DNA from: Clostridiales bacterium
GTDB lineage: Bacteria; Bacillota; Clostridia; Christensenellales; CAG-138
Direction of reading: 5' to 3'
DNA: 64,000 bases
Assembly (NCBI GenBank): GCA_024691085.1
Contig: JAILNX010000034.1
Coordinates: 1 to 64,000 of the forward strand
The notes under the pieces were generated by a model. The model made no database searches. It was given only the letters and a program-made list of their open reading frames with translations, and was not told where the DNA came from. Both the position numbers and the translations under genes were made by a program. Positions 1 through 64,000 of the stretch are shown here, piece by piece. Positions within the stretch are counted from its first letter, which is position 1. Every line of letters starts with the position of its first letter.

Positions 1-1165
1 TATCGTAGCTCTCGTCAAGCTCCGCGAGGAAATCCACCACGCCTGCGATATCCGAGAATATCTCCGTCCTCGGCTGCAGTATGCGGATGAGGATATCGCG
101 GTTCTCGGGCTTTACCGCGATCTCCCCCACCCCGGCCTTCTTAAGCCAGGGCAGCGCGCGGGCGAAGTAATCCTCTCCGTCCATGCGGCGGATGTACTCC
201 GCGTTCATCCAGCGCAGCTTGTTGTGGTCGAATATCGCGGGGGATTTGGAGAGCCCCTCCAGGCTGAACGCCTCGATAAGCTCCTCCATTGTGAAGAACT
301 CGCGCTCGTCGCCGGGGCTCCAGCCCACGAGGGCGAGGTAGTTGATTATCGCCTGCGGCAGATAGCCGAGGTTGATGAGATCCTCGAACGTGGCGTCGCC
401 GTCGCGCTTTGAGAGCTTGTGCGTCGCGTCGCGCATAATGGTGGTGAGGTGCACGTAGGTGGGCTTCTCCCAGCCGAGCGCTTCGTAAAGCAGGTTGTAC
501 TTGGGCGTGGAGGAGAGATACTCCATGCCGCGAAGAACGTGGGTCACGCCCATGGTGTGATCGTCGATGACGTTGGCGAAGTTGTAGGTGGGCATGCCGT
601 CCGCCTTGATGAGGATCATGTCGTCGAGCTCGGAGCAGTCCACCTCGATATGCCCGAATATGGCGTCGTCGAAATCGGCCTTGCCCTCGGCGGGAACGTT
701 CTGGCGGATGACGTAGGGCTCGCCGGCCGCAAGCCTCCTCTCGACCTCCTCCTTCGGCATATTGAGGCAGTGCTTGTCGTACTTGAAGGTGCCGCCCTCG
801 GCCTCGACCGCGGCGCGGCGCTCCTCAAGCTCCTCCTTTGTGCAGAAGCAGTAGTACGCCTTGCCCATCTCGACGAGCTTTTTGGCGTAGGGCAGATACA
901 TATCCTTCCTTTCGGACTGAACGTAGGGGCCGTAATCGCCGCCGATGTCGGGACCCTCGTCCCAGTTAAGTCCCGCGGTGCGGAGCGTCTTATAGACCAT
1001 CTCCTCGGCGCCCTCTACAAAGCGCGCCTGGTCGGTATCCTCGATCCTCAGCATGAAAACGCCGTTATTCTTCTTCGCCCACAGCCACGCGTAGAGCGCG
1101 GTGCGAAGATTTCCCACGTGCATAAAGCCCGTGGGCGACGGAGCAAAGCGTGTCCTGACAGTCAT
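1..1165 (-). CDS. gltX: Glutamyl-tRNA synthetase (C-terminus cut by window edge)
   Basis: Class I aminoacyl-tRNA synthetase that charges tRNA-Glu in the cytoplasm. The protein opens MTVRTRFAPSPTGFMHVGN, which holds the class I HIGH-type signature (here FMHVGN), and later carries the KLSKRDGD form of the KMSKS loop. About 388 residues are visible; the anticodon-binding end lies beyond base 1. The start at 1165 is chosen because AAAGGA precedes it at good spacing and it begins exactly where the family begins. It follows the AEC transporter by 28 bp on the same strand, so the two are probably co-transcribed. A non-discriminating GluRS that also charges tRNA-Gln is possible in this phylum but cannot be decided here. 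Confidence 0.96.
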   Translation of the reverse strand, partial: MTVRTRFAPSPTGFMHVGNLRTALYAWLWAKKNNGVFMLRIEDTDQARFVEGAEEMVYKTLRTAGLNWDEGPDIGGDYGPYVQSERKDMYLPYAKKLVEMGKAYYCFCTKEELEERRAAVEAEGGTFKYDKHCLNMPKEEVERRLAAGEPYVIRQNVPAEGKADFDDAIFGHIEVDCSELDDMILIKADGMPTYNFANVIDDHTMGVTHVLRGMEYLSSTPKYNLLYEALGWEKPTYVHLTTIMRDATHKLSKRDGDATFEDLINLGYLPQAIINYLALVGWSPGDEREFFTMEELIEAFSLEGLSKSPAIFDHNKLRWMNAEYIRRMDGEDYFARALPWLKKAGVGEIAVKPENRDILIRILQPRTEIFSDIAGVVDFLAELDESYD

Positions 1166-1193
1166 TTTTCGATCTATCCTTTCAATAAACAGT

Positions 1194-2228
1194 TTATACC
1201 AGTCCCATGACTTTCATTATCAGCATAAGCGCCGGCACAAGTACGAAGCAGCCCAGCGTCGTTATGCACATTCCCGCGGCGACAAAGCTCTCGTCCGCGT
1301 CGCAGGAAGCGGCAAGCACGACCGCCTGCGTCATTACCGGCATCGCCGCCTCGACGACGAACACGCCGGAGCCGACGCCCGATAGCCCGAGGAGCTTGCA
1401 GAGGAGGAGCATGGTCGCGGGCGCGATCACGAACCTCACGCCCGTCGAAACGAGCATGTCCCTGTCGGGGCGAAGCGACTTAAAGCCGTATTCATAGAGC
1501 GCCGAGCCGATATAGAGGAGCGCGAGCGGCGTCACGATATTGCCGACGTAGCCGCACATCTTCACGAACGACCTCTGCACGAGGGTGATGACGCCGTACG
1601 CGGGGAAGGAGCGGAAGCCCTCCATGAACGGCGCGCTGCGCCTTAAGAAATACTCGCCGACGAGGAGCGGTATCGCGATCATGAGCGCGATCAACGGCGG
1701 CGAGAGAAGCTTCTTGAGGCTTCCCTTTATGCCGGCCTTCGCGGTCTCGCCCCTTGCCGCTTCGCCGCTTTTGTTGATAAGGTAATTCCCGACGGTCCAG
1801 AAGAAGGTCGTGTTCACCATATAGAATATCATGACGTACGGCACGGCGGCGTTCCCGAAAAGGCCAGTGTTCATGGGCAGTCCCACGAAGATGGAGTTCG
1901 AGAAGGCGCACATCACGATGAATCCGCCGCGGCGCGCGGGCGCGGGCTTCAAAATCTTCGCGAGAAGAAGCCCGATCGCGAGCGTCGTCGCCATGCCTGC
2001 GACCGGTATCCCGATCAGCATAAGCGGGTTTTCGAGCGAATCGAGGTCAAGGGAGCCTAAGATATTGCTCATGACCAGCGCCGGCATTCCGGCGTTGATG
2101 ATGAGCTTCGTCATGAGCCCCTTGTGCTCACGCTTTATATACCCCTTGCGGGCGAAAAGCCAGCCGACCGCCACGATCGCCATGACTATCGCGACCGCCG
2201 CAAGCGAGTTCAAGAGTGTTTCGAGCAT
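1194..2228 (-). CDS. AEC-family (auxin efflux carrier-like) transporter
   Basis: Integral membrane permease of 344 residues with about ten hydrophobic segments in two halves, the usual size for the AEC/bile-arsenite-riboflavin superfamily. The N-terminal half contains the family pattern of a helix ending in LIINAGMPALVMSNI and an internal GLPMNTGLFGN stretch typical of the broken helix. Bacterial AEC proteins export or import organic acids such as malate; the substrate cannot be read from sequence. The gene has its own promoter (2259-2287) and RBS (GGGGGAAGG) and runs into gltX 28 bp downstream. That pairing is unusual but gives no firm functional clue. Confidence 0.85.
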   Translation of the reverse strand: MLETLLNSLAAVAIVMAIVAVGWLFARKGYIKREHKGLMTKLIINAGMPALVMSNILGSLDLDSLENPLMLIGIPVAGMATTLAIGLLLAKILKPAPARRGGFIVMCAFSNSIFVGLPMNTGLFGNAAVPYVMIFYMVNTTFFWTVGNYLINKSGEAARGETAKAGIKGSLKKLLSPPLIALMIAIPLLVGEYFLRRSAPFMEGFRSFPAYGVITLVQRSFVKMCGYVGNIVTPLALLYIGSALYEYGFKSLRPDRDMLVSTGVRFVIAPATMLLLCKLLGLSGVGSGVFVVEAAMPVMTQAVVLAASCDADESFVAAGMCITTLGCFVLVPALMLIMKVMGLV

Positions 2229-2258
2229 ACCTTCCCCCGAATACGCATAGTTATAGTT

Positions 2259-2287
2259 ATTATATCACGGTTTTCCCCCGTCGGCAA
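2259..2287 (-). promoter_or_regulatory. Promoter of the AEC transporter-gltX unit
   Basis: On the minus strand TTGCCG (2282-2287) and TATAAT (2259-2264) are separated by 17 bp. Transcription would start near 2252, leaving a leader of about 25 nt that contains only the RBS, so no T-box or other leader control of gltX is possible from this promoter. Confidence 0.7.
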
Positions 2288-2344
2288 GACATAAACCGCG
2301 CCGTCCTCCGTCCGAAACCCCGTTTCGGCGTGATGAAAAGAATT

Positions 2345-2378
2345 GCCGCGGCCCGTTTCGGGGCCGCGGCGTCTTTTT
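2345..2378 (+). terminator. Strong hairpin plus T-run in a divergent gap
   Basis: A perfect 10-bp GC stem, GCCGCGGCCC (2345-2354) paired with GGGCCGCGGC (2361-2370), is followed by GTC and five T (2374-2378), a classical intrinsic terminator on the plus strand. No plus-strand gene lies upstream, so it may end antisense read-through or an unrecognised small transcript. On the minus strand the tail is weaker. Confidence 0.6.
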
Positions 2379-2537
2379 CAGGAAGGAAAGCCAACATTTT
2401 TTCCGGGGGATATGCCTGTCCCCGTTTATATCAAGAGGTCCTCGCACTCCTCTTTGCTGATTATATAACGTATGAAACGAAAAAAGGTTCCCAAAATTTG
2501 TAGAATAATCTTGCACCGACGGTTTTTTGGTTTGCAC

Positions 2538-2567
2538 TTGTGTTCCTGCGCCGGGATGTAGTATAAT
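2538..2567 (+). promoter_or_regulatory. Probable murC promoter
   Basis: TATAAT at 2562-2567 is preceded 18 bp upstream by TTGTGT (2538-2543). The 5' leader would be about 50 nt and ends with GGAAGGAA before the murC start. The -35 box is imperfect. Confidence 0.5.
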
Positions 2568-2625
2568 AAAGTTTGTGGACATTGACGAATAATCAGTGCA
2601 TATACTGCCATCGGAAGGAAATAAC

Positions 2626-4008
2626 ATGAACGGTAATCTCGATCATATCAAAAAGATACATCTTATCGGCATCGGCGGCTGTTCGATGAACGGTCTTGCC
2701 CAGATACTCCGCGCGCGCGGCTATGAGGTGAAGGGCAGCGACAAAGCGGAGTCCCCGTTTACGGAGAGGCTCAGGGAGCTGGGCATTCCCGTGGCCATCG
2801 GTCAGAAGGCGGAGAACGTTGAAGGATCGGATCTCGTCATCTGGTCGGCGGCGATAAAGCCCGAAAACCCCGAGCGCGCCCGTGCGAAGGAGCTCGGCAT
2901 CCCCGACATGGAAAGGTCGGAGGCGCTCGGCTGGATAAGCGAACGCTACCATAACGTCGTCGGCATCGCCGGCTGTCACGGCAAGACGACCATCACGAGC
3001 ATGCTTGCCCTCATCGCCGAAAAAGGCGGCCTCGACGCGACCGTTCACGTGGGCGGCTTCGTCGAGTTTTTGAAGGGCGGCACGAGGATCGGCTCGCACG
3101 ATCTGTTCATCACCGAGGCCTGCGAGTACGTCGAGAGCTTCCTGACGCTCCATCCGACCGTCGCGCTCATCAACAACATCGACGACGACCATCTTGATTA
3201 TTTCCGCGACATCGACCACATCACCGACGCGTTCAGGAAGTTCATAAGGCTGATCCCCGAGGGCGGCCTGTTCATCGGCTGCTCCGACGACGAGCGCGTG
3301 CGCGGGCTTGTCGCCGAGTTCAAGGGCAGGGTGAACGAGCTCACCTACGGCCTTGACAGGGAATACGAGCCCGATTATTATCCCGAAAACGCGGTGTATG
3401 ACGAGCTTGGCTGTCCGTCCTACGATCTTATGTTCCGCGGCGGGAAGGTCGGACACGTCGGGCTTCACGTTCCCGGGCAGCATAATATGCTGAACTCCGT
3501 CGCGGCGCTTTCCGTCGCGCTCTCCCACGGGACGGATTTCGAAACCGCGGCGAACGCTCTCGCTGAATTCAAAAACACCCGCCGCCGCTTCGAATATTAC
3601 GGCGAGCGCGACGGCGTGCGCGTATTCCATGACTACGCCCATCACCCCGCCGAGATCCGCGCCGCGGTCGATTCGGCGCTTCGCACGCCGCACAAGCACG
3701 TCTGGTGCGTGTTCCAGTGCAACAGCTACACGAGGGCGAAGACCCTCTTCTCGGGTCAGCAGGGCGACTGCTTTAAGGGCGTCACAAAGGTGCTCGTGCC
3801 CGATATTTACCCCGGGCGCGAGATCGACGACGGCTCCGTCCATGCCCGCGATATGGCGAAGGCCATCAACGACGCGACGGGGAACGCTGTCTATATCCCC
3901 ACCTTCGAGGAGATCTCCGACTGGCTCCGCGAAAACGCCGTCCCCGGCGATATCGTCGTCACCCTCGGCTCCGGAGACGTATATATCCAGACGAAGAAAT
4001 TATTGTGA
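2626..4008 (+). CDS. murC: UDP-N-acetylmuramate--L-alanine ligase MurC
   Basis: ATP-dependent cytoplasmic ligase that adds L-Ala to UDP-MurNAc, the first amino acid of the peptidoglycan stem peptide. The 460-residue protein has the N-terminal UDP-binding glycine loop (IHLIGIGGCSMNG), the ATP-binding loop GCHGKTTITSM near residue 120, the NIDDDHLDYF segment of the central domain, and DYAHHPAEI in the C-terminal domain, all typical of Mur ligases of the MurC type. An in-frame upstream ATG at 2596 is rejected because the RBS GGAAGGAA sits directly before 2626. It is monocistronic, with a terminator at 4038. Confidence 0.95.
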   Translation: MNGNLDHIKKIHLIGIGGCSMNGLAQILRARGYEVKGSDKAESPFTERLRELGIPVAIGQKAENVEGSDLVIWSAAIKPENPERARAKELGIPDMERSEALGWISERYHNVVGIAGCHGKTTITSMLALIAEKGGLDATVHVGGFVEFLKGGTRIGSHDLFITEACEYVESFLTLHPTVALINNIDDDHLDYFRDIDHITDAFRKFIRLIPEGGLFIGCSDDERVRGLVAEFKGRVNELTYGLDREYEPDYYPENAVYDELGCPSYDLMFRGGKVGHVGLHVPGQHNMLNSVAALSVALSHGTDFETAANALAEFKNTRRRFEYYGERDGVRVFHDYAHHPAEIRAAVDSALRTPHKHVWCVFQCNSYTRAKTLFSGQQGDCFKGVTKVLVPDIYPGREIDDGSVHARDMAKAINDATGNAVYIPTFEEISDWLRENAVPGDIVVTLGSGDVYIQTKKLL

Positions 4009-4037
4009 TGATACAGGAAAAAAAGGGATCCCGTCAA

Positions 4038-4069
4038 GGGAGGCGCTTCTATACGAAGCGCCTCCCTTT
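4038..4069 (+). terminator. murC terminator
   Basis: A 12-bp perfect stem, GGGAGGCGCTTC (4038-4049) with GAAGCGCCTCCC (4055-4066) and loop TATAC, is followed by a short TTT. It lies 29 bp after the murC stop. Confidence 0.65.
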
Positions 4070-4087
4070 GCTGCAAAAGCAGGATCA

Positions 4088-4116
4088 TTGACTACGTCGG
4101 TCAGCATAAGTATAAT
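4088..4116 (+). promoter_or_regulatory. Promoter of the GNAT acetyltransferase gene
   Basis: TTGACT (4088-4093) and TATAAT (4111-4116) are separated by exactly 17 bp, immediately upstream of the acetyltransferase gene and after the murC terminator, so the gene is an independent unit. Confidence 0.75.
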
Positions 4117-4160
4117 GACTGAAACAGATCGGGATCGATAAGGCAATCAGGAGACGTGCG

Positions 4161-4625
4161 ATGGATATTATCAAAGCAGAGGAAAAGCAGGCAGAACAAA
4201 TTGTAGAAATGTCTATCAGAGCTTTTGAAACAGACGTAGATGTTGGCGGAGCAAAAGGTGCGTTTCCTCCCGAATATGATTCGGTGGAATGGCATAAACA
4301 AATGGCCCGGGAGGGGCATTTATATCTGGCAATGGCAGAAAAAGATTTGGTAGGGGCTGCCATTGTATTCCAGGATGAAACAGGAAAAAGCGTATACATT
4401 GGCAGGATTTTTATCGATAGTATCTATCATAGAAAAGGGTATGGCATTCGTCTGATGGAATGCATAGAAAAGGCTTTTCCATGTGCTGCTGCGTTCAATC
4501 TGGATACCCCAAGTTGGAATAAGCGGACAAATACTTTTTACAAAATATTAGGCTATCGGATCGTAAAGGTTGAGGATGGATTCGTCTTTTACCAGAAAAG
4601 AAAAGCGAACCCGATACCATTCTAA
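4161..4625 (+). CDS. GNAT-family N-acetyltransferase, probably acquired
   Basis: A 154-residue acetyltransferase that would transfer an acetyl group from acetyl-CoA to an unknown amine. The RIFIDSIYHRKGYGIRLMECIE stretch around residues 87-108 contains the acetyl-CoA pyrophosphate loop (HRKGYGIRL, matching R/Q-x-x-G-x-G/A), followed by the usual NTFYKILGYRIV segment of the C-terminal beta strands. AGGAGA precedes the start. Base and codon use differ from all neighbours: AGA, AAA and ATA codons are common and the gene is much AT-richer. Together with its own promoter and flanking hairpins this suggests horizontal acquisition. The substrate is unknown. Confidence 0.85.
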   Translation: MDIIKAEEKQAEQIVEMSIRAFETDVDVGGAKGAFPPEYDSVEWHKQMAREGHLYLAMAEKDLVGAAIVFQDETGKSVYIGRIFIDSIYHRKGYGIRLMECIEKAFPCAAAFNLDTPSWNKRTNTFYKILGYRIVKVEDGFVFYQKRKANPIPF

Positions 4626-4691
4626 ATTGCACATAAAGCAAGCTTCCGGTTTGTCGGGGAGCCCTTATGCTGTCCGCATTGATAGCGAGCA

Positions 4692-4713
4692 TCGGATTTT
4701 GACCCCAAAATCC
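4692..4713. repeat. Small perfect hairpin downstream of the GNAT gene
   Basis: CGGATTTTG and CAAAATCCG pair perfectly (9 bp) around ACCC. There is no T-run; together with the hairpin at 4728 it separates the GNAT gene from the convergent lipoprotein gene. Confidence 0.45.
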
Positions 4714-4727
4714 GGAGCATGGCGACA

Positions 4728-4760
4728 AAACGGGCGTGACCATAGCGGTCACGCCCGTTT
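4728..4760. terminator. Bidirectional terminator between convergent genes
   Basis: A perfect 14-bp stem, AAACGGGCGTGACC (4728-4741) with GGTCACGCCCGTTT (4747-4760) and loop ATAGC, lies between the plus-strand GNAT gene and the minus-strand operon ending at 4843. T-rich ends exist on both strands. Confidence 0.7.
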
Positions 4761-4842
4761 CATGTCCTTTTTAGCCGGTAATAGCTGCCTCAAAGCAACT
4801 TCCATACGAAGTGTGCCCCAAGGATCCCTTTTTTTGTTTCGA

Positions 4843-5475
4843 TTATTCTTCGGGCAAGGGAAGGATACGCAGCTGGACCATATAAATGATGTTCTCGCCG
4901 TCGGTGAAGATGATGTTGTAGAGCCCCGGGCCGTTTTCCTCATGCACGTATGCTTCGAAAAGCAGGCCGTGGTCTTCTGCATCGCAGTGCGGAACGTCAT
5001 GATAGACCGGATAATCGAGAGATTCGTGGACGGCGAGAAGATCCGCGTCCTTCATCTTGGAATAATCCGCGTTCGGATCGTTCGGGAGCACGTAGACCCC
5101 GATCGCGCCGTCGCCTTCAATATCCGCGTAAACGTCGAACCACTCGGAGAGATAGTACTCGGCATAGAGTCCTTCGGTCTTATAGCCCGCCTCCGCGAGC
5201 TCCTCAATGGCGGGATACTCATGGTGACCGCTGCCGGTGGTTATGATGAGACCGTTTATCCTTAAGAAGGCGGGATCGCCTGCATTCTGCAGTACGCCGA
5301 CCTTGCTTCCGTCGGTCACGAACGCAAAAGCGTCTCCGGGTTCAGCGGTAACGGCGGGAGCCCCGGTCGTCTCGGGAGGCATAGTCGCTATGGGATCGGG
5401 CTTGTTGGGCTTTACGCACGCCGCTGCGGAAACCGCCGTGAGCGCGGCAAGGAGTAAAATCAGGAATCTTTTCAT
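4843..5475 (-). CDS. Predicted lipoprotein of unknown function
   Basis: A 210-residue protein with a lipoprotein signal: a basic start (MKRF), a hydrophobic core, and lipobox SAAAC with Cys20, followed by a Pro/Thr-rich stretch to about residue 45. The mature part has alternating short strands (AFVTDGSKVGVLQ, RINGLIITTGSGHHEYP, DGAIGVYVLPND) that I do not recognise. It is the last gene of the minus-strand run after upp, 20 bp downstream, with RBS AGAGGAG. It would be anchored on the outer face of the membrane. No function is assigned. Confidence 0.75.
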   Translation of the reverse strand: MKRFLILLLAALTAVSAAACVKPNKPDPIATMPPETTGAPAVTAEPGDAFAFVTDGSKVGVLQNAGDPAFLRINGLIITTGSGHHEYPAIEELAEAGYKTEGLYAEYYLSEWFDVYADIEGDGAIGVYVLPNDPNADYSKMKDADLLAVHESLDYPVYHDVPHCDAEDHGLLFEAYVHEENGPGLYNIIFTDGENIIYMVQLRILPLPEE

Positions 5476-5495
5476 TGTCTCCTCTTTTCTTCGCG

Positions 5496-6134
5496 TTACA
5501 TCGTACCGAAGATACGGTCGCCGGCGTCGCCGAGGCCGGGTACGATATAGCCGTGTTCGTTCAGGTGATCGTCGATGGCGGCGGTGTAGATCTTAACGTC
5601 GGGGTGCATCTCCTGCACGGCTTTGATGCCCTCGGGAACGGAGACAAGGCACATGAGGCGGACGGACTTGCAGCCGGCCTCCTTGACCTTCCTTATGCCC
5701 TCGCAGGCGGAGCCGCCGGTCGCGAGCATCGGGTCGACGACGATTATGTCGCGGTCCTCAACGTCGGCGGGGAGCTTGCAGTAATAGGTGACGGGCTTTA
5801 AGGTCTCGGGATCGCGGAAGAGACCGATATGGCCCATCTTGGCGGTCGGGATGAGGCTCATTATGCCGTCGGCCATGCCGAGGCCCGCGCGGAGTATGGG
5901 GACCACGCCGACCTTGCAGGAGAGGAGCATATGCGCCTTGGTGGGCGCAACGGGAGTCTCGATATCGACCTCGTCAAGAGGCAGATCGCGGGTGACCTCA
6001 TACGCCATGAGCGTCGAGAGCTCTCCCAGCAGGGTGCGGAAATCCTTCGTGCCCGTGTTCTTGTCCCTTAAAAGCGCGAGCTTGTGCTGTACCAGCGGAT
6101 GGTCAATGACCGTTACGTTCTTGAATTCGCTCAT
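5496..6134 (-). CDS. upp: Uracil phosphoribosyltransferase
   Basis: Cytoplasmic pyrimidine salvage enzyme converting uracil and PRPP to UMP. The 212-residue length is standard. Recognisable are [15 protein letters not shown] at the N-terminus, RAGLGMADG in the middle, the PRPP-binding loop [12 protein letters not shown] and the uracil-binding end [25 protein letters not shown] precedes the start. It sits between rpiB and a lipoprotein gene on the same strand, an order common in Clostridia. Confidence 0.97.
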
Positions 6135-6152
6135 GTATTGCCTCCTGAATGA

Positions 6153-6593
6153 TTATTTATTCTCAAATTCGGTGATTTTGTTTATCCTGCCCTCGTGCCT
6201 GCCGCCGTCGAAGGGGGTGTCGAGCCAAACCTTCGTTATCGCCTTTGCGGTCTCGACGCCGATTATGCGCCCGCCCATGGCGAGGATGTTGGAATCGTTA
6301 TGCTTCCTTGTGAGCTCGGCAGAGAGCACGTCGCCGCAGAGAGCGCAGCGGATGCCCTTGACCTTGTTGCAGCAGATGGAAACGCCGATGCCCGTGCCGC
6401 AGATGGCGATGCCGCGTTCGAACACGTGAGTCGCGACGGCTTTCGCCATGGGAAATGCGAAATCGGGATAATCGACGGATTTATCGGAATAGCAGCCGAA
6501 ATCCATGACCGAGTGTCCCAGTTCGCCGAGATAGGCAATTATCTTCGTCTTGAGTTCGTACCCGCCGTGATCGGAACAAACAGCGATTTTCAT
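6153..6593 (-). CDS. rpiB: Ribose 5-phosphate isomerase B (RpiB/LacAB family)
   Basis: Interconverts ribose 5-phosphate and ribulose 5-phosphate in the pentose phosphate pathway. The 146-residue protein has the family start MKIAVCSDHGGYELK, the active-site segment ICGTGIGVSICCNKVKGIRCALC containing the catalytic Cys of the CGTG motif, and RKHNDSNILAMGGRIIG near the C-terminus. It lies 19 bp upstream of upp. A short heptamer repeat fills the gap to sua5. Confidence 0.95.
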   Translation of the reverse strand: MKIAVCSDHGGYELKTKIIAYLGELGHSVMDFGCYSDKSVDYPDFAFPMAKAVATHVFERGIAICGTGIGVSICCNKVKGIRCALCGDVLSAELTRKHNDSNILAMGGRIIGVETAKAITKVWLDTPFDGGRHEGRINKITEFENK

Positions 6594-6608
6594 AATGTTT
6601 CCCGTCCT

Positions 6609-6639
6609 TAATTCCTAATTGCTAATTCCTAATTGCTAG
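6609..6639. repeat. Tandem TAATTSC heptamers between rpiB and sua5
   Basis: Four to five copies of a TAATTCC/TAATTGC unit follow one another in the gap and reach the end of sua5. The same unit occurs in a longer array at 41040-41087. Confidence 0.7.
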
Positions 6640-7676
6640 TTTTCTATAACTTCGAACCCCGCCGCGCGGAGCAGTCTGTTCATATAAGCAAGTCCGCGGT
6701 CGTCCTCGGGAACGCCCTCCGCGAAGATGACGTCGACCTTGCCGGAGTGCCGTCTCAGCGCCGCGAACAGCTCGCGGCAAAGCGACGCGGGATCGTCCCT
6801 ATCGCCTATTATATCACAATGCATGCCGTGATAACAAGCCTGAGTTTGCTCCGTGGCGAGTATTATGCAGCTTTTGCCCATCGCCTCGGCTATGTCGTAT
6901 TCGCGGCAGATTATGGACGCGATCTTCCTTACCGAGCCGACCGCGACGATCACCTCGGCGTCGGGCGCGTAGTGCCTGTGCTTCATTCCGGGGGACGCGG
7001 CAACCTCGCCCTCCTTCAATGGGCGCAGCACCGCCGGGGACACCTCGACGTGCCCGATCACCTGTTCGAGCATCTCGCGCGTGATCCCGCCCGGTCTTAA
7101 TATCGTGGGCTTCCCGACGAGCGAAAGCACCGTCGATTCGACGCCAACGCGGCAGGGACCGCCGTCGATAACGGCGTCGATGCGCCCGTCGAGATCCTCA
7201 AGGACGTGCTCCGCGGTCGTGGGACTGGGACGCCCCGAGAGGTTCGCGCTCGGCGCGGCAATGGGCACGCCCGCCGCCCGGATGAGCGCGAGCGCGGTCT
7301 TATGCTCCGGCATGCGTACGGCGACGGTATCGAGCCCCGCCGTCACCTCGTCGGGAACTATGTCGCTCTTCACGAATATCAGCGTAAGAGGCCCCGGCCA
7401 GAAGGCGTCCATGAGCCTTCTCGCGTCGTCGGGAACGTGGAGCCACAGATCCTTGACGTCGGATTTCTTCGCGACGTGGAGTATGAGCGGGTTGTCCTGC
7501 GGCCTGCCCTTCGCCTCGAATATCCTTTCGACGGCGGCGCCGTCGAGCCCGTTCGCCCCGAGGCCGTATACCGTCTCGGTCGGGAACGCGACAAGTCCGC
7601 CCTCGCGGATTATCCTGCCGCAGACGTTCGTTCCGTTTTCTTTTTGGGTTTTTGCGTTAAATATCTCAGTCTTCAT
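6636..7676 (-). CDS. L-threonylcarbamoyladenylate synthase (Sua5/YwlC type)
   Basis: Makes threonylcarbamoyl-AMP from threonine, bicarbonate and ATP for the t6A37 modification of ANN-decoding tRNAs. Of 346 residues, 1-200 form the YrdC domain ([18 protein letters not shown] at about 27-44, [21 protein letters not shown]), and the rest is the Sua5-type C-terminal domain after the linker [11 protein letters not shown]. The length fits Sua5 rather than the short TsaC form. The start overlaps the prfA end by 11 bp, indicating translational coupling. Confidence 0.94.
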
Positions 7677-8733
7677 TCTTTAAGAGCTTCATTCTTTCAT
7701 CAAGTATCAAAGCGTCGATCATCTCGTCCATATCGCCGTCGATGAACGCCTCGAGCTTATAAAGCGTGAGCCCGATCCGGTGATCGGTCACGCGGCTCTG
7801 CGGGAAGTTGTACGTCCTTATCTTCGCCGAGCGGTCGCCCGAGCCGACCATCGCTCGGCGGGCGTCGGCCTCGGCCTCGTGCGCCCTTGAGGAATACAGC
7901 TCGTAGAGGCGGCTTTTTAAAACGCGCATCGCCTTTTCGCGGTTCTGTATCTGACTCCTCTCGTCCTGACTCTGCACGACGATGCCCGTTGGGATATGCG
8001 TTATCCTTATCGCGGACGAGGTCTTGTTGACGTGCTGACCGCCGGCGCCGGACGAGCGGTAGGTGTCGATCCTTATGTCGTTCGGGTCGATAACGACGTC
8101 GACGTCCTCCGCCTCGGGAAGCACGGCGACGGTCGCCGCGCTGGTATGTATGCGCCCCTGGGACTCGGTCTCGGGCACCCTCTGAACGCGGTGCACGCCG
8201 CTTTCGAACTTCATGCGCGAATACGCCGCCTTGCCGTTTATCTGGAAAACGGCCTCCTTGACGCCGCCGATCTCGGTGTCGTTCATGTCGATGACCTCGA
8301 GTCTGAAGCCGTGGCGCTCGGCATAGCGGGAATACATGCGGAACAGCACCGCCCCGAAGAGCGCCGCCTCGTCGCCGCCGATGCCCGCTCGAATCTCGAT
8401 AATGACGTTCCTGTCGTCGTTCGGGTCACGGGGCAGGAGCATTATCTTGAGCTTCTCCTCGAGTTCCGAAGCCTTGGCTTCGGACGCCCGAAGCTCCTCG
8501 TGAGCGAGCTCGCGCATATCGGCGTCGTCCGAGCCCACGATAAGCTCGCGGCATTCTAAGCAGGAATCGAGCGCGGCGCGGTATTCGTCATAGACCCCGA
8601 CGATCTCGCCGAGGGAGGAATGCTCCTTCGCGAGTTCGCGGAAGAGCTTCTGGTCGGAGATCACCTCCGCGTCCGAAAGCTTCTCGCCGAGCTCCAGGTA
8701 CCGCTCCTTCATTTTTTTGAGTTTGTCCAGCAT
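7666..8733 (-). CDS. prfA: Peptide chain release factor 1
   Basis: Recognises UAA/UAG on the ribosome and triggers peptide release. The 355-residue protein shows the GGQ catalytic loop in [18 protein letters not shown] at about residues 230-247, and the anticodon-mimicking region lies just before it near [20 protein letters not shown] precedes the start. It is followed by the overlapping sua5 gene and preceded by prmC, the methyltransferase that modifies the Gln of its own GGQ motif. Confidence 0.97.
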
Positions 8734-8742
8734 TTTTATCCT

Positions 8743-9552
8743 TTAAAAATCTATTTCGACGATCCTGTCGATCCCGTTAAGATCCTTGATTATCCGCGTT
8801 TTTCTTCCGGGGAAGAGCGCCGCCGCGCTTTCGGCCTCGCCGTAACCCACCTCAATAAGCAGCGCGCCGCCGGGGTTAACGTGATCCCCGGCGCGGTCCG
8901 CGATCCTTCTTATGACGTCGAGCCCGTCTTTGCCGCCTCTTAAGGCAAGCTCCGGCTCGAAGCGGACCTCCTTCTGGAGCGAATCCATATCCTTATCGGT
9001 GATATAGGGTGGATTCGCGGTGATAATGTCGTACCTGCCCGCGCCATCGAAAAGATCCGCCGTCCGGACTGTCATCTCCGCGCCGTTTTTTTCTGCGTTT
9101 TTCTTTGCAAGCGCGGCGCACGCGGGCGAGATATCGGACGCCTCGGTTCTGATCCCGGTAAGCCTAAAAAGCGACACGGCGATGCAGCCCGTGCCGGTGC
9201 AGATATCGAGAAGGCTTCCGTATCCGCGCTCCTTTATGAGCCCTATGGCCGTTTCGACGAGCGTCTCCGTGTCCTGCCTGGGGATCAGCGCGTCGGGCGT
9301 GACGGTGAAATCAAGTCCCATAAAGCTCCACTCGCCGAGCACGTACTGCAAAGGTTCGCCGGAAAGCCTTCTCTCCGCGGCCTTTTCGATCAGATCAAGG
9401 GCGTCGCCGCTTATCTCTTCATCGGAGAACGCAATGAAAGACGGGCTTAACCCCAAGAAATGCGCGATAAGGAACTTCGCCTCGGTCTCCGCCTCAGAGG
9501 AAACGGCGGCGAGCTTCGCTTTCAGTATTTTAAGAACGTCACTCGTTTTCAT
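8743..9552 (-). CDS. prmC: Release factor glutamine methyltransferase
   Basis: SAM-dependent N5-methyltransferase acting on the GGQ glutamine of release factors. From the start chosen here the protein is 269 residues. The substrate-recognition helical bundle occupies about 1-75, the SAM-binding loop DICTGTGCIAVSL follows, and the catalytic NPPY motif lies in ITANPPYITDKD. A longer reading frame to 9663 exists, but its first 37 residues are low-complexity Arg/Lys that mirror the acidic tail of the overlapping upstream gene, so 9552 (MKTSDVLKIL) is preferred. It overlaps the DUF1385 gene by 14 bp. Confidence 0.95.
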   Translation of the reverse strand: MKTSDVLKILKAKLAAVSSEAETEAKFLIAHFLGLSPSFIAFSDEEISGDALDLIEKAAERRLSGEPLQYVLGEWSFMGLDFTVTPDALIPRQDTETLVETAIGLIKERGYGSLLDICTGTGCIAVSLFRLTGIRTEASDISPACAALAKKNAEKNGAEMTVRTADLFDGAGRYDIITANPPYITDKDMDSLQKEVRFEPELALRGGKDGLDVIRRIADRAGDHVNPGGALLIEVGYGEAESAAALFPGRKTRIIKDLNGIDRIVEIDF

Positions 9553-10669
9553 CGTCCGGCGCGGATTCTTCGTCTGCGGGCGCTTCTTCCGCTTCGGCCG
9601 CCTGTTTTTCGGCTTCCTCGCGGGCCTTCCTCTCCGCTTCCTCGCGGAGCTTCTTCTCCTCAAGCGGGTTTTTTTCGCCCATGGCGAGATAGAACGAGCA
9701 GATCGCGACCTCGAGCATATCGGGATCGGGCTCCCTCGTGGTTATGAGCTGAAGCGCCATACCCGGAGCGCGCACCGCCTTGGTGAACCAGTTGTCGGTC
9801 TTCGCGGCAGCGCGAAGCACCTCATAGCTTATTCCCGCGATGAAGGGCAGGCATACGATCCTCACTCCGAAGCGGATGATGAACGCGAGCGCCCTGTTCA
9901 TTCCCTCGGGCGGGAATCCGAGCGCGTGCATCGCGATATCGACGAGCGTCAGCACGATTATCGATACCGCCATGACGAGGAACAGATAGTTCGTGCCGCA
10001 GCGGGGGTGCAGACGCTTATACTTCATGGCGTTTTCGGGCGTGAGCTCTTCTTCGCCCGCCTCGTAGCAGGCGATCGTCTTATGCTCCGCGCCGTGATAC
10101 ATAAAGAGCCTCTTTATGTCCTTGATAAGCGAGATGAGGAACAGATATCCCACGTAGATCACGAGCCTCACGCCGCCCTCGACGAGCGAACGCCAGACGT
10201 AGTAGTTGTCCGCGGCGCCCTTTGCGGCCTTGCCGAATATGAGCTGCGCGATAAGCTGGGGCAGGAACATGAAAAGCCCTACCGCGAGCGCAACGCCGAG
10301 CACTATAGCGACGCCCATGACGGCGTCCATCACGTCGATATGGAGCTTATCCGCAAGCCATTTTTCGAACTTCGAAGGCTCCTCTTCAAAGCCCTCGCCG
10401 AGAAGCTCCGCGGATTTCGAGGTCGTGTCCATACCCGTCTTCAAAGACTCGATGAAAGCGACCACGCCGCGCACCACAGGAAGTCCCCAGAAGGTACCCT
10501 TCTTGGCCTTCGAAACGAATTTTTTATAGCTCTTCGCAATGCTTCCGTCGGGCTTCCTCACCGCCATGGCGATGCCCGCTTCGGAGCGCATCATAACGCC
10601 CTCCATAACGGCCTGTCCGCCGACAGAGCAGCGGCGAACGACGGGCGCTTTTTCCTTTTTCTTTCCCAT
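9539..10669 (-). CDS. DUF1385 (YqhQ-like) membrane protein
   Basis: A 376-residue protein with the conserved DUF1385 opening (VGGQAVMEGVMMRS, residues about 16-29), several membrane segments between about 115 and 290, and the HPRCGTNYLFLV motif near 215. The last 45 residues are a Glu/Ala/Lys-rich tail that is probably coiled and cytoplasmic. In Firmicutes these proteins are regularly encoded beside prmC and prfA, as here, but the biochemical role is not established. It is the first gene of the minus-strand operon running to 4843. Confidence 0.88.
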   Translation of the reverse strand: MGKKKEKAPVVRRCSVGGQAVMEGVMMRSEAGIAMAVRKPDGSIAKSYKKFVSKAKKGTFWGLPVVRGVVAFIESLKTGMDTTSKSAELLGEGFEEEPSKFEKWLADKLHIDVMDAVMGVAIVLGVALAVGLFMFLPQLIAQLIFGKAAKGAADNYYVWRSLVEGGVRLVIYVGYLFLISLIKDIKRLFMYHGAEHKTIACYEAGEEELTPENAMKYKRLHPRCGTNYLFLVMAVSIIVLTLVDIAMHALGFPPEGMNRALAFIIRFGVRIVCLPFIAGISYEVLRAAAKTDNWFTKAVRAPGMALQLITTREPDPDMLEVAICSFYLAMGEKNPLEEKKLREEAERKAREEAEKQAAEAEEAPADEESAPDDENE

Positions 10670-10723
10670 ATTACTCCTTTCCGCCCGCAGGGCGAAAGCA
10701 CAGGCACATAATTATACATTATA

Positions 10724-10752
10724 ATTATATCACAGAGTATGACCCGAGTAAA
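10724..10752 (-). promoter_or_regulatory. Promoter of the DUF1385-prmC-prfA operon
   Basis: On the minus strand TTTACT (10747-10752) and TATAAT (10724-10729) are 17 bp apart. The segment just downstream is very AT-rich with further TATAAT-like boxes. Confidence 0.6.
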
Positions 10753-10779
10753 GGCGAAAACGCATTTTTCGTGCCGCAC

Positions 10780-10808
10780 TTGACGGCCAGCGGGAATTGG
10801 TTTAGAAT
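10780..10808 (+). promoter_or_regulatory. ychF promoter
   Basis: TTGACG (10780-10785) and TAGAAT (10803-10808) are separated by 17 bp, and the start codon follows 46 bp downstream. It is divergent from the DUF1385 promoter, 28 bp away. Confidence 0.7.
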
Positions 10809-10854
10809 ACGGATAATATCAGCGATCCTTTTATGAAAGGTATGGATTTGGTCT

Positions 10855-11943
10855 ATGAAACTCGGAGTCATCGGTCTTCCCAACGTGGGAAAGAGCACTC
10901 TTTTCAACGCTATCACCCAGGCGGGCGCGCAGGCGGCGAACTATCCCTTCTGCACGATCGAGCCGAACGTCGGCGTCGTCGCGGTTCCCGACGAGCGTCT
11001 TGACGTTCTCGCGAAGATGTACGATCCGCAGAAATACACCCCCGCGACGATCGAATTCGTCGATATCGCGGGTCTCGTCCGCGACGCGCACAGGGGCGAA
11101 GGTCTCGGCAACAAGTTCCTCTCGCATATCCGCGAGGTCGACGCGGTGGTGCACGTCGTGCGCTGCTTCGAGGACGACAATATCGTACACGTCGACGGCT
11201 CTGTCGATCCCATACGCGACATGGAGACCATCAATATCGAGCTTATCTTCGCCGATATGGAGACCGTGGAGCGCCGTCTCGACAAGGCGCGCAAGTCCGC
11301 GAAGTCGGGCGACAAGAAATATCTTCACGAGATCGAGCTGTGCGAGCGCATATACGCGCATCTTGAAAAGCAGCTCCCCGTAAGGTCGATGCCTCAAACG
11401 GACGAGGAGCGCGCCGAGATCGCGCAGTTCTTCCTTCTGACGACCAAGCCCGTCATCTACGCCGCGAACATCGCCGAGGACGAGATCGGCGTTGAGACCG
11501 AGAACGTCAAAAAGCTCAAGGAGCAGGCTAAGAAGGAGGGCGCGGAGGTGATAGTCGTCTCCGCCAAGGTCGAGGAGGAGCTTTCGGGGCTCTCACTTGA
11601 TGAAAAGCAGCTCTTCATCGAGGAGCTCGGCATAGGCGAAAGCGGCCTTGACAAGCTCGTCAAGGCGGGCTACCGACTCCTGGGGCTCATCAGCTTCCTG
11701 ACCGCCGGGCCCAAGGAGGTCCGCGCGTGGACTATTGAAAAGGGCACCAAGGCTCCGCAGGCCGCGGGCAAGATCCACACCGATTTCGAGCGCGGCTTCA
11801 TAAGAGCGGAGGTCGTTCCCTACGACACGCTCATCGAAAACGGCTCCATGACCGCCTGCAGGGAGAAGGGGCTTATCCGCTCCGAGGGCAAGGATTACGT
11901 CATGCAGGACGGCGACATCGTCGTGTTCAGATTCAACGTATAA
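10855..11943 (+). CDS. ychF: Ribosome-associated ATPase YchF (OLA1 family)
   Basis: Obg-related P-loop protein that prefers ATP and associates with ribosomes. The 362-residue protein starts [20 protein letters not shown] (G1 loop), then has [10 protein letters not shown] (G3), a coiled-coil insert at about 125-200, and the C-terminal TGS-like domain with [31 protein letters not shown]. The usual GTP-specifying NKxD is replaced by NIAED ([11 protein letters not shown]), as expected for the ATP-preferring subfamily. A lipoprotein gene follows 32 bp later on the same strand. Confidence 0.97.
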
Positions 11944-11975
11944 ACGATAAAGAAAACCCGTAAAAGGAGGCGGCG

Positions 11976-13013
11976 ATGAAAAGAACTGTTCTTCTGCTTC
12001 TGTCTCTGCTTCTTGTTCTTTCGACCATAGGATGCAGGAGGAACGGGCAGGAAGACGTCCCCGGCGGTATGACCGAACCTACAAATAAGGCGACGGTGAC
12101 ACCGTCTGCGGACCCGTCCGCCGAGCCTTCCGCTTCTCCCACTGCGGCTCCCGCGCCGTCCGATCCCCGTCTAGCTCTCCTTCCGGACTGGCCGACGGAC
12201 AGCCTCGAGAGCGATTGGTTGGTCTACGAAAACGTAAGCCCGTCGATGCTCGGCGATTTCATCAGTCTCCGCGAAAGCGAGGGCTTTACGCTTCTTCTGG
12301 GCGAGGGCAACGATTACTATAAGGCCCTCGTACGCGGCGACGCGTGGATCGAGATTGCGGACAATACCGATACGAACTCGAGCTGCGAGATCGCGGTGAC
12401 ACTCGACCGTTCCGATATGGGCGCGGTCCGCGACGAGGCGATGATCGCTATAGCCTCCGCCGAGTACTACTGGTCGGATCCCGACGGTCCCGACGGCGAT
12501 TTCTCATACTTGATCTGCATAACGCCCGAAGGCCTTTATGAAAAGACTGGGCTTTCAATATTCCGCGCGCTTTACGTTTTCGAAGCGGACGGAGCGGAAA
12601 GATTCTCGCCCCGGACCTTCGTGATCGGCGCGGGCGGCGCGAAAGAGGTGCGGTATTTCGACTGCGTTGCCGCCGATATCGACGGCGACGGATCATTCGA
12701 GGCGGTATTCCTCGAAACCGGGCCTCTCTCCGGATTCTTCTCGCTCATCTTCGAGGTGTTCGGCGTAAAAGACGGCGGTCTTACCCGCGTCGCCGTTTCC
12801 GGCTTCGTGCTGGATTACGGTCTGAGCTCCCTTGCCGTTCACGACGGAAAGGCGTACTACGTCTGGCAGAAGCAGATAATAACTCCCGGCTCGCCGGGCG
12901 AGGTCTCCTTCGAAGAGCCCAGGGAGTTCGAGCTGTATCTTGATTACAGCGAAGTGCTTATCGAAGATCCCGACGGCGTTTTAAACTCCGAGCTTATGGC
13001 GCATTTCAACTGA
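11976..13013 (+). CDS. Predicted lipoprotein with Ser/Pro/Thr linker
   Basis: A 345-residue protein with a lipoprotein signal (lipobox STIGC, Cys20), a linker rich in Pro, Ser and Thr to about residue 68, and a globular domain starting near LALLPDWPTDSLESDW. A central DIDGDGSFEAVFLETG stretch resembles an FG-GAP or calcium-loop type DxDGDG motif. RBS AAAAGGAGG precedes the start. The protein would be surface-anchored. I do not recognise the fold, and co-location with ychF may be incidental. Confidence 0.78.
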   Translation: MKRTVLLLLSLLLVLSTIGCRRNGQEDVPGGMTEPTNKATVTPSADPSAEPSASPTAAPAPSDPRLALLPDWPTDSLESDWLVYENVSPSMLGDFISLRESEGFTLLLGEGNDYYKALVRGDAWIEIADNTDTNSSCEIAVTLDRSDMGAVRDEAMIAIASAEYYWSDPDGPDGDFSYLICITPEGLYEKTGLSIFRALYVFEADGAERFSPRTFVIGAGGAKEVRYFDCVAADIDGDGSFEAVFLETGPLSGFFSLIFEVFGVKDGGLTRVAVSGFVLDYGLSSLAVHDGKAYYVWQKQIITPGSPGEVSFEEPREFELYLDYSEVLIEDPDGVLNSELMAHFN

Positions 13014-13034
13014 ACAAGGCAAGCTGCACATAAT

Positions 13035-13067
13035 AAAAGCGTTTTTCCATACGGAAAAACGCTTTTT
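13035..13067. terminator. Bidirectional terminator
   Basis: AAAAGCGTTTTTCC (13035-13048) pairs perfectly with GGAAAAACGCTTTT (13053-13066) around ATAC. It serves the plus-strand lipoprotein gene and the convergent minus-strand carboxypeptidase gene. Confidence 0.8.
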
Positions 13068-13079
13068 CTTATCAGCGAT

Positions 13080-13994
13080 TTATTCTCCGAAATACTCCTC
13101 CATCGAGAGACCGCTCTCGTGGATGAGGCGCGCAAGCTCCACTCCCACGTATCTGAAATGCCACGGCTCGCTCTTTACGCCCGTAATATGCGTCTTGTCG
13201 GCGGGATACCTCAGAATGAATCCGAACCGCCACGCGTTATTGTAGAGCCATATCCCCTCTGGAGTGTTGCCGAACGCGGCGTTCTCCTGCGGAAAATCCG
13301 TGGACGCAAGATCCACCGCAAGCCCCGCGCAGTGCTCGCTCGCGTTTCCGGGCATCACTCCGACCGGATTCGTGAACGGATCGTCCGCATAATGAGGATC
13401 GGCGGCGAGCTTGTTGTTCCACATCTGCCACTGCCTTTCCATGGTGCGGTAGGCGCTGTTGACGCGGTATTTGCAGGTGATCCCCTCGCTGTATGCCGCT
13501 TCGAACATCTCCTTCAAGTGGATCCCGACCTCGTACGGGATCAGTATCGACGAGCTCTTCACCGTGCCGGAGCTGCCGAGAAGCTCCTTTAAGTTCACAA
13601 GATCGTGCGGGACGTAGCCGTCCGGCAGCCTGTGAGAGAAATTGATAAGCATGCTCTTTTCCGCTTCCGTCATCGGCGTATGTGCGGCCGGCGCCGCTGT
13701 CGGCTTCGGAGTCGGCTCGGGAGTGAGCGCTGGCGTCGGCTCCTGCGTAGGCTCCGGCGTGGGCTCGGGAGTGGGCTCCGGCGTGGGTTCGGGCATAGGC
13801 TCGGGCGTGGGTTCAGGCGTATCGGTGACGATCGGCGTCAGGTCCGGCTGGCGCGTCGGTATCTCGACCGCCGCCTCTTTTTCCGTTGGCGCAGGCGTTA
13901 TTTCCGTTTTTCCCGCGGGCGTACAGGAACAGGCGACGCTCAGAAGCATCGCTGAAATCAGCGTGACGGCTATGGTTTTTACGAATATGTTCAT
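13080..13994 (-). CDS. VanY-like D-alanyl-D-alanine carboxypeptidase (M15B), lipoprotein
   Basis: Zinc peptidase predicted to trim the terminal D-Ala from peptidoglycan stem peptides on the outer membrane face. Of 304 residues, 1-24 form a lipoprotein-like signal (SVACSC), about 45-100 form a linker of repeated Thr-Pro-Glu units, and the M15 domain follows. Zinc and catalytic motifs visible are SEHCAGLAVDL (S-x-H-x-x-G-x-A-x-D) and EPWHFRYVG. The substrate-side NSAYRTMERQ is also typical. The repetitive DNA at 13690-13870 is this coding linker, not a separate repeat element. Confidence 0.9.
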   Translation of the reverse strand: MNIFVKTIAVTLISAMLLSVACSCTPAGKTEITPAPTEKEAAVEIPTRQPDLTPIVTDTPEPTPEPMPEPTPEPTPEPTPEPTQEPTPALTPEPTPKPTAAPAAHTPMTEAEKSMLINFSHRLPDGYVPHDLVNLKELLGSSGTVKSSSILIPYEVGIHLKEMFEAAYSEGITCKYRVNSAYRTMERQWQMWNNKLAADPHYADDPFTNPVGVMPGNASEHCAGLAVDLASTDFPQENAAFGNTPEGIWLYNNAWRFGFILRYPADKTHITGVKSEPWHFRYVGVELARLIHESGLSMEEYFGE

Positions 13995-14088
13995 ATAATT
14001 ATTATCTCACATAACCTCATTCCGGTCAAGAGCTCCCGCTTTCGCCGCCCGCCGGAATAACCGGACGTACAAACGCATATAGAGTACC

Positions 14089-15213
14089 ATGTACAAGCAT
14101 ATGAAAAACAGGACCGCACGAAGGCGTTCGGGTGAGAGAGGCTTATACGGGATCCGCGCGTGGATCGCTCTCGTGACCGTGCTGTGCGTGGGAATATTCT
14201 TCGGAAGCATGTTAGGGAGGAGCGAGCCTGATAAGCCCGCGCCCGTGCTTCCGCTCACGCCGGACGCCGCCGTCCCGACCGGCGAAAATGGCTCCGTGTT
14301 CGTCCCGACGGAAACCGACGCGCCGTCCGATACCGCCATTCCCCAGCAGGAGGGCGTCGTCCGGCTCGATTCATCAGTGATCACCGTGTGCGTCGACGGC
14401 GTTCCCGAAACGATGGAGCTCGAGGATTACCTCGTAGGCGTCGTCGCTGCGGAGATGAGCGTCAAAAGCGAGCCCGACGCGCTCCGCGCCCAGGCGATCG
14501 CCGCCCGCACCTTTACCGCCCTCCACATGCAGGGGAGCGCAAAATGCCCCTCCGGCTGCACCGTATGCAGCGACCACCGCTGCTGCCAGGCATATAAAAG
14601 AACAGATGTTCTAAAGTCTGCCTGGGGAAGCAAGTTTGACTCATACATGGCGAAGATCCTGGATGCTGTCAGGTCAACTGAAGGGCTCGTCGTAACGTTC
14701 GAGGGCAAGCTGATCTCCGCCCTTTATCATGCGTCGAGCGGCCCCGCGACGGAGAACAGCGAGGAAGTCTTCGCCGTGGCGCTTCCGTATCTAGTTTCTG
14801 TCGACAGCCGCGAGGGCGACGCGGAGATGGTGTCCGTTCAGGAGTTCGCAGTTGAGGATATCGTAAAAAAGATCAACAGCCTCTACCCCGAGGCGGAGAT
14901 GAAGGCGCCGCTGAGCCCGACCGATTTCGACATCTGGGGACGATCCGATTCCGGCAGGGTGCAGCTCGTAAGGATAGGCAACTCCGTTATCTCCGGCAGC
15001 GAGCTTCGAATGGCTCTCGGGCTCAGGAGCGCGTCGTTCACTGTTACTTTTGACGAAAAAAAAGTGACCTTTACCTGCTTGGGGTACGGTCACGGCGTGG
15101 GTATGAGCCAGGTCGGCGCCAACGAGATGGCAAAGGACGGCTCCGATTTCAGGGCGATACTCGCGCATTTCTATACGGGAACGGCGATCTCGAGGCTCGT
15201 CTACTCATCATAG
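14089..15213 (+). CDS. spoIID: SpoIID/LytB-domain protein (stage II sporulation protein D-like)
   Basis: Membrane-anchored lytic transglycosylase that removes stem-less glycan during engulfment in endospore formers. The 374-residue protein has a transmembrane segment at about 24-42, a Pro/Thr-rich stalk to about 90, and the SpoIID domain. The catalytic Glu is probably Glu122 in VVAAEMS, and ALRAQAIAARTF and the C-terminal GYGHGVGMSQVGANEMA are signatures. A Cys-rich insert (CPSGCTVCSDHRCC) lies near residue 145. The RBS is weak; ATG at 14101 is an alternative start. The 3' end overlaps the convergent rsmI gene by 6 bp. A vegetative SpoIID-like role is possible if the organism does not sporulate. 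Confidence 0.88.
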   Translation: MYKHMKNRTARRRSGERGLYGIRAWIALVTVLCVGIFFGSMLGRSEPDKPAPVLPLTPDAAVPTGENGSVFVPTETDAPSDTAIPQQEGVVRLDSSVITVCVDGVPETMELEDYLVGVVAAEMSVKSEPDALRAQAIAARTFTALHMQGSAKCPSGCTVCSDHRCCQAYKRTDVLKSAWGSKFDSYMAKILDAVRSTEGLVVTFEGKLISALYHASSGPATENSEEVFAVALPYLVSVDSREGDAEMVSVQEFAVEDIVKKINSLYPEAEMKAPLSPTDFDIWGRSDSGRVQLVRIGNSVISGSELRMALGLRSASFTVTFDEKKVTFTCLGYGHGVGMSQVGANEMAKDGSDFRAILAHFYTGTAISRLVYSS

Positions 15214-16059
15214 CTCGCGCTTCAGCTCGTTCGCGCGTGCGTATGCCTCCGCCTTGGGAATATCGAGGAGGAGCGACGCCTGCTTCGAAGCGTCCTTTGC
15301 GCTCATTCCGCTTTTCATAAGCCTCATAAGCATCTCGTCGAGTCCCTCGACGGGCTTTTCTTCGCCTTCGGCTCCGGCGATCACAATGACGCACTCGCCC
15401 TTAGGCGCGGTCTCGCGGTAAAGCTCGTAAAGCTCCGAGAGCTTTCCCCGCTTCGTTTCCTCGAAGAGCTTCGTCAGCTCGCGGACGACCGCCGCGTCCC
15501 TGTCGCCCAGGAGCTCCTTCAGTTCCTTAAGCGTTTCGGCGACGCGATACGGGCTCTCGTAGATCACGACCGTCGCCTTCACGCGCTTTATTTCGGAGAT
15601 AAGCTCCGTGCGGTCGCGGTTTTCCCTCGGAAGGAATCCGGCGAAATAGATGCGCTTTGTCTTAAGCCCGCTTATTATCGCGGCGGTCAGGCTCGCGCTC
15701 GCGCCGGGCAGAACGGTAAAGGGAAGTCCCTTCTCGATAAACACCCGCACGAGTCTCTCGCCCGGATCCGAGATGCATGGCATGCCCGCGTCCGAGATAT
15801 AGGCGACGGTCTTACCCTCTTCAACCATTGCCGCAATACGCTCCGCTTCGCGCTCCTCGTTGTGCTCGTGCATGCTGAAAAGCCTGTTTTTGACGCCGAG
15901 CCTGTTAAGAAGAACGGAGCTGTTCCTCGTGTCCTCGCAGAACACCGCGTCCGCCTCTTTAAGCGCGTTTATCACTCTCTCCGTAATATCGCCCAGATTT
16001 CCTATCGGCGTTGCGCAGAGGTAAAGCTTCGCTTCCTTTTTGTTCTCGTTATCGGTCAT
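15208..16059 (-). CDS. rsmI: 16S rRNA (cytidine1402-2'-O)-methyltransferase
   Basis: SAM-dependent tetrapyrrole-methylase-fold enzyme that methylates the ribose of C1402 in 16S rRNA. The protein of 283 residues shows KLYLCATPIGNLGDIT at its start, EDTRNSSVLLN, the glycine-rich AYISDAGMPCISDPG and VLPGASASLTAAIISG. The start at 16059 is preferred over 16104 because it matches the family start and overlaps the upstream methylase gene by only 11 bp. It is last in the parA-parB transcription unit. Confidence 0.94.
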   Translation of the reverse strand: MTDNENKKEAKLYLCATPIGNLGDITERVINALKEADAVFCEDTRNSSVLLNRLGVKNRLFSMHEHNEEREAERIAAMVEEGKTVAYISDAGMPCISDPGERLVRVFIEKGLPFTVLPGASASLTAAIISGLKTKRIYFAGFLPRENRDRTELISEIKRVKATVVIYESPYRVAETLKELKELLGDRDAAVVRELTKLFEETKRGKLSELYELYRETAPKGECVIVIAGAEGEEKPVEGLDEMLMRLMKSGMSAKDASKQASLLLDIPKAEAYARANELKREL

Positions 16060-16795
16060 TTTCTCTGTGATAGATCCTGTTCGCTTCTTCGGTATAGCTT
16101 CCATCGGGATTCATAATGTTCAGCTGCTTTTCGAGGATAAGCCCCGGCGCCGCGCCCTTCTTCGCCTCGACCAGCGCAAGATACGGGACTTTTTCTGCAT
16201 TCGAAGCTGCTAGCCGGAGTCTTTTCGGCTCAAGTCCGGCGTTCTTCAGTTCAAATAAGGCTTCCGCTAGCCTTGACGCCGGACAGCAAATGAAGAATCT
16301 GCCGCCGTATTTTATCAGCCTTGACGCGCTTTCCGCTACCTCTTTGAGAGTGCAGTACAGATCGTGCGTCGCGGCTCCGCGGAATCCGTCCTCGCCTTTT
16401 TCCGATACCGCGCCGCCTCCGGAGGGGTAGTAGGGCGGATTGCACACCGCCGCATCGAACTTCCCGGTGCCGAAAATAAGGTGCGCCGTACGCATATCCG
16501 CTTCGACGACCTCTATATCCTGCCCGTTAAGCAAAATCGAGCGGCGCGCCATATCGCATTGTTCGCCCTGTATCTCGACGGCGGACAGCTTCGCGCCCGT
16601 CCTTCCCTCAAGAAGGATCGCGATGACGCCCGTGCCGGCGCCCATATCAAGCACTTTTTCGCGCGAATTCGCATTAGCGAACCCCGCGAGCAGCACCGAA
16701 TCCGTTCCGAAGCGGAAGCCTTTTTCGTTCTGAATGATCTTCAGCCCTTTGAACTGAAGATCCTCGATTTTTTCGCCTGTCTTTAATTCGGTCAT
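16049..16795 (-). CDS. tRNA1(Val) (adenine37-N6)-methyltransferase-like protein
   Basis: SAM-dependent Rossmann methyltransferase of 248 residues (TrmN6/YfiC group). The SAM loop is VLDMGAGTGVIAILLEGR (about 45-62) and the adenine-N6 methylase catalytic motif is NPPYYPSGGG near residue 118. It opens with the family-typical DLQFKGLKIIQNEKGFRFGTDSVLLAGF. It overlaps parB by 4 bp (ATGA) and rsmI by 11 bp. The order of this methylase and rsmI is frequent in Firmicutes; its location right behind parB is less so. Confidence 0.88.
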   Translation of the reverse strand: MTELKTGEKIEDLQFKGLKIIQNEKGFRFGTDSVLLAGFANANSREKVLDMGAGTGVIAILLEGRTGAKLSAVEIQGEQCDMARRSILLNGQDIEVVEADMRTAHLIFGTGKFDAAVCNPPYYPSGGGAVSEKGEDGFRGAATHDLYCTLKEVAESASRLIKYGGRFFICCPASRLAEALFELKNAGLEPKRLRLAASNAEKVPYLALVEAKKGAAPGLILEKQLNIMNPDGSYTEEANRIYHRENDR

Positions 16796-17658
16796 TCCTC
16801 TTGACCCATTATGGTCTCGTAGATCGACTGCAATCCTTCGTCGGTAAAATATTCAATGATTATCTTGCCTTTTTTCTCGTCGCCCTGTATGTCGACCCTC
16901 GTTCCGAGCCTTTCGCGAAGCCTTGCTCTCGCCTCAGCGAGGTCGTTCGTGAGCGTGCGCCTCTTCCTCGGACGCCTGTGAAGCTCCGCGAGCGTCATCG
17001 CCTTTTTGACCTGCTCCTCCGTCTCGCGCACGGACCATCCGTTCTGCGCGCACTTCTCCGCAGTTTTTTCAAGCAGCTCCTCGTCCGTTATCGACGCGAG
17101 CACCCTTGCATGTCCGGGCTGTATGCTACCGTCGCGAAGCCTCATCTGAACGCTGTCCGGAAGCTGTAGAAGCCTTACCGCATTCGCGATGGCGGGTCTT
17201 GATTTTGACAGCCTTTTCGCGACCTCCTCCTGTGTGAGGTCGTGCTCCGTCATAAGGAACCGTATTGCCGCCGCTTCCTCGATGGGGTTAAGGTTCTCCC
17301 TCTGTATGTTCTCGATCAGCGCGACCTCCATGATCTCGCTGCCGTCCATCTCTCTGAGTATTGCGGGTACCTCGTCGATTCCCGCAAGCCTTGCCGCTCT
17401 GAAGCGCCTCTCGCCCGCGATTATCGTGTACCGCTCGCCCTTCTTCATAAGTATGAGCGGCTGAACTATGCCGTGACGCTTTATGGATTCGGCGAGTTCC
17501 GAAAGCTTTTCCTCGTCAAAGCTCTTGCGCGGCTGACCGGGGTTGTTGTCGATAAGGTTGACCGGTATCGACCTTACCACGTCGTTTTCCTGCGGTTCAA
17601 AGTCCGAAAACAGGGATTCGAGACCCTTCCCTAGCCCTCTTTTATTCGTCGTTTCCAT
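16792..17658 (-). CDS. parB: Chromosome partitioning protein ParB (Spo0J)
   Basis: CTP-dependent clamp that loads at parS and organises the origin region with ParA and SMC. The 288-residue protein begins with the ParA-contacting [17 protein letters not shown]. It carries the ParB/CTPase motifs [28 protein letters not shown] (C-motif GERRFRA) and [14 protein letters not shown], then the helix-turn-helix [26 protein letters not shown]. Start 17658 is chosen for AAGGAG 11 nt upstream and the family start. It overlaps parA by 17 bp. Two perfect parS sites lie just upstream of parA. Confidence 0.94.
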
Positions 17659-18415
17659 CTCTGTCAAGCAGCTCCTTTGCGAGATTTTCATACGCCTTTG
17701 CACCGGCGCTCTTAGGATCGTACAGCGATATGGGCAGACCGAAGCTCGGTGCCTCTCCTAGCCTTACAGACCTCGGTATCACCGTTTCGTAAACCTTGTT
17801 TTTAAAGAATTTTTTGACCTCGTTGACGACAAGTGGCGAAAGATTCGTCCTTGCGTCATACATGGTCATGACGACGCCCTCCACCTCGAGGTTTTCGTTG
17901 AGATGCTGACGCACGAGCTTGACCGTATTCATCAGCTGCGCGAGCCCCTCGAGAGCGTAGTACTCGCACTGTATTGGAACCAGCAGCGTGTTCGCGACGG
18001 TCAGCGCGTTAAGCGTAAGCAGTCCGAGGGACGGCGGGCAGTCGATAAAGATGTAGTCGTAGTTTGCCGATACAGGTTTGAGGGCGTTTTTAAGCTTTCT
18101 TTCCCTCGCCATCATCGGAACGAGCTCGACCTCCGCACCGGCAAGGTCTATCCTCGACGGTAGCACTTTCAAAGTCTTTATGCGGGTCGGCAGTATCGCT
18201 TCCTCCGTTTTGACGTCGTTGATGAGCACGTCGTATATACTGTACTCGCAGGCGAGCTTATCTATACCCACGCCGCTCGTCGCGTTTCCCTGCGGATCGA
18301 TATCCACAAGCAGCACTTTTTTGCCGTGCTGTGCGACGCAAGCCGCCATATTGACAGCGGTCGTCGTCTTTCCGACGCCGCCTTTCTGGTTCGCTATCGC
18401 AATAATCTTGGTCAT
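17642..18415 (-). CDS. parA: Chromosome partitioning ATPase ParA (Soj)
   Basis: Deviant Walker-A ATPase that drives ParB-parS complexes and modulates DnaA in Bacillus. The protein starts [20 protein letters not shown] with the signature Lys of KGGVGKTT, then has [14 protein letters not shown] and [19 protein letters not shown] (Walker B region). Upstream in-frame GTG/ATG codons at 18427 and 18424 are too close to the AAGGAG; 18415 has 11 nt spacing. The gene has its own promoter at 18454-18482. Confidence 0.95.
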
Positions 18416-18453
18416 TTTTCGCATCACGCTCCTTGGTTTAGCTTACACCTCTA

Positions 18454-18482
18454 ATTATAATGCATAACCGTCACTCTTGCAA
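18454..18482 (-). promoter_or_regulatory. Promoter of the parA-parB-methylase-rsmI unit
   Basis: On the minus strand TTGCAA (18477-18482) and TATAAT (18454-18459) are separated by 17 bp. The first parS begins 14 bp upstream of the -35 box, so ParB bound at parS could influence this promoter. Confidence 0.75.
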
Positions 18483-18495
18483 CGCCCAATTTAAT

Positions 18496-18511
18496 TGTTT
18501 CACGTGAAACA
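18496..18511. other. parS site 1
   Basis: Perfect 16-bp palindrome TGTTTCACGTGAAACA, the canonical bacterial parS sequence bound by ParB/Spo0J. Confidence 0.95.
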
Positions 18512-18521
18512 ATCCGCAAAA

Positions 18522-18537
18522 TGTTTCACGTGAAACA
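18522..18537. other. parS site 2
   Basis: Second perfect copy of TGTTTCACGTGAAACA, 26 bp centre to centre from the first, so both lie nearly on the same face of the helix (about 2.5 turns). Its right end touches the A-tract that forms the T-run of the noc terminator. Confidence 0.95.
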
Positions 18538-18560
18538 AAAAAGGAAGGTCAACGCCTTCC
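18537..18560 (-). terminator. noc terminator
   Basis: On the minus strand the stem GGAAGG/CCTTCC (18543-18560) is followed by six T (18537-18542), 17 bp after the noc stop codon. It insulates parA from noc transcription. Confidence 0.65.
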
Positions 18561-18577
18561 AAATAAAGCACGAATAA

Positions 18578-19411
18578 TTATTGCGAGATCCTGATTGTAA
18601 TGTCGACCCCGTTTTCCCGGTCGGTCTGCTCTACGAAAACGGTGAGCCCGCTGTCTCGAAGCTGGTCACAGGCGGAATTGACGGTGTTGATAAAGAGCTT
18701 GTAATCGCGGAAGATCCTGATAATCTTCGGCCTGGGCTTGGCGCCGGAAGATGTTTTTTCGGAAGAGGCAAGCATACTGTCGACAAGCTTTTCCGTTTCC
18801 TTAACCGAGAGCGACTTCGCCGCGATTTTCGAAACGGCAGCCTCGCGTTCGGAGTCGGTATTGAGTCTGAGAAGCGCGCGGGCATGGCGTTCGGTCAGTC
18901 CCAGTTCGGTCACCGAGGAGCGGATCTCGGGAGAGAGCCTTAATATGCGGAGCTTGTTCGCGATAAAGCTCTGCGATTTTCCAAGTCTTACCGCAAGCTC
19001 GTCCTGCGTGACTCCGAGCTTGTCAAGGAGCGCGGCGTAGCATTCCGCCTCCTCGAAGAAATGAAGATCCTCCCTTTGCAGGTTTTCGACGATCGCCATG
19101 AGCGCGGCGTCCTCTTCACCGGAAACCTCGGAGATGATGCACTGAACGGTCGGCCACGCGAGCAGCTTTACCGCACGGAGCCGTCTTTCGCCCGCGATAA
19201 GAACGTAGTTTTCGCCGTTCTTTCGTACGATAAGAGGCTGTATAAGACCGACCTGCTGAATGGAAGCCGCGAGTTCGGAGATGCTCTCGTCGTCAAAAGC
19301 CTTGCGGGGCTGATCCGGATTCGGAAGGATCCGACCCGTCGGGATGTTTTCGATAAGGATCCGCGGATCCGATTCCTGCTTATGATCCTTTTTCGTTCCG
19401 AATATCGCCAT
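18578..19411 (-). CDS. noc: Nucleoid occlusion protein Noc (ParB paralogue)
   Basis: ParB-family CTPase that in Bacillus binds dispersed sites and inhibits division over the nucleoid. The 277-residue protein has a short basic N-terminus (MAIFGTKKDHK), in the position of the membrane-targeting helix of Noc, the core QPLIVRKNGENYVLIAGERRLRA and ENLQREDLHFFEEAE, and the helix-turn-helix VTQDELAVRLGKSQSFIANKLRILRL. Position between rsmG and parA is the Bacillus noc locus. A perfect match to the Bacillus Noc-binding palindrome at 24190-24205 supports the assignment over a second ParB. Confidence 0.9.
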   Translation of the reverse strand: MAIFGTKKDHKQESDPRILIENIPTGRILPNPDQPRKAFDDESISELAASIQQVGLIQPLIVRKNGENYVLIAGERRLRAVKLLAWPTVQCIISEVSGEEDAALMAIVENLQREDLHFFEEAECYAALLDKLGVTQDELAVRLGKSQSFIANKLRILRLSPEIRSSVTELGLTERHARALLRLNTDSEREAAVSKIAAKSLSVKETEKLVDSMLASSEKTSSGAKPRPKIIRIFRDYKLFINTVNSACDQLRDSGLTVFVEQTDRENGVDITIRISQ

Positions 19412-19506
19412 CTTGACCTCCGCGCAGTTTTCCTGATTAAGAAATTCTCCGTGCGCGTGCCGGTTCCCTGCTAAAAAGCATTATTAGAAGATTTCCGACA
19501 AAGCTT

Positions 19507-20199
19507 TTACAGGGGATTCTTTTCGACCGAGCCGGCCTTGCGGGGATATTTGCCGTCGGTCTTTTTGAGCTTGACGGCGCTGACGATGCTCCTTGTGCCC
19601 CAGCTTACGTCAAAGGAACGGACTTCCGCGCGGCAGTTGAGGATCCTGAGGGCGGACGACGCGGCGCCCAGCTCCTCGTCGACGCTCGCAGCCTTGTACA
19701 TAAGAGAGCAGCCGCCGACCTTGATGAAGGGAACGGTCAGCTCAAGAAGAACGTTCATAGGCGCGACCGCGCGGGAGAGAGCAACGTCAAAGCTCTCGCG
19801 CAGCTTGGGATCGCGCGCCGCGTCCTCGGCTCGTGCGTGGACGGCGGCGGCTTCGATGCCGACCGCGGAGCAGGCTTCCTTAAGGAAATTGATCCTTTTC
19901 GCAAGGGAATCCACAAGAACGAGCTCGATATCCGGACGAACGATCTTCAAAGGAATGCCCGGGAATCCGGCTCCGGTGCCGACGTCGACCACTCTCGCGT
20001 TTTGCTTAAGGAGGGAGGCGCCGAGCACGCTGTCGGCAAAATGCTTCCTTGCGACCTCATTGGGCTCCGTGATCCTTGTCAGGTTCATGCGGGAGTTCCA
20101 ATCTATTAACATATTGTAGTAGTTTATAAATTGCCTTATTTGGTCTTCGTTCAATCCCGGCATTTCGGAAACGAGCAGGGCTTCATTCATTTCGTCCAT
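19507..20199 (-). CDS. rsmG: 16S rRNA (guanine527-N7)-methyltransferase
   Basis: SAM-dependent methyltransferase of G527 in the 530 loop of 16S rRNA. The 230-residue protein has NMLIDWNSRMNLTRITEPNE, the SAM-binding VDVGTGAGFPGIPLKI (about 70-85), and the SRAVAPMNVLLEL motif. It overlaps mnmG by 17 bp, the classic Firmicutes order. A 95-bp gap separates it from noc. Confidence 0.96.
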   Translation of the reverse strand: MDEMNEALLVSEMPGLNEDQIRQFINYYNMLIDWNSRMNLTRITEPNEVARKHFADSVLGASLLKQNARVVDVGTGAGFPGIPLKIVRPDIELVLVDSLAKRINFLKEACSAVGIEAAAVHARAEDAARDPKLRESFDVALSRAVAPMNVLLELTVPFIKVGGCSLMYKAASVDEELGAASSALRILNCRAEVRSFDVSWGTRSIVSAVKLKKTDGKYPRKAGSVEKNPL

Positions 20200-22069
20200 C
20201 GGTATCTGCCTCCCGTGATTTCAGATAAACGCTCAAAACGGCAACGTCCGCAGGGCTGACGCCCGATATGCGCGAGGCCTCGCCAAGGCTTCCCGGTCTT
20301 ATCGCGGAGAGCTTCTGTTTTGCCTCGGTGCGGAGATTCGTGATCGCAAAAAAGTCAATGTTTTCGGGGATTTTTTCGCCGTCAAGGCGGCGGAGCTTCT
20401 GTATTTCGTCGTCCTGTCTTTTGATATAGCCGCCGTAAAGAGCGTCGACCTCGACCTCCTCCAAGGCCTCCGCGCCGACGTCCGGAAGATCGAATAAGCC
20501 GGCGAGATCCGTGTAGCTTATGCCCTGGCGCTTCAGAAGCGCTTCGAGCTTTACGCTCCCGCGGACGGGGGACGAGCCCCTTGATTCAAGCAGCGCGTTC
20601 AGCCTTTCATCGGCGGGCACGGAGCGGTCGAGCGCCGTTCTTGCCGACGCGATAAGCTCCTTCTTCCGCATCAGATGGTCAAACCTTGCGGGTGAGATCA
20701 GTCCCGTCCTCATCGCCTTTTCCGTAAGGCGCAGATCGGCGTTGTCCTGCCTAAGAAGCATTCTGAACTCCGCGCGGCAGGTCATCATTCGATACGGCTC
20801 GTTGGTGCCCTTTACGGTAAGGTCGTCGCAGAGGACGCCGATATAGGCTTCGTTCCTGCCGAGTATGAAGGGTTCCTCGCCCTTCACGTAGAGCGCGGCG
20901 TTTATGCCGGCATAGATGCCCTGCGCGGCGGCCTCCTCATAACCGGAGGAGCCGTTGATCTGCCCGGCGAAATACAGTCCGGGTATCCTTTTCGACCCGA
21001 GACCGGCTTTAAGCTCGGTCGGATCGATGCAGTCGTACTCGATCGCGTAGCCGTAACGCATAACGCGGCAGTTCTCCATGCCTTCGATGGTGCGGAGCAT
21101 CGCGTCCTGCACGTCGCGCGGAAGGCTCGTCGAGAGTCCCTGCACGTACATCTCGTCGGTCGAGAGTCCTTCGGGCTCTATAAAGAGCTGGTGCCGGTCG
21201 CGTCCCTCGAATCGGACTATCTTATCCTCGATGGAGGGGCAGTAGCGGGTGCCGGTCGCGTGTATCGCGCCAGCGTACATGGGCGAGCGATCAAGATTTT
21301 CCTTAATGATCCTATGGGTTTTTTCGTTGGTATAGGTCAGATGGCAGGGCGCCTGATCCCTTTCTATCCCGTCCGTCATGAACGAAAAATGCGGGATGGG
21401 CACGTCGCCGAACTGCGGCTGCATTCTGGAATAGTCAAGGCTCCTGCCCGCGACGCGGGGAGGCGTCCCCGTTTTGAACCTGCGAAGAACAAACCCGAGC
21501 TCCGTTAAAGAGCCGGACAGCCTTGTGGAATTGGAAAGGCCGGACGGGCCGCCGAAACGGTTGAATTCGCCGGTGTGCGTGCGGGAATTGAGATAAACTC
21601 CGGAGCATATCACGACCGCGCGGCAGGCGTATTTCGCGCCGAGAGCGGTCTCGATCCCCGAGACTCTGCCCGAGTCGACCAGTATCCTCGTGCATTCGTC
21701 CTGTCTGAGCGTGATTTTTTCATTCAGCTCAAGGGTTTTTTTCATGCGCTCGTGGTAGCGGCGCTTGTCCTCCTGCGCCCTTAAAGAATGCACAGCGGGG
21801 CCCTTGCCCGTATTCAGCATGCGCATCTGGATCAGACAGTCGTCGGCGGCAAGTCCCATTTCGCCGCCGAGCGCGTCGACTTCGCGTACGAGATGCCCCT
21901 TCGATGTGCCGCCGATGGACGGATTGCACGCCATAAGCGCAACGGAGTCGAGATCCATGCACAGAACGAGGGTGGAAAGTCCCATACGCGCAGAAGCGAG
22001 CGCAGCCTCACAGCCGGCATGACCTGCGCCAATGACCGCAATATCAAACTGTTCGTCAAAATCGGGCAT
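20183..22069 (-). CDS. mnmG: tRNA uridine-5-carboxymethylaminomethyl(34) synthesis protein MnmG
   Basis: FAD-dependent subunit of the MnmEG complex that installs the (c)mnm5 group on wobble U34. The 628-residue length is standard. The dinucleotide-binding start FDIAVIGAGHAGCEAALASARMG, the GTSKGHLVREVDALGGEMG segment, the family signature KTGTPPRV, and the second signature GLYFAGQINGSSGYEEAAAQG are all present. It lies 3 bp after mnmE. Confidence 0.98.
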   Translation of the reverse strand: MPDFDEQFDIAVIGAGHAGCEAALASARMGLSTLVLCMDLDSVALMACNPSIGGTSKGHLVREVDALGGEMGLAADDCLIQMRMLNTGKGPAVHSLRAQEDKRRYHERMKKTLELNEKITLRQDECTRILVDSGRVSGIETALGAKYACRAVVICSGVYLNSRTHTGEFNRFGGPSGLSNSTRLSGSLTELGFVLRRFKTGTPPRVAGRSLDYSRMQPQFGDVPIPHFSFMTDGIERDQAPCHLTYTNEKTHRIIKENLDRSPMYAGAIHATGTRYCPSIEDKIVRFEGRDRHQLFIEPEGLSTDEMYVQGLSTSLPRDVQDAMLRTIEGMENCRVMRYGYAIEYDCIDPTELKAGLGSKRIPGLYFAGQINGSSGYEEAAAQGIYAGINAALYVKGEEPFILGRNEAYIGVLCDDLTVKGTNEPYRMMTCRAEFRMLLRQDNADLRLTEKAMRTGLISPARFDHLMRKKELIASARTALDRSVPADERLNALLESRGSSPVRGSVKLEALLKRQGISYTDLAGLFDLPDVGAEALEEVEVDALYGGYIKRQDDEIQKLRRLDGEKIPENIDFFAITNLRTEAKQKLSAIRPGSLGEASRISGVSPADVAVLSVYLKSREADTDGRNE

Positions 22070-22072
22070 CTG

Positions 22073-23425
22073 TTATTTTCCCATGCAGAAATCAGCGAAA
22101 ATGGAATCGACGAGATCCTCGGTCGGATCGTCTTTCCCGAGTATAGAGGCAAGGCTTTCCATCGCCTCGTGGAGCGAGAAGAACGCGCCGTCGAAGTTGC
22201 CCGCGGTAAGCGCGTCAGCCGCGTCCGAAAGCGAGTCCGCCGCGCCTTCGAGCGCGGAGATATGGCGCGAGTTCGTAATAAGATCCTCAGCGCCGTCGGT
22301 GCCGCCGGGCAGAAGATTGTCGGCGACGAGCTTTTTGAGCGCCGTCAGTCCCTCGCCCGTGACCGCGCTTGTCCGCACGGCGGGGAAGGAGCAGAAAGTC
22401 CCGTTGTCATCGGGAAAAAACACGCTGTCGAGATCGGCCTTGGTGATGACCGCGACCGTACGTTTGCCCGATAGCGATCCTAAAATCTCCCTGTCGCCGT
22501 CTGATAGTTCGCGGGTGCCGTCCGCGAGCCACAGCACGAGATCGGCGTCCTCGGCCTCGCGGCGGGAGCGTGCAACGCCCATGGATTCGACCGTGTCGGG
22601 CGTTTCGCAGATACCCGCGGTGTCGACGAGCACGACGGGGATCCCGTCGATCGCGAGATCCTCCTCCAATGTATCGCGGGTGGTGCCGGGAACGGGCGTG
22701 ACGATCGCCCTTTCGCGAAGAAGAAGCGCGTTCAGAAGCGAGCTTTTGCCCACGTTCGGGCTTCCGATTATCGCGACGCGCGCACCATCCCTTAGTATCC
22801 GCGAGCGCATCCCGTTTGCGGCAAGCGATCGGATCCCGGATCCGAGCTCTTCGATCCTGTTTTTAAGCGCGGGCGCGTCGAGGCTGACTTCGTCCGTGTC
22901 GTCCTCGAGGTAATTCGCAAGCTCGGCGAGAGCGATCTTCGCCCTTGAGTACAGATCGCTTATCACGGCGCTCAGTCTGCCCTCGAGCTGACCGAGAGCC
23001 GCCTTCCTCGAACGCTCCGCGCGCGCGTAGATAAGATCCATTACGGCTTCGGCCTGCGCAAGGTCCATCTTGCCTGAAAGGTAGGCGCGCTTCGTGAACT
23101 CGCCCGCTTCCGCAGGCCTCAAAAACCCAACGGACATAAGCCTTTCCGTGAGCCTGACGGCGACCGCGCGGGAGCCGTGGCAGTAGATCTCCGCCATGTC
23201 CTCGCCGGTATATGAGGCGGGCGCTTCGAAGAAGACCGCGCAGCAGGAATCTATTTTGGAGCCGTCCGGATCGGTAACGGAGCCGTACGAGATCCGCCTC
23301 GGCTCGATCCTGCCCGTGAACACGGTCTCGAGCGCGCGGCGGGCGTCGGGGCCCGATATGCGCATAATTGCAATTGCACCGCCCACGGGAGTGGACAGTG
23401 CAAATACTGTGTCGTTATTGATCAT
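22073..23425 (-). CDS. mnmE: tRNA modification GTPase MnmE
   Basis: Partner of MnmG; binds 5-formyl-THF and hydrolyses GTP. Of 450 residues, 1-120 form the folate-binding domain, and the G domain has GSPNVGKSSLLNA (G1), DTAGICETPD (G3) and ITKAD (G4). The C-terminus ends FADFCMGK, the conserved C-x-G-K motif needed for tRNA modification. The start overlaps the jag end by 4 bp (ATGA). Confidence 0.98.
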   Translation of the reverse strand: MINNDTVFALSTPVGGAIAIMRISGPDARRALETVFTGRIEPRRISYGSVTDPDGSKIDSCCAVFFEAPASYTGEDMAEIYCHGSRAVAVRLTERLMSVGFLRPAEAGEFTKRAYLSGKMDLAQAEAVMDLIYARAERSRKAALGQLEGRLSAVISDLYSRAKIALAELANYLEDDTDEVSLDAPALKNRIEELGSGIRSLAANGMRSRILRDGARVAIIGSPNVGKSSLLNALLLRERAIVTPVPGTTRDTLEEDLAIDGIPVVLVDTAGICETPDTVESMGVARSRREAEDADLVLWLADGTRELSDGDREILGSLSGKRTVAVITKADLDSVFFPDDNGTFCSFPAVRTSAVTGEGLTALKKLVADNLLPGGTDGAEDLITNSRHISALEGAADSLSDAADALTAGNFDGAFFSLHEAMESLASILGKDDPTEDLVDSIFADFCMGK

Positions 23426-24651
23426 TCCTGTTCCTTTGAGGGGGTGTTCATGAACATGGGGTTCGCAGCCCTCGCGGCGGCGTAGAGCTTTTCATACTCC
23501 TCGCGGCTGATGGTATCGCCCGCGGACTCCTCCTCGACGGGCGCGGGACGCCTTTCCGCGTTCCTGCGGCCGCCCCTGTTCCTGGAATAGCCGTTCCTGC
23601 CGCCCCGCTTCTTGGGGGTGACGACGACGCGGCGGTTGGGCTCTTCGCCCTCGGAATGGGTGGTAACGTCGGGGTTGGACTGGAGCGTCGCGTGGAGAAC
23701 GCGCCTCTCGTAGGGGTTCATCGGCTCGAGCACGCGGGGACGGCCGGTGGCGCGCACCTGCGCGGCGACCTTCTTCGCGAGCCTCTTGAGGGTCTCCTCG
23801 CGCTTCTCGCGGTATTCCTCGGTGTTCAGCGTGACGCGGGTGTAGCCCTCGGTCTTGCGGTTCTTGTTCACGACGAGTCCGGTGAGATACTGCATCGCGT
23901 CAAGCGTCTCGCCCCTGTGACCGATCAGCATGCCCATCATCTCGGAATCGATGCGGAGCCTCAGACAGTCGTCGTCCATCGCGGCGAGAACGCGTCCCTC
24001 GGCGCCCATGCGCTTGATAAGTCCCTTTACGAATTCGGCTGCGGGGTTGCCCTCGGCTGCCTCCTCGGTATAGTTCAGCACCTTTTCCGGCTCCTTGGGA
24101 GCTTCGGGCTTTTCCGCGGCGGCCTCGGCGGGAGCGGGCTTCTCGGCCTGCTGCTTCGGGGCCTGCTGCTTCTGCGTCTTAGCGGGAATTATTTCCCGGG
24201 AAATATTCGCGCCGTTGTTTTCCTTCTTTTCCTTCTTCTCGGGACGGTTCTTCCTGTCCTCGGCGTTTTTCTTTTCGGGCTCAGGCTTTTTGGCCTTTTC
24301 CTGCTCGTTCGCCTCGGGCTTCGGATCCTTTGCTTCGGGCTCCCTGCGGTCGTTTCTCTCGCGGCGGTTCTTCCTGTCGCGTCTGTCGTTCCGCTCGCCC
24401 CTTGCGCGCTCGTCGTTCCTCGTGGGCTTTTCTTCCTTCGAGAAGATGTTGAGGATATCCTCGGCGGGCTTTTTCGTAAGCCTGACGATCGCGGGCTTCG
24501 CGCCGATGCCGAGAATGCCCTTGGTCTCCGTCCTTAATATCTCGATCGAGACCTCGTCAATGGAGATCCCCATCTGCTGTAATCCCTTGAATATCGCCTC
24601 GTCGACGGATTTGCCGGTCGCCTCAAGGCTCATTACTTCGCTGTCTTCCAT
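23422..24651 (-). CDS. jag: RNA-binding protein Jag/KhpB with long charged linker
   Basis: KH-R3H protein thought to act with KhpA in RNA binding and cell elongation. It has 409 residues, about twice the usual Jag length of around 205. Jag_N occupies about 1-50. A low-complexity Arg/Lys/Glu/Asn then Ala/Pro/Glu linker spans about 75-200. The KH domain carries the loop GHRGETLDA, and the R3H domain includes NPYERRVLHATLQ. A second low-complexity tail is rich in Arg/Gly/Asn. A Noc-type palindrome lies in the linker coding region. It follows yidC with a 1-bp overlap, the standard order. Confidence 0.93.
   Translation of the reverse strand: MEDSEVMSLEATGKSVDEAIFKGLQQMGISIDEVSIEILRTETKGILGIGAKPAIVRLTKKPAEDILNIFSKEEKPTRNDERARGERNDRRDRKNRRERNDRREPEAKDPKPEANEQEKAKKPEPEKKNAEDRKNRPEKKEKKENNGANISREIIPAKTQKQQAPKQQAEKPAPAEAAAEKPEAPKEPEKVLNYTEEAAEGNPAAEFVKGLIKRMGAEGRVLAAMDDDCLRLRIDSEMMGMLIGHRGETLDAMQYLTGLVVNKNRKTEGYTRVTLNTEEYREKREETLKRLAKKVAAQVRATGRPRVLEPMNPYERRVLHATLQSNPDVTTHSEGEEPNRRVVVTPKKRGGRNGYSRNRGGRRNAERRPAPVEEESAGDTISREEYEKLYAAARAANPMFMNTPSKEQE
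24190..24205. other. Candidate Noc-binding site inside jag
   Basis: TATTTCCCGGGAAATA is a perfect 16-bp palindrome containing the 14-bp consensus known for Bacillus Noc. It lies in coding sequence about 5 kb from noc. Confidence 0.7.
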
Positions 24652-25862
24652 TATGCCGCTTTGACCTCCGCGTCCTTCTTAGCCTTTTTGTCGAATACCG
24701 CGTTGATGATCAACGACGATACGATCTGCACCGCGCCGGATACCGTCCAGTAGAACGCGAACGCCGCAGTGGAGCTCATACAGATCAGAATACTCATGAC
24801 CGGCATGAGGTACATCATATAGTTCATGGACTTGTTGTTCTGGTTCTGACCGCTGCCGTCCTTCTTCTGGCGCTTCATCAGGATGAGCGAGGACACGAGC
24901 TGCATGCCGGCCGCGAGGAACGGGAGTATCATAAGTCCGTTCGCGGGAATCTTGCCGTCCTTCGCGAGCGCGTCGGGATAGCGCTTCATGATCTTGGTAT
25001 AGATGTCGGAGCCGGTAACGGCGTTGTCCGTGCCGGTGCCCTCGGCGTTTTCGCCCATTATCTTCAGGGCGGCCTCGGCGTCGACCTCGTCGGGGAGCAG
25101 GTTCATGCCGGATCTATCCGTCGCGCAGGAGGAGCAGCTGTTGCAGCCGGTCTTCGCGCCGGCGTCGCCGTATTCGCCTGCGGCAAGACCCGTTTCCTTA
25201 AGCTTCGCCCAGATGGTCTCGCCGGAAATGCGGTTGCCGTTCGCGTCGGTATAGCCGTTCTGGAGCATCGGCATGTTCGCAAGCGATACCGAGCTCAGCG
25301 CGGTAAGGTTCCTCGGCTTCGTTATGACCTCGCCGTCCATGCGGAAGATGAGGACGTTCGCGTCGATGAAGTTGTCGGGCTGCCAGACGTTGTTTACCCA
25401 CAGGAACTTATAGCTCTTGAAGGTGTCCATCGCCGTTTCGTCGGCGGCCTCGCGCTCGGTCTCGACCGTGCAGGTCTCGGCGACCGCGGTCTCGTACATG
25501 AGCTTTACCGTCTCCTCGTTGCCCCAGCAGCGGAACGCGGCCAGGAAGCAGAAGAAGAGGGGCAGTGTGATGAGCATCGGCAGACAGCTCGAAAGCGTGG
25601 AAACGCCGTGCTCCTTCATAAGTTTCTGCTGCTCGACGCGGAGCTTCTGCGGATCGTTCTCGTAGCGCTTCTGGAGCTCGTTGAGCTTCGGCTGGACGAC
25701 CGCCATCTTGATCTGCGTCTTGCGGTTGGAAATATCGGGGAATATCTGGACGAGCCTCAACAGCACCGTTACGACGAGTATCGTAAGAAGGTAGCTGTTG
25801 TTGAACAGTCCGTAAAGAAACTGCATCAGCCAGTAAAACCAGCGTGTGAGAAAAAACGTCAT
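24651..25862 (-). CDS. yidC: Membrane protein insertase YidC/Oxa1 with large extracytoplasmic insert
   Basis: Inserts and folds inner-membrane proteins with or without SecYEG. The protein has 403 residues, against roughly 250-290 for most Gram-positive YidC. The membrane core is recognisable: residues 20-45 with the groove Arg (LLRLVQIFPDISNRKTQIKM), a cytoplasmic coiled hairpin to 88, LITLPLFFCFLAAFRCW at 97-113, and the final segments at 345-390. Between about 118 and 300 sits an insert predicted to be outside the membrane, with a CxxCxxC cluster (Cys240, 243, 246). There is no lipoprotein signal, unlike SpoIIIJ. Start 25862 follows AAAGGA. Confidence 0.92.
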   Translation of the reverse strand: MTFFLTRWFYWLMQFLYGLFNNSYLLTILVVTVLLRLVQIFPDISNRKTQIKMAVVQPKLNELQKRYENDPQKLRVEQQKLMKEHGVSTLSSCLPMLITLPLFFCFLAAFRCWGNEETVKLMYETAVAETCTVETEREAADETAMDTFKSYKFLWVNNVWQPDNFIDANVLIFRMDGEVITKPRNLTALSSVSLANMPMLQNGYTDANGNRISGETIWAKLKETGLAAGEYGDAGAKTGCNSCSSCATDRSGMNLLPDEVDAEAALKIMGENAEGTGTDNAVTGSDIYTKIMKRYPDALAKDGKIPANGLMILPFLAAGMQLVSSLILMKRQKKDGSGQNQNNKSMNYMMYLMPVMSILICMSSTAAFAFYWTVSGAVQIVSSLIINAVFDKKAKKDAEVKAA

Positions 25863-26161
25863 CTTGTTTTCCTTTCGTAGGGTCCGAGAGCGGGAGATCT
25901 CCACCTTCCCTTTAAGGGGATAGGATCATATCCGCCTTTTGAGAACGGATTACAGCGCAAAAGCCGCCAAAGGGCGAGGATCGAGCCCTTGGCAGCACCG
26001 TGAACCTTAATGGCTTGTATGGCATATTCCGAGCAGGACGGCGTGTACCGGCAGCATGGAGCTCTGTCGGGTCTTAAGCCGCGATAGCAGCGGATGAGAT
26101 ATATGAGAAAGCGTTTTAATGCGTTTCCTATCAAAGTAAAATATCGGACTCTGTCAGCCAA
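25859..26161 (-). CDS. yidD: Membrane protein insertion efficiency factor YidD
   Basis: Small amphipathic protein encoded between rnpA and yidC. The 100-residue frame has the conserved LIRCYRGLRPDRAPCCRYTPSCSEYAIQAI core with the family cysteines, then KGSILALWRLLRCNPFSKGGYDPIP. No ATG is available; the upstream start is TTG at 26161, overlapping rnpA by 8 bp, and a TTG nine codons later is an alternative. It overlaps yidC by 4 bp (ATGA). Confidence 0.92.
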   Translation of the reverse strand: MADRVRYFTLIGNALKRFLIYLIRCYRGLRPDRAPCCRYTPSCSEYAIQAIKVHGAAKGSILALWRLLRCNPFSKGGYDPIPLKGRWRSPALGPYERKTR

Positions 26162-26489
26162 GCAAGCCCGCCTTCGCCATGAGGCGGCGCACGGTGGATT
26201 CGATCTCCTTGAAGCTTGCGTCCTTTATCGGTGTACGCGCGATAAAAATGAGGCGGCAGCCGGGATGCATCTCCGGCAAGAGAGGAGTTACAGCCTCTCT
26301 CAGTCTGCGTTTCACGCGATTGCGGACGACCGCGCTGCCGATTTTTTTGCTCACCGCGAGCCCGATCTTCCTGTCGGTGCCGCGGGACGATAAATGAACA
26401 AGTACCAGCAAATGACTTCCGACGGACTTCCCCCGCCTGAAGACCCGGTGAAACTCCTTGTTCCGCTTTAAAGAATAGCAGCGCTTCAT
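26154..26489 (-). CDS. rnpA: Ribonuclease P protein component
   Basis: Protein subunit of RNase P that assists 5' maturation of tRNA precursors. The 111-residue basic protein opens LKRNKEFHRVFRRGKS and contains the signature RKIGLAVSKKIGSAVVRNRVKRRLREA (RNR motif). It is placed downstream of rpmH, separated by about 110 bp that hold a hairpin and a Noc-like palindrome. Confidence 0.96.
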   Translation of the reverse strand: MKRCYSLKRNKEFHRVFRRGKSVGSHLLVLVHLSSRGTDRKIGLAVSKKIGSAVVRNRVKRRLREAVTPLLPEMHPGCRLIFIARTPIKDASFKEIESTVRRLMAKAGLLG

Positions 26490-26501
26490 TGCAGTGATTG
26501 T

Positions 26502-26515
26502 TTTTCCCGGGAATT
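26502..26515. other. Second, imperfect Noc-like palindrome
   Basis: TTTTCCCGGGAATT matches the Noc consensus at 12 of 14 positions and keeps the central TTCCCGGGAA. It is intergenic, between rpmH and rnpA. Confidence 0.35.
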
Positions 26516-26600
26516 ACGTCCCTTTTTCCGCAGAATGTATAAATAGTATTCGAACCACGACACAGTTTGATTGCGCCGTGGTCCGCCTTATCACATTCGG

Positions 26601-26735
26601 TTATGCGGAAAGCTTCTTCCTGCCCTTTGCGCGCCTTCTGGCAAGAACGTTCCTGCCGTTAGCCGTGGACATACGCTGACGGAAACCGTGGACCTTCTTC
26701 CTCTGCCTTACCTTGGGCTGGTATGTCATCTTCAT
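26601..26735 (-). CDS. rpmH: 50S ribosomal protein L34
   Basis: A 44-residue ribosomal protein, [14 protein letters not shown]...GRKKLSA, matching L34 over its whole length ([13 protein letters not shown] in the centre). The start at 26735 has AAAGGAAAGAGG upstream. It is first in the rpmH-rnpA-yidD-yidC-jag-mnmE-mnmG-rsmG run. In most Firmicutes the other side of rpmH carries oriC and dnaA; here it is a histidine kinase gene. Confidence 0.96.
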
Positions 26736-26814
26736 GGATGTACACCTCTTTCCTTTACGATATTGGTTCAAGGGGGAACCCGAAGGGCTTTACCCCACAT
26801 TGTCACAGACAAGT

Positions 26815-26844
26815 ATTATATCCGATAAACCCTTGATTTGTCAA
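26815..26844 (-). promoter_or_regulatory. rpmH operon promoter
   Basis: On the minus strand a consensus TTGACA (26839-26844) and TATAAT (26815-26820) lie 18 bp apart. The 80-nt leader can form a GGGG...CCCC hairpin with a TTCG turn before the RBS. Confidence 0.85.
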
Positions 26845-26909
26845 GCATTTATTTTGGATTTCGGAGCCGAATCTCGGTATATTTTGGCCAAAACCCGAGG
26901 CTAAACCGT

Positions 26910-28088
26910 TCAGAATACGATTTTTATCTCGGTGCCCTTCCCGACCTCGCTCTCGAGGGAGATCTTTCCCCGGTACTTCATGGCGATATGCTTGACTATC
27001 GCGAGGCCGAGACCGGTGCCTCCAGTGTTCTTGGAGCGGGATTTGTCCACGCGGTAGAACCTCTCGAATATGTGCTCGCGGTGTTCCTCGGGAATGCCGA
27101 TGCCCGTGTCGCGGACGGAGACGAGCCTGTCCTTTACGGTGACGGTCACGCTTCCGCCGGGCACGTTGTAGCGGATGGCGTTGTCGATAAGGTTGTAGAC
27201 CATCTCGGAAAGCAGGCTCCTCGATCCCTCGATCACGAAGCTCTCCGTATCGAGCTTAAGCGCGACGCCGTGATCCTCGGCGGATTTCAAAAGCACGTCG
27301 CGGCATTCGTCGGCGATCTGGGCCATATCGACGGGCTCCCTTTCGGACTCCGGAGCGCCCTCGTCAAGGCTCGATAGCCTTATGATATCGCTGATGAGAG
27401 CTAAGAGCCGCTTCGATTCCTTCCTTATCCTCTCGGCAAAATCGGGGATATCCTCCTTCGAGGCAAGCCCCGTCGCGATCATCTCGGCATAGCCCTGTAT
27501 GCTGGTGAGCGGCGTCTTCAGCTCGTGGCTGACGTTCGCCGCAAACTCCCTTTTGAGCTTTTCGAGGGTAAGCTGCTCGCCCATGTCGAGGAGCAGCATC
27601 ATCGTGCCGACGATCTGACCGCTGAATATGACCGGATCGATCAGCACGCGGAGCGTCGTCCCGCGGCTCGTGTACTCCGTGAGCGTGCTCTGCCCCTGCT
27701 TCGCAAGGTCGAGACACCTTAAAAGCTCCGGATCGCGTATCGCGTCCGTCTTGTTCATGCCTATCGCGTATTCGGGAAGGCCGAGATAGCGGCGAGCGTC
27801 CTCGCTGACGGTGTAGATCTGCTCGTTGCCGTCGAAAACGAGAATGCCGCCCGTGATGGAGTCGATCATGGCGGCGTAGTCCGCGCCGTGATAGCTCCTG
27901 TCCTCGCGCATGAGCGCCGCGGTGAAGAGGTAGAGCACCGCCGCGCCGATAACGACGGAAGCGCCGACGGCGATATAAAGCCACGGCGCTTTAAGCTCGA
28001 CAAGCACGGCTATGACGGATACCGACGCCACGAGCGTACAGACGAGTATGTAAACGATTATCGCGAGGGATCGGAAGCGTTTGTTCAT
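26910..28088 (-). CDS. PhoR-like membrane sensor histidine kinase
   Basis: Two-component sensor of 392 residues. Two membrane helices at about 8-28 and 36-58 leave almost no extracellular loop, so sensing is probably through the PAS domain (about 70-170) or the membrane. The dimerisation box FAANVSHELKTPLTSIQGY has the phospho-acceptor His188. The ATPase domain shows MVYNLIDNAIRYN, VRDTGIGIPEEH, FERFYRVDKSRSKNTGG and GLGLAIVKHIA. Architecture fits PhoR/WalK kinases. No response regulator is adjacent; the regulator fragment at 63701 is 36 kb away. A PstS-like gene lies two genes upstream, which hints at phosphate sensing. Confidence 0.9.
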   Translation of the reverse strand: MNKRFRSLAIIVYILVCTLVASVSVIAVLVELKAPWLYIAVGASVVIGAAVLYLFTAALMREDRSYHGADYAAMIDSITGGILVFDGNEQIYTVSEDARRYLGLPEYAIGMNKTDAIRDPELLRCLDLAKQGQSTLTEYTSRGTTLRVLIDPVIFSGQIVGTMMLLLDMGEQLTLEKLKREFAANVSHELKTPLTSIQGYAEMIATGLASKEDIPDFAERIRKESKRLLALISDIIRLSSLDEGAPESEREPVDMAQIADECRDVLLKSAEDHGVALKLDTESFVIEGSRSLLSEMVYNLIDNAIRYNVPGGSVTVTVKDRLVSVRDTGIGIPEEHREHIFERFYRVDKSRSKNTGGTGLGLAIVKHIAMKYRGKISLESEVGKGTEIKIVF

Positions 28089-28099
28089 TTTAAGTCATC

Positions 28100-28260
28100 C
28101 TTTCCACATAAAAAGCGGAGCGTCCTGCGCCGTTTGCCGGTCGGGGATCAAAAACGCAAGGCGGCGCAAGTGATTATAATATTCGGTCAAATGTGGAAAA
28201 CTCACAGGGTTTTTTGTGGAAAACTCGGAAAACCCGGGGAAGCCGCTCGGGTTTTCCACA
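28100..28260. other. Cluster of DnaA-box-like TTTTCCACA sites
   Basis: Three exact TTTTCCACA 9-mers (28192-28200 minus, 28215-28223 minus, 28252-28260 plus) and one CTTTCCACA (28100-28108 plus) occur in 161 bp between the kinase gene and the lipoprotein gene. TTTTCCACA differs by one base from the DnaA consensus TTATCCACA. A 10-bp inverted repeat GGAAAACCCG/CGGGTTTTCC (28228-28258) overlaps the last site and could also terminate the upstream lipoprotein transcript. Confidence 0.45.
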
Positions 28261-28272
28261 TATCCCGCCGTG

Positions 28273-29535
28273 TCAGTCCCAGGCCTCCGACCAGTCCCAC
28301 TCGGTATTGTCGTTGTCGTTCGCCCATGCGGGGTCGTAGATCCTGAACAGCCATTCGCCGTGTTCCCAGACGCCTTCCCCGTTTTCGCGGTCCTTGTATC
28401 TTATCCCGGCGAAGGCGTGCCAGAACCACACCCTGATCTCCTGCCACTCGTCCACACCGTTATAGTAGTGCTCGGCGGAGAGCACGTCGTCCTCGACCGA
28501 AAGCGATCTTTCCGGCTCCTCAACGCGGTCAAGGTCCTTATCGTAACAGTTTCCGTCGGCGTCCTTAAGATAACAGGAGGAGATGAGGCGGAGGTCCCAG
28601 CGCTCGTCGTCGAGGGTGAAGTACCTCCCGTCCTGGATCGGCTCGACGCCCTCCATCACGAGCTTCCCGTCGAGGGTGTAAAGATCGGTGCGGAACAGGA
28701 CTTCGTCGCCGCCGTACCATTCATCTTCCCATGCGCCGACGTGCTCCTCTTCACCGAGATACGTGACGCCGAGTATGTATTTCCCGCCGAACACTCCCCG
28801 TATCATTCCGAAGGGCTCGGGATCGATCGTGCCGACCTTTCTGAAGTTTTCGTCGAGCCGGATGATCGGCTCGTTGAAGCGGGGGGTGCCGTCGATCGAA
28901 TAATCAACGCTCCTGTTCAGGACGAGGTAGCCGCCGTCGATCTTAAGTATGCCGCCGTTACGTCCTATTACGAGCCTGCCCTTTGAAAACTCCTTCGGGT
29001 TTTCGAGCGCGGCGTCGCGGATAAGGCTGATCTCGCAATACCAGTCGTCCCCATTTTCGACCCAGCGCGTCGTTATTGCCATGCCGTCGAACATCATGAA
29101 CGGCGTGACAGGCGTACGGTCGCGGAGCCTTATCCAGCAGCATATGCCGTCCTCGGTATAAAGGCCCCAGTCCCTCCAGCTGTCCTCTTCGTCAGTCATC
29201 GCGGCGAAGGAGTATAAAAGCTCGCCCATGTTGTTATAGACGTAGTGCATATTGCTCTCGCCCGGGAGCACCAGGTACTTGAAGGGCTCGGGGAAAATCG
29301 GCCCGTCGACGAGCCTGCCCGTCTTCGGCAAAAGCGCCGAGAAATCGGGTGTTTCCGTCGGCTCCGGGACTGCCGTCGGCTCGGGGACTGCCGTCGGCTC
29401 CGTGGTGACGGAGGGCTCCGCCGCCTCTTCGGTCGGAAGGACCGGCGCGGCGGTCGGATACTGCCAGCCGTCGGGCGGCGTGCACGCGGCGAAGAGAAGT
29501 ATGACCGCCGCAAGAAGTATCGAAATGCGCTTCAT
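28273..29535 (-). CDS. Predicted lipoprotein of unknown function
   Basis: A 420-residue protein with lipobox LFAAC (Cys18) and a Pro/Thr/Glu linker with VPEPTAVPEPTETP to about residue 64. The mature domain is rich in Trp, Tyr and Asp, with repeating strand-turn units such as GRLVIGRNGGILKIDGGYLVLNR and FGGKYILGVTYLGEEEH that suggest a beta-propeller-like fold. It lies 12 bp downstream of the PstS-like gene on the same strand, so the two are probably co-transcribed. No family is recognised. Confidence 0.75.
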   Translation of the reverse strand: MKRISILLAAVILLFAACTPPDGWQYPTAAPVLPTEEAAEPSVTTEPTAVPEPTAVPEPTETPDFSALLPKTGRLVDGPIFPEPFKYLVLPGESNMHYVYNNMGELLYSFAAMTDEEDSWRDWGLYTEDGICCWIRLRDRTPVTPFMMFDGMAITTRWVENGDDWYCEISLIRDAALENPKEFSKGRLVIGRNGGILKIDGGYLVLNRSVDYSIDGTPRFNEPIIRLDENFRKVGTIDPEPFGMIRGVFGGKYILGVTYLGEEEHVGAWEDEWYGGDEVLFRTDLYTLDGKLVMEGVEPIQDGRYFTLDDERWDLRLISSCYLKDADGNCYDKDLDRVEEPERSLSVEDDVLSAEHYYNGVDEWQEIRVWFWHAFAGIRYKDRENGEGVWEHGEWLFRIYDPAWANDNDNTEWDWSEAWD

Positions 29536-29547
29536 AAGCCGCTCTCC

Positions 29548-30534
29548 TTATTCGATCCCCTTCATATACGGGACATAGCCGCACTGAGATACGAAGAGCT
29601 GTCCTTCGCTCGTCTCGAGCCATGCGACGATCGCCTCCGCGATGGGATTCGGGTGAGTCTTCGGGAGTATCGCGTAGAAGGGGTTGATGAAGGGATATTC
29701 GCCCGAATTGATGGTCTCGTTCGTGGGCGCGACTCCGTCCACCGTGATGAACTTGAGGTTGGGGTAGGTGTACATATTCTTCGCGTAGTAGTACACGGAA
29801 TAGCCGATCGCGTTCGCGGAGTTGTCGTAGGCCGCGATATCGTCGATAACGTCGGCCATGGATTCCGATACGCGGATCTTTTCGACGGGCGCCATGGGCG
29901 TATTGCCCATGCACAGGTTCAGCATGAGCGTCTGCGAGCCGGAAAGCTCGGGACGCTGGAAGGCGTTGATGGGCGCGTCAAGTCCGCCGACGTCCTTCCA
30001 GTTGGTGATGGCTCCGGAGAATATGCCCCGGATCTGGTCGATCGTGAGGGAATCGACGGGATTGTCGGTATTGGTTATGAACACGAGCGCGTCAAGTCCG
30101 ATGGGGTGCATATCGAATCTGTTCTCGGGATCGAAGCGCTCCTTGGTGGTACGGCTCGCCTCGTAAACGAGGAGCAGATCGCATCTCTTCTCGTCGAGAG
30201 CCTCATAAGCGTAGTCCGTGGTGGAGAAATCGATGGATCTGTCCGCATCGTCCTCGGTGCAGCCGGTGACGAGCCTTATGAGCGCAAGCGCCATAGGTAT
30301 GTTTGCGGTAGAGCCGTCCACCTTGGGGTAGGCGGAATACTCGCACGAGGGCCTCGCCGCGGCCGGCTCTTCCGTGGGTTCGGCCGTGGGCGCCTCGGTC
30401 GGGACTTCCGTGGGCACGGAGGTCGGCTCGGCGGTGGGTTCCGCCGTCGGATCGGCCGGCGCGGGCACGGGGGTGCATGCCGCCGCAAAGGCGGTCAGAA
30501 AAAGAACGAGAACGAAAGATAAGATGCGTTTCAT
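29548..30534 (-). CDS. PstS-like phosphate/anion-binding lipoprotein
   Basis: Periplasmic-binding-protein type II fold on a lipid anchor. The 328-residue protein has lipobox AFAAAC (Cys20), a TAEPTEEP-type linker to about residue 58, then YPKVDGSTANIPMALALIRL, DQIRGIFSGAITNWKDVGG and AIGYSVYYYAKNM, all characteristic of PstS-family domains. Start 30534 follows a perfect AGGAGG. No pstCAB transporter genes are next to it, so it may act as a receptor with the downstream PhoR-like kinase or serve a distant transporter. The ligand is inferred from the family only. Confidence 0.85.
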   Translation of the reverse strand: MKRILSFVLVLFLTAFAAACTPVPAPADPTAEPTAEPTSVPTEVPTEAPTAEPTEEPAAARPSCEYSAYPKVDGSTANIPMALALIRLVTGCTEDDADRSIDFSTTDYAYEALDEKRCDLLLVYEASRTTKERFDPENRFDMHPIGLDALVFITNTDNPVDSLTIDQIRGIFSGAITNWKDVGGLDAPINAFQRPELSGSQTLMLNLCMGNTPMAPVEKIRVSESMADVIDDIAAYDNSANAIGYSVYYYAKNMYTYPNLKFITVDGVAPTNETINSGEYPFINPFYAILPKTHPNPIAEAIVAWLETSEGQLFVSQCGYVPYMKGIE

Positions 30535-30658
30535 AATACCTCCTAAAAAACCGGCCTGCGGCGTCCGCACCGCCCGATCGGAACGCCGTCGGGGAGAGAT
30601 GAACGCCGCTGACCTTATTCCATAATATAACGTGACGGATCCGCCTTCGGTTCCCGTT

Positions 30659-31894
30659 TTATATCGCAAAATTGCCGTTTTCGAAAACCTTTACCGTCCT
30701 GCCGTCACGCGTCCTTCCCGTGATGGTAAGGTCGCTCGTTCCGACCATGAAGTCGACGTGCGTGCTGCTCTCGGCGTTGAGCCCTTTTTCAAGAAGCTCC
30801 TCGGAGGAAAGCTCCTCGCCGCCCTTCACGCAGGAGGGGTACGCCTCGCCGAAGGCGAAATGGCAGGAGGCGTTCTCGTCAAAGAGGGTGTTGAAGAAGA
30901 GGATCCCGCTGTTCGAGATGGGCGAATCGTAGGGCACGAGGGCGATCTCGCCGAGGTAATGGCTGCCCTCGTCAAGCTCGACCTCCGTTCTCAGCGTCTC
31001 CTCATTGGTATCGGCATGGATATCGACGATCCTGCCGTCCTTGAATGTAAGCTTGATGCCGTCGACGATATTGCCGTGGAGCACGAGGGGCTTCGACGCG
31101 TAGAGCACGCCGTTGACGCCCGTCTTCAGGGGCGCCGAGAAGACCTCCTCGGTCGGCATATTCGCGACGAATTTCACGCCCGTCCTGCATATATCGCCGC
31201 CCGCGAGCCAGACGTTGTTCTCGGGCATTTTGACGTAAAGATCCGTGCCGAGGGAGTTTTCGTAATGAAGCTCCTCGAAATCGAATCCTGTCATGGCCTT
31301 CGCCTTGCCCTCGATGTTCGCGCAGTGCCCGCGCCACGCCTCGACGGCGTCGCCGTCCTCGGTGATGCGGACGGTCTTGAATATGGCGTCCCACAGCTTC
31401 TCCATCGCCTCTTCCGCGGGAACGCCGGGGAAGACCTTTTTTGCCCAGCTCGGTATGGGTACGGAGACCACGCACCAGGGGAGGACGTTCGCCATCATTT
31501 TCTTGGAAAAATCCTTGTAGTCGCGTCCCGCGGCGGCGCCCCAGCGGCGGAGCCTGTCGGGATCGACGCCTTTAAGATTCTCGGGATCGGTCGCGGAAAC
31601 GGAGATGCAGCCGACGCCCTCCTTCGCGAGCTCGTTCCTCATCAGAACGTCCCACACGGGCGCCGCGTCGAAAACGGAATCGTCGGCGTGCAGCCAGTGC
31701 TCGCGGGAGATGAAATCGTCGCGCCAGTTCATGTATACGTCCTTCGCGCCCGCCTCGAAGGCGGCTTTTGCGAGGAGCCTCCCGAACTCCGCGCACTCGA
31801 CGGGGCAGTTCACCATTACGGGCTGACCCTTCTGTACGTTTATGCCCACCCCGATCACGAGGCGCGCATACTGCCAAAGCATTTTTTCGTTCAT
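30659..31894 (-). CDS. M29-family aminopeptidase (AmpS/PepS-like)
   Basis: Metal-dependent cytoplasmic aminopeptidase of 411 residues, the normal size for peptidase family M29. The N-terminal QYARLVIGVGINVQKGQPVMV, central GTDLYVKMPENNVW, NMPTEEVFSAPLKTGVNG with the conserved Glu pair, and the C-terminal AFGEAYPSCVKGGEEL and STHVDFMVGTSDLTITG (His-x-Asp metal ligands) are all M29 hallmarks. It is divergent from the luxE-luxC pair and has its own upstream TATAAT (about 31928-31933, minus strand). Confidence 0.93.
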   Translation of the reverse strand: MNEKMLWQYARLVIGVGINVQKGQPVMVNCPVECAEFGRLLAKAAFEAGAKDVYMNWRDDFISREHWLHADDSVFDAAPVWDVLMRNELAKEGVGCISVSATDPENLKGVDPDRLRRWGAAAGRDYKDFSKKMMANVLPWCVVSVPIPSWAKKVFPGVPAEEAMEKLWDAIFKTVRITEDGDAVEAWRGHCANIEGKAKAMTGFDFEELHYENSLGTDLYVKMPENNVWLAGGDICRTGVKFVANMPTEEVFSAPLKTGVNGVLYASKPLVLHGNIVDGIKLTFKDGRIVDIHADTNEETLRTEVELDEGSHYLGEIALVPYDSPISNSGILFFNTLFDENASCHFAFGEAYPSCVKGGEELSSEELLEKGLNAESSTHVDFMVGTSDLTITGRTRDGRTVKVFENGNFAI

Positions 31895-31944
31895 GGACTT
31901 TGTTCCCTTTCTGTTTTGTCCCCATCATTATAAACTATTTCCCG

Positions 31945-31973
31945 TTGAAATGGAAGTGCCGCGGGCTTATAAT
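31945..31973 (+). promoter_or_regulatory. luxE-luxC promoter
   Basis: TTGAAA (31945-31950) and TATAAT (31968-31973) are 17 bp apart. The start codon of luxE is only 18 bp downstream, so the leader is very short and holds just the RBS GGAGGG. Confidence 0.75.
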
Positions 31974-31990
31974 AGGATCGGAGGGAAAAC

Positions 31991-33103
31991 ATGGATATTC
32001 GCCGAAAGCTGTTTTTGAAAAGGGATCCCTATTCGCGCGGTAAGGACGAAGGTCTTTTTGTCCGCGCCGTTAGGGAACAGGTAAAAAGGAACGCCGCGGG
32101 TTCGCCGGAGTACGCGGCGATACTCGCTTCGCGATCTTTCTCTCCCGACGAACTCGTATCGGAGGAGGATCTCGGCAGGCTCCCGCCGCTCCCGACGCTG
32201 TTCTTCAAGCGGAACCGCATCTTCTCCGTGCCCGAAAAAAAGCTCGTGGTCAAAGCGTTTTCCTCGGGCACGAAGGGGGCGAGGAGCGAGGTCGGTCTGG
32301 ATCTTTCCTCGCTCTTATACGGGATAATGATGATGTTCCGCCTCTTTTCCCTGCACGGAGTGATCTCGCCCATTCCGACCAATTACATTGTCGTCGGATA
32401 CGAGCCGTCGAAGCATTCCGATATGGGCGCGATAAAAACCGCCTACGGCACGACGAAGTTCGCCCCGGCGCTGCACCGTGAATATGCCCTGCGCGACACG
32501 GGCACGGGATATGAGCTCAATCCCGACGGCGTGTTCCGCGCGCTCATGAGGTATTCAAGGCAGCCCTTTCCCGTGAGATTCGTGGGCTTTCCCGCGTATA
32601 TGTACTTTCTGGCAAAAAGCCTTAAGGAAAAAGGCATTTCCTTAAAGCTCCCGAAGCGTTCGATGGTCCTCCTGGGCGGCGGCTGGAAGCAGTTTTCCGG
32701 CGAGGAGATAGACCGCGGGAGCTTTCATAAGCTCATCGAGGAGACGCTAGGGATAAAAAAGGAGCGCTGCCTTGAGTTTTTCAGCGCCGTCGAGCATCCG
32801 CACGCCTACGTCCGCTGCCCGTCGGGGCACTTTCACATACCCTCGTATACCCGCGTTATCATAAGGGACGCGGACACCCTCGAGCCGGTTCCCGAGGGCA
32901 CGCCGGGGCTTCTCAACTTCATAACGCCCCTCGTTTCCTCGATGCCCCTTGCGTCCGTCCTCACCGACGACATCGCCGTTTACGGCACTTCGCCCTGCCC
33001 CTGCGGGAACAAGGCGCCGTATTTCGATCTTCTCGGCCGCGCCGGAGTCGGCGGCATCAAGACCTGCGCCGCGAGCGCGGCGGAAATGGCGGTAAAAAAA
33101 TGA
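31991..33103 (+). CDS. LuxE-family acyl-protein synthetase
   Basis: ANL-fold adenylating enzyme of 370 residues. In luminous bacteria LuxE activates a fatty acid with ATP and passes the acyl group to its own Cys and then to LuxC. Visible family features are the phosphate-binding loop KAFSSGTKGARSEVGLD at about 88-104, GYEPSKHSD, KRSMVLLGGGWK at about 225, FFSAVEHPHAYVRCPSGHFHIPSYTRV, and a C-terminal CPCGNKAPYFDLLGRAG. It overlaps luxC by 4 bp. No luxAB or luxD is present, so the product is presumably an aldehyde or protein-bound acyl group used elsewhere. Confidence 0.88.
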   Translation: MDIRRKLFLKRDPYSRGKDEGLFVRAVREQVKRNAAGSPEYAAILASRSFSPDELVSEEDLGRLPPLPTLFFKRNRIFSVPEKKLVVKAFSSGTKGARSEVGLDLSSLLYGIMMMFRLFSLHGVISPIPTNYIVVGYEPSKHSDMGAIKTAYGTTKFAPALHREYALRDTGTGYELNPDGVFRALMRYSRQPFPVRFVGFPAYMYFLAKSLKEKGISLKLPKRSMVLLGGGWKQFSGEEIDRGSFHKLIEETLGIKKERCLEFFSAVEHPHAYVRCPSGHFHIPSYTRVIIRDADTLEPVPEGTPGLLNFITPLVSSMPLASVLTDDIAVYGTSPCPCGNKAPYFDLLGRAGVGGIKTCAASAAEMAVKK

Positions 33104-34374
33104 ATCTAATAAACGGAAAACTTTACGATAACGACGCCGCGCTGAAAGCGCTCGACGAGCTTCCCGCGCTTATCCTTGAGGAACGCAAAAAGCCCTTCCT
33201 CCCTCCCGAGCGGGTGATCGCCGCCTGCGGCAGGCTCGGACGCGAGCTCGGCGAGGAGCATCTGGCCCTTCTTACGGGCATGGGCATTCGCGAGGAAAAG
33301 GCGCGTCGCGAGCTGGAGTTCGCCCGCGAAATGCTCTCCGAGGAATATCTTCGCGAGCGCCTCGCCCGCGAGGGCGTCTCGTTTGACGAGGCTTCCTTCG
33401 TACCCTTCGGTCAAAAATCCCCCGTGCGGCAAAGGCTTTTGCCCCTTGGGACGCTTCTGCACATTGCCGCGGGCAACGTCGACGCCCTGCCCGTTTTCAG
33501 CGTTTTGGAGGGACTCCTCACGGGAAACGTCAACATTCTTAAGCTCCCGCGGGACGACGGCGGCCTGTCCGTCACGATCCTCCTTAAACTGATGGAGTAT
33601 GAGCCCGCGATCCGCGGCCGCGTGTTCGTTTTCGACTTCCCTTCGGAAAATATCGACGCGCTCAAAAAGACCGCTGCGGTCGCCGACGCGGTGATAGTAT
33701 GGGGCGGCGACGAGGCGGTCACGGCCGTGCGGCGGCTTGCCTCGCCCGACACGCGGATAATCGAATGGGGACACAGACTGAGCTTTGCCTACGTCTCCGG
33801 TTTTGTCACGGACGAGGCGCTTTCGGGGCTCGCTTACAACATTCTCGATACCGACCAGCTCTATTGCTCCTCCTGCCAGGGCGTTTTCGTGGATACAGAG
33901 GACGAAAACGAGCTTCCTTATTTCGCCGAACGCTTCGCCGATATCCTCGAAAAAAAGGCGGAGGAGGCGGGATTTTCTCACGACTTATTCATCCGCGCGC
34001 AGAAGACGCTGGAGCTCTATACCGACGGGCTCGAGGCTGAAAAAACCGGCGCGCGCATTATAAAAAAGAGGCTCGTCTCCGTCACGGTGATCAGGGACTC
34101 GGAGCTTGCCCCGTCGCATATGTTCGGCAATCCCTGGGTGAAACCCCTTCCGAGAAGCCTCGTCCCCGACGCGCTGATAAAGCACAAGGGACGGCTCCAG
34201 ACGGCGGCGCTCCTATGCCCCGAATCGGAACGCGCGGAGCTTGAAGCTCTCCTCGCCTCCTGCGGCTTAACCAGGATAACCGACGGCGCTCGCATGAGCG
34301 AGACCTACTGCGGCCTGCCCCACGACGGCGAGATGCCGCTAATGCGGTATGTGCGGATAGTGTCGTTCGACTGA
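33100..34374 (+). CDS. LuxC-family acyl-CoA/acyl-protein reductase
   Basis: NADPH-dependent reductase of the aldehyde dehydrogenase superfamily that turns an activated acyl group into an aldehyde. The 424-residue protein has LPLGTLLHIAAGNVDALPVFS (about 114-134), GNVNILKLPRDDGGL, VIVWGGDEAVTAVR and the probable catalytic Cys in DQLYCSSCQGVFV (Cys256 or Cys259). Translational coupling to the LuxE gene (ATGA) implies a stoichiometric complex, as in the luciferase fatty acid reductase. The acyl substrate cannot be inferred. Confidence 0.88.
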   Translation: MNLINGKLYDNDAALKALDELPALILEERKKPFLPPERVIAACGRLGRELGEEHLALLTGMGIREEKARRELEFAREMLSEEYLRERLAREGVSFDEASFVPFGQKSPVRQRLLPLGTLLHIAAGNVDALPVFSVLEGLLTGNVNILKLPRDDGGLSVTILLKLMEYEPAIRGRVFVFDFPSENIDALKKTAAVADAVIVWGGDEAVTAVRRLASPDTRIIEWGHRLSFAYVSGFVTDEALSGLAYNILDTDQLYCSSCQGVFVDTEDENELPYFAERFADILEKKAEEAGFSHDLFIRAQKTLELYTDGLEAEKTGARIIKKRLVSVTVIRDSELAPSHMFGNPWVKPLPRSLVPDALIKHKGRLQTAALLCPESERAELEALLASCGLTRITDGARMSETYCGLPHDGEMPLMRYVRIVSFD

Positions 34375-34386
34375 CTCCCGGATCAA

Positions 34387-34411
34387 AAAAGCAGGCTTTG
34401 CGCCTGCTTTT
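34387..34411. terminator. Bidirectional terminator after luxC
   Basis: AAAAGCAGGC (34387-34396) pairs with GCCTGCTTTT (34402-34411), loop TTTGC, with T-rich ends both ways. It separates luxC from the convergent membrane protein gene. Confidence 0.8.
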
Positions 34412-34414
34412 CTG

Positions 34415-35215
34415 TTATTCTTTTGCCTTTTTCGGTCTTGCGCCGAGTCTTGCGAGCAGGAACACGACGTACGCGCCGATTGACAGCGCCATCTCGTAGA
34501 TCCTCATCTGCACCACCCAGCCGTAGCGGTCGAATATCGTATTGAATATCACGAGCGACGAGCGGTTCGGCCCGATGTAGAACATATTGACCGAAGCTCC
34601 AGGTATCAGCGTTTCGAGGAGTATGTTCAAAAACAGCGCGATGTTGCAGCACACGATGAAGCAGACGAAGCCGCGGAAGAAGTCGCGGAACTTATACCCG
34701 CCCCTGCCCGAGAATGCGATGAGGAGGCCGATGAACACCAAGAGCGCGTGCCATATGCACGAATGGAGCGTCGGGATCACGTGCTCCTGCAGTATCCCGG
34801 AGGTCTCGATGAAGGTCGAGAAGCCGCTCATGAGCGTATACGTCATCATGAACGTCAGGAGCGCCTTCCTCACGGGGTTCTCCTTCTTAAGGAACGACGC
34901 GAGCGGCGCCATATAGATGGGCAGGCTGCAGAGCTGGAACGGGAAAAGACCCGCTGTCTTGACGATGTCGCCCCCGTTCAGCGCGAAATGGAAGAACGAG
35001 ATCTTGAAAACCTCCATTCCCGCAAGCACGAAGCCGACGGTGCGGAGCACGCGGTTGAAGCGCTCCTCGCTCGATTTCCTAAGAAGCAGCGCGAGAACGA
35101 CCGCACCGGTAAGGCCGATGGCGATATAGAGGATATGCGCGAGTCCCCAGGCGCCGGGAGTCTCCGTAAACTTAAATGCTATCGAAGAAAAAAGGTCTGT
35201 AAAAAACTGTTTCAT
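34415..35215 (-). CDS. YwaF-like (TIGR02206-type) integral membrane protein
   Basis: A 266-residue protein with about seven hydrophobic segments. The family signature is the pair FPFQLCSLPIYMAPLASFL (second helical pair) and a later SCIWHALLVFIGLLIAFSG with a conserved His. It is related to the second such gene at 59558. Start 35215 is used because it matches the length of that paralogue and has a GGAA upstream. The function is unknown in the family. Confidence 0.8.
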   Translation of the reverse strand: MKQFFTDLFSSIAFKFTETPGAWGLAHILYIAIGLTGAVVLALLLRKSSEERFNRVLRTVGFVLAGMEVFKISFFHFALNGGDIVKTAGLFPFQLCSLPIYMAPLASFLKKENPVRKALLTFMMTYTLMSGFSTFIETSGILQEHVIPTLHSCIWHALLVFIGLLIAFSGRGGYKFRDFFRGFVCFIVCCNIALFLNILLETLIPGASVNMFYIGPNRSSLVIFNTIFDRYGWVVQMRIYEMALSIGAYVVFLLARLGARPKKAKE

Positions 35216-35231
35216 AATATTCCGTAAACAT

Positions 35232-35266
35232 AAAAAGGCGGCATGCCGTATTAAATGCATGCCGCC
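35232..35266 (-). terminator. rplK-rplA terminator
   Basis: On the minus strand GCATGCCGCC/GGCGGCATGC (35237-35266) forms a 10-bp stem followed by five T, 13 bp after the rplA stop. It ends the ribosomal operon before rplJ-rplL, which are not adjacent here. Confidence 0.85.
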
Positions 35267-35278
35267 CGTTCATTTTTA

Positions 35279-35974
35279 TCAGTTGCCAAAGCGGGTGCCG
35301 TTGAACTTGACGCCCGGGCCCATGGTGCTGGAGAGGACGAGGGACTTGATGTAGGTGCCCTTCGCCGCAGCGGGCTTCGCCTTGATGATGGCGTCCATGA
35401 GGACGTTCAGGTTCTCGACGAGCTTATCCTTGCCGAAGCTGGCCTTGCCGATGGGGCAGTGGCAGATGTTGGTCTTGTCGACACGATACTCGACCTTACC
35501 GGCTTTGATGTCGGAAATGGCCTTCGCCACGTCCATGGTAACGGTGCCGCTCTTGGGGTTAGGCATTAAGCCCTTCGGGCCGAGAACGCGACCGATGCGG
35601 CCGACGACGCCCATCATGTCGGGAGTCGCGACGCAGACGTCGAATCCAAACCAGTTTTCGGTCTGGATCTTCTTGACCATATCCTCATCGCCTACGAAAT
35701 CGGCGCCGGCTTCCTGAGCCTCGCGGGCCTTATCGCCCTTGGCGAATACGAGAACGCGGACTACGCGGCCCGTGCCGTGGGGCAGGACGACCGCGCCGCG
35801 GACCTGCTGGTCGGCATGGCGGGAGTCAACGCCCAGACGGATGTGAGCCTCGATGGTCTCGTCGAACTTGGCCTTGGCGGTACCGAGAACGACCTCGATG
35901 CCCTCGGCGGGATCATAGAGCTTCTGGCGCTCGATGGTCTTTACGCTGTCATTATATTTCTTACCGTGCTTCAT
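35279..35974 (-). CDS. rplA: 50S ribosomal protein L1
   Basis: Binds 23S rRNA helices 76-78 in the L1 stalk and, where studied, represses its own operon by binding a similar mRNA structure. The 231-residue protein starts [29 protein letters not shown] and contains the family signatures [19 protein letters not shown] and IGKASF. It lies 10 bp after rplK. rplJ and rplL do not follow, unlike the common cluster order. Confidence 0.97.
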
Positions 35975-35984
35975 ATTCTACCTC

Positions 35985-36410
35985 TCAGTCTACAACGACG
36001 ACGCCCATGGAACGGGCGGTACCGGCCACCATGCTCATCGCGGCCTCGATGGAGGCGGCGTTAAGGTCGGGCATCTTGGTCTCGGCGATCTCGCGGACCT
36101 GAGCCTTGGTGATCTTGGCGACCTTCGTCTTGTTGGGGACGCCGGAACCGGACTCGATGCCGCAGGCCTTCTTGATAAGGACGGATGCGGGCGGAGTCTT
36201 GGTCACGAATGTGAACGAACGGTCCTGATAAACGGTGATCTCAACGGGGATAATGAGACCTGCCTGCTTCGCGGTGCGCTCATTGAACTCCTTGCAGAAG
36301 CCCATGATGTTCAGACCGTGCTGGCCGAGAGCGGGACCTACGGGCGGTGCGGGTGTAGCCTTACCTGCAGGGATCTGCAGTTTGACAAAGCCTGTAACTT
36401 TCTTTGCCAT
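35985..36410 (-). CDS. rplK: 50S ribosomal protein L11
   Basis: Ribosomal stalk-base protein of 141 residues: [39 protein letters not shown] at the N-terminus and the C-terminal [47 protein letters not shown] precedes the start. It is separated from nusG by a 339-bp leader with two copies of an RNA element that resembles the L1-binding site. Confidence 0.98.
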
Positions 36411-36432
36411 GATTGAATTTCCTCCTAAAATA

Positions 36433-36516
36433 ATGTGGTACTTGCGGAGTATAGAGACTCGTCGTCTCCGTTCCTCCCACTATGAAGACCCCTTGATACG
36501 GGGAAAACATACAGTG
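36433..36516 (-). promoter_or_regulatory. Putative L1-binding leader RNA, promoter-distal copy
   Basis: Read on the minus strand, a CCCC...GGGG hairpin is followed by GTGGGAGG, a variable hairpin with arms GGAGACG/CGTCTCT-like, CTCCGCAAG and TACCAC. The paired halves GTGG/CCAC and GGAG/CTCC with an asymmetric internal loop recall the L1 site of 23S rRNA (GGUGGGAGG ... GGAG ... AUACCACC). It ends about 10 nt before the rplK RBS, so L1 binding could block translation. Confidence 0.55.
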
Positions 36517-36666
36517 ATCTGCTTACTTCCTGCCTCCGGCTTCCGCCGGATATGTCTCGCAGGAGCAGCCTTACATTCTTGCGTGATCGCGGTTCCGCAC
36601 CTGTCGCGGTGCGTACGCGCTGGCCCGCGCGGCTCGCTTGGCTCGCGGCGGCCTTCGGCCGCAAAA
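36517..36666. other. Spacer between the two leader copies
   Basis: 150 bp of GC-rich non-coding sequence with several short palindromes, including GCGGCC/GGCCGC (36648-36662) and TCCGG/CCGGA. No gene is visible. Confidence 0.5.
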
Positions 36667-36748
36667 ATGTGGTACTTGCGGAGTATAGAAGCGAAACGCT
36701 TCCGTTCCTCCCACTATGAAGACCCCTAAAAGGGGAAAACATACAGTG
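36667..36748 (-). promoter_or_regulatory. Putative L1-binding leader RNA, promoter-proximal copy
   Basis: About 82 nt nearly identical to the copy at 36433-36516. The differences fall in the CCCC/GGGG hairpin loop and in the apical hairpin, which is GAAGCG/CGCTTC here and so preserves pairing, a sign of selection on structure. It begins directly at the nusG stop codon and is followed on the minus strand by ATTTTT, so the folded element could also act as a terminator. Confidence 0.55.
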
Positions 36749-36749
36749 C

Positions 36750-37376
36750 TTACAGTTTCTGGATGTCGATATAGTCGAGCTCCATCGGAGTCTCCTTACC
36801 GAACAGTGAAACGAGAACCTTGACCTTCTGCGTTTCGGGATTGAGCTCGGTGACAGTGCCGATAAAGTTGGCGAACGGGCCGTTGACGATACGGACGTTC
36901 TCGCCCGTTTCGATGTCGAGCTTCAGGGTCATGCGCTCGACGCCCATCGCGGTCACTTCCTCGTCGGTGAGGGGAATGGGCTTGTTGCCCGAGCCTACAA
37001 AGCTCGTTACGCCGCGGGTGTTCCTTACGATGTACCAGGTGCTGTCGGTCATTATCATCTTGACCATAACGTAGCCGGGATACACCTTGCGCTGGTATAC
37101 CTTGGGCTTTTTGGCGCCCTCCGGCATCTCGGAAACGGTCTCGGTCGGATACTTGACCTCGAGTATGAGGTTCTGAAGATTACGGTTCTCGATCGTCTTC
37201 TCAAGATCTTCCTTGACCTTGTTCTCGTAGCCGGAGTAGGTATGCACTACGTACCAGCGGGGCTCCGTGGGGGTCTCGTCATCGTAATGAGTGCGGTCCT
37301 CGCTGACGCTTGCGGCGTCGGGGTTCTCACTCAGGGTGACGGCCCTTTCCATTTTGTTCTTTACCTCGTCTGCCAT
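36750..37376 (-). CDS. nusG: Transcription termination/antitermination factor NusG
   Basis: Binds RNA polymerase and couples it to Rho or the ribosome. The 208-residue protein has an acidic N-terminal extension of about 38 residues, then the NGN domain (RWYVVHTYSGYENKVKEDLEKTIEN, YPGYVMVKMIMTDSTWYIVRNTRGVTSFVG) and the KOW domain (GENVRIVNGPFANFIGTVTELNPETQKVKV). It lies 10 bp after secE. Confidence 0.97.
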   Translation of the reverse strand: MADEVKNKMERAVTLSENPDAASVSEDRTHYDDETPTEPRWYVVHTYSGYENKVKEDLEKTIENRNLQNLILEVKYPTETVSEMPEGAKKPKVYQRKVYPGYVMVKMIMTDSTWYIVRNTRGVTSFVGSGNKPIPLTDEEVTAMGVERMTLKLDIETGENVRIVNGPFANFIGTVTELNPETQKVKVLVSLFGKETPMELDYIDIQKL

Positions 37377-37386
37377 CTTCTATTCC

Positions 37387-37635
37387 TTACTTGCCGAGAT
37401 TGGCAAGGAACTGGAAGCCGGAACCGAAGGCGAGATCGAGAAGGCCGATGATGATCGCCATCAGGGCGCAGAAAGCGAATACCGCGAGGGTATAGCTTAT
37501 AAGCTCCTTCCTGGTGGGCCAGGTGAGCTTCTTCACTTCGGAGAAGACTTCCTTGAAATATTTGCCGATCCCCTTGAAGAAGTTGCCTATCTTCGCGAAG
37601 AAACCGGGCTTTTTAGCAGCTTGAACGTTAGCCAT
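37387..37635 (-). CDS. secE: Preprotein translocase subunit SecE
   Basis: Small single-span subunit of the SecYEG channel. The 82-residue protein has a basic cytoplasmic part with FFKGIGKYFKEVFSEVKKLTWPTRKELISYT (the conserved KKVTWPT motif region), then one membrane segment (LAVFAFCALMAIIIGLLDLAF). It lies between rpmG and nusG, the standard order. Confidence 0.96.
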   Translation of the reverse strand: MANVQAAKKPGFFAKIGNFFKGIGKYFKEVFSEVKKLTWPTRKELISYTLAVFAFCALMAIIIGLLDLAFGSGFQFLANLGK

Positions 37636-37649
37636 AGTTTTTTCCTCTT

Positions 37650-37799
37650 TTACTTGGCTTCCCTGTGCAGGGTGTGCTTACGGCAGAAACGGCAATACTT
37701 GTTGAACTCGAGCCTGTCGGGATCGTTCTTCTTGTTCTTGAACGTATTGTAGTTCCTCTGCTTGCATTCGGTGCAGGCAAGTGTGATCTTTACGCGCAT
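37650..37799 (-). CDS. rpmG: 50S ribosomal protein L33
   Basis: A 49-residue zinc-ribbon type L33, [22 protein letters not shown]...[15 protein letters not shown], with the two CxxC pairs (CTEC, CRFC) of the zinc-binding form. AAGGAGG precedes the start. It is first in the rpmG-secE-nusG-rplK-rplA operon. Confidence 0.96.
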
Positions 37800-37912
37800 G
37801 GTTTTATCCTCCTTGAAAGATTGCGGTCCTAACGACCGTTTTTGCGGTCTTCCGCTTATTCAGCCGTACAATTATACAAGCCAAATAATACCCCTTCACA
37901 GGGGCAAGCGCC

Positions 37913-37941
37913 ATTGTAACATCTTTTCCAAGCCCTGTCAA
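37913..37941 (-). promoter_or_regulatory. rpmG-secE-nusG-rplKA promoter
   Basis: Consensus TTGACA (37936-37941) and TACAAT (37913-37918) are separated by 17 bp on the minus strand. The leader of about 105 nt contains CGGTC/GACCG and CCCCT/AGGGG hairpins before the rpmG RBS. Confidence 0.85.
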
Positions 37942-38011
37942 GGAAAAAATGAAGAAAAAATCAAAATATATAGTTGGGGCGCAGGCGGCGCCGCGCAGGG
38001 CCCGGCGGCAC

Positions 38012-38040
38012 TTGTAATCGGAGGTGTTTTGTTGTATAAT
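38012..38040 (+). promoter_or_regulatory. Promoter of the surface protein pair at 38080-40982
   Basis: TTGTAA (38012-38017) and TATAAT (38035-38040) are 17 bp apart. An ATG at 38047 would be almost leaderless, which supports the downstream start at 38080 with its GAGGA. Confidence 0.75.
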
Positions 38041-38079
38041 CCCATAATGAAGAAATATGTTGATCCGAGGAATTCGCCA

Positions 38080-39546
38080 ATGAAGAAAAAATCTGCCGTT
38101 ACGATGATCGCAGCCGTGCTTGCCGTTCTCGCGGTCCTTGCCATAGCCTTTGCTGTGGGAGCGGATATCGCCGCGGGGAAGGAGACCGTGAAACATTGCG
38201 AGCACAGCATTTCCTATTATTATAAGGATGACGAGGGCTCTACGCGCTTCTTCTATGACGACAGGCTCCTCTCGGGCTCGGTCGCGGGCTACGTCAGCGC
38301 GTTCCTCACCTGCGACGGCACGGTCGGGATCTTCTCCGCCGGCACCGAGCTTTACAGGGTGAGCGAAGCGGGCATAGTCAAGATATTCCCCGCGGGCGTG
38401 CTCCGCGCGGTCCTGTCCCTGGACAACAGCACCATAGTGTTCACTACGGCGACTCAGCTTCATATCTATAAAAGCTCGACCGATTCTATCGAAACGGTCA
38501 AGCCCGAAGGTATCTCCGGCATACCCTCGATAGCGGTCTCGAACGACGGCGCGACCGCCGCCTACACCGTAAAGACGACGGACGGCAAGTACCTGACCTA
38601 CGTTTATGAGAACGGCGAAAGCCGTCTCGCCGCGGAGAACGCGTATGTGCTCGCAGTGGGCTCCGGCGCGAAGAACGTCTGGTACGTCGATCCCGCAAAT
38701 TCCGCTCTCTATAACAAGAAGGGCTCCTCGGCAAGGAAGGTCGCCGAGAACGTTTCGGGACTCGTGGAGTTCAACCGCGATCTGACCGAGGCGATATTCG
38801 ACGTCTCCGGCGTCACCAATTACTCGAAGAACGGTTCCCGCGCGAAAGTCCTCGTCGAGAACGCCTCCGTCTTTACCACGAAGCCCGAATGCGCCGCGAC
38901 GAACGGCGGCGATTCGGCTACCGGCTCCGTGGCGGACTGCTCGACGCTCTTCAATTGCGTGTTCTATACTCCGCTCACATCATCGCGCGATCAGACCGTG
39001 AAGGTCTATAACCTCTATTACGTCGACAGGTTCTGCCGCTCAAGGGAGCTTGCGATCGGCGCGGAAGCGTTCGCGGTCTACGGCAATAAGCTCGCCGTAA
39101 CGGTCGACCGCGTGCTCTATATCATGAACTCCGACGATCCCGGCACGGCGAAGACGGTCGCCCGGGACGTCTACTCCTTCAGCGTTAAGAAGAACGGCGA
39201 ACTCTATATCCTCTCGCTCGACAAGACCTTAAGCTATTACACTGACGGCACGAAGATCCCCCTTGCGGAAAACGTCATACACCAGGTCCTCGCGGGAGAC
39301 AGGTGCCTGTTCCTCAAGGATTATTCCAAGACCGGCAAATTGATGCTTGCCGACGGAAGGCTCCCGCTCGTCGTTGTCAATGACAGCACCGCCCACGTTT
39401 CGGTAAAGCCCGGTTCGCAGTTTTTGTACACCGATATTTATGAAAACAGTTTCGGCACGAAGGTCTGCGACGTATACTCAAGTTCGGACGGGCTAAATTT
39501 CACGCTCGCGCTTGAGGGCGTCGTGTTCCCCGGCGCAGCCGACTGA
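38080..39546 (+). CDS. Membrane-anchored beta-propeller-like protein
   Basis: A 488-residue protein with an N-terminal membrane anchor (MKKKSAVTMIAAVLAVLAVLAIAFAVGADIA) and no lipobox. The outside part is made of repeated units of about 40 residues ending in patterns like FYDDRLLSGSVAG, FSAGTELYRVSEAGIVKI, VYENGESRLAAENAYVLAVG and LSLDKTLSYYTDGTKIPLAENV, suggesting a multi-bladed propeller. It is related in layout and wording to the next gene. Earlier in-frame starts are rejected because they overlap the promoter. No specific function is recognised. Confidence 0.75.
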   Translation: MKKKSAVTMIAAVLAVLAVLAIAFAVGADIAAGKETVKHCEHSISYYYKDDEGSTRFFYDDRLLSGSVAGYVSAFLTCDGTVGIFSAGTELYRVSEAGIVKIFPAGVLRAVLSLDNSTIVFTTATQLHIYKSSTDSIETVKPEGISGIPSIAVSNDGATAAYTVKTTDGKYLTYVYENGESRLAAENAYVLAVGSGAKNVWYVDPANSALYNKKGSSARKVAENVSGLVEFNRDLTEAIFDVSGVTNYSKNGSRAKVLVENASVFTTKPECAATNGGDSATGSVADCSTLFNCVFYTPLTSSRDQTVKVYNLYYVDRFCRSRELAIGAEAFAVYGNKLAVTVDRVLYIMNSDDPGTAKTVARDVYSFSVKKNGELYILSLDKTLSYYTDGTKIPLAENVIHQVLAGDRCLFLKDYSKTGKLMLADGRLPLVVVNDSTAHVSVKPGSQFLYTDIYENSFGTKVCDVYSSSDGLNFTLALEGVVFPGAAD

Positions 39547-39563
39547 CCGAAGGGAAAACGATC

Positions 39564-40982
39564 ATGAAAAAAGCAATGGCTCTGTTCCTTGCCCTCGCGG
39601 CGCTCTTCGCGCTCACGGCCTGCGCGCGCAAAGCCGAGACCGGAAAGATGATCAAGGACAACATCGCCCGCGTATACACGCCCGGCACGAGGGAATCCTT
39701 CTTCGTCAAAAACGGTGAGATGCTTGCAGGCTCCGTCGTAGGCAAGCTCTTCTTCACCACCGCAGCCGACGGCAACAGCGCTCTCGGCTGGGTGGATACC
39801 GTTCTTTACTTTATCGACGAAAAAGGCCCCGTTCTCCTCGGCACCGGCATAAGCACCGCCGAGATCTCCCTTGACGGACGCCTCGCGCTCTACGTTATGG
39901 AGAACGATCTTTATATGTACTCCCGCGACACGCGCGAAAGCAAGGTCGTTGACAGCGGCATCGACAGCATTTATCAGTTCGCCGTCTCCCCGCACAGCGG
40001 GTGCGTCATGTTCACGGCGACGTATCAGGACGCCCCCGAAGAGCTCCGCACGAAGCTCTATAAGGACGGGACTCTCACGACGGTCATCGAAAAGGAAAAC
40101 TCCGTCGTCATGGCGGTCACCGACGACGCGAACCGCTTCTGGTATTCCGATATGTCCGGCAGCCTCATCGTTTCGGAGAACGGTCAGAAAAAGACCGTCG
40201 CCACGGGCTGCGGCGCGGGCTCGAACTACAATTTCACGGTCGGGCTCGACGAGGTCACGTTCACGGCCGACGACGACACGCAGTATTTTTACCGTCTCAG
40301 GGACGATAAGCTCATAAAGCTCGGCACCGGCTTCGGCTACACGCTCAAGACCGATCTCTTCTCGATATCGGACGTGACTGTATTCTGCTATATCAACGAC
40401 GTCGAAACGTTTACGAACGGGCTCTTCCTCTTCGATCCCACGGACGGCAACGTCTATTCCGTGGGCTATATCGACGGTGACGGCAAGCTCACCATGCTCC
40501 TCGAGAACGCGCTGAAATACAAGATCGCGCCCGACGCATCGAAAATCTTCTGGCTCGGGCCGGACAACAGCCTCTACGAGACGGTCCTTAACGGCAAGGC
40601 GACTCTCCTCGCGAAGGACGTTAACGATTTCGGCATTACGGAGGACGGCACCGCGGTCTATTACATTGCCGCGTCCGGCTCGCTCTTTAAAACGTGCGGC
40701 ACCCGCTCCGATAAGCTCGACACGGGCGTATCCAAGCTCGCGGTGTTCCGCTCGTACTGCGCGTACATAAAGGACGTCCGCTCCGATAAGGGCACCCTCT
40801 TCTATACCGTCGGCGGCGAGAGCGTAAAGCTCATGGAGAACGCCGTGCGCTTCGAGGAGCGCAAGGGTCAGCTCCTCGTCTATACCGATCCCGCGGAGTC
40901 GAACGGCTCAACGCTTTACACGCTCTACATCTCCGAGGACGGCAAGACCTTCCACAAGATAAAGGAAGGCGTCGAGCCGTAG
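39564..40982 (+). CDS. Beta-propeller-like lipoprotein, paralogue of the preceding gene
   Basis: A 472-residue protein with lipobox ALTAC (Cys20). The mature part shares with the upstream protein an early SVVGKLFFTTAADGNS block (SVAGYVSAFLTCDGTV in the neighbour) and repeated strand-turn motifs such as LYKDGTLTTVIEKENSVVMAVTDDANRFWYSDMSG. It follows by 17 bp with RBS GAAGGGAAAA, so the two are one transcript. They may form a complex on the cell surface; this is inference. Confidence 0.75.
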   Translation: MKKAMALFLALAALFALTACARKAETGKMIKDNIARVYTPGTRESFFVKNGEMLAGSVVGKLFFTTAADGNSALGWVDTVLYFIDEKGPVLLGTGISTAEISLDGRLALYVMENDLYMYSRDTRESKVVDSGIDSIYQFAVSPHSGCVMFTATYQDAPEELRTKLYKDGTLTTVIEKENSVVMAVTDDANRFWYSDMSGSLIVSENGQKKTVATGCGAGSNYNFTVGLDEVTFTADDDTQYFYRLRDDKLIKLGTGFGYTLKTDLFSISDVTVFCYINDVETFTNGLFLFDPTDGNVYSVGYIDGDGKLTMLLENALKYKIAPDASKIFWLGPDNSLYETVLNGKATLLAKDVNDFGITEDGTAVYYIAASGSLFKTCGTRSDKLDTGVSKLAVFRSYCAYIKDVRSDKGTLFYTVGGESVKLMENAVRFEERKGQLLVYTDPAESNGSTLYTLYISEDGKTFHKIKEGVEP

Positions 40983-40983
40983 G

Positions 40984-41087
40984 ATTTAGGGATTAGGGAT
41001 TAGGGATTAGGGATTAGGGATTAGTTCGTTTCCGCCCCTAATTGCTAATTGCTAATTGCTAATTGCTAATTGCTCATTGCTAATTCT
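40984..41087. repeat. Two heptamer arrays, ATTAGGG and TAATTGC
   Basis: About five ATTAGGG units (40984-41026) are followed, after a GTTCGTTTCCGCCCC spacer, by about six TAATTGC units (41040-41087, one with a C for an A). TTAG in the first array and CTAA in the second are complementary, so the arrays could form an imperfect stem. The array sits between the lipoprotein gene and a terminator. Confidence 0.85.
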
Positions 41088-41089
41088 CC

Positions 41090-41115
41090 CCCGCCTTCAC
41101 AGGCGGGCTTTTTTT
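41090..41115 (+). terminator. Terminator before the V-ATPase operon
   Basis: CCCGCCT (41090-41096) pairs with AGGCGGG (41101-41107) and is followed by seven T (41109-41115). Confidence 0.85.
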
Positions 41116-41128
41116 ACCTGTTTTTTAC

Positions 41129-41157
41129 TTGCAATGGAGGTATGCTTCTGCTATAAT
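41129..41157 (+). promoter_or_regulatory. V-ATPase operon promoter
   Basis: TTGCAA (41129-41134) and TATAAT (41152-41157) are 17 bp apart, directly after the terminator. Transcription would begin about 55 nt before the first V-ATPase gene. Confidence 0.8.
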
Positions 41158-41219
41158 TATATACAGATCAATATGACCTTTTTTATAATCTTAAATCATT
41201 TGAAGGGAAATACTGAGAA

Positions 41220-41528
41220 ATGCCCACCGTTATCGAAAGGATCGCCGCCGCCGAGGCGGACGCGGATACCCTGAAAAAGAACGCCCGCGAGGCAGCCGCA
41301 GGCACAGTCGCGGCCGCGGAGGACGACGCCGCCCAGTCCCTAAAGATCGCAAGGGAAGAGGCGAAGGCGGGGCTTGCCCTTGCCGCCGCCATGGCCGAAA
41401 AGGAGGCCTCGAGCGAAAGGGCGAGGATATTCAACGCCAGCCGCATGCGCGCGGATATCGTTCTGGGCGAGGCGGAGAAGAAGCTCGATAAAGCCGTCGA
41501 TCTTATAATGGACGAAATACTGAACTGA
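41220..41528 (+). CDS. V-type ATPase peripheral stalk subunit (G/H type, NtpF-like)
   Basis: A 102-residue, almost wholly helical protein rich in Ala, Glu and Lys, opening MPTVIERIAAAEADADTLKK. This matches the G/H peripheral stalk subunit that pairs with subunit E and precedes subunit I in Enterococcus-type operons. Assignment rests on position and coiled-coil composition more than on specific motifs. RBS AAGGGAA is distant but present. Confidence 0.75.
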   Translation: MPTVIERIAAAEADADTLKKNAREAAAGTVAAAEDDAAQSLKIAREEAKAGLALAAAMAEKEASSERARIFNASRMRADIVLGEAEKKLDKAVDLIMDEILN

Positions 41529-41558
41529 CGGTTCCGTCGGTTCTGCCGGGAGTAATCT

Positions 41559-43505
41559 ATGATAGTACCAATGAAGCACATATCGCTCTTTGCCCTCAAG
41601 GATGACGAAAAGCGCATAATGAAAACGCTTCAGAGAAACGGGATAGTTCAGGTGACGAAGCAGCCGGATCCCACTACCGACGACGCCGCGCTCAAAGCCG
41701 CCTCGGAGCTATATAAAAGAAGCTGCGAGACGGAGCTTATGGAGGCCTCCGCGAACGTTTCCCGTATAAAGTCCTGCCTCGGAAGGCTGACCGTTTACCT
41801 TCCGAAGGAGGGCATGCTCGCCGCCGCGCCCGAGTACCCCGACGAGGAGCTCGTCTCCTCCGTGCCCGGGGCGCTTTCCGTCTGCGACGAGCTTGACGCT
41901 CTTATGAAGAAAGCCGCCGCCTTGCGCACCGAAAAGGAAAGGACGGCCGCAGCGTTAAAGCAGCTCGCGCCGTTCCGCGCGATGGACGTTCCTCTCGAGA
42001 TCATAAAGCCCACGCGCTCCGCGGATTTCCTCCTCGGCACCATGAAGGCGGACAGGGCGGAAAGGCTTAAGGACAGCGGGGTAATGGCAGACTCGTTCGG
42101 CGCAGGTCAGCGCGTCGCCGTGCTCGCCGCCGTTCCGAAGAAGGATCCGGAGGAAACGCTTGCCGCGCTTAAGGAATTGGGCTTTAACGAGGCGTCGCTC
42201 CCCGGATACGAGGGACTTGCCGAGGACAATTACGAAAGGCTCGAGGAGAAGCTCGAAAGCATCGCGCTCGAAAGCGCGGAGAATTCGAAGAGCATAGCCG
42301 CGCTCGCGGAGAACGCCGCTACGCTGAAAAAAGGACTCGACGGCGCTCTCATCGAGGAAAGCTCCAAAAAGGCGAAGTGCTCCCTTTTCGCCACGCGCGA
42401 GACGTTCTCGCTCGAGGGCTGGGTGCGTTCCGACGAGGAGGAGAAGCTCAAGGCGCTTCTTTCCGGCGTGACCGAGACCTACTGCCTCGAAACGCGCGAT
42501 CCGTTTGACGACGAGCTCCCGCCCACATACTGCAAAAACAACAAATTCTTCGCTCCCTTTGAATTTATAACGAATATGTATTCTCCGCCCGATCCGAGGG
42601 GCTTCGATCCGACCGTCGTCATGACGCCGTTCTACCTCCTCTTCTTCGGGCTCATGATGGGCGACACGGGCTACGGCATCGTGATGAGCCTTGCCGCTTT
42701 CCTCTATCTCAAGATCAAAAAGCCGACGGGCGGCACCGCCCAGGTCGCGCAGATACTCGTGTGGGGCGGCCTGTCCACCGCGATATTCGGCCTGCTTGCC
42801 GGCACGTTCTTCGGCATGAACTGGTACGACCTGTTCAGCGAGAGCTTCCCGTTCCCGCTCCTTGACCCGATGAAGGATCAGATGACGGCGATACTCGTCT
42901 ACTGCGGTCTCGGCTTCTTACAGATCATCGCCGGCATGATCGTGTCGATAGTCCTTCATATTAAAAAGGGCGACTGGCAGACGGCGCTGTTCGACATCGG
43001 CTCGTGGCTCATGATCTTCGCGGGCGCGGGGCTCGTGTTCGGGCTCTCCGGCTGGGCGAAGTACCTGGGCTTTGCGCTTGCAGGTATCGGTCTTATCCTC
43101 CTTGTCGGCTTCGGCGGCAGGGCAAAGAAGGGCATAGGGCGCGTGATCGGCGGCCTCGGCAAGCTCTATGACATAACGGGCTTCTTCTCCGACGTGCTGA
43201 GCTACTCCCGCGTGTTCGCTCTCGGTCTTGCAACCGGCGCGATGGGCTACGCCTTCAACCTCGTCGTCAGCATAGTGAAGGATATGCTGAAGGGCATCCC
43301 CGTCGTCGGCGGCGTCGTGAGCTTCATCGTAGCGGCGATTCTCCTCGCTTTGCTCCACGCCTTCTGCATCGCGATAAACGCCCTCGGCGCGTTCATACAC
43401 TGCGCGAGGCTGCAGTTCATCGAGTATTACAACAGGTTCTACACTCCCGGCGGAAAGCTCTTCGCTCCCCTCGGGATAAAGACAAAATACAACAAGGTAA
43501 AATAA
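41559..43505 (+). CDS. ntpI: V-type ATPase subunit I (a subunit)
   Basis: Membrane stator subunit that provides the ion half-channels. Of 648 residues, the N-terminal half (1-330) is a cytoplasmic coiled-coil arm (KHISLFALKDDEKRIMKTLQRNGIVQVTK, EEEKLKALLSG). The C-terminal half has about seven to eight helices, beginning VMTPFYLLFFGLMMGDTGYGIVMSL and including SYSRVFALGLATGAMGYAFN, which contains the conserved Arg that faces the rotor glutamates. The C-terminus ARLQFIEYYNRFYTPGGKLFAPL is typical. Confidence 0.95.
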   Translation: MIVPMKHISLFALKDDEKRIMKTLQRNGIVQVTKQPDPTTDDAALKAASELYKRSCETELMEASANVSRIKSCLGRLTVYLPKEGMLAAAPEYPDEELVSSVPGALSVCDELDALMKKAAALRTEKERTAAALKQLAPFRAMDVPLEIIKPTRSADFLLGTMKADRAERLKDSGVMADSFGAGQRVAVLAAVPKKDPEETLAALKELGFNEASLPGYEGLAEDNYERLEEKLESIALESAENSKSIAALAENAATLKKGLDGALIEESSKKAKCSLFATRETFSLEGWVRSDEEEKLKALLSGVTETYCLETRDPFDDELPPTYCKNNKFFAPFEFITNMYSPPDPRGFDPTVVMTPFYLLFFGLMMGDTGYGIVMSLAAFLYLKIKKPTGGTAQVAQILVWGGLSTAIFGLLAGTFFGMNWYDLFSESFPFPLLDPMKDQMTAILVYCGLGFLQIIAGMIVSIVLHIKKGDWQTALFDIGSWLMIFAGAGLVFGLSGWAKYLGFALAGIGLILLVGFGGRAKKGIGRVIGGLGKLYDITGFFSDVLSYSRVFALGLATGAMGYAFNLVVSIVKDMLKGIPVVGGVVSFIVAAILLALLHAFCIAINALGAFIHCARLQFIEYYNRFYTPGGKLFAPLGIKTKYNKVK

Positions 43506-43521
43506 TTATAAGGAGTCTTAT

Positions 43522-44118
43522 ATGAAAAAGTTCAGGTTATTCGCTTTGATCGCTGTCTTCGTACTCGTGTTCGCCTTCGCGGGCGCGGCTCTCGCGGACG
43601 CAATGCCCCCTCTCGGCAATATGCCGGAGCCCGTTGACAACACCCCCAAGGGCTATATCTGGGCGGCGGTCGCGGTCTGCGTCGCGATCATACTTCCCGG
43701 CGCCGGCTCCGCTCTCGGCGTAGGCATGGCCGGCCGCGCGGCGGCGGGCGTCTCCGCGGAGGATCCCGAAAAGGGCGGCAGCTGCCTTATATTCGAGCTT
43801 CTTCCCGCGACGCAGGGCCTTTACGGCTTCGTCATCGCGATCTTCATCGCGGTCTACAGCGGCATCCTCTCCGGCACGTTCCTTGAGCTTTCGACCGCAG
43901 CTGGCATGTCGTTCTTCTACGCAAGCCTGCCCATCGGCCTGGTCGGTCTTATAAGCGCGTACTTCCAGTCCCGCGTCTGCTGCGCCGGCATCGGCATCGT
44001 CGCCAAGCAGGGCAACGGCGGCATGGGCATCACCTTCGCGATAATGGTCGAGCTTTACGCCATTCTCGCGCTGATCATCTCGATACTGATGGTCGTCAAC
44101 GTCCCCGTCGCGGCGTAA
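43522..44118 (+). CDS. ntpK: V-type ATPase subunit K (rotor ring), with signal-like N-terminus
   Basis: Duplicated four-helix rotor subunit. The 198-residue protein is about 40 longer than Enterococcus hirae NtpK because it begins with a hydrophobic signal-like stretch (residues 1-26, ending ALADA) before the first hairpin. Residues matching the Na+ ligands of E. hirae NtpK are all visible: Leu94, Thr97 and Gln98 in LPATQGLYGF, Gln149 in AYFQSRVCCAG, and Glu177 in IMVELYAIL. This predicts a Na+-coupled enzyme. Glu92 is an additional acidic residue near the site. It follows subunit I by 16 bp. Confidence 0.93.
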   Translation: MKKFRLFALIAVFVLVFAFAGAALADAMPPLGNMPEPVDNTPKGYIWAAVAVCVAIILPGAGSALGVGMAGRAAAGVSAEDPEKGGSCLIFELLPATQGLYGFVIAIFIAVYSGILSGTFLELSTAAGMSFFYASLPIGLVGLISAYFQSRVCCAGIGIVAKQGNGGMGITFAIMVELYAILALIISILMVVNVPVAA

Positions 44119-44128
44119 GTGAAGAACC

Positions 44129-44707
44129 ATGGATAACACTAACGGAGCCGACAAGCTCATAACAGGCATACTCGAGGCCGCTCAGGCCGAGGCGCAGGCG
44201 ATCGAAGCCGACGCCGCTTCTGAGGTCGCCGCGATAAAGGAAAGGCTTCACGACGATAAGGAACGCCTCAAGGACGAGTTCGCTAAAAAAGCCGCCGCCG
44301 AGAGGGAGGACCTTATTAAGCGCGCGGCCGTTAACGCGGAGCTCGACGGACGCAGGGAGACATTAAAGAGAAAGCACGCGCTCATCGACAGGGCGTACTC
44401 CGTCGCGGCCGAGAAGCTCTCGGCTCTTGACGGCGCGGAGCGCGAGGCTTTCCTTATGAAGCTCCTTAAAAAGGAGTGCTCGGGTTTTGAGACCGTGCAT
44501 CCCGCCGAACGCGACGAAAAGGCGATAGGCGCGCTCCTGCCCGCCTGCGGGATCCAGGGATTAAAGCTCGGCGAGGCCGCTTCCGGTCTTGACGGCGGAT
44601 TCATACTCGAGGGCGAAAACTACGTTAAGGACTGCTCCTTCAAGGCGTTCATGAACGAGATCAAGGCGGAAACGCTAAACAAGGCCGCCGCCGTCCTCTT
44701 TGACTGA
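44129..44707 (+). CDS. ntpE: V-type ATPase subunit E
   Basis: Peripheral stalk subunit of 192 residues: a long N-terminal helix rich in Ala, Glu and Lys (LITGILEAAQAEAQAIEADAASEVAAIKERL) and a C-terminal globular part with GLDGGFILEGENYVKDCSFKAFM, matching the family ending. It follows subunit K by 10 bp. Confidence 0.88.
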   Translation: MDNTNGADKLITGILEAAQAEAQAIEADAASEVAAIKERLHDDKERLKDEFAKKAAAEREDLIKRAAVNAELDGRRETLKRKHALIDRAYSVAAEKLSALDGAEREAFLMKLLKKECSGFETVHPAERDEKAIGALLPACGIQGLKLGEAASGLDGGFILEGENYVKDCSFKAFMNEIKAETLNKAAAVLFD

Positions 44708-44763
44708 TCGCTCCGCCCTTCCTGCGGCTGCCCCGCGCCCTAAGGGCTTAAGAAAGGAAAGAT

Positions 44764-45753
44764 ATGGCCGAAAGCCTTATAAACAGCATAGCAAGACTGC
44801 GCGTCATCGAAAAGCGGCTCCTGACGCAGGAGTTCGTTTCGAGGCTCGCTCAGGCGCCCTCCTATGAGGACGCTTTGAGGCTCGCGCGGGATGCCGGTTT
44901 CGGAGCGTCCCTCCAGGGCGGTTCCCCGGACGAGCTCGAGGGCCTCGTGTCGGCGCATCTTGACGAGACCTATCAAATCGTCGGCGAGCTCATGCCGGAG
45001 CGGCTCGCGTTCGTCACGAGGATATTCCGCATGAGGCACGACCTCACGAACATAAAGCTCCTCTATAAACTGCGTCTTTTGGGCGCGAAGCCGGACGCTT
45101 ACGAGCTTGCCCCCGGCGGAGTCTTCGAAGGCGAAGCGTTAAAGGAAGCGGTCGCGAAGGGCGACTATTCCATGCTTCCGAAGCTTCTTGCCGACACTTT
45201 AGAGGAGCTCGACGTAAAGACCTATAAGAACCCCGACGCGAGGCTCGTTTCGGGCGCCCTTGACAGCGCGTATTTTGAGCTCGGGCTCTCATCCCCGAAC
45301 GCGTTCGTCCGCGAATACTTCTCAGCGCTCGCGGATTTCACCAATCTCATCGCCGCGATACGCGGAATGCTCCCCGAGATGTGCCTCCCGTGCGGCGAGT
45401 ACAAAAAGGATACGCTCCTAGCCGTCGCAAAAGCGGCGAAGGAGGCTCCCGAGACCGTTCCCGCGATTCTTAAAACGCCCTTCGACGGGTCGCCGCTCAA
45501 GGCCGCCGCGAGGGCGGGCTTCGAGGAATTCGTAAAGACAGGCAGCGCCGCGTCGCTCGAAAAGGCGAGGGACGAATACCTCCTCACGCTTGCCGCGAAG
45601 GGCAAGAGCGACATCGACAGTCCCGCTCCGATAGTAGGCTTCATGCTCGCACGCGAGCGCGAGGCTGAGGTCGTGAGGCTGATACTCACGGTCAAAAGAA
45701 GCGGTCTTCCCATGAGCGCCGTCGAAGAAAGGAGCGTAAAGCTCTATGGCTGA
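44764..45753 (+). CDS. ntpC: V-type ATPase subunit C (d-type, NtpC)
   Basis: Links the rotor ring to the central shaft. The 329-residue helical protein has INSIARLRVIEKRLLTQEFVSRLAQAPSYEDALRLARDAGF, MRHDLTNIKLLYKLRLLG and a C-terminal LAREREAEVVRLILTVKRSGLP, as in NtpC/AtpC proteins, which share repeated three-helix units. It overlaps subunit F by 8 bp. Confidence 0.9.
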   Translation: MAESLINSIARLRVIEKRLLTQEFVSRLAQAPSYEDALRLARDAGFGASLQGGSPDELEGLVSAHLDETYQIVGELMPERLAFVTRIFRMRHDLTNIKLLYKLRLLGAKPDAYELAPGGVFEGEALKEAVAKGDYSMLPKLLADTLEELDVKTYKNPDARLVSGALDSAYFELGLSSPNAFVREYFSALADFTNLIAAIRGMLPEMCLPCGEYKKDTLLAVAKAAKEAPETVPAILKTPFDGSPLKAAARAGFEEFVKTGSAASLEKARDEYLLTLAAKGKSDIDSPAPIVGFMLAREREAEVVRLILTVKRSGLPMSAVEERSVKLYG

Positions 45754-46057
45754 TATTGCGATGATCGGCGATAAGGACTCCGTGCTCCTCGGACGCGCGG
45801 CGGGTCTCGACGTCTATTTTGAGACAGACGGCGCGGCGGCGGGAAAGCTCATTGACCGCCTCGCCCGTGAAAACACAAGGATAATATTCGTGACCGAGCC
45901 CGTTTTCGCGGCGGCGAAGGCCACGGTGGACAAATACGTTTCCTCGGCTTTTCCCGCCATAATCCCGATCCCCTCGGGAAGCGGCACCACGGGCGTCGCC
46001 ATGGAAAACATCCGCGCAAACGTGGAAAAAGCCATAGGTGCGGATATTCTGTTCTGA
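45746..46057 (+). CDS. V-type ATPase subunit F (NtpG-like)
   Basis: Central-shaft regulatory subunit of 103 residues with a Rossmann-like start, MADIAMIGDKDSVLLGRAAGL, followed by RIIFVTEPVFAAAKATVDKY and IIPIPSGSGTTGVAMENIRANVEKAIGADILF, characteristic of the family. The gene is followed by a 99-bp gap containing ATTAATTAAT sequence. Confidence 0.92.
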   Translation: MADIAMIGDKDSVLLGRAAGLDVYFETDGAAAGKLIDRLARENTRIIFVTEPVFAAAKATVDKYVSSAFPAIIPIPSGSGTTGVAMENIRANVEKAIGADILF

Positions 46058-46156
46058 TGCTCGGAACGGAATACCCTGAATGAAAACCAAAAAATAATCA
46101 ATTCTTGAGTTTTCAGTATTAATTAATAAACAACCCATCCGTCTTGGAGGATAACA

Positions 46157-47932
46157 ATGGAAAAACACGGAACCATAGTCAAGGTTGCCGGCCCGCTCAT
46201 CACCGCGGACGGTATGAAAGACGTCCAGATGTTCGACGTCGTCCAGGTCTCCGATAAGAGGCTCATAGGCGAGGTCATCGAGCTGAGGGGCGACAGGGCG
46301 TCCGTTCAGGTCTATGAGGAGACCGGCGGCATCGGCCCCGGCGAGCCCGTTTATTTCACGGGGGCTCCGCTTTCCGTCGAGCTCGGCCCGGGACTCATCG
46401 AGTCCATTTACGACGGCATCCAGCGCCCGCTGACCGCTCTTTTCGAGCAGGCAGGCACGAGGATCACGAGGGGCATCTACGCTCCCGCCCTCGACAGGGA
46501 AAAGCTGTGGCGGTTCGAACCGACGGCAGCCGCCGGCAAGGAGCTTAAAGGCGGCGACGAGCTGGGCTTCGTGCAGGAATCCGGCGCCGTAAAGCATATC
46601 ATAATGGTGCCTCCGAAGGTATCGGGCATACTTCGCTCCATCGTTCCCGCGGGCGAATACCGTGTCACCGACACGATCGCCGAGCTCGAGACGGATAAGG
46701 GCGTGATTCCCCTTACCATGATGCAGAAATGGCCCGTAAGGCGCGGCCGTCCCTATGCGGAAAAGCTGCCCCCGAACGAGCCGATGATAACCGGACAGAG
46801 GGTCATCGACACCTTCTTCCCGATCGCGAAGGGCGGCGTCGCGGCCGTTCCCGGCCCCTTCGGCAGCGGCAAGACCGTCGTCCAGCATCAGCTTGCGAAG
46901 TGGGCGGACGCCGATATCATCGTCTACGTCGGCTGCGGCGAACGCGGCAACGAGATGACCGACGTTCTTAACGAGTTCCCCGAGCTCGTCGACCCGCGCA
47001 CCGGACTTTCATTGATGAAGCGCACGGTGCTCATCGCGAACACCTCCGATATGCCCGTCGCCGCGCGTGAGGCGAGCATCTATACGGGCATAACCATCGC
47101 GGAATACTTCCGCGACATGGGCTATAAGGTTGCAATCATGGCGGATTCCACCTCCCGCTGGGCGGAGGCCCTGCGCGAGATGAGCGGCCGCCTCGAGGAA
47201 ATGCCCGGCGAAGAGGGCTATCCCGCATATCTTTCGAGCCGTCTTGCCGAATTCTACGAAAGGGCCGGCCAGGTGGTCACTATCGGATCGGAGGGAAGGA
47301 CGGGCGCGGTCTCCGCGATCGGCGCGGTATCCCCGCCGGGCGGCGACATCTCGGAGCCCGTTTCGCAGGCGACCCTCCGTATAGTCAAGGTCTTCTGGGG
47401 CTTGTCTGCGAAGCTCGCGTACGCGAGGCATTTCCCCGCGATCGACTGGCTGTCGAGCTACTCCCTGTATCTTGACCGCCTCACCCCGTGGTTTGATTCG
47501 AACGTCGCGGAGGATTGGGGCGCGCTCGTCACGAAGGCGATGGCGCTCCTGCAGGAGGAGGCGGAGCTTTCCGAGATCGTCAGCCTCGTCGGTATCGACG
47601 CCTTGAGCAAAAAAGACAGACTGAAGCTCGAGGTCGCGAGGTCGATCAGGGAGGACTATCTGCACCAGAACGCGTTCGACGCGAACGATACCTATACCTC
47701 CCCCACGAAGCAGCACTGCCTGTTAAGGCTCATACTTGAGTTCTTCGACAGGGGCTCCGCGGCTCTCGACGCGGGCGTTGACGAAAATATGCTCTTCTCG
47801 CTGCCCGTCAGGGAGAAGATCGGCAGATACAAGTACTGCGTCGAGGAAGGGCATAAGAGGCTTGCCGACGAGCTCTCGGGCGAGCTTGCGGCTCAGATAA
47901 GAAAGTTATCAGAGGGTATAAAAGATGCGTAA
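46157..47932 (+). CDS. ntpA: V-type ATPase catalytic subunit A
   Basis: ATP-hydrolysing subunit of 591 residues. The P-loop is [35 protein letters not shown], with the catalytic Glu in GERGNE, followed by [28 protein letters not shown] and [30 protein letters not shown]. The non-homologous insertion typical of A subunits (about 110-190) is present. GGAGG precedes the start. Confidence 0.98.
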
Positions 47933-49301
47933 GGAATACACAACGATACGCGAGGTCGTCGGTCCGCTCGTGCTTGTGGACGGCGTCGACGGCGTAAAAT
48001 ACGACGAGCTCGTGGAGCTGAAAAGAGCGGACGGAAGCGACTTAAGGCGTGGCAAGGTGCTCGAGGTCAACGGCTCGAAGGCGCTGGTACAGCTCTTCGA
48101 GGGCTCCCAAGGACTCAAGATCTCCGAGTCCAGAGCGAAGTTTTTGGGCCACAGCATCGAGCTCGCGGTCTCGCGCGATATGCTCGGCCGCGTATTCGAC
48201 GGCATGGGCCGTCCCCGCGACAACGGCGATCCGATAATCCCCGAAAAGCTCCTCGACATCAACGGCTCGCCCATGAATCCCGCCGCGAGGGACTACCCCA
48301 ACGAGTTCATTCAGACCGGCATCTCCGCGATCGACGGGCTTAACACCCTCGTCCGCGGACAGAAGCTGCCGGTGTTCTCCGGAAGCGGTCTGCCCCACGC
48401 GCAGTTCGCCGCGCAGATAGCGCGTCAGGCGCGCGTCCGCGGCACCGACGACGAGTTCGCCGTCGTTTTCGCCGCAGTCGGCATCACGTTTGAAGAGGCG
48501 GACTTCTTCATATCCGACTTCAAAAAGACCGGCGCCGTCGAAAGAACGGTCACGTTCGTCAACCTCGCGAACGACCCCGCGATCGAGCGTATCGCAACTC
48601 CCAGAATGGCGATCACCGCGGCAGAATACTTAGCTTACGATCTCGGCATGCACGTTCTCGTCATAATCACCGACATCACCAACTACGCAGAGGCGCTGCG
48701 TGAGATCTCAGCCGCGCGCAAGGAGGTTCCCGGCAGGCGCGGATACCCCGGCTATCTCTATACCGACCTTGCCACCATGTATGAGCGCGCCGGCCGTATG
48801 AAGGGCTCGAAGGGATCCATCACCATGATCCCGATCCTCTCCATGCCCGAGGATGACATCACGCACCCGATCCCCGATCTTACAGGCTACATCACCGAGG
48901 GACAGATCATTCTCTCGCGCGAGCTTTACAGGAAGGGCGTCACACCGCCCGTAAACGTACTGCCCTCGCTGTCCCGTCTTAAGGACAAGGGTATCGGGCG
49001 CGGCAAGACCCGTGAGGATCACGCCGACACAATGAACCAGCTCTTTGCCGCCTATTCGAGGGGCAAGGAGGCGAAGGAGCTTGCCGTCATTCTGGGCGAC
49101 GCCGCTCTCTCCGAGGTCGACAAGCTCTACGCGAAGTTCTCCGATGAGTTCGAGTCGAAGTACGTATCGCAGGGCTATTACAACAACCGCTCCATTGAGG
49201 AGACGCTCGATATAGGCTGGGAGCTTTTACGGATCCTGCCGAGGTCGGAGCTTCGCCGCATAAGGGACGAATATCTCGATAAATACTACGAAAAAAACTG
49301 A
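47925..49301 (+). CDS. ntpB: V-type ATPase regulatory subunit B
   Basis: Non-catalytic nucleotide-site subunit of 458 residues. The P-loop is degenerate ([19 protein letters not shown]) as expected for subunit [43 protein letters not shown] and [32 protein letters not shown] are conserved. It overlaps subunit A by 8 bp. Confidence 0.98.
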
Positions 49302-49315
49302 TTCGGAGTTAAGCT

Positions 49316-49948
49316 ATGGCTGTCAGTTTCAAACCGACCCGCATGGAGATGAGCCGATTAAAAAAGCGGCTCTCGACCGCGACGCGGGGACATAAGCTGA
49401 TGAAGGACAAGCGCGATGAAACGGTGCGCCGCTTCATCACTTTCGTGCGCCGCAACAAAGAGCTGAGGGAAAGGGTGGAGGCGCTCATGGCAGAGGCCAT
49501 GCGTTCCTTCGTCGCCGCGAAGGCCGCCATGAACCGCGCCGCCGTCGACGAAGCGCTCCTCGTTCCCGCCGCCTCCGCGAAGGTCGGCATTTCGAGCGGC
49601 AAGGTGCTCTCGACGGAGGTGCCCGTATTCACCTATATCCCGTCCGCTTCCGCCGATCTTCCCTACGGCGTGTTCGGCACCGCCGCCGAGCTTGACGACG
49701 CGGTAAGGAAGTTCTCCGAGCTGATGCCTCTTCTTATCGAGCTTGCAGAGGTCGAAAAAACCTGCAATCTTCTGGCCGACGAGATCGAAAAGACACGCCG
49801 CCGCGTAAACGCACTCGAATACGTCATGATCCCGCAGCTTCAGACCGCGATACATACGATCTCCATGAAGCTCGACGAAAACGAGCGCGGCAACCTCACA
49901 AGGCTCATGAAGACCAAGGATATGCTCAAGCAGAAGGAAGAGCAGTAA
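49316..49948 (+). CDS. ntpD: V-type ATPase subunit D
   Basis: Central rotor shaft of 210 residues with the family start VSFKPTRMEMSRLKKRLSTATRGHKLMKDKRDETVRRF and the C-terminal helix TRRRVNALEYVMIPQLQTAIHTISMKLDENERGNLTRLMKTKDM. It is last in the operon, followed by a strong terminator. Confidence 0.97.
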   Translation: MAVSFKPTRMEMSRLKKRLSTATRGHKLMKDKRDETVRRFITFVRRNKELRERVEALMAEAMRSFVAAKAAMNRAAVDEALLVPAASAKVGISSGKVLSTEVPVFTYIPSASADLPYGVFGTAAELDDAVRKFSELMPLLIELAEVEKTCNLLADEIEKTRRRVNALEYVMIPQLQTAIHTISMKLDENERGNLTRLMKTKDMLKQKEEQ

Positions 49949-49973
49949 GCTTAAGAATACTGAATGAGAAAAG

Positions 49974-49994
49974 CCCCGCAAATGCGGGGTTTTT
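49974..49994 (+). terminator. V-ATPase operon terminator
   Basis: CCCCGC (49974-49979) pairs with GCGGGG (49984-49989) around AAAT and is followed by five T. It is embedded in an AT-rich repeat-like context shared with 63600-63700. Confidence 0.9.
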
Positions 49995-50043
49995 CCATAA
50001 TTATTATTTTTTATGTCTTAAGTATTCATTATTAATTAATGAA

Positions 50044-51156
50044 TTACGCCCAGCCGGTCTTGTTGAGGTCGGGGCCGGTGGTGGATGTTTCGTCGTTCGA
50101 GACGTGCTCGCTGTCCGATACGAACATGAACCATCTGAACCAGTCGACGTCGCGGTAATTGGTAGCCGTGCCGTCTGACCAGGTAACGTCAACGTAATAG
50201 GTGCCGCCGAGGAGCGTGACCTCGTCCCAGAAATGCATGGTGCTGTCCGTATGACCGTTCGTCACGCGCCTGCAGGCGAGGTTCGCGACGCGGCAGAGGT
50301 ACTCGAATCCGAGCGTGTAGCCCTGGCAGATGGAATGACCGTTCACGATCGCGCCGTAAGCGTTCATGGCATAAGGCGGGGTCTCCTCGTTTTCCATGTG
50401 GAGATACGAGGTATTGTCTGAGATATAATAAGCGAGAGCGCGGTACTTGTCGATCGTGGAGAAGTCGTCGGGTATGCGGCTCACGACAAAACTCGCGACC
50501 GCTTCGAATGCCTCGGCCTGGGCCTTGACCTCTTCCATATCTTCCGCCTGCTCCAGATATCTTCCCTCCGGAAGGAAGAAAACGGTCTTATAGGAGGTGA
50601 CCGTCTGCTGATCGGTCTCGTCTTCCGCGGCAGCCTTTTCGACCGCGAAATAGATCTCTATCTCGGGATGGTCGATGAACAGCGCTTCTGAAATACGGGC
50701 GATGACCTCCTCATCGGGATAGTCGAAAGTGACGGGCGAAAAGCTCTTCGCGCTCGCGAGCAGGTTCTCGTAGATGGCAAGCTCGTGCGGAGCAAGCTCT
50801 TTGTACTTATTCTGTCCGACAAAGGGCTGTGCGGGGCTCTCATATCTTATGGGAGAAGCGGAGATGTAGCTTAAGACCTCGTCGATCCTGCCCATCGCAT
50901 TCATGAGGCAGGTCTTCGCGAAATCGCCGAGCTCCCTGTATTCTTCGGGGAGACCGGGATAGGGATCCCGGGTCGGTGCGACCGTGGGTTCGGGCGTCTC
51001 GTCGGGCTCCGTGGGCTCGGGCGTAATATCCGCCTGCTGCGTCGGGGCAGCGGTATAGGTTATTGAAGCAAGATAATCGGTGATGTCAAAATACCTGCAG
51101 CCGACGGCCGGTATCACCAATGCGGCGATCAATAAAAGTGCAACGTATTTTTTCAT
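50044..51156 (-). CDS. Transglutaminase-like lipoprotein
   Basis: A 370-residue predicted surface lipoprotein with lipobox PAVGC (Cys20) and a Thr/Pro/Glu linker to about residue 65. The C-terminal transglutaminase-like domain has a papain-type triad: Cys277 in NGHSICQGYTLGFEYLC, His308 in MHFWDEV and Asp323 in GTYYVDVTWSD. The N-terminal helical region contains DYPDEEVIARISEALFIDHPEIEIYF, also seen in other transglutaminase-like lipoproteins of this type. It may crosslink or cleave surface proteins. It is a close paralogue of the next gene, 79 bp away. Confidence 0.85.
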   Translation of the reverse strand: MKKYVALLLIAALVIPAVGCRYFDITDYLASITYTAAPTQQADITPEPTEPDETPEPTVAPTRDPYPGLPEEYRELGDFAKTCLMNAMGRIDEVLSYISASPIRYESPAQPFVGQNKYKELAPHELAIYENLLASAKSFSPVTFDYPDEEVIARISEALFIDHPEIEIYFAVEKAAAEDETDQQTVTSYKTVFFLPEGRYLEQAEDMEEVKAQAEAFEAVASFVVSRIPDDFSTIDKYRALAYYISDNTSYLHMENEETPPYAMNAYGAIVNGHSICQGYTLGFEYLCRVANLACRRVTNGHTDSTMHFWDEVTLLGGTYYVDVTWSDGTATNYRDVDWFRWFMFVSDSEHVSNDETSTTGPDLNKTGWA

Positions 51157-51235
51157 TTTTCCTCCTGTCTTTCTGCAAACGGAGAATTCTCTTCTCCTTT
51201 ATATAACGCCTTTTTTAAGGCGAATGCGGTCATAA

Positions 51236-52321
51236 TTATTTCCAGCTTTCCTTTCTGAATTCGGGGCCGGTGGTTCGGGTGCCGTCATCTGAAACGTGAT
51301 ATGCGTCCGCAGTGAACAGGAACCAGTCGAACCAATCCCTGCTTAAGTAGCTCGAAGAACCGTCGGACCACGTCACGTCAACGTAGTAGGTGCCGCCCTT
51401 CAGCGTGACCTCGTTCCAGTAGTGCATTTCTTCGCCCGTCTCTCCGTTGGTGAGCCTTCTGCAGGCAAGGCCGGCCGTGCGGCAGAGATACTCGAATCCG
51501 AAAGAGTAGCCCTGGCAGATGGAATACCCGTTCACGACCGCTCCGTACGCGTCCGTGGCATAGGGAGGCATCTCCTCGTTCCTCATAGTAAGATAGGTCG
51601 TGTTGGAGGAGACGTAACAGGCGATCGCGCGGTATTTGTCGATTGCGGAAAAATCGTCGGGTATGCACCCGACAACGTATCCTGCGACGGCTTCGAAAGC
51701 CTCGACCTGGGCTTTTACCTCGTCTATATCTTCCGCCTGCCTTAAGTATCTTCCGCCGGGGGCGAAGATAACGGTACGGTACGAGGCGTCTTCTATATTT
51801 TTAACGGTAAAGTAGATCTCCGTCTCGGGATGGTCGATATGGATCGCCTCGAGCACACGGTTCACTGCCTCGCCGTCCTCATACTCAAAAACTATCGCGG
51901 AGAAGTCCTTCGCGCTTTCACAGAGCTTTCCGTAAAGAGCGCGCTCGTCCTCCGTAAGCTCCGCAAATCTGTCCGCGGTTTCATAAGGAAGAGAGCTCCC
52001 CCCGACGCCTATGGGATAGGAGGAGATGTGCCTTATTATAGAGCCCATCTTTTTCATGGCTTTCAAAACACAGCTCTTTGCAAAATCGCCGAGCTCCCTG
52101 TATTCTTCCGGCAGCGCCGCATAGGGATCCTCCGTTGGGGCAGGAGTGGGTTCTTCCGTTTTCGTGGGCTCCGTCGGAGAGGAAGAAGCTGCCGCTTCAG
52201 TTATTATGGGAGCGTCAGTCGGAAAATCTGAGGCGTAGGGAGCGACAGGCGTCCTGTTCCCGCAGCCTGCTGCCGTAATAATCAGTACTAATATCAGAAT
52301 TAGTGCGGCAATTCTTTTCAT
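51236..52321 (-). CDS. Transglutaminase-like lipoprotein, paralogue
   Basis: A 361-residue paralogue of the gene at 50044, with lipobox TAAGC (Cys20), Thr/Pro linker, YAALPEEYRELGDFAKSC (near-identical block in the sister protein), and the triad segments NGYSICQGYSFGFEYLC, MHYWNEV and GTYYVDVTWSD. Start 52321 is one base after the galK stop (TGA-A-ATG), which suggests translational coupling to galK. A longer frame to 52345 inside galK is rejected. Confidence 0.85.
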   Translation of the reverse strand: MKRIAALILILVLIITAAGCGNRTPVAPYASDFPTDAPIITEAAASSSPTEPTKTEEPTPAPTEDPYAALPEEYRELGDFAKSCVLKAMKKMGSIIRHISSYPIGVGGSSLPYETADRFAELTEDERALYGKLCESAKDFSAIVFEYEDGEAVNRVLEAIHIDHPETEIYFTVKNIEDASYRTVIFAPGGRYLRQAEDIDEVKAQVEAFEAVAGYVVGCIPDDFSAIDKYRAIACYVSSNTTYLTMRNEEMPPYATDAYGAVVNGYSICQGYSFGFEYLCRTAGLACRRLTNGETGEEMHYWNEVTLKGGTYYVDVTWSDGSSSYLSRDWFDWFLFTADAYHVSDDGTRTTGPEFRKESWK

Positions 52322-52322
52322 T

Positions 52323-53510
52323 TCATTCGGCAAAAGGCGAATCATAGGTCTCCGCCTTCATTATCTCGCAGTCGTAGCCTATTTTTTCCTTATAAACGCG
52401 GGCGATGTTTTCCTTCGCCTCGTCCGCAAACTCCTTTTTCACAAGAGCTATCGCGCAGCCGCCGAAGCCGGCTCCTGTCATTCGAGCGCCGAGAACGCCC
52501 TTCTGAGCCCTTGCGGCGTCGACTATCGCGTCGAGCTCAGCGCCCGTGACCTCGTAATCATCCCTTAATGAATCGTGCGAGGCGTTAAGAAGCCTTCCGA
52601 AAAAATCTATATCGCCGTTCTTTAAAGCGGTCTCGGAATCGAGAGTCCTTCTATTCTCATAAACTGCGTGTTTCGCGCGTCTTCTGATAGGATCGGGAAG
52701 AAGCTCTTCGACCTTTTCAAACTCCTCCGGCGTTATCTCGCAGAGATTTTTCTTCTCTTTATCGAACTTTTTTCCGATAATTAAGAGCGCTTTTTCGCAC
52801 TCGCTCCTTCTCTCGTTATACTTGGAATCGGCAAGTCTCCTCGTCTTTTTCGTGTTCATGATAAGGAGGGTGTGATCCTTGAGAACGAAGGGCGAATACT
52901 CGTATTCGAGCGTCGAGGTGTCAAGCAGTATCGCGTGATCCTTTTTTCCCATCGCGCAGACGAATTGATCCATAATGCCGCAGTTGACGCCGGCGCAGTC
53001 ACGCTCCGCCTCGAGCGATACGATCGACGCGGTCACGCCATCAAGCTCCAATCCGAAGAGCTTTTTTAAAACGGCGCAGGTCAGCACCTCGAGCGAAGCG
53101 GAGGACGAAAGCCCCGAGCCCCTCGGAAGACTTCCGGTGACCGCCATCTCAAAGCCGCTCATCTTGTGTCCGCGCATAATTAACTTTTTGAATACTCCGA
53201 GAGGATACGCCGCCCAGCCGAAAGCGCGGAACGAATCCGGATCGTCATTTATCTCCTCTATTACGGAGACCTCTGTTTCGATATAGCTGCCGCTGAAATC
53301 AGCGGAGACGAGCATTATTCTGCCATCGTCCCTCTTTGAAGCGGCGCCGTAAGTGCCGACGGAAAGCGAGCACGGAAGCACTCTGCCGCCGTTATAGTCG
53401 ATGTGCTCGCCGATAAGATTTACTCTGCCGGGAGTGAAAAGATCTATTTCCTCTTCCCTTCTGAAATAGTCGCTGTAACAATCCCTTACTTTATCAAGAT
53501 AATTATCCAT
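52323..53510 (-). CDS. galK: Galactokinase
   Basis: Phosphorylates galactose to galactose 1-phosphate (Leloir pathway). The 395-residue GHMP kinase has the galactokinase signature PGRVNLIGEHIDYNGGRVLP at about 28-47, the ATP loop GSLPRGSGLSSSASLEV at about 125-141, and the C-terminal GARMTGAGFGGCAIALV. No galT or galE is adjacent; instead two transglutaminase-like lipoprotein genes follow. Confidence 0.96.
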   Translation of the reverse strand: MDNYLDKVRDCYSDYFRREEEIDLFTPGRVNLIGEHIDYNGGRVLPCSLSVGTYGAASKRDDGRIMLVSADFSGSYIETEVSVIEEINDDPDSFRAFGWAAYPLGVFKKLIMRGHKMSGFEMAVTGSLPRGSGLSSSASLEVLTCAVLKKLFGLELDGVTASIVSLEAERDCAGVNCGIMDQFVCAMGKKDHAILLDTSTLEYEYSPFVLKDHTLLIMNTKKTRRLADSKYNERRSECEKALLIIGKKFDKEKKNLCEITPEEFEKVEELLPDPIRRRAKHAVYENRRTLDSETALKNGDIDFFGRLLNASHDSLRDDYEVTGAELDAIVDAARAQKGVLGARMTGAGFGGCAIALVKKEFADEAKENIARVYKEKIGYDCEIMKAETYDSPFAE

Positions 53511-53549
53511 AATAATCCCCTTCAGATATATTCATAATGCCACGAATAC

Positions 53550-53579
53550 AGTATAACATAAAATGCCCGTCTTTTACAA
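53550..53579 (-). promoter_or_regulatory. galK operon promoter
   Basis: TTGTAA (53574-53579) and TATACT (53550-53555) are 18 bp apart on the minus strand. Confidence 0.65.
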
Positions 53580-53585
53580 TACTTC

Positions 53586-53614
53586 TTGTAAGTTTTTCAG
53601 CCGCGTGATATAAT
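53586..53614 (+). promoter_or_regulatory. Promoter of the exported protein gene at 53652
   Basis: TTGTAA (53586-53591) and TATAAT (53609-53614) are 17 bp apart. It is back to back with the galK promoter, with only 6 bp between the two -35 boxes. Confidence 0.75.
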
Positions 53615-53651
53615 GTATTTTCAAGAAAACAGGCTTAAAAGGAGAACGAAT

Positions 53652-54617
53652 ATGAAGTTTTTCAAAACGATTCTTTCAGTCGTTTTTCTTATCGCCATAC
53701 TATTTGTTTTTTCGTTCGAGATAAAGGAGAGCGCGGATAATGAACCTTTTATACCCGCGCTTCCGGCTTCACTTTCAAAGCTTTTCAGGGACGCGGATCT
53801 TATCGCTGTCGCAACATGTCTTTCAAATACTCTGTCGGCGGACGATGATATTCCAACGGGTTTCCGCATTGACAGAACGGTCTACGGACGCGCTTCTTCC
53901 GGTGAGGTCATAAAGGTCGACGCCTCCGCCGACGCGGGCCGTAAATATCTTTTGTATCTTAAAAAGAAAGATCCGACCGACACGGTTTATTCCGTTCTTA
54001 CTCATGATCCTATACCTTTTACCGACAACGCGGCGACATACGAATACGTTTCTTTTCCCATTGAAAGCATATTGAAGGACATCGAGCGCCAGGAAAAAAT
54101 ACTTACTATCCCATCGAAATTCTATTATTACGATGATTTTCACGCGCTTCTTACATCGTGCGACGAGGTGATACTCGGAAGAGTTATCTCGGTCAGCAAA
54201 CCTACCTCGACGCTTTGCCGCTCGGAAGCGAAGGGCGAGACCACCCAGTCGAGCATGAATATGGTTTTCGTAAGGATAAAGGTGGAAAACTCCTTCTCCG
54301 GTTCCTTCGAATACGGCGATTTTATAAAAATGGTGCTCGCGCCTTATAATTCCATTCCTATAATCAACGATACGGACCTTACGCCTATCACTTCTTCGTC
54401 GCCTTATTTCAACGTTCCTTCGGTCGGAAACACCTACGTCTTTTTCCTTATTAAAGGAGAGGATAAAAAAAGGGACGACTATTTTACAGTCAATCCCTAT
54501 GAAGGCTACGTTCTGATATTGAAGAACGAAATAATCCGTCCTTATTATAACTACGCCCTTAAAAACATCAGCGATCTCGATACCCTGTCAATGATGATGA
54601 AAAAGGATTCAGAATAA
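53652..54617 (+). CDS. Exported protein with two similar beta-rich halves
   Basis: A 321-residue protein with an N-terminal membrane anchor or signal (MKFFKTILSVVFLIAILFVFSF). Two halves seem related: LFRDADLIAVATCLS...GRKYLLYLKKK (about 43-125) and LLTSCDEVILGRVISV...GNTYVFFLIKGE (about 165-290). Each has an early strand describing an export or signalling-type beta barrel and ends with an aromatic strand. The pattern resembles NTR/OB-fold domains, but I cannot confirm that. The gene is AT-richer than most neighbours. AAGGAG precedes the start. It ends 2 bp from the convergent dnaN end. Confidence 0.7.
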   Translation: MKFFKTILSVVFLIAILFVFSFEIKESADNEPFIPALPASLSKLFRDADLIAVATCLSNTLSADDDIPTGFRIDRTVYGRASSGEVIKVDASADAGRKYLLYLKKKDPTDTVYSVLTHDPIPFTDNAATYEYVSFPIESILKDIERQEKILTIPSKFYYYDDFHALLTSCDEVILGRVISVSKPTSTLCRSEAKGETTQSSMNMVFVRIKVENSFSGSFEYGDFIKMVLAPYNSIPIINDTDLTPITSSSPYFNVPSVGNTYVFFLIKGEDKKRDDYFTVNPYEGYVLILKNEIIRPYYNYALKNISDLDTLSMMMKKDSE

Positions 54618-54619
54618 GA

Positions 54620-55732
54620 TCAGCTCTTAAGAAGCCTTACCGGAAGAACAAGATAATAGAACTTATCTCCCTGAACCGGCTCGATCACACAAGGAGTAAC
54701 GCTCGTGTTGAAGCTCAGCGCGACGCTCTCTTCGTCTATGTTCTTCATGATATCGAGCATGAACTTCACGTTGAAAGCTATCTCGATGGGGCTGCCGACG
54801 AGGTTTACCTGAATGCTTTCGTTTACGGATCCGATCTCGCTCCTCGCGCTTATCGAAAGCTCGCCGTCATCGAAATCCATCTTTACAAGATTGTTCTGAT
54901 TGTCCTTCGCGATAAGGAAGGCGATCTCGAGGCTCTCTAAGAAGTCCGCTCTGTTCACAAGCACGCGGGTGACGGATTTCTTTGAAAGAATATTGTTGTA
55001 ATTGATGAATTCTCCCTTAAGAAGCCTTGCCTTTATCTTAGTGACGCCAAGGCTGATCGTAATATGAGTAGCTGAAAGCGTGACTTCCGTTTCATCGTCT
55101 GTGTCGGAGATGATATTTGAAATATCCTGCATGGTCTTCGAGGGAACGACGGCGTTCCTCTGATTGCCGCGAAGAGAAACCTTCTCTGAGCGCTTAGCTA
55201 TCCTGTAACCGTCAAGCGCAACGAGATTGAGATAACCCTCCTCGGTGAACTCCATAAGCACGCCGCGGAGGATAGCCTTTCCTTCATCCTCGTTCGCGCA
55301 GCAGAATACGGTCTGCTTTATCATCGACCTTAAGGTTTTCTGTTTGATGGTAAATGAAGCGTCGCTCTTGACCTCATCCATTTTGGGATAGTCTTCAGTA
55401 TCGAAATACTGAAGAGAGGACCTGCTCTTTCCGGATACAACGTTGATCGCGGAGTTTTCGCCTGTCTCGAATTCGACCTTCTTTCCCTTCATCCTTTTCA
55501 TAAGATCGAAGGTGAGCCTTCCGGGAAGCACTGCGGCGCCTTCTTCCTCGATCAAAGCGGGAATGCTCGTTTCTATCTGAACGGAGGAATCGGAGCATTT
55601 CATATAGAGCTCGTTTCCGTAAACGCTCATATAAATGCCGCTTAATATCTTAAGCTCGTTATTCGGGGAGAGCGCCTTTGTCACGATGGACAAAGCTTCG
55701 TTCAACTCGCTTGTTTCAACGCTGAATTTCAT
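54620..55732 (-). CDS. dnaN: DNA polymerase III beta subunit (sliding clamp)
   Basis: Ring-shaped processivity clamp of 370 residues in three repeated domains. Recognisable are MKFSVETSELNEALSIVTKALSPNNELKILSGIYMSV, EDYPKMDEV, VLMEFTEEGYLNLVALDGYRIAKRSE and the C-terminal PVQGDKFYYLVLPVRLLKS with the usual LPVR ending. It normally stands between dnaA and recF; here the downstream neighbour is convergent, and the upstream side is an AT-rich spacer followed by an unrelated gene. AAAAGGAGT precedes the start. Confidence 0.97.
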   Translation of the reverse strand: MKFSVETSELNEALSIVTKALSPNNELKILSGIYMSVYGNELYMKCSDSSVQIETSIPALIEEEGAAVLPGRLTFDLMKRMKGKKVEFETGENSAINVVSGKSRSSLQYFDTEDYPKMDEVKSDASFTIKQKTLRSMIKQTVFCCANEDEGKAILRGVLMEFTEEGYLNLVALDGYRIAKRSEKVSLRGNQRNAVVPSKTMQDISNIISDTDDETEVTLSATHITISLGVTKIKARLLKGEFINYNNILSKKSVTRVLVNRADFLESLEIAFLIAKDNQNNLVKMDFDDGELSISARSEIGSVNESIQVNLVGSPIEIAFNVKFMLDIMKNIDEESVALSFNTSVTPCVIEPVQGDKFYYLVLPVRLLKS

Positions 55733-55836
55733 ATCTTTTGACTCCTTTTATGAATATCTTTGTTATTAATTACAGAAGCAGTATCAGCAGGCAATGAGGA
55801 TTCTGTTGATAAGCCTTTTTTTATTAACTCTTCCAT
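55729..55836 (-). CDS. Possible 35-codon ORF overlapping the dnaN start
   Basis: MEELIKKGLSTESSLPADTA... ends in TGA that overlaps the dnaN ATG (ATGA), with the dnaN RBS inside it. There is no convincing RBS before its own start, and it resembles no known family, so it may be a coincidental frame or a leader peptide. Confidence 0.25.
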   Translation of the reverse strand: MEELIKKGLSTESSLPADTASVINNKDIHKRSQKI

Positions 55837-55950
55837 AAAAAATACGATATGGAAAAGATAGGAAATAAGAGTGGAAAAATCCCAGTTTTTAAAAGTTTTC
55901 CATATTTTTATAATTATACATATTAACATTTGAGTTATTAATATGGAAAA
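55804..55950. other. AT-rich spacer with DnaA-box-like 9-mers upstream of dnaN
   Basis: In about 150 bp there are TTATCAACA (55804-55812, minus), TCTTCCATA (55829-55837, plus), TTTTCCATA (55848-55856 minus, 55896-55904 plus, 55942-55950 minus) and TTTTCCACT (55870-55878, minus). The spacer is far more AT-rich than the rest of the window, with runs such as TTTTTATAATTATA. This combination is what is expected of an origin or a DnaA-regulated promoter. Confidence 0.5.
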
Positions 55951-55967
55951 CTATGAAAACTCACGGT

Positions 55968-58331
55968 TTAAACAAAGCTCGTTTCCTCTTCCTGCTCGTC
56001 GTATCCGCAGGGGATAAACTGCTTTATAAGCTGCGCCACCTTTTCAGCCTTTTCCTCGTGGGCGAGATGTCCGGCGTTCCTTATAATCGTGTAATTTACT
56101 TTCGGCATAACGGCTCTGAAAAGGTCTGCCATTTCCGTGGGATGCCATTTATCCTCGTTGCCCCACATAAGAAGGGTATCGGCGTTGACGCTCCTTAAGG
56201 AATGGATGACCTCTTCGTCGTCATAGTAGGAAATGCACGAGCGAATAACACGCTTCGCGTCTGATGAGGCGATCGGCTTATAGTATTCGTTGCAAAGATC
56301 GTCCGTATGGTTCGTAAGATCGAAATAGCATTCGCCGAGCATTTTCTTTACCGAACGGTATGAAAGAAGATTTACGGCGAGGCCGCCTAAGAAGCGGTTT
56401 GATATCATCCTCACTGAATTGGGCATTTCCGCGGTGATGCCGCCGGGGGAGAGAAGTACTATCTTTCCAACCCTGTCCGGATAGCGCTTCGCGAAATTGA
56501 TAACGTAGCCTGCTCCCATCGAGAAACCGAAGAGATGCGCGTATTCCATGCCCATCGCTTCCATGAAATGATCGATGAAATCGCCCATTTCGTTGAGCGA
56601 ATAATCGAAATAATAGGGTTTCTGGGAATAGCCGAAGCCCACGAGATCGATCGCGGTCACGCGGAATCTCGACGAGAGCTTGTCGATAAGATCTCGGAAT
56701 GTATAAAGGCTTTGACCGACGGAATGGATGAGGAGAAGATCCTCGCCCTTTCCCTTCTGAAGATAATGGATCTTGACTGTTTCGTACTTTGCGTTGATGG
56801 TGCGGACGGAAAGCCTCCTGCGCTCCGCCTCGGCTTCGCTGTTTTCGGCCTCCGCGACCGCAGAGTCCCTCGCCGCCATGTCTATCTCGAGCTGGCTGTC
56901 CAGCTGACGGAGCTCCGACTGGAGCCTGTCGCATATGCTCTTCTGCGTCTTCCTGTCCTTTTCCGCCATCTGATATGAAGAATTGATGCCGTCGAACGCG
57001 GTCTTGCGCGAGATGTAGTTTGCCTCGGATCTCTTCATTATCAGATTGTTTTCATCCATGACGCTGCGCGCGTTGTCCATTTCTTCGCGCGCTTTTTTAC
57101 TTTCTTCCCGGCGGCGGTTAAGATCGGTCTCGGCGTTAAGAAGCGCTTTCTTGCCGTCGACTACGCTTGCCTCGCCGGACTTAAGATCGCGGGCGTTCGA
57201 TTCCATATCTTCCTGGGATTTAAAATATCCCTTTGCTGCGGAATCGTATTTTGCCTCAGCCTCGGCCGCCCTTGATAAAGCCGCGGAGGATCTTGCCTTC
57301 AGTTCGTCAAGTTCTGAGCGGCATACGGACAGCAGTTCGTTCGAACGGTTGAACTCGATCTCCGCCTTTGAAGCCTCGGCCTCCGCCTCGGAGAGAGCCT
57401 TTTCCGCGTCCAGCTTCATATATCCGGCGTTGTCGAGCCTCGTTGTGGCGGCGGCGAGCTTTGCCCTCTGGGAAGCCGCCTTCGCCCTTAACGATTCGGG
57501 ATCGCCCTTGCCCTCCATGACCGCCTTTTCCGCGTTCGAGAGCGCCTCCGCGAGTGAGGAATGATCGGCGGACGCCTTTACGAATTCCTTCGCGGCGTTC
57601 TGCTGATTCCTCTGCGCGTCATTGAGCTTTTTCTGCTCGGATTTCATAACGGCCAGAAGCTGAGCTGTTATATTCGTAAGCTCGTTGAACTTTATGTTCT
57701 TCTCCGCTTCGAGCGCCGCCGCGTCGTTGGCCTCCTGGCGGGCCTTCTCAGATATTACCTTAAGCTCCGCGGATTCGCCCATGGCGGAGGACACGCGGTC
57801 CTCGTGCTTCATGCCGCTCTCCTTTAATGAAGCGAGCGAGCTCTCCTTTACGGAAAGCGTCGCGCGGCAGTCGTTCACGACCGTCTCCGCCGCTCTCTCC
57901 GCGGAAAGCGCCGAATTGTAAGAGCTCTCAGCTGCGTCGAAAAGCTCCTTTTTCACCGCGAAAATATTAGATTTCTCGTTGTAGTCGGCGTACGCCTCCT
58001 CAAGCGCCGCCCGCTTTGAATCGAGCTCGGGCTGCATGTCGTTCTGCTGTGAGATGATCTCGTCGAGGATCGACCTCGCCTCGGAAAGCTCATCGGATTT
58101 CATCGAGCGGAGACGCGCCGAGTTTTCCGCACGGTCGCGTGCTTTCTGCGCTGCTCGGGCCTTGGTCTCGGCCTGGCTCCTCGCGCCCCTGGCGGCGGAC
58201 TTGTCCCTGTTGACCTCGCGCACCTCGGCGCGCTCAACGGGCAGCTCGCTCGGCAGGACGACGCTTACGTAATCTCCCATATGCTCGTTATTCATAAACC
58301 TTTTGACTTCAAGAGAAAGATTCATATTCAT
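55968..58331 (-). CDS. Long coiled-coil protein fused to an alpha/beta hydrolase
   Basis: A 787-residue protein in one continuous frame. Residues 1-35 are short and non-coiled (VSVVLPSELPVERAEV). About 40-510 are almost unbroken Ala/Glu/Lys/Arg/Ser-rich coiled coil with no Pro-rich break except near 275-280. About 512-780 form an alpha/beta hydrolase: oxyanion region LLLIHSVGQS (533-541), nucleophile elbow GFSMGAG with Ser604, acid Asp727 in WGNEDKWHP, and His755 in NAGHLAHEE, so the triad is intact. No signal peptide or membrane segment is seen, so it is probably cytoplasmic. GGAAGG precedes the start (58331 or 58325). I know no family with this architecture. The substrate is unknown. Confidence 0.85.
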   Translation of the reverse strand: MNMNLSLEVKRFMNNEHMGDYVSVVLPSELPVERAEVREVNRDKSAARGARSQAETKARAAQKARDRAENSARLRSMKSDELSEARSILDEIISQQNDMQPELDSKRAALEEAYADYNEKSNIFAVKKELFDAAESSYNSALSAERAAETVVNDCRATLSVKESSLASLKESGMKHEDRVSSAMGESAELKVISEKARQEANDAAALEAEKNIKFNELTNITAQLLAVMKSEQKKLNDAQRNQQNAAKEFVKASADHSSLAEALSNAEKAVMEGKGDPESLRAKAASQRAKLAAATTRLDNAGYMKLDAEKALSEAEAEASKAEIEFNRSNELLSVCRSELDELKARSSAALSRAAEAEAKYDSAAKGYFKSQEDMESNARDLKSGEASVVDGKKALLNAETDLNRRREESKKAREEMDNARSVMDENNLIMKRSEANYISRKTAFDGINSSYQMAEKDRKTQKSICDRLQSELRQLDSQLEIDMAARDSAVAEAENSEAEAERRRLSVRTINAKYETVKIHYLQKGKGEDLLLIHSVGQSLYTFRDLIDKLSSRFRVTAIDLVGFGYSQKPYYFDYSLNEMGDFIDHFMEAMGMEYAHLFGFSMGAGYVINFAKRYPDRVGKIVLLSPGGITAEMPNSVRMISNRFLGGLAVNLLSYRSVKKMLGECYFDLTNHTDDLCNEYYKPIASSDAKRVIRSCISYYDDEEVIHSLRSVNADTLLMWGNEDKWHPTEMADLFRAVMPKVNYTIIRNAGHLAHEEKAEKVAQLIKQFIPCGYDEQEEETSFV

Positions 58332-58512
58332 TCTTCCTTCCCGGTATATACATTATAATCCATCTTTTATTTTACCGAATTTCATTGAAAAAAGCAACTG
58401 GTTTTTTGATCGCCGCCCCTCCCAAAAAGTATATTGCAAAAAATGCTTTTCTTTGGGGGAAAGATTTGGTATAATCCCCTTGATAAACCTTATTTGAAAA
58501 GGAGAAAAAACC
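58332..58512. promoter_or_regulatory. Divergent promoter region before argF
   Basis: An AT-rich 181-bp gap with TATAAT at 58471-58476 on the plus strand, about 35 bp before argF; the -35 box is unclear. RBS AAAAGGAG precedes argF. No ARG-box-like palindrome was recognised. Confidence 0.45.
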
Positions 58513-59502
58513 ATGCCCGTTAATCTTAAAGGACGTCACCTCTTAACTTTAAAGGATTTTACTCCCGACGAGATCATGTACCTTCTGAACCTTGCCGCCG
58601 ACCTTAAGGCCAAGAAGCGCGCCGGCATCAAGGGCGATCTGCTTGCCGGCAAGAACATCGTTCTCCTGTTCGAGAAGACCTCTACCCGTACCCGCTGCGC
58701 TTTCGAAGTCGCCGCTTACGACGAGGGCGCGAACGTTACCTTCCTCTCCAACTCCCAGATGGGCAAGAAGGAGTCCCTTGAGGACACCGCGAAGGTCCTC
58801 GGCCGCTTCTATGACGGCATCGAGTTCCGCGGCTTCAAGCAGGAGACCGTCGAGCTTCTCGCAAAGCACGCCGGCGTTCCCGTATGGAACGGTCTTACCG
58901 ATATGTTCCATCCCACCCAAGTCCTTGCCGACCTCCTCACCATCCGCGAGCACGTTGCGAAGCCCGTCAATAAGGTCAAGCTCGTCTACGTCGGCGACGC
59001 GAGAAACAACATGGGCAACTCCCTAATGATCATCTCCGCGAAGCTCGGCATGCACTTTGTCGGCATCGCTCCCAAGTGCCTCTGGCCCGAAGAGGGTCTT
59101 GTTAACGAGATGCGCGCTCTTGCCGCCGAGACCGGCGCTGAGATCGAGTTCTCCGACAAGATCGAGGCTGTCGACGGCGCTGACGCCATCTACACCGACG
59201 TTTGGGTATCCATGGGCGAAGAGGATCAGTTCGCCGAGCGCATCAGGCTCCTCGAGCCGTACCGCGTGACCATGGACATGATGAAGATGACCCACAATCC
59301 CGACGTCATCTTCCTGCACTGCCTGCCCAGTTTCCACGACCTTGAGACCTCCGTCGGCCGCGACATCTACGAGAAGTACGGCCTTAAGGAGCAGGAAGTC
59401 ACCGACGAGGTGTTCCGTTCCTCGATGTCGAAGGTCTTCGACGAGGCCGAGAACCGCATGCACACCATCAAGGCCGTCATGGTCGCAACTATAGGAAAAT
59501 AA
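58513..59502 (+). CDS. argF: Ornithine carbamoyltransferase
   Basis: Forms citrulline from ornithine and carbamoyl phosphate, or runs in reverse in the arginine deiminase pathway. The 329-residue protein has the carbamoyl-phosphate loop [15 protein letters not shown] (STRTR at about 57-61), [27 protein letters not shown], and the ornithine-side HCLPSFHD near residue 273. FHD replaces the more usual FHDxxT context only slightly. Codon use is strongly biased to a few codons (CGC, AAG, GTC, ACC), suggesting high expression. No arcA, arcC or other arg genes are adjacent. Confidence 0.95.
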
Positions 59503-59514
59503 TTAAAATAGAGC

Positions 59515-59545
59515 GGGCCTCTTGAAAAGGGGCCCCTTTTCTTGT
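59515..59545 (+). terminator. argF terminator
   Basis: GGGCCTCTT pairs with AAGGGGCCC (one U-G wobble), loop GAA, followed by CTTTTCTTGTTT. Confidence 0.7.
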
Positions 59546-59557
59546 TTAGGGGGTTCT

Positions 59558-60361
59558 ATGGCTGAGTTCCTTCACGGTCTTGAAGCTGAAATGGAGACTC
59601 CGACTTTGTACGGCGTTTTCCACATCGCGGCGTTCCTGATCATAATTGCCGCGTCCGTCCTCCTGTCCGTCCTCGGAAAGGACTCGAAGGACAAGACCTT
59701 CCGCAGGATATGCCTCGTGTTCTGGATACTGTATTTCCTCTTCGAGGCGTACAAGCAGACGATCTATTCCTTCAACTATAACGACGGCAGCCCCTATTGG
59801 GATTACCAATGGTACGCCTTCCCGTTCCAGCTCTGCTCATCGCCCCTGTACGTACTGCCCTTCGTGTTCCTATCGAAGGAGGGCTCGAACGTGCGCCGCG
59901 CTGCGGTCGGCTACATGGCGACCTACGTCTTCTTCGCGGGGGCGGCGGTAATGGCCTACCCCGGCGACGTTTTCGTAAGGACCATCGGCATCAATATCCA
60001 GACCATGTTTTGGCATGGCTCGCAGGTGATCTTAGGCTCGTTCTTCCTCACAAGGCACAGGCGCGAGCTTAACCGCCGGTTCTTCGTTTCCGCCGTCGTC
60101 GGCTTCCTTATTATGGTCGGCGTCGCCATGGCGCTCAATATGACGATCCCGAACTTCACGGACGAGACGTTCAATATGTTCTTCATCTCGCCCAAGTTCC
60201 CGTCGACGCTGCCGATACTCTCCGCGATATGGCCGGTCGTTCCGTGGCCGGTATTCTTCCTGATCTACCTAGTCGGATACACGCTCGCGGCACTCATAGT
60301 TTTCTTCGCGGCGAAGGGGATTATAAAAATTAGCGACAAAAAGAAAAAAATGGGAACCTGA
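59558..60361 (+). CDS. YwaF-like (TIGR02206-type) integral membrane protein, second copy
   Basis: A 267-residue membrane protein with about seven helices, sharing with the gene at 34415 the block FPFQLCSSPLYVLPFVFLS and a following MFWHGSQVILGSFF (conserved His). An N-terminal MAEFLHGLEAEMETPTLYGVFHIA begins the first helix. RBS AGGGGG precedes start 59558. A GGGAACC/GGGTTCCC hairpin overlaps its end. The function is unknown. Confidence 0.8.
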   Translation: MAEFLHGLEAEMETPTLYGVFHIAAFLIIIAASVLLSVLGKDSKDKTFRRICLVFWILYFLFEAYKQTIYSFNYNDGSPYWDYQWYAFPFQLCSSPLYVLPFVFLSKEGSNVRRAAVGYMATYVFFAGAAVMAYPGDVFVRTIGINIQTMFWHGSQVILGSFFLTRHRRELNRRFFVSAVVGFLIMVGVAMALNMTIPNFTDETFNMFFISPKFPSTLPILSAIWPVVPWPVFFLIYLVGYTLAALIVFFAAKGIIKISDKKKKMGT

Positions 60362-60368
60362 GGGTTCC
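60350..60368 (+). terminator. Hairpin ending the YwaF-like gene
   Basis: GGGAACC pairs with GGTTCCC around a TGAG turn, with TCTTTCG after it. The same hairpin type recurs at 61967-61985 before the second RCC1 gene. Confidence 0.5.
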
Positions 60369-60416
60369 CTCTTTCGTTATATAGGGGAAAATCAAAAAAC
60401 GAAAGCAGGATTCAAA

Positions 60417-61943
60417 ATGAAACGCTTTATTTCATTAGTCATCATTCTTGTTATGCTCGTTCCCTTCGCCGCCTGCCGGAAGTCGCCCGACAAGGAAGCG
60501 GACAGTTCCCCCGTTCCGACGGAAACGGCGACGGAAAAGCCGGCCGATCCGACTTCAGAGCCCGTGATCCCCACCGCCGAGCCAACCGATGGGCATGACG
60601 GAGAGCTTCCCAAGGTCTTCGCGGGCGACGACGTTTTCTTCATACTCTATCCCGACGGCAGCCTTTACGGCTGGGGCAATAACATACACGGACAGGTAGG
60701 CATCGGCTCAACCGATTTCGTCAGAACTCCCGTGTACGTCGCGGACGGTCTTAGGCCCGTTTACATCGGCGAGACGGTATTCGCCCTCGACTCCGAAGGC
60801 GGTCTCTGGGGCTGGGGCAGCAACGAAGGCTACGCACTCGGTCTAGGCGATACTTTTGACAGGACGAAGCCAGAAAAGATCCTCTCGGGCGTTACGGAGT
60901 TCGCCTGCCTTGAAGACGGATGCATGTACGCTCTTACGGAAAACGGAGATCTTTTAAAATGGAGCTACGCCCCGTGGGACGACCTCACCGATTATGAAAA
61001 GGATGTCGCCGGCACTCCCTCCGTCTGCTATGAGAACGTCAAGTATTTCGACGAGGATTTCATAATCACCCGCGGCGGCGATCTGATTAAGAGATGGGGC
61101 GATTTCGAAAAGATCGCGGAAAACGTCAGCGAGGTATACGGCTTTGACGGATGGTCGACCATATATAAAGGCACGGACGACACCCTCTATGAGCTCAGAA
61201 AGGTATGGGAGTCCGACGAAACGAAGCTTCTGACTGTCTGTGAAAGCGTCCGCACCGTCATTTTCAGGGGCGCCGGGCATACTTACGTGCTCAAGGAGGA
61301 CGGCGCGCTTTACAATTACGTTCATCCGTTCATCCGCGACCAAGAAACCGAGCCTCAGCTCATATTCATGATGGACGGCGTTAAGGAGCTCATCGAGGCT
61401 TCCTCGATAAGCGAGATCTGGGCCTGCGACGCGAATTTCGCGCTCAAGGAGAACGGCGAACTGTGGGCGTGGGGCGAGATAGACGGACTCCCGCTCGGCA
61501 GGAAGGACGGCGAGGATCTCTCCGTTCCCGCGCTCGTCGCGGAAGACGTACGCGCCGTTTACACGAACGGCGGACAGACCTATTTGATACTTACGAACGG
61601 CGAGGTTTGGGCGACCGGCTTGAACGACGCCGACTGCAGCTCAATAGGCGCCGGCGCGGAGCAGAACGGAAACGTAAAAGGACTCTTCGTAAAGCTCGCT
61701 ATTGAGAACGCGGCATATATCGCAACGCGCCTGACCGCCGATCAGAGGTATGCCACCAAGGCCGGCGAGGACGAATACGAAGGCATATGGTACACAGGGA
61801 CGATAGTCTACGCGCGCACGTTCGCTGTCCTTAAGGACGGAACGATCCTCGCGTGGGGCTATAACGGCGACGGCTGCCTCGGCGCCGGTTCGGCGGATAA
61901 GATAGTGTATACTCCGTCGGAGGTTTGTCCTGAAGGAAGATAA
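60417..61943 (+). CDS. RCC1-repeat lipoprotein A
   Basis: A 508-residue surface lipoprotein with lipobox PFAAC (Cys20) and a Thr/Pro/Glu linker to about residue 60. RCC1-type propeller repeats carry the diagnostic L-x-x-W-G-x-N core: GSLYGWGNNIHGQVGIG, GGLWGWGSNEGYALGLG, GELWAWGEIDG, GEVWATGLND and GTILAWGYNGDGCLGAG. Outer blades are clear and the middle ones are degenerate. RCC1 domains bind partners or carbohydrates, so a binding or scaffolding role on the surface is inferred. It is the paralogue of the next gene. Confidence 0.85.
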   Translation: MKRFISLVIILVMLVPFAACRKSPDKEADSSPVPTETATEKPADPTSEPVIPTAEPTDGHDGELPKVFAGDDVFFILYPDGSLYGWGNNIHGQVGIGSTDFVRTPVYVADGLRPVYIGETVFALDSEGGLWGWGSNEGYALGLGDTFDRTKPEKILSGVTEFACLEDGCMYALTENGDLLKWSYAPWDDLTDYEKDVAGTPSVCYENVKYFDEDFIITRGGDLIKRWGDFEKIAENVSEVYGFDGWSTIYKGTDDTLYELRKVWESDETKLLTVCESVRTVIFRGAGHTYVLKEDGALYNYVHPFIRDQETEPQLIFMMDGVKELIEASSISEIWACDANFALKENGELWAWGEIDGLPLGRKDGEDLSVPALVAEDVRAVYTNGGQTYLILTNGEVWATGLNDADCSSIGAGAEQNGNVKGLFVKLAIENAAYIATRLTADQRYATKAGEDEYEGIWYTGTIVYARTFAVLKDGTILAWGYNGDGCLGAGSADKIVYTPSEVCPEGR

Positions 61944-61966
61944 TCATAAGAAAACAAGGAAAAACA

Positions 61967-61985
61967 GGGAACCGACCGGGTTCCC
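61967..61985 (+). terminator. Hairpin between the RCC1 paralogues
   Basis: GGGAACC pairs with GGTTCCC around a GACCG-containing loop, followed by TGTGCGTTATATAA. The context matches that at 60350 and points to duplication of the whole gene unit. Confidence 0.45.
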
Positions 61986-62030
61986 TGTGCGTTATATAAT
62001 TGAATACCCAAAATGAAGGAAGGCATCCTT

Positions 62031-63599
62031 ATGAAACGCGTTATTTCATTGGTCATCATTCTTATAATGCTCGTTCCCCTCGCCGCCTGTAAAAAGGCGC
62101 CGGACAAGGAAGCGGACAATACTCCCTTACCAACGGAAACGGCGACGGAAAAGCCCGCCGCGCCAACAGCCGTGCCGACTGAAGAGCCGACCGAGGAGCC
62201 GACCGCGGAGCCGGAACCCACGCCCGTGCCCACGCCGGTCCCCGAAACGGAGCCTATGGCTCCCGCCGACGGCGTTCCCGCGGTCTATGCCGGCGAGGAC
62301 GCGTATTACATTCTCTACCCCGACGGCGCACTCTGGGGCTGGGGCAGGAATGAGGACGGCCGCATCGGCAACGGCACGACCGAGGACGTTCCGTTCCCCG
62401 TTCATATCGCGGACGGCTTAACGCCCGTATACGTCGGCAAGACCGTCTTCTGCTTAAGCGCGGACGGCATGCTGTGGGGCTGGGGCAGGAACGACGGCGG
62501 GGATCTGGGCCTCGGGGATACGACGGACAGAACAAAGCCCGAGGAGATAATGCCCTTCGTTAAGGAAATAATGCATTTCTACGATGGCTGGTACGCGCTC
62601 ACCAATAACGGAGACCTCTATAAATGGGGCTTCAACGCATGGGACGAAACCTTGACCTCGGAGCAGAAGGAAGCCGCGGCTTCTCCCGCGCTCATTTTCG
62701 AAGGCGTGCGCTCGTTCAACGGGCAGTTCCTCATAAAAGAAAATGGAGACGTGCTGAGAAAGTTCGGCGACGACTACGTCAAGATCGCGTCCGGCATAAA
62801 GCGGATCTGGACGAGCGTCGGCACTGCGATCGCAGAGGGAAAGGACGGCAAGCTCTATGAATTCGGCTACTTTTCCGGCGAAAAGGTGAAGATCTGCGAT
62901 TCCTTCCGCTCGCTCGCGTTCGACGACGCGGTCGCCTATATAATAATGAACGACGGCTCGCTCTGTTACTACGAGGTCGGAAGCCTCGACGGCATGAGGG
63001 ACGTACCCGAGGATCAGCTCCATAAGATGGTTTATATGATGGACGGCGTAAAGGAGATATACGCCGGAAGCATGTCGGACGAGGACTGGGGCTATTATTA
63101 CAGGTTCGCGCTCAGGGAAAACGGCGAGCTGTGGGCGTGGGGACTATTGTCGAACGACGTTCTCGGCAAGAGCCGCGAGAGCGAAGTGAGGGAACCCGAG
63201 CTCGTGGCGACGGACGTTAAGACCGTCTCCTGCAACGGATATAATACCTATATAATCAAGAACGACGGCACCCTGTGGGCGACCGGAGCCGACGCGATAT
63301 TCGCCTCCCTTGGCGGCGAGGCGCTGCACGGCGAGGAGAACGATTGGGTGGTCTACGGCTTCACCGAGATCCCCCTCGGCGCAAAATGCGCGGTCGTGTT
63401 CAATATTTTAAGGCTCGAGTACGGCGAGGACGAGATCTCCGACTGGGTGATACTGCACGCCGCGACCTTTGCGGTCGACGAGCACGGCGTCATCCGGGCG
63501 TGGGGCGACAACGAGGGCGAGCTCCTCGGGATCCTCTGCAACCTCAAAAAGGTCGCCCAACCCTGGCCGGTCGTTAAGTTAATGAATACTGAAAACTGA
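62031..63599 (+). CDS. RCC1-repeat lipoprotein B
   Basis: A 522-residue paralogue of the gene at 60417: nearly identical signal (MKRVISLVIILIMLVPLAAC, Cys20), a longer Glu/Pro/Thr linker to about residue 75, then the repeats GALWGWGRNEDGRIGNG, GMLWGWGRNDGGDLGLG, GELWAWGLLSNDVLG, GTLWATGADAIF and GVIRAWGDNEGELLG. GGAAGG precedes start 62031; the upstream ATG at 62013 lies before this RBS. A strong terminator follows at 63629. Confidence 0.85.
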   Translation: MKRVISLVIILIMLVPLAACKKAPDKEADNTPLPTETATEKPAAPTAVPTEEPTEEPTAEPEPTPVPTPVPETEPMAPADGVPAVYAGEDAYYILYPDGALWGWGRNEDGRIGNGTTEDVPFPVHIADGLTPVYVGKTVFCLSADGMLWGWGRNDGGDLGLGDTTDRTKPEEIMPFVKEIMHFYDGWYALTNNGDLYKWGFNAWDETLTSEQKEAAASPALIFEGVRSFNGQFLIKENGDVLRKFGDDYVKIASGIKRIWTSVGTAIAEGKDGKLYEFGYFSGEKVKICDSFRSLAFDDAVAYIIMNDGSLCYYEVGSLDGMRDVPEDQLHKMVYMMDGVKEIYAGSMSDEDWGYYYRFALRENGELWAWGLLSNDVLGKSRESEVREPELVATDVKTVSCNGYNTYIIKNDGTLWATGADAIFASLGGEALHGEENDWVVYGFTEIPLGAKCAVVFNILRLEYGEDEISDWVILHAATFAVDEHGVIRAWGDNEGELLGILCNLKKVAQPWPVVKLMNTEN

Positions 63600-63628
63600 A
63601 GAATGAATAATTAATAATGAATGAGAAA

Positions 63629-63651
63629 ACTCCGCCTCGGCGGAGTTTTTT
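63629..63651 (+). terminator. Terminator of the RCC1 gene
   Basis: ACTCCGC pairs with GCGGAGT around CTCG, followed by six T. Flanks (AATGAG before, CCATAATTATT and ATTAATTAATT after) match those of the V-ATPase terminator. Confidence 0.85.
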
Positions 63652-63700
63652 CCATAATTATTCATTTTTAAGTCCTAAGTCTTAATTATTAATTAATTAA

Positions 63701-64000
63701 TCAGTCCATCCTGTATCCGACGTTCCTTACGGTCACGATGCTCCGCCCGCTCTCGCCGAGCTTCTGGCGGAGCGTCTTTATGTGCATATCGACCGTGCGC
63801 GTCTCGCCTGCGAAGTCGTAGCCCCACACCTCGCTTATCAGCTTCTCGCGCGACTGGACGGCGCCCTTTTTGGACATCAGGGCGTACAGAAGCTCGTATT
63901 CCTTGAATGTGAGCTCGACCTCCGCGCCGTCGACCGTGACGGTGCGCTTGTCGCAGTTGATCTCGATGCCGCCGGAGACCAGCCTCTCGCGGACCGGCTC
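63701..64000 (-). CDS. OmpR/PhoB-type response regulator, DNA-binding end (partial)
   Basis: 99 residues of a winged-helix effector domain: EINCDKRTVTVDGAEVELTFKEYELL, KGAVQSREKLISEVWGYDFAGETRTVDMHIKTLRQKLGE and the C-terminal IVTVRNVGYRMD. The receiver domain lies beyond base 64000. The gene continues out of the window, so its partner kinase may be adjacent there; the PhoR-like kinase at 26910 is a possible but distant partner. Confidence 0.93.
   Translation of the reverse strand, partial: EPVRERLVSGGIEINCDKRTVTVDGAEVELTFKEYELLYALMSKKGAVQSREKLISEVWGYDFAGETRTVDMHIKTLRQKLGESGRSIVTVRNVGYRMD

Follow-up and report, generated by a model that had tools for sequence, protein, structure and literature searches.

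A coiled-coil insert, probably an antiparallel hairpin, in the first beta turn of an alpha/beta hydrolase from one clade of Clostridia

The window, meaning the whole 64,000-nucleotide stretch of DNA analysed here, carries on its reverse strand an open reading frame of 787 amino acids with an ATG start (58331..55968), with dnaN downstream of it; the features of this locus are collected in Table 1. The single 787-codon frame of the original prediction stands, the open reading frame being as described and a frame of more than 500 amino acids being present in 24 genomes. In its own genome, the whole protein and the hydrolase part each gave one match. Elsewhere in the window, two tandem related genes with RCC1 repeats (Pfam) lie at 60417-61943 and 62013-63599 (+), with a lipoprotein-like signal ahead of them by eye. 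Another tandem related pair, with a transglutaminase-like core (Pfam), is found at 50044-51156 and 51236-52345 (-), where the second start resembles a lipoprotein signal by eye. The gene at 59522-60361 (+) matches Pfam TMEM164 with 52.4 bits (cut-off 25), a family named after a human membrane protein.

Table 1 Features of the hydrolase gene, the downstream spacer and dnaN (positions in the window)
Feature	Position	Strand	Support
N-anchor, residues 1-31 (MNMNLSLEVKRFMNNEHMGDYVSVVLPSELP), read as hydrolase strand beta1	58239..58331	-	Motif precedes beta2 in insert-free relatives
Coiled-coil insert of 484 aa, residues 32-515, interpreted as an antiparallel hairpin with two ~240-residue arms	56787..58238	-	
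Conserved proline P101, arm 1 height 69, half of the putative joint	58029..58031	-	P in 20/20 heptad-only forms
Proposed hairpin tip, residues about 270-280 (AVMEGKGDPES), insert midpoint	57492..57524	-	Relatives' register change, prolines and indels here
FDGIN, residues 446-450, arm 2 height about 69, other half of the putative joint	56982..56996	-	
Alpha/beta hydrolase from strand beta2 on, residues 516-787	55971..56786	-	PF00561; 2og1, E 6.8e-21
Ser604, nucleophile (GFSMG)	56520..56522	-	S in 54/60 aligned relatives and 24/24 coil forms
Asp727, catalytic acid (GNEDKW)	56151..56153	-	Invariant in 60/60 relatives
His755, catalytic base (NAGHLAH)	56067..56069	-	Invariant in 60/60 relatives
AT-rich spacer between the gene and dnaN, 235 bp, origin-like	55733..55967	.	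Five sites like TTTTCCAYA, of which 3 exact and 2 with a single mismatch
dnaN (DNA polymerase III beta clamp)	54620..55732	-	Pfam PF00712/PF02767/PF02768; conserved downstream neighbour

By its sequence, the protein is a Ser-Asp-His alpha/beta hydrolase. Abhydrolase_1 (PF00561) covers residues 532-762 with 94.3 bits, over the gathering cut-off of 25.8, and the elbow GFSMG (602-606) is followed by D727 and H755 in the canonical order, so that the intact Ser604-Asp727-His755 triad proposed earlier was found where it had been placed, in GFSMG, GNEDKW and NAGHLAH. Of the solved chains, BphD (2og1) is closest in sequence. The BphD-like C-C hydrolases (2og1, 2rht) and HsaD are likewise Abhydrolase_1 members with GxSxG, then Asp, then His, but the window protein stays well below the cut-offs of their equivalogs (TIGR03343, 88.5 against 462.15 bits; NF045632, 102.8 against 400) and differs from them by its coiled-coil insert. 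None of the 25 best NCBIfam models attains its cut-off with the 787-residue protein, the best of those listed being NF011457 (117 of 307 bits). The protein has H-S in place of H-G, the usual form in alpha/beta hydrolases, whereas three relatives without insert (L031, L036 and L041) have H-G.

The whole triad is present in 54 of the 60 aligned relatives, including all 24 coil forms. The nucleophile position is occupied by Gly in L031, L036, L041 and L032, and by Thr in L042 and L094, none of which has a coil. These six short forms keep Asp and His and are candidate pseudoenzymes; activity may be lacking in certain short relatives, whereas the triad is retained in the coil clade. The enzyme is probably cytosolic, as no hydrophobic leader is seen by eye. 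No family of known anti-phage defence was matched in PADLOC at E 0.01, and no match among 927 plasmid records and 104 phage records spans 80% of the protein, all those listed (8 each) starting at residue 511 or later.

The original prediction described a coiled coil followed by a hydrolase. This order has to be revised, residues 1-31 being read as the hydrolase's own strand beta1 (strand names follow the general topology of the fold). In the insert-free relatives L031, L036 and L041, which belong to other families of the order, the N-terminal motif runs directly into beta2 (e.g. EYIDLEGIRMHYIE), and beta1, a tight turn and beta2 can be followed in such sequences (e.g. NANIGEYIDLEGIRMHYIE). Relatives start at the second Met of the N-anchor. 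An insert-free relative aligns with haloalkane dehalogenases and with 5mxp from about the start of beta1, according to the listed ranges, and three BphD alignments are among the matches listed. The beta1-beta2 spacing forms a ladder from short turns through 40-80 residues to 240-388 and 482-485 residues in the coil forms (8 of the 60 rows gave no motif match). The N-anchor is also the most conserved segment: in three close pairs, dN/dS is 0-0.02 for the N-anchor (29 codons), 0.10-0.14 for the coil and 0.025-0.045 for the hydrolase, values which are rough because dS is near or above 1 in some pairs. They indicate purifying selection. Since the N-terminal motif is beta1 in the insert-free relatives and has the lowest dN/dS, the coil is read as lying inside the hydrolase, lodged in its beta1-beta2 turn, and not ahead of it.

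The hydrolase gene was found (hydrolase match at E <= 1e-40) in 100 of the 103 genomes of the window's family and in all 26 genera, with a single match in 99 of the 100. The original prediction had asked whether other genomes have the same frame, and the long form (frame >500 aa) is present in 24: all 13 of the window's genus (g1), the single genome of a second genus (g12, locus L055) and 10 of the 11 of a third (g10), whose eleventh genome, G066, gave no match. The frames of the remaining 76 family genomes are 441 aa or shorter. No further long form was found among draws from larger groups, with counts that include the window's own genome: 69 of 396 genomes of the order matched (longest frame outside the family 446 aa), 4 of 391 of the class, and, with the whole protein as query and two candidates scored per genome, 13 of 398 of the phylum (longest other frame 330 aa). 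Clostridia MAGs from rumen and abomasum account for the two relatives that carry names. For comparison, 60 proteins from the family and order were assembled, including all 24 coil forms. In the tree of the 60 hydrolase domains the coil forms make up a single clade (support 99/98), and none of the tree's 60 rows is a coil-less member of that clade. An assembly or frameshift error, which had been considered as a source of the fusion, is ruled out because the long frame recurs in 24 genomes. The two parts were not seen as separate genes in the 60 loci compared; in the coil-less relatives the hydrolase is the same, and a short linker or turn takes the place of the coil.

The gene is followed by dnaN on the same strand in all 13 genomes of g1 and in L055; the two genes are 1329 bp apart in L051 and 227-300 bp apart in the others. 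Close to the gene, dnaA occurs in eight short-form loci from seven genera. The caution that the proximity to dnaN may be chance is therefore not borne out. In the short forms L034, L038, L039, L043 and L093, dnaN-dnaA is divergent from the gene and two tandem signal peptidase genes follow the gene, an arrangement that recurs on the origin side. Near the gene are also found cca, in 15 loci including 6 of the 10 g10 loci, and gyrA, in five; in other loci it is adjoined by signal peptidase or M23/M50 peptidase genes. Pfam confirmed one example each of dnaA, dnaN, cca, gyrA, M23 and M50, and two of signal peptidase. Of the 46 TTTTCCAYA-like matches in the window, five lie in the spacer, the pattern having been picked after its sequence was read; exact TTATNCACA is absent from the 235 bp, which contain two copies with one mismatch. 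At least one TTWTCCAHA is present in 12 of the 13 spacers scanned, and the L055 spacer has canonical boxes. In the short forms with dnaA, most boxes are away from the hydrolase gene, in the dnaA-dnaN interval or at other places. The clear dnaA match of the window genome is on a separate contig. The cumulative skew minimum lies 12-15 kb from the gene here and about 4 kb from it in G005, and is uninformative in G008. From the box, dnaA-placement and skew results, the label "origin-like" for the spacer is fair but unproven. A DnaA-box-like cluster of three exact TTTTCCACA sites in 69 bp lies away from dnaN, at 28192-28260.

The insert of the window protein shows a hydrophobic periodicity at 3.5 residues with a power of 23.1, where 2000 shuffles gave at most 9.4; the coil alone gave no match to solved structures at E 0.001. 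The heptad phase was measured over the head-proximal ~100 residues of each arm, in inserts of 240 to 485 residues. Counted from the N-anchor, arm 1 has a phase of 50-77 degrees in 23 of 23 measurable forms (R 0.99), and counted from the C-anchor, arm 2 has one of 308-332 degrees in the same number (R 0.99); the phase of arm 2 is scattered when counted from the N-anchor (R 0.75). A constant register near the anchors is partly expected from common descent without indels, and the information it adds is that the net length change falls centrally. In sliding windows, the average of 11 members of the genus changes register at the midpoint, and the midpoint power drops to 0.3-0.5 in L055, in the g10a average (4 sequences) and in L081; the phase also drifts within an arm, by tens of degrees. 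The arms are in phase, and the register passes through the tip without a break, in the window genome and in L063, its nearest relative. The ~470-residue continuous coiled coil described originally is thus upheld as a long, genuine and conserved coil, but it apparently consists of two runs of ~235 residues in phase by chance, its continuity arising because these two inserts have one residue fewer at the tip (total 484), which aligns the arm phases.

Prolines, indels and deletions point to the same place. Outside position 69, no more than 5 residues separate 7 of the 8 prolines in the 20 heptad-only forms from the midpoint, and the eighth is in L080 (binomial 2.5e-11, or 9.6e-10 with L047 and L048 merged; the window of 5 was chosen post hoc and the test treats shared ancestry lightly). 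A MAFFT alignment places the length differences within the genus, and those between the genus and L055, at the midpoint. Compared with its sister L081, L075 has lost 245 residues (35 heptads), with the best breakpoint at 119 of 240 on a wide plateau (111-152); when six other forms served as reference, the breakpoint was at 104-145. In L078, L079 and L083 the first and last 120 residues are periodic, while the middle has a power of 0.3-0.4 and 29-31% Glu; in these three, 116-138 heptad-free residues rich in E, K, A and P take the place of the rod's distal half. The whole-insert power of L056 and L076 is not significant, yet each arm alone is periodic.

The insert measures 482-485 residues in 19 of the 23 measurable forms (13 from g1, L055, and L056, L076, L077, L080 and L081 from g10), with coil identity to the window protein going down to 0.24. 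Taking this constancy as proof of a "ruler" was rejected because an antiparallel hairpin would tolerate no unmatched indels. Mirrored conservation about the midpoint was not significant, with the best sums elsewhere and a higher score for the direct-shift control; charge pairing at the midpoint and hydrophobicity mirroring about it gave nothing significant either. Helix-propensity mirroring ranked 18-25 of 484 for the genus, which is not significant, and 1, 1 and 3 of 240 for L075 with three smoothing widths; the g10a row, whose boundary was matched at 183 instead of 482 residues, was left out of the helix-propensity and hydrophobicity comparisons. When the arms of 15 representatives were compared from the head outwards, conservation correlated at zero shift with r 0.37 (window 11) and 0.20 (window 7), the best shifts being -3 and -8. 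An intramolecular antiparallel rod of the SMC type is favoured by register, prolines and deletion, but not by the mirror tests.

The two arms carry conserved residues at the same height from the head. Insert position 69, a proline in the heptad-only forms, is Ser in L078, L079 and L083. On arm 2, 12 of 15 representatives have an aromatic residue at height 69 from the C-anchor, the exceptions being the same three, and 10 of 15 have D at height 68. A coiled coil rises by 0.1485 nm per residue, which would put this putative joint ~10 nm from the head on a rod of ~36 nm. The reading that we consider probable is that of a hydrolase in which the beta1-beta2 turn is replaced by an antiparallel hairpin of ~485 residues, giving a globular head, a ~35 nm rod and a joint ~10 nm out; the pairing of both arms within one chain is what we infer from the sequences. 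A hairpin of this length fits the register, the prolines and the L075 deletion better than the 65-70 nm rod proposed originally, which is not borne out.

Two other geometries have to be weighed against the hairpin. Arm 1 could pair with arm 2 of another chain, so that a domain-swapped antiparallel dimer would form a dumbbell of 65-70 nm with an enzyme at each end, the beta1 of each chain completing the hydrolase of its partner. Local pairing would be identical and each arm would be tied to the head in the same way, so most of the evidence for the hairpin is common to both, and the dimer would suit the window genome and L063, where no register break is seen at the tip. The midpoint register change in the other members of the genus, L055, g10a and L081 speaks against it, as do the prolines and indels at the midpoint, and in L078, L079 and L083 such a dimer would be floppy because of the non-periodic middle, 116-138 residues long; we regard it as quite unlikely. 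The earlier picture of an extended rod of ~65-70 nm, a parallel homodimer or other assembly with the hydrolase and a free N-terminal motif at opposite ends, accounts for the whole-insert heptad power of the window protein. Against it speak a motif that is beta1 in the insert-free relatives and the most conserved part of the protein, the insignificant whole-insert power of L056 and L076 next to their periodic single arms, an arm 2 register that tracks the C-anchor, and the central deletion of L075; we regard it as scarcely probable.

Other explanations are compatible with the hairpin and concern what it is for. A role at the replication origin or chromosome might be suggested by dnaN, the origin-like spacer and an SMC-like outline: dnaN adjoins the gene throughout g1 and in L055, dnaA lies near the short forms mentioned above, and SMC_prok_B (TIGR02168) matches the coil at E 8.4e-6. 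That match reaches only 23.8 bits against a cut-off of 567.35 and is confined to the coil, and the Pfam matches include no ATPase domain; moreover, the neighbour is cca in 6 of the 10 g10 loci and a peptidase gene in some other loci, and synteny by itself is weak evidence for function. Such a role seems highly unlikely. The hairpin could also be a neutral embellishment, a disordered linker that grew, turned helical and is kept only because its two arms have to stay in register, with an enzyme working as in the short forms. The relatives with A/E/P-rich linkers of 40-80 residues and the two g10 lineages with a shortened or partly non-periodic rod are in line with this, and any hairpin keeps its length, since unmatched indels break the pairing. 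The dN/dS of the coil, the joint residues kept across genera and the lack of coil-less members in the coil clade of the 60-row tree point the other way, and we hold this explanation to be somewhat unlikely.

The hairpin can be set beside known insertions and rods. According to the accessible part of a survey (PMC11878206), the position after beta1 is one of five lid sites in alpha/beta hydrolases, exemplified by the Family I.3 lipase 2z8x, whose first strands are permuted and reversed; by sequence comparison, the insertion in the window protein likewise falls between beta1 and beta2, but 2z8x has a lid there and the window protein a coiled coil of ~485 residues. In the same part of the survey, DUF6792 (PF20591) is called unique for a 229-residue inserted helical domain. 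It resembles the window protein in being a Firmicutes hydrolase with a whole helical domain within the fold, and differs in that the insertion lies between beta8 and the catalytic His and forms a four-helix bundle with no long rod. The likeness to SMC and Rad50 is one of shape only: a head made from both chain ends and, as we read the window protein, an intramolecular antiparallel rod and a joint near the head, which for SMC means a 50 nm rod with a joint about 6.5 nm from the head in the accessible text of PMC10656103. The head is an ABC ATPase there and a hydrolase here, the tip of the window protein has no hinge-sized insert, and there is no sign of homology beyond coil composition. No description of a coiled-coil hairpin at beta1-beta2 of an alpha/beta hydrolase was found in the accessible text of the literature searched.

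As for the mechanism, the protein is possibly, and we say so tentatively, a stalked esterase or acyl-hydrolase. As the rod exits the fold where some other alpha/beta hydrolases bear lids, it could hold the enzyme away from a partner, or gate the active site in response to that partner. Such a partner would dock on the half of the rod nearer the head. Docking at the tip is unlikely, given its variable sequence and a distal half that is lost in one lineage and has become disordered-looking in another. A bolder version, which we find doubtful, is an SMC-like arrangement of head, joint and rod on a serine hydrolase, in which a partner that binds or bends the rod at the joint would lever beta1 and so gate the active site, and which would have arisen from a beta turn by way of a disordered linker to a coiled-coil hairpin.

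The alpha/beta hydrolase is among the commonest enzyme folds, and its known additions include small lids, caps and extra domains. In one bacterial clade, the first beta turn has apparently received a rod several times the width of the enzyme (by estimate), and the catalytic residues have been kept. Because related genera still have short, intermediate and long forms, the origin of a coiled-coil hairpin within a folded domain may be traced here step by step, and a role as a stalk would be testable, as the rod could be removed with the enzyme left whole.
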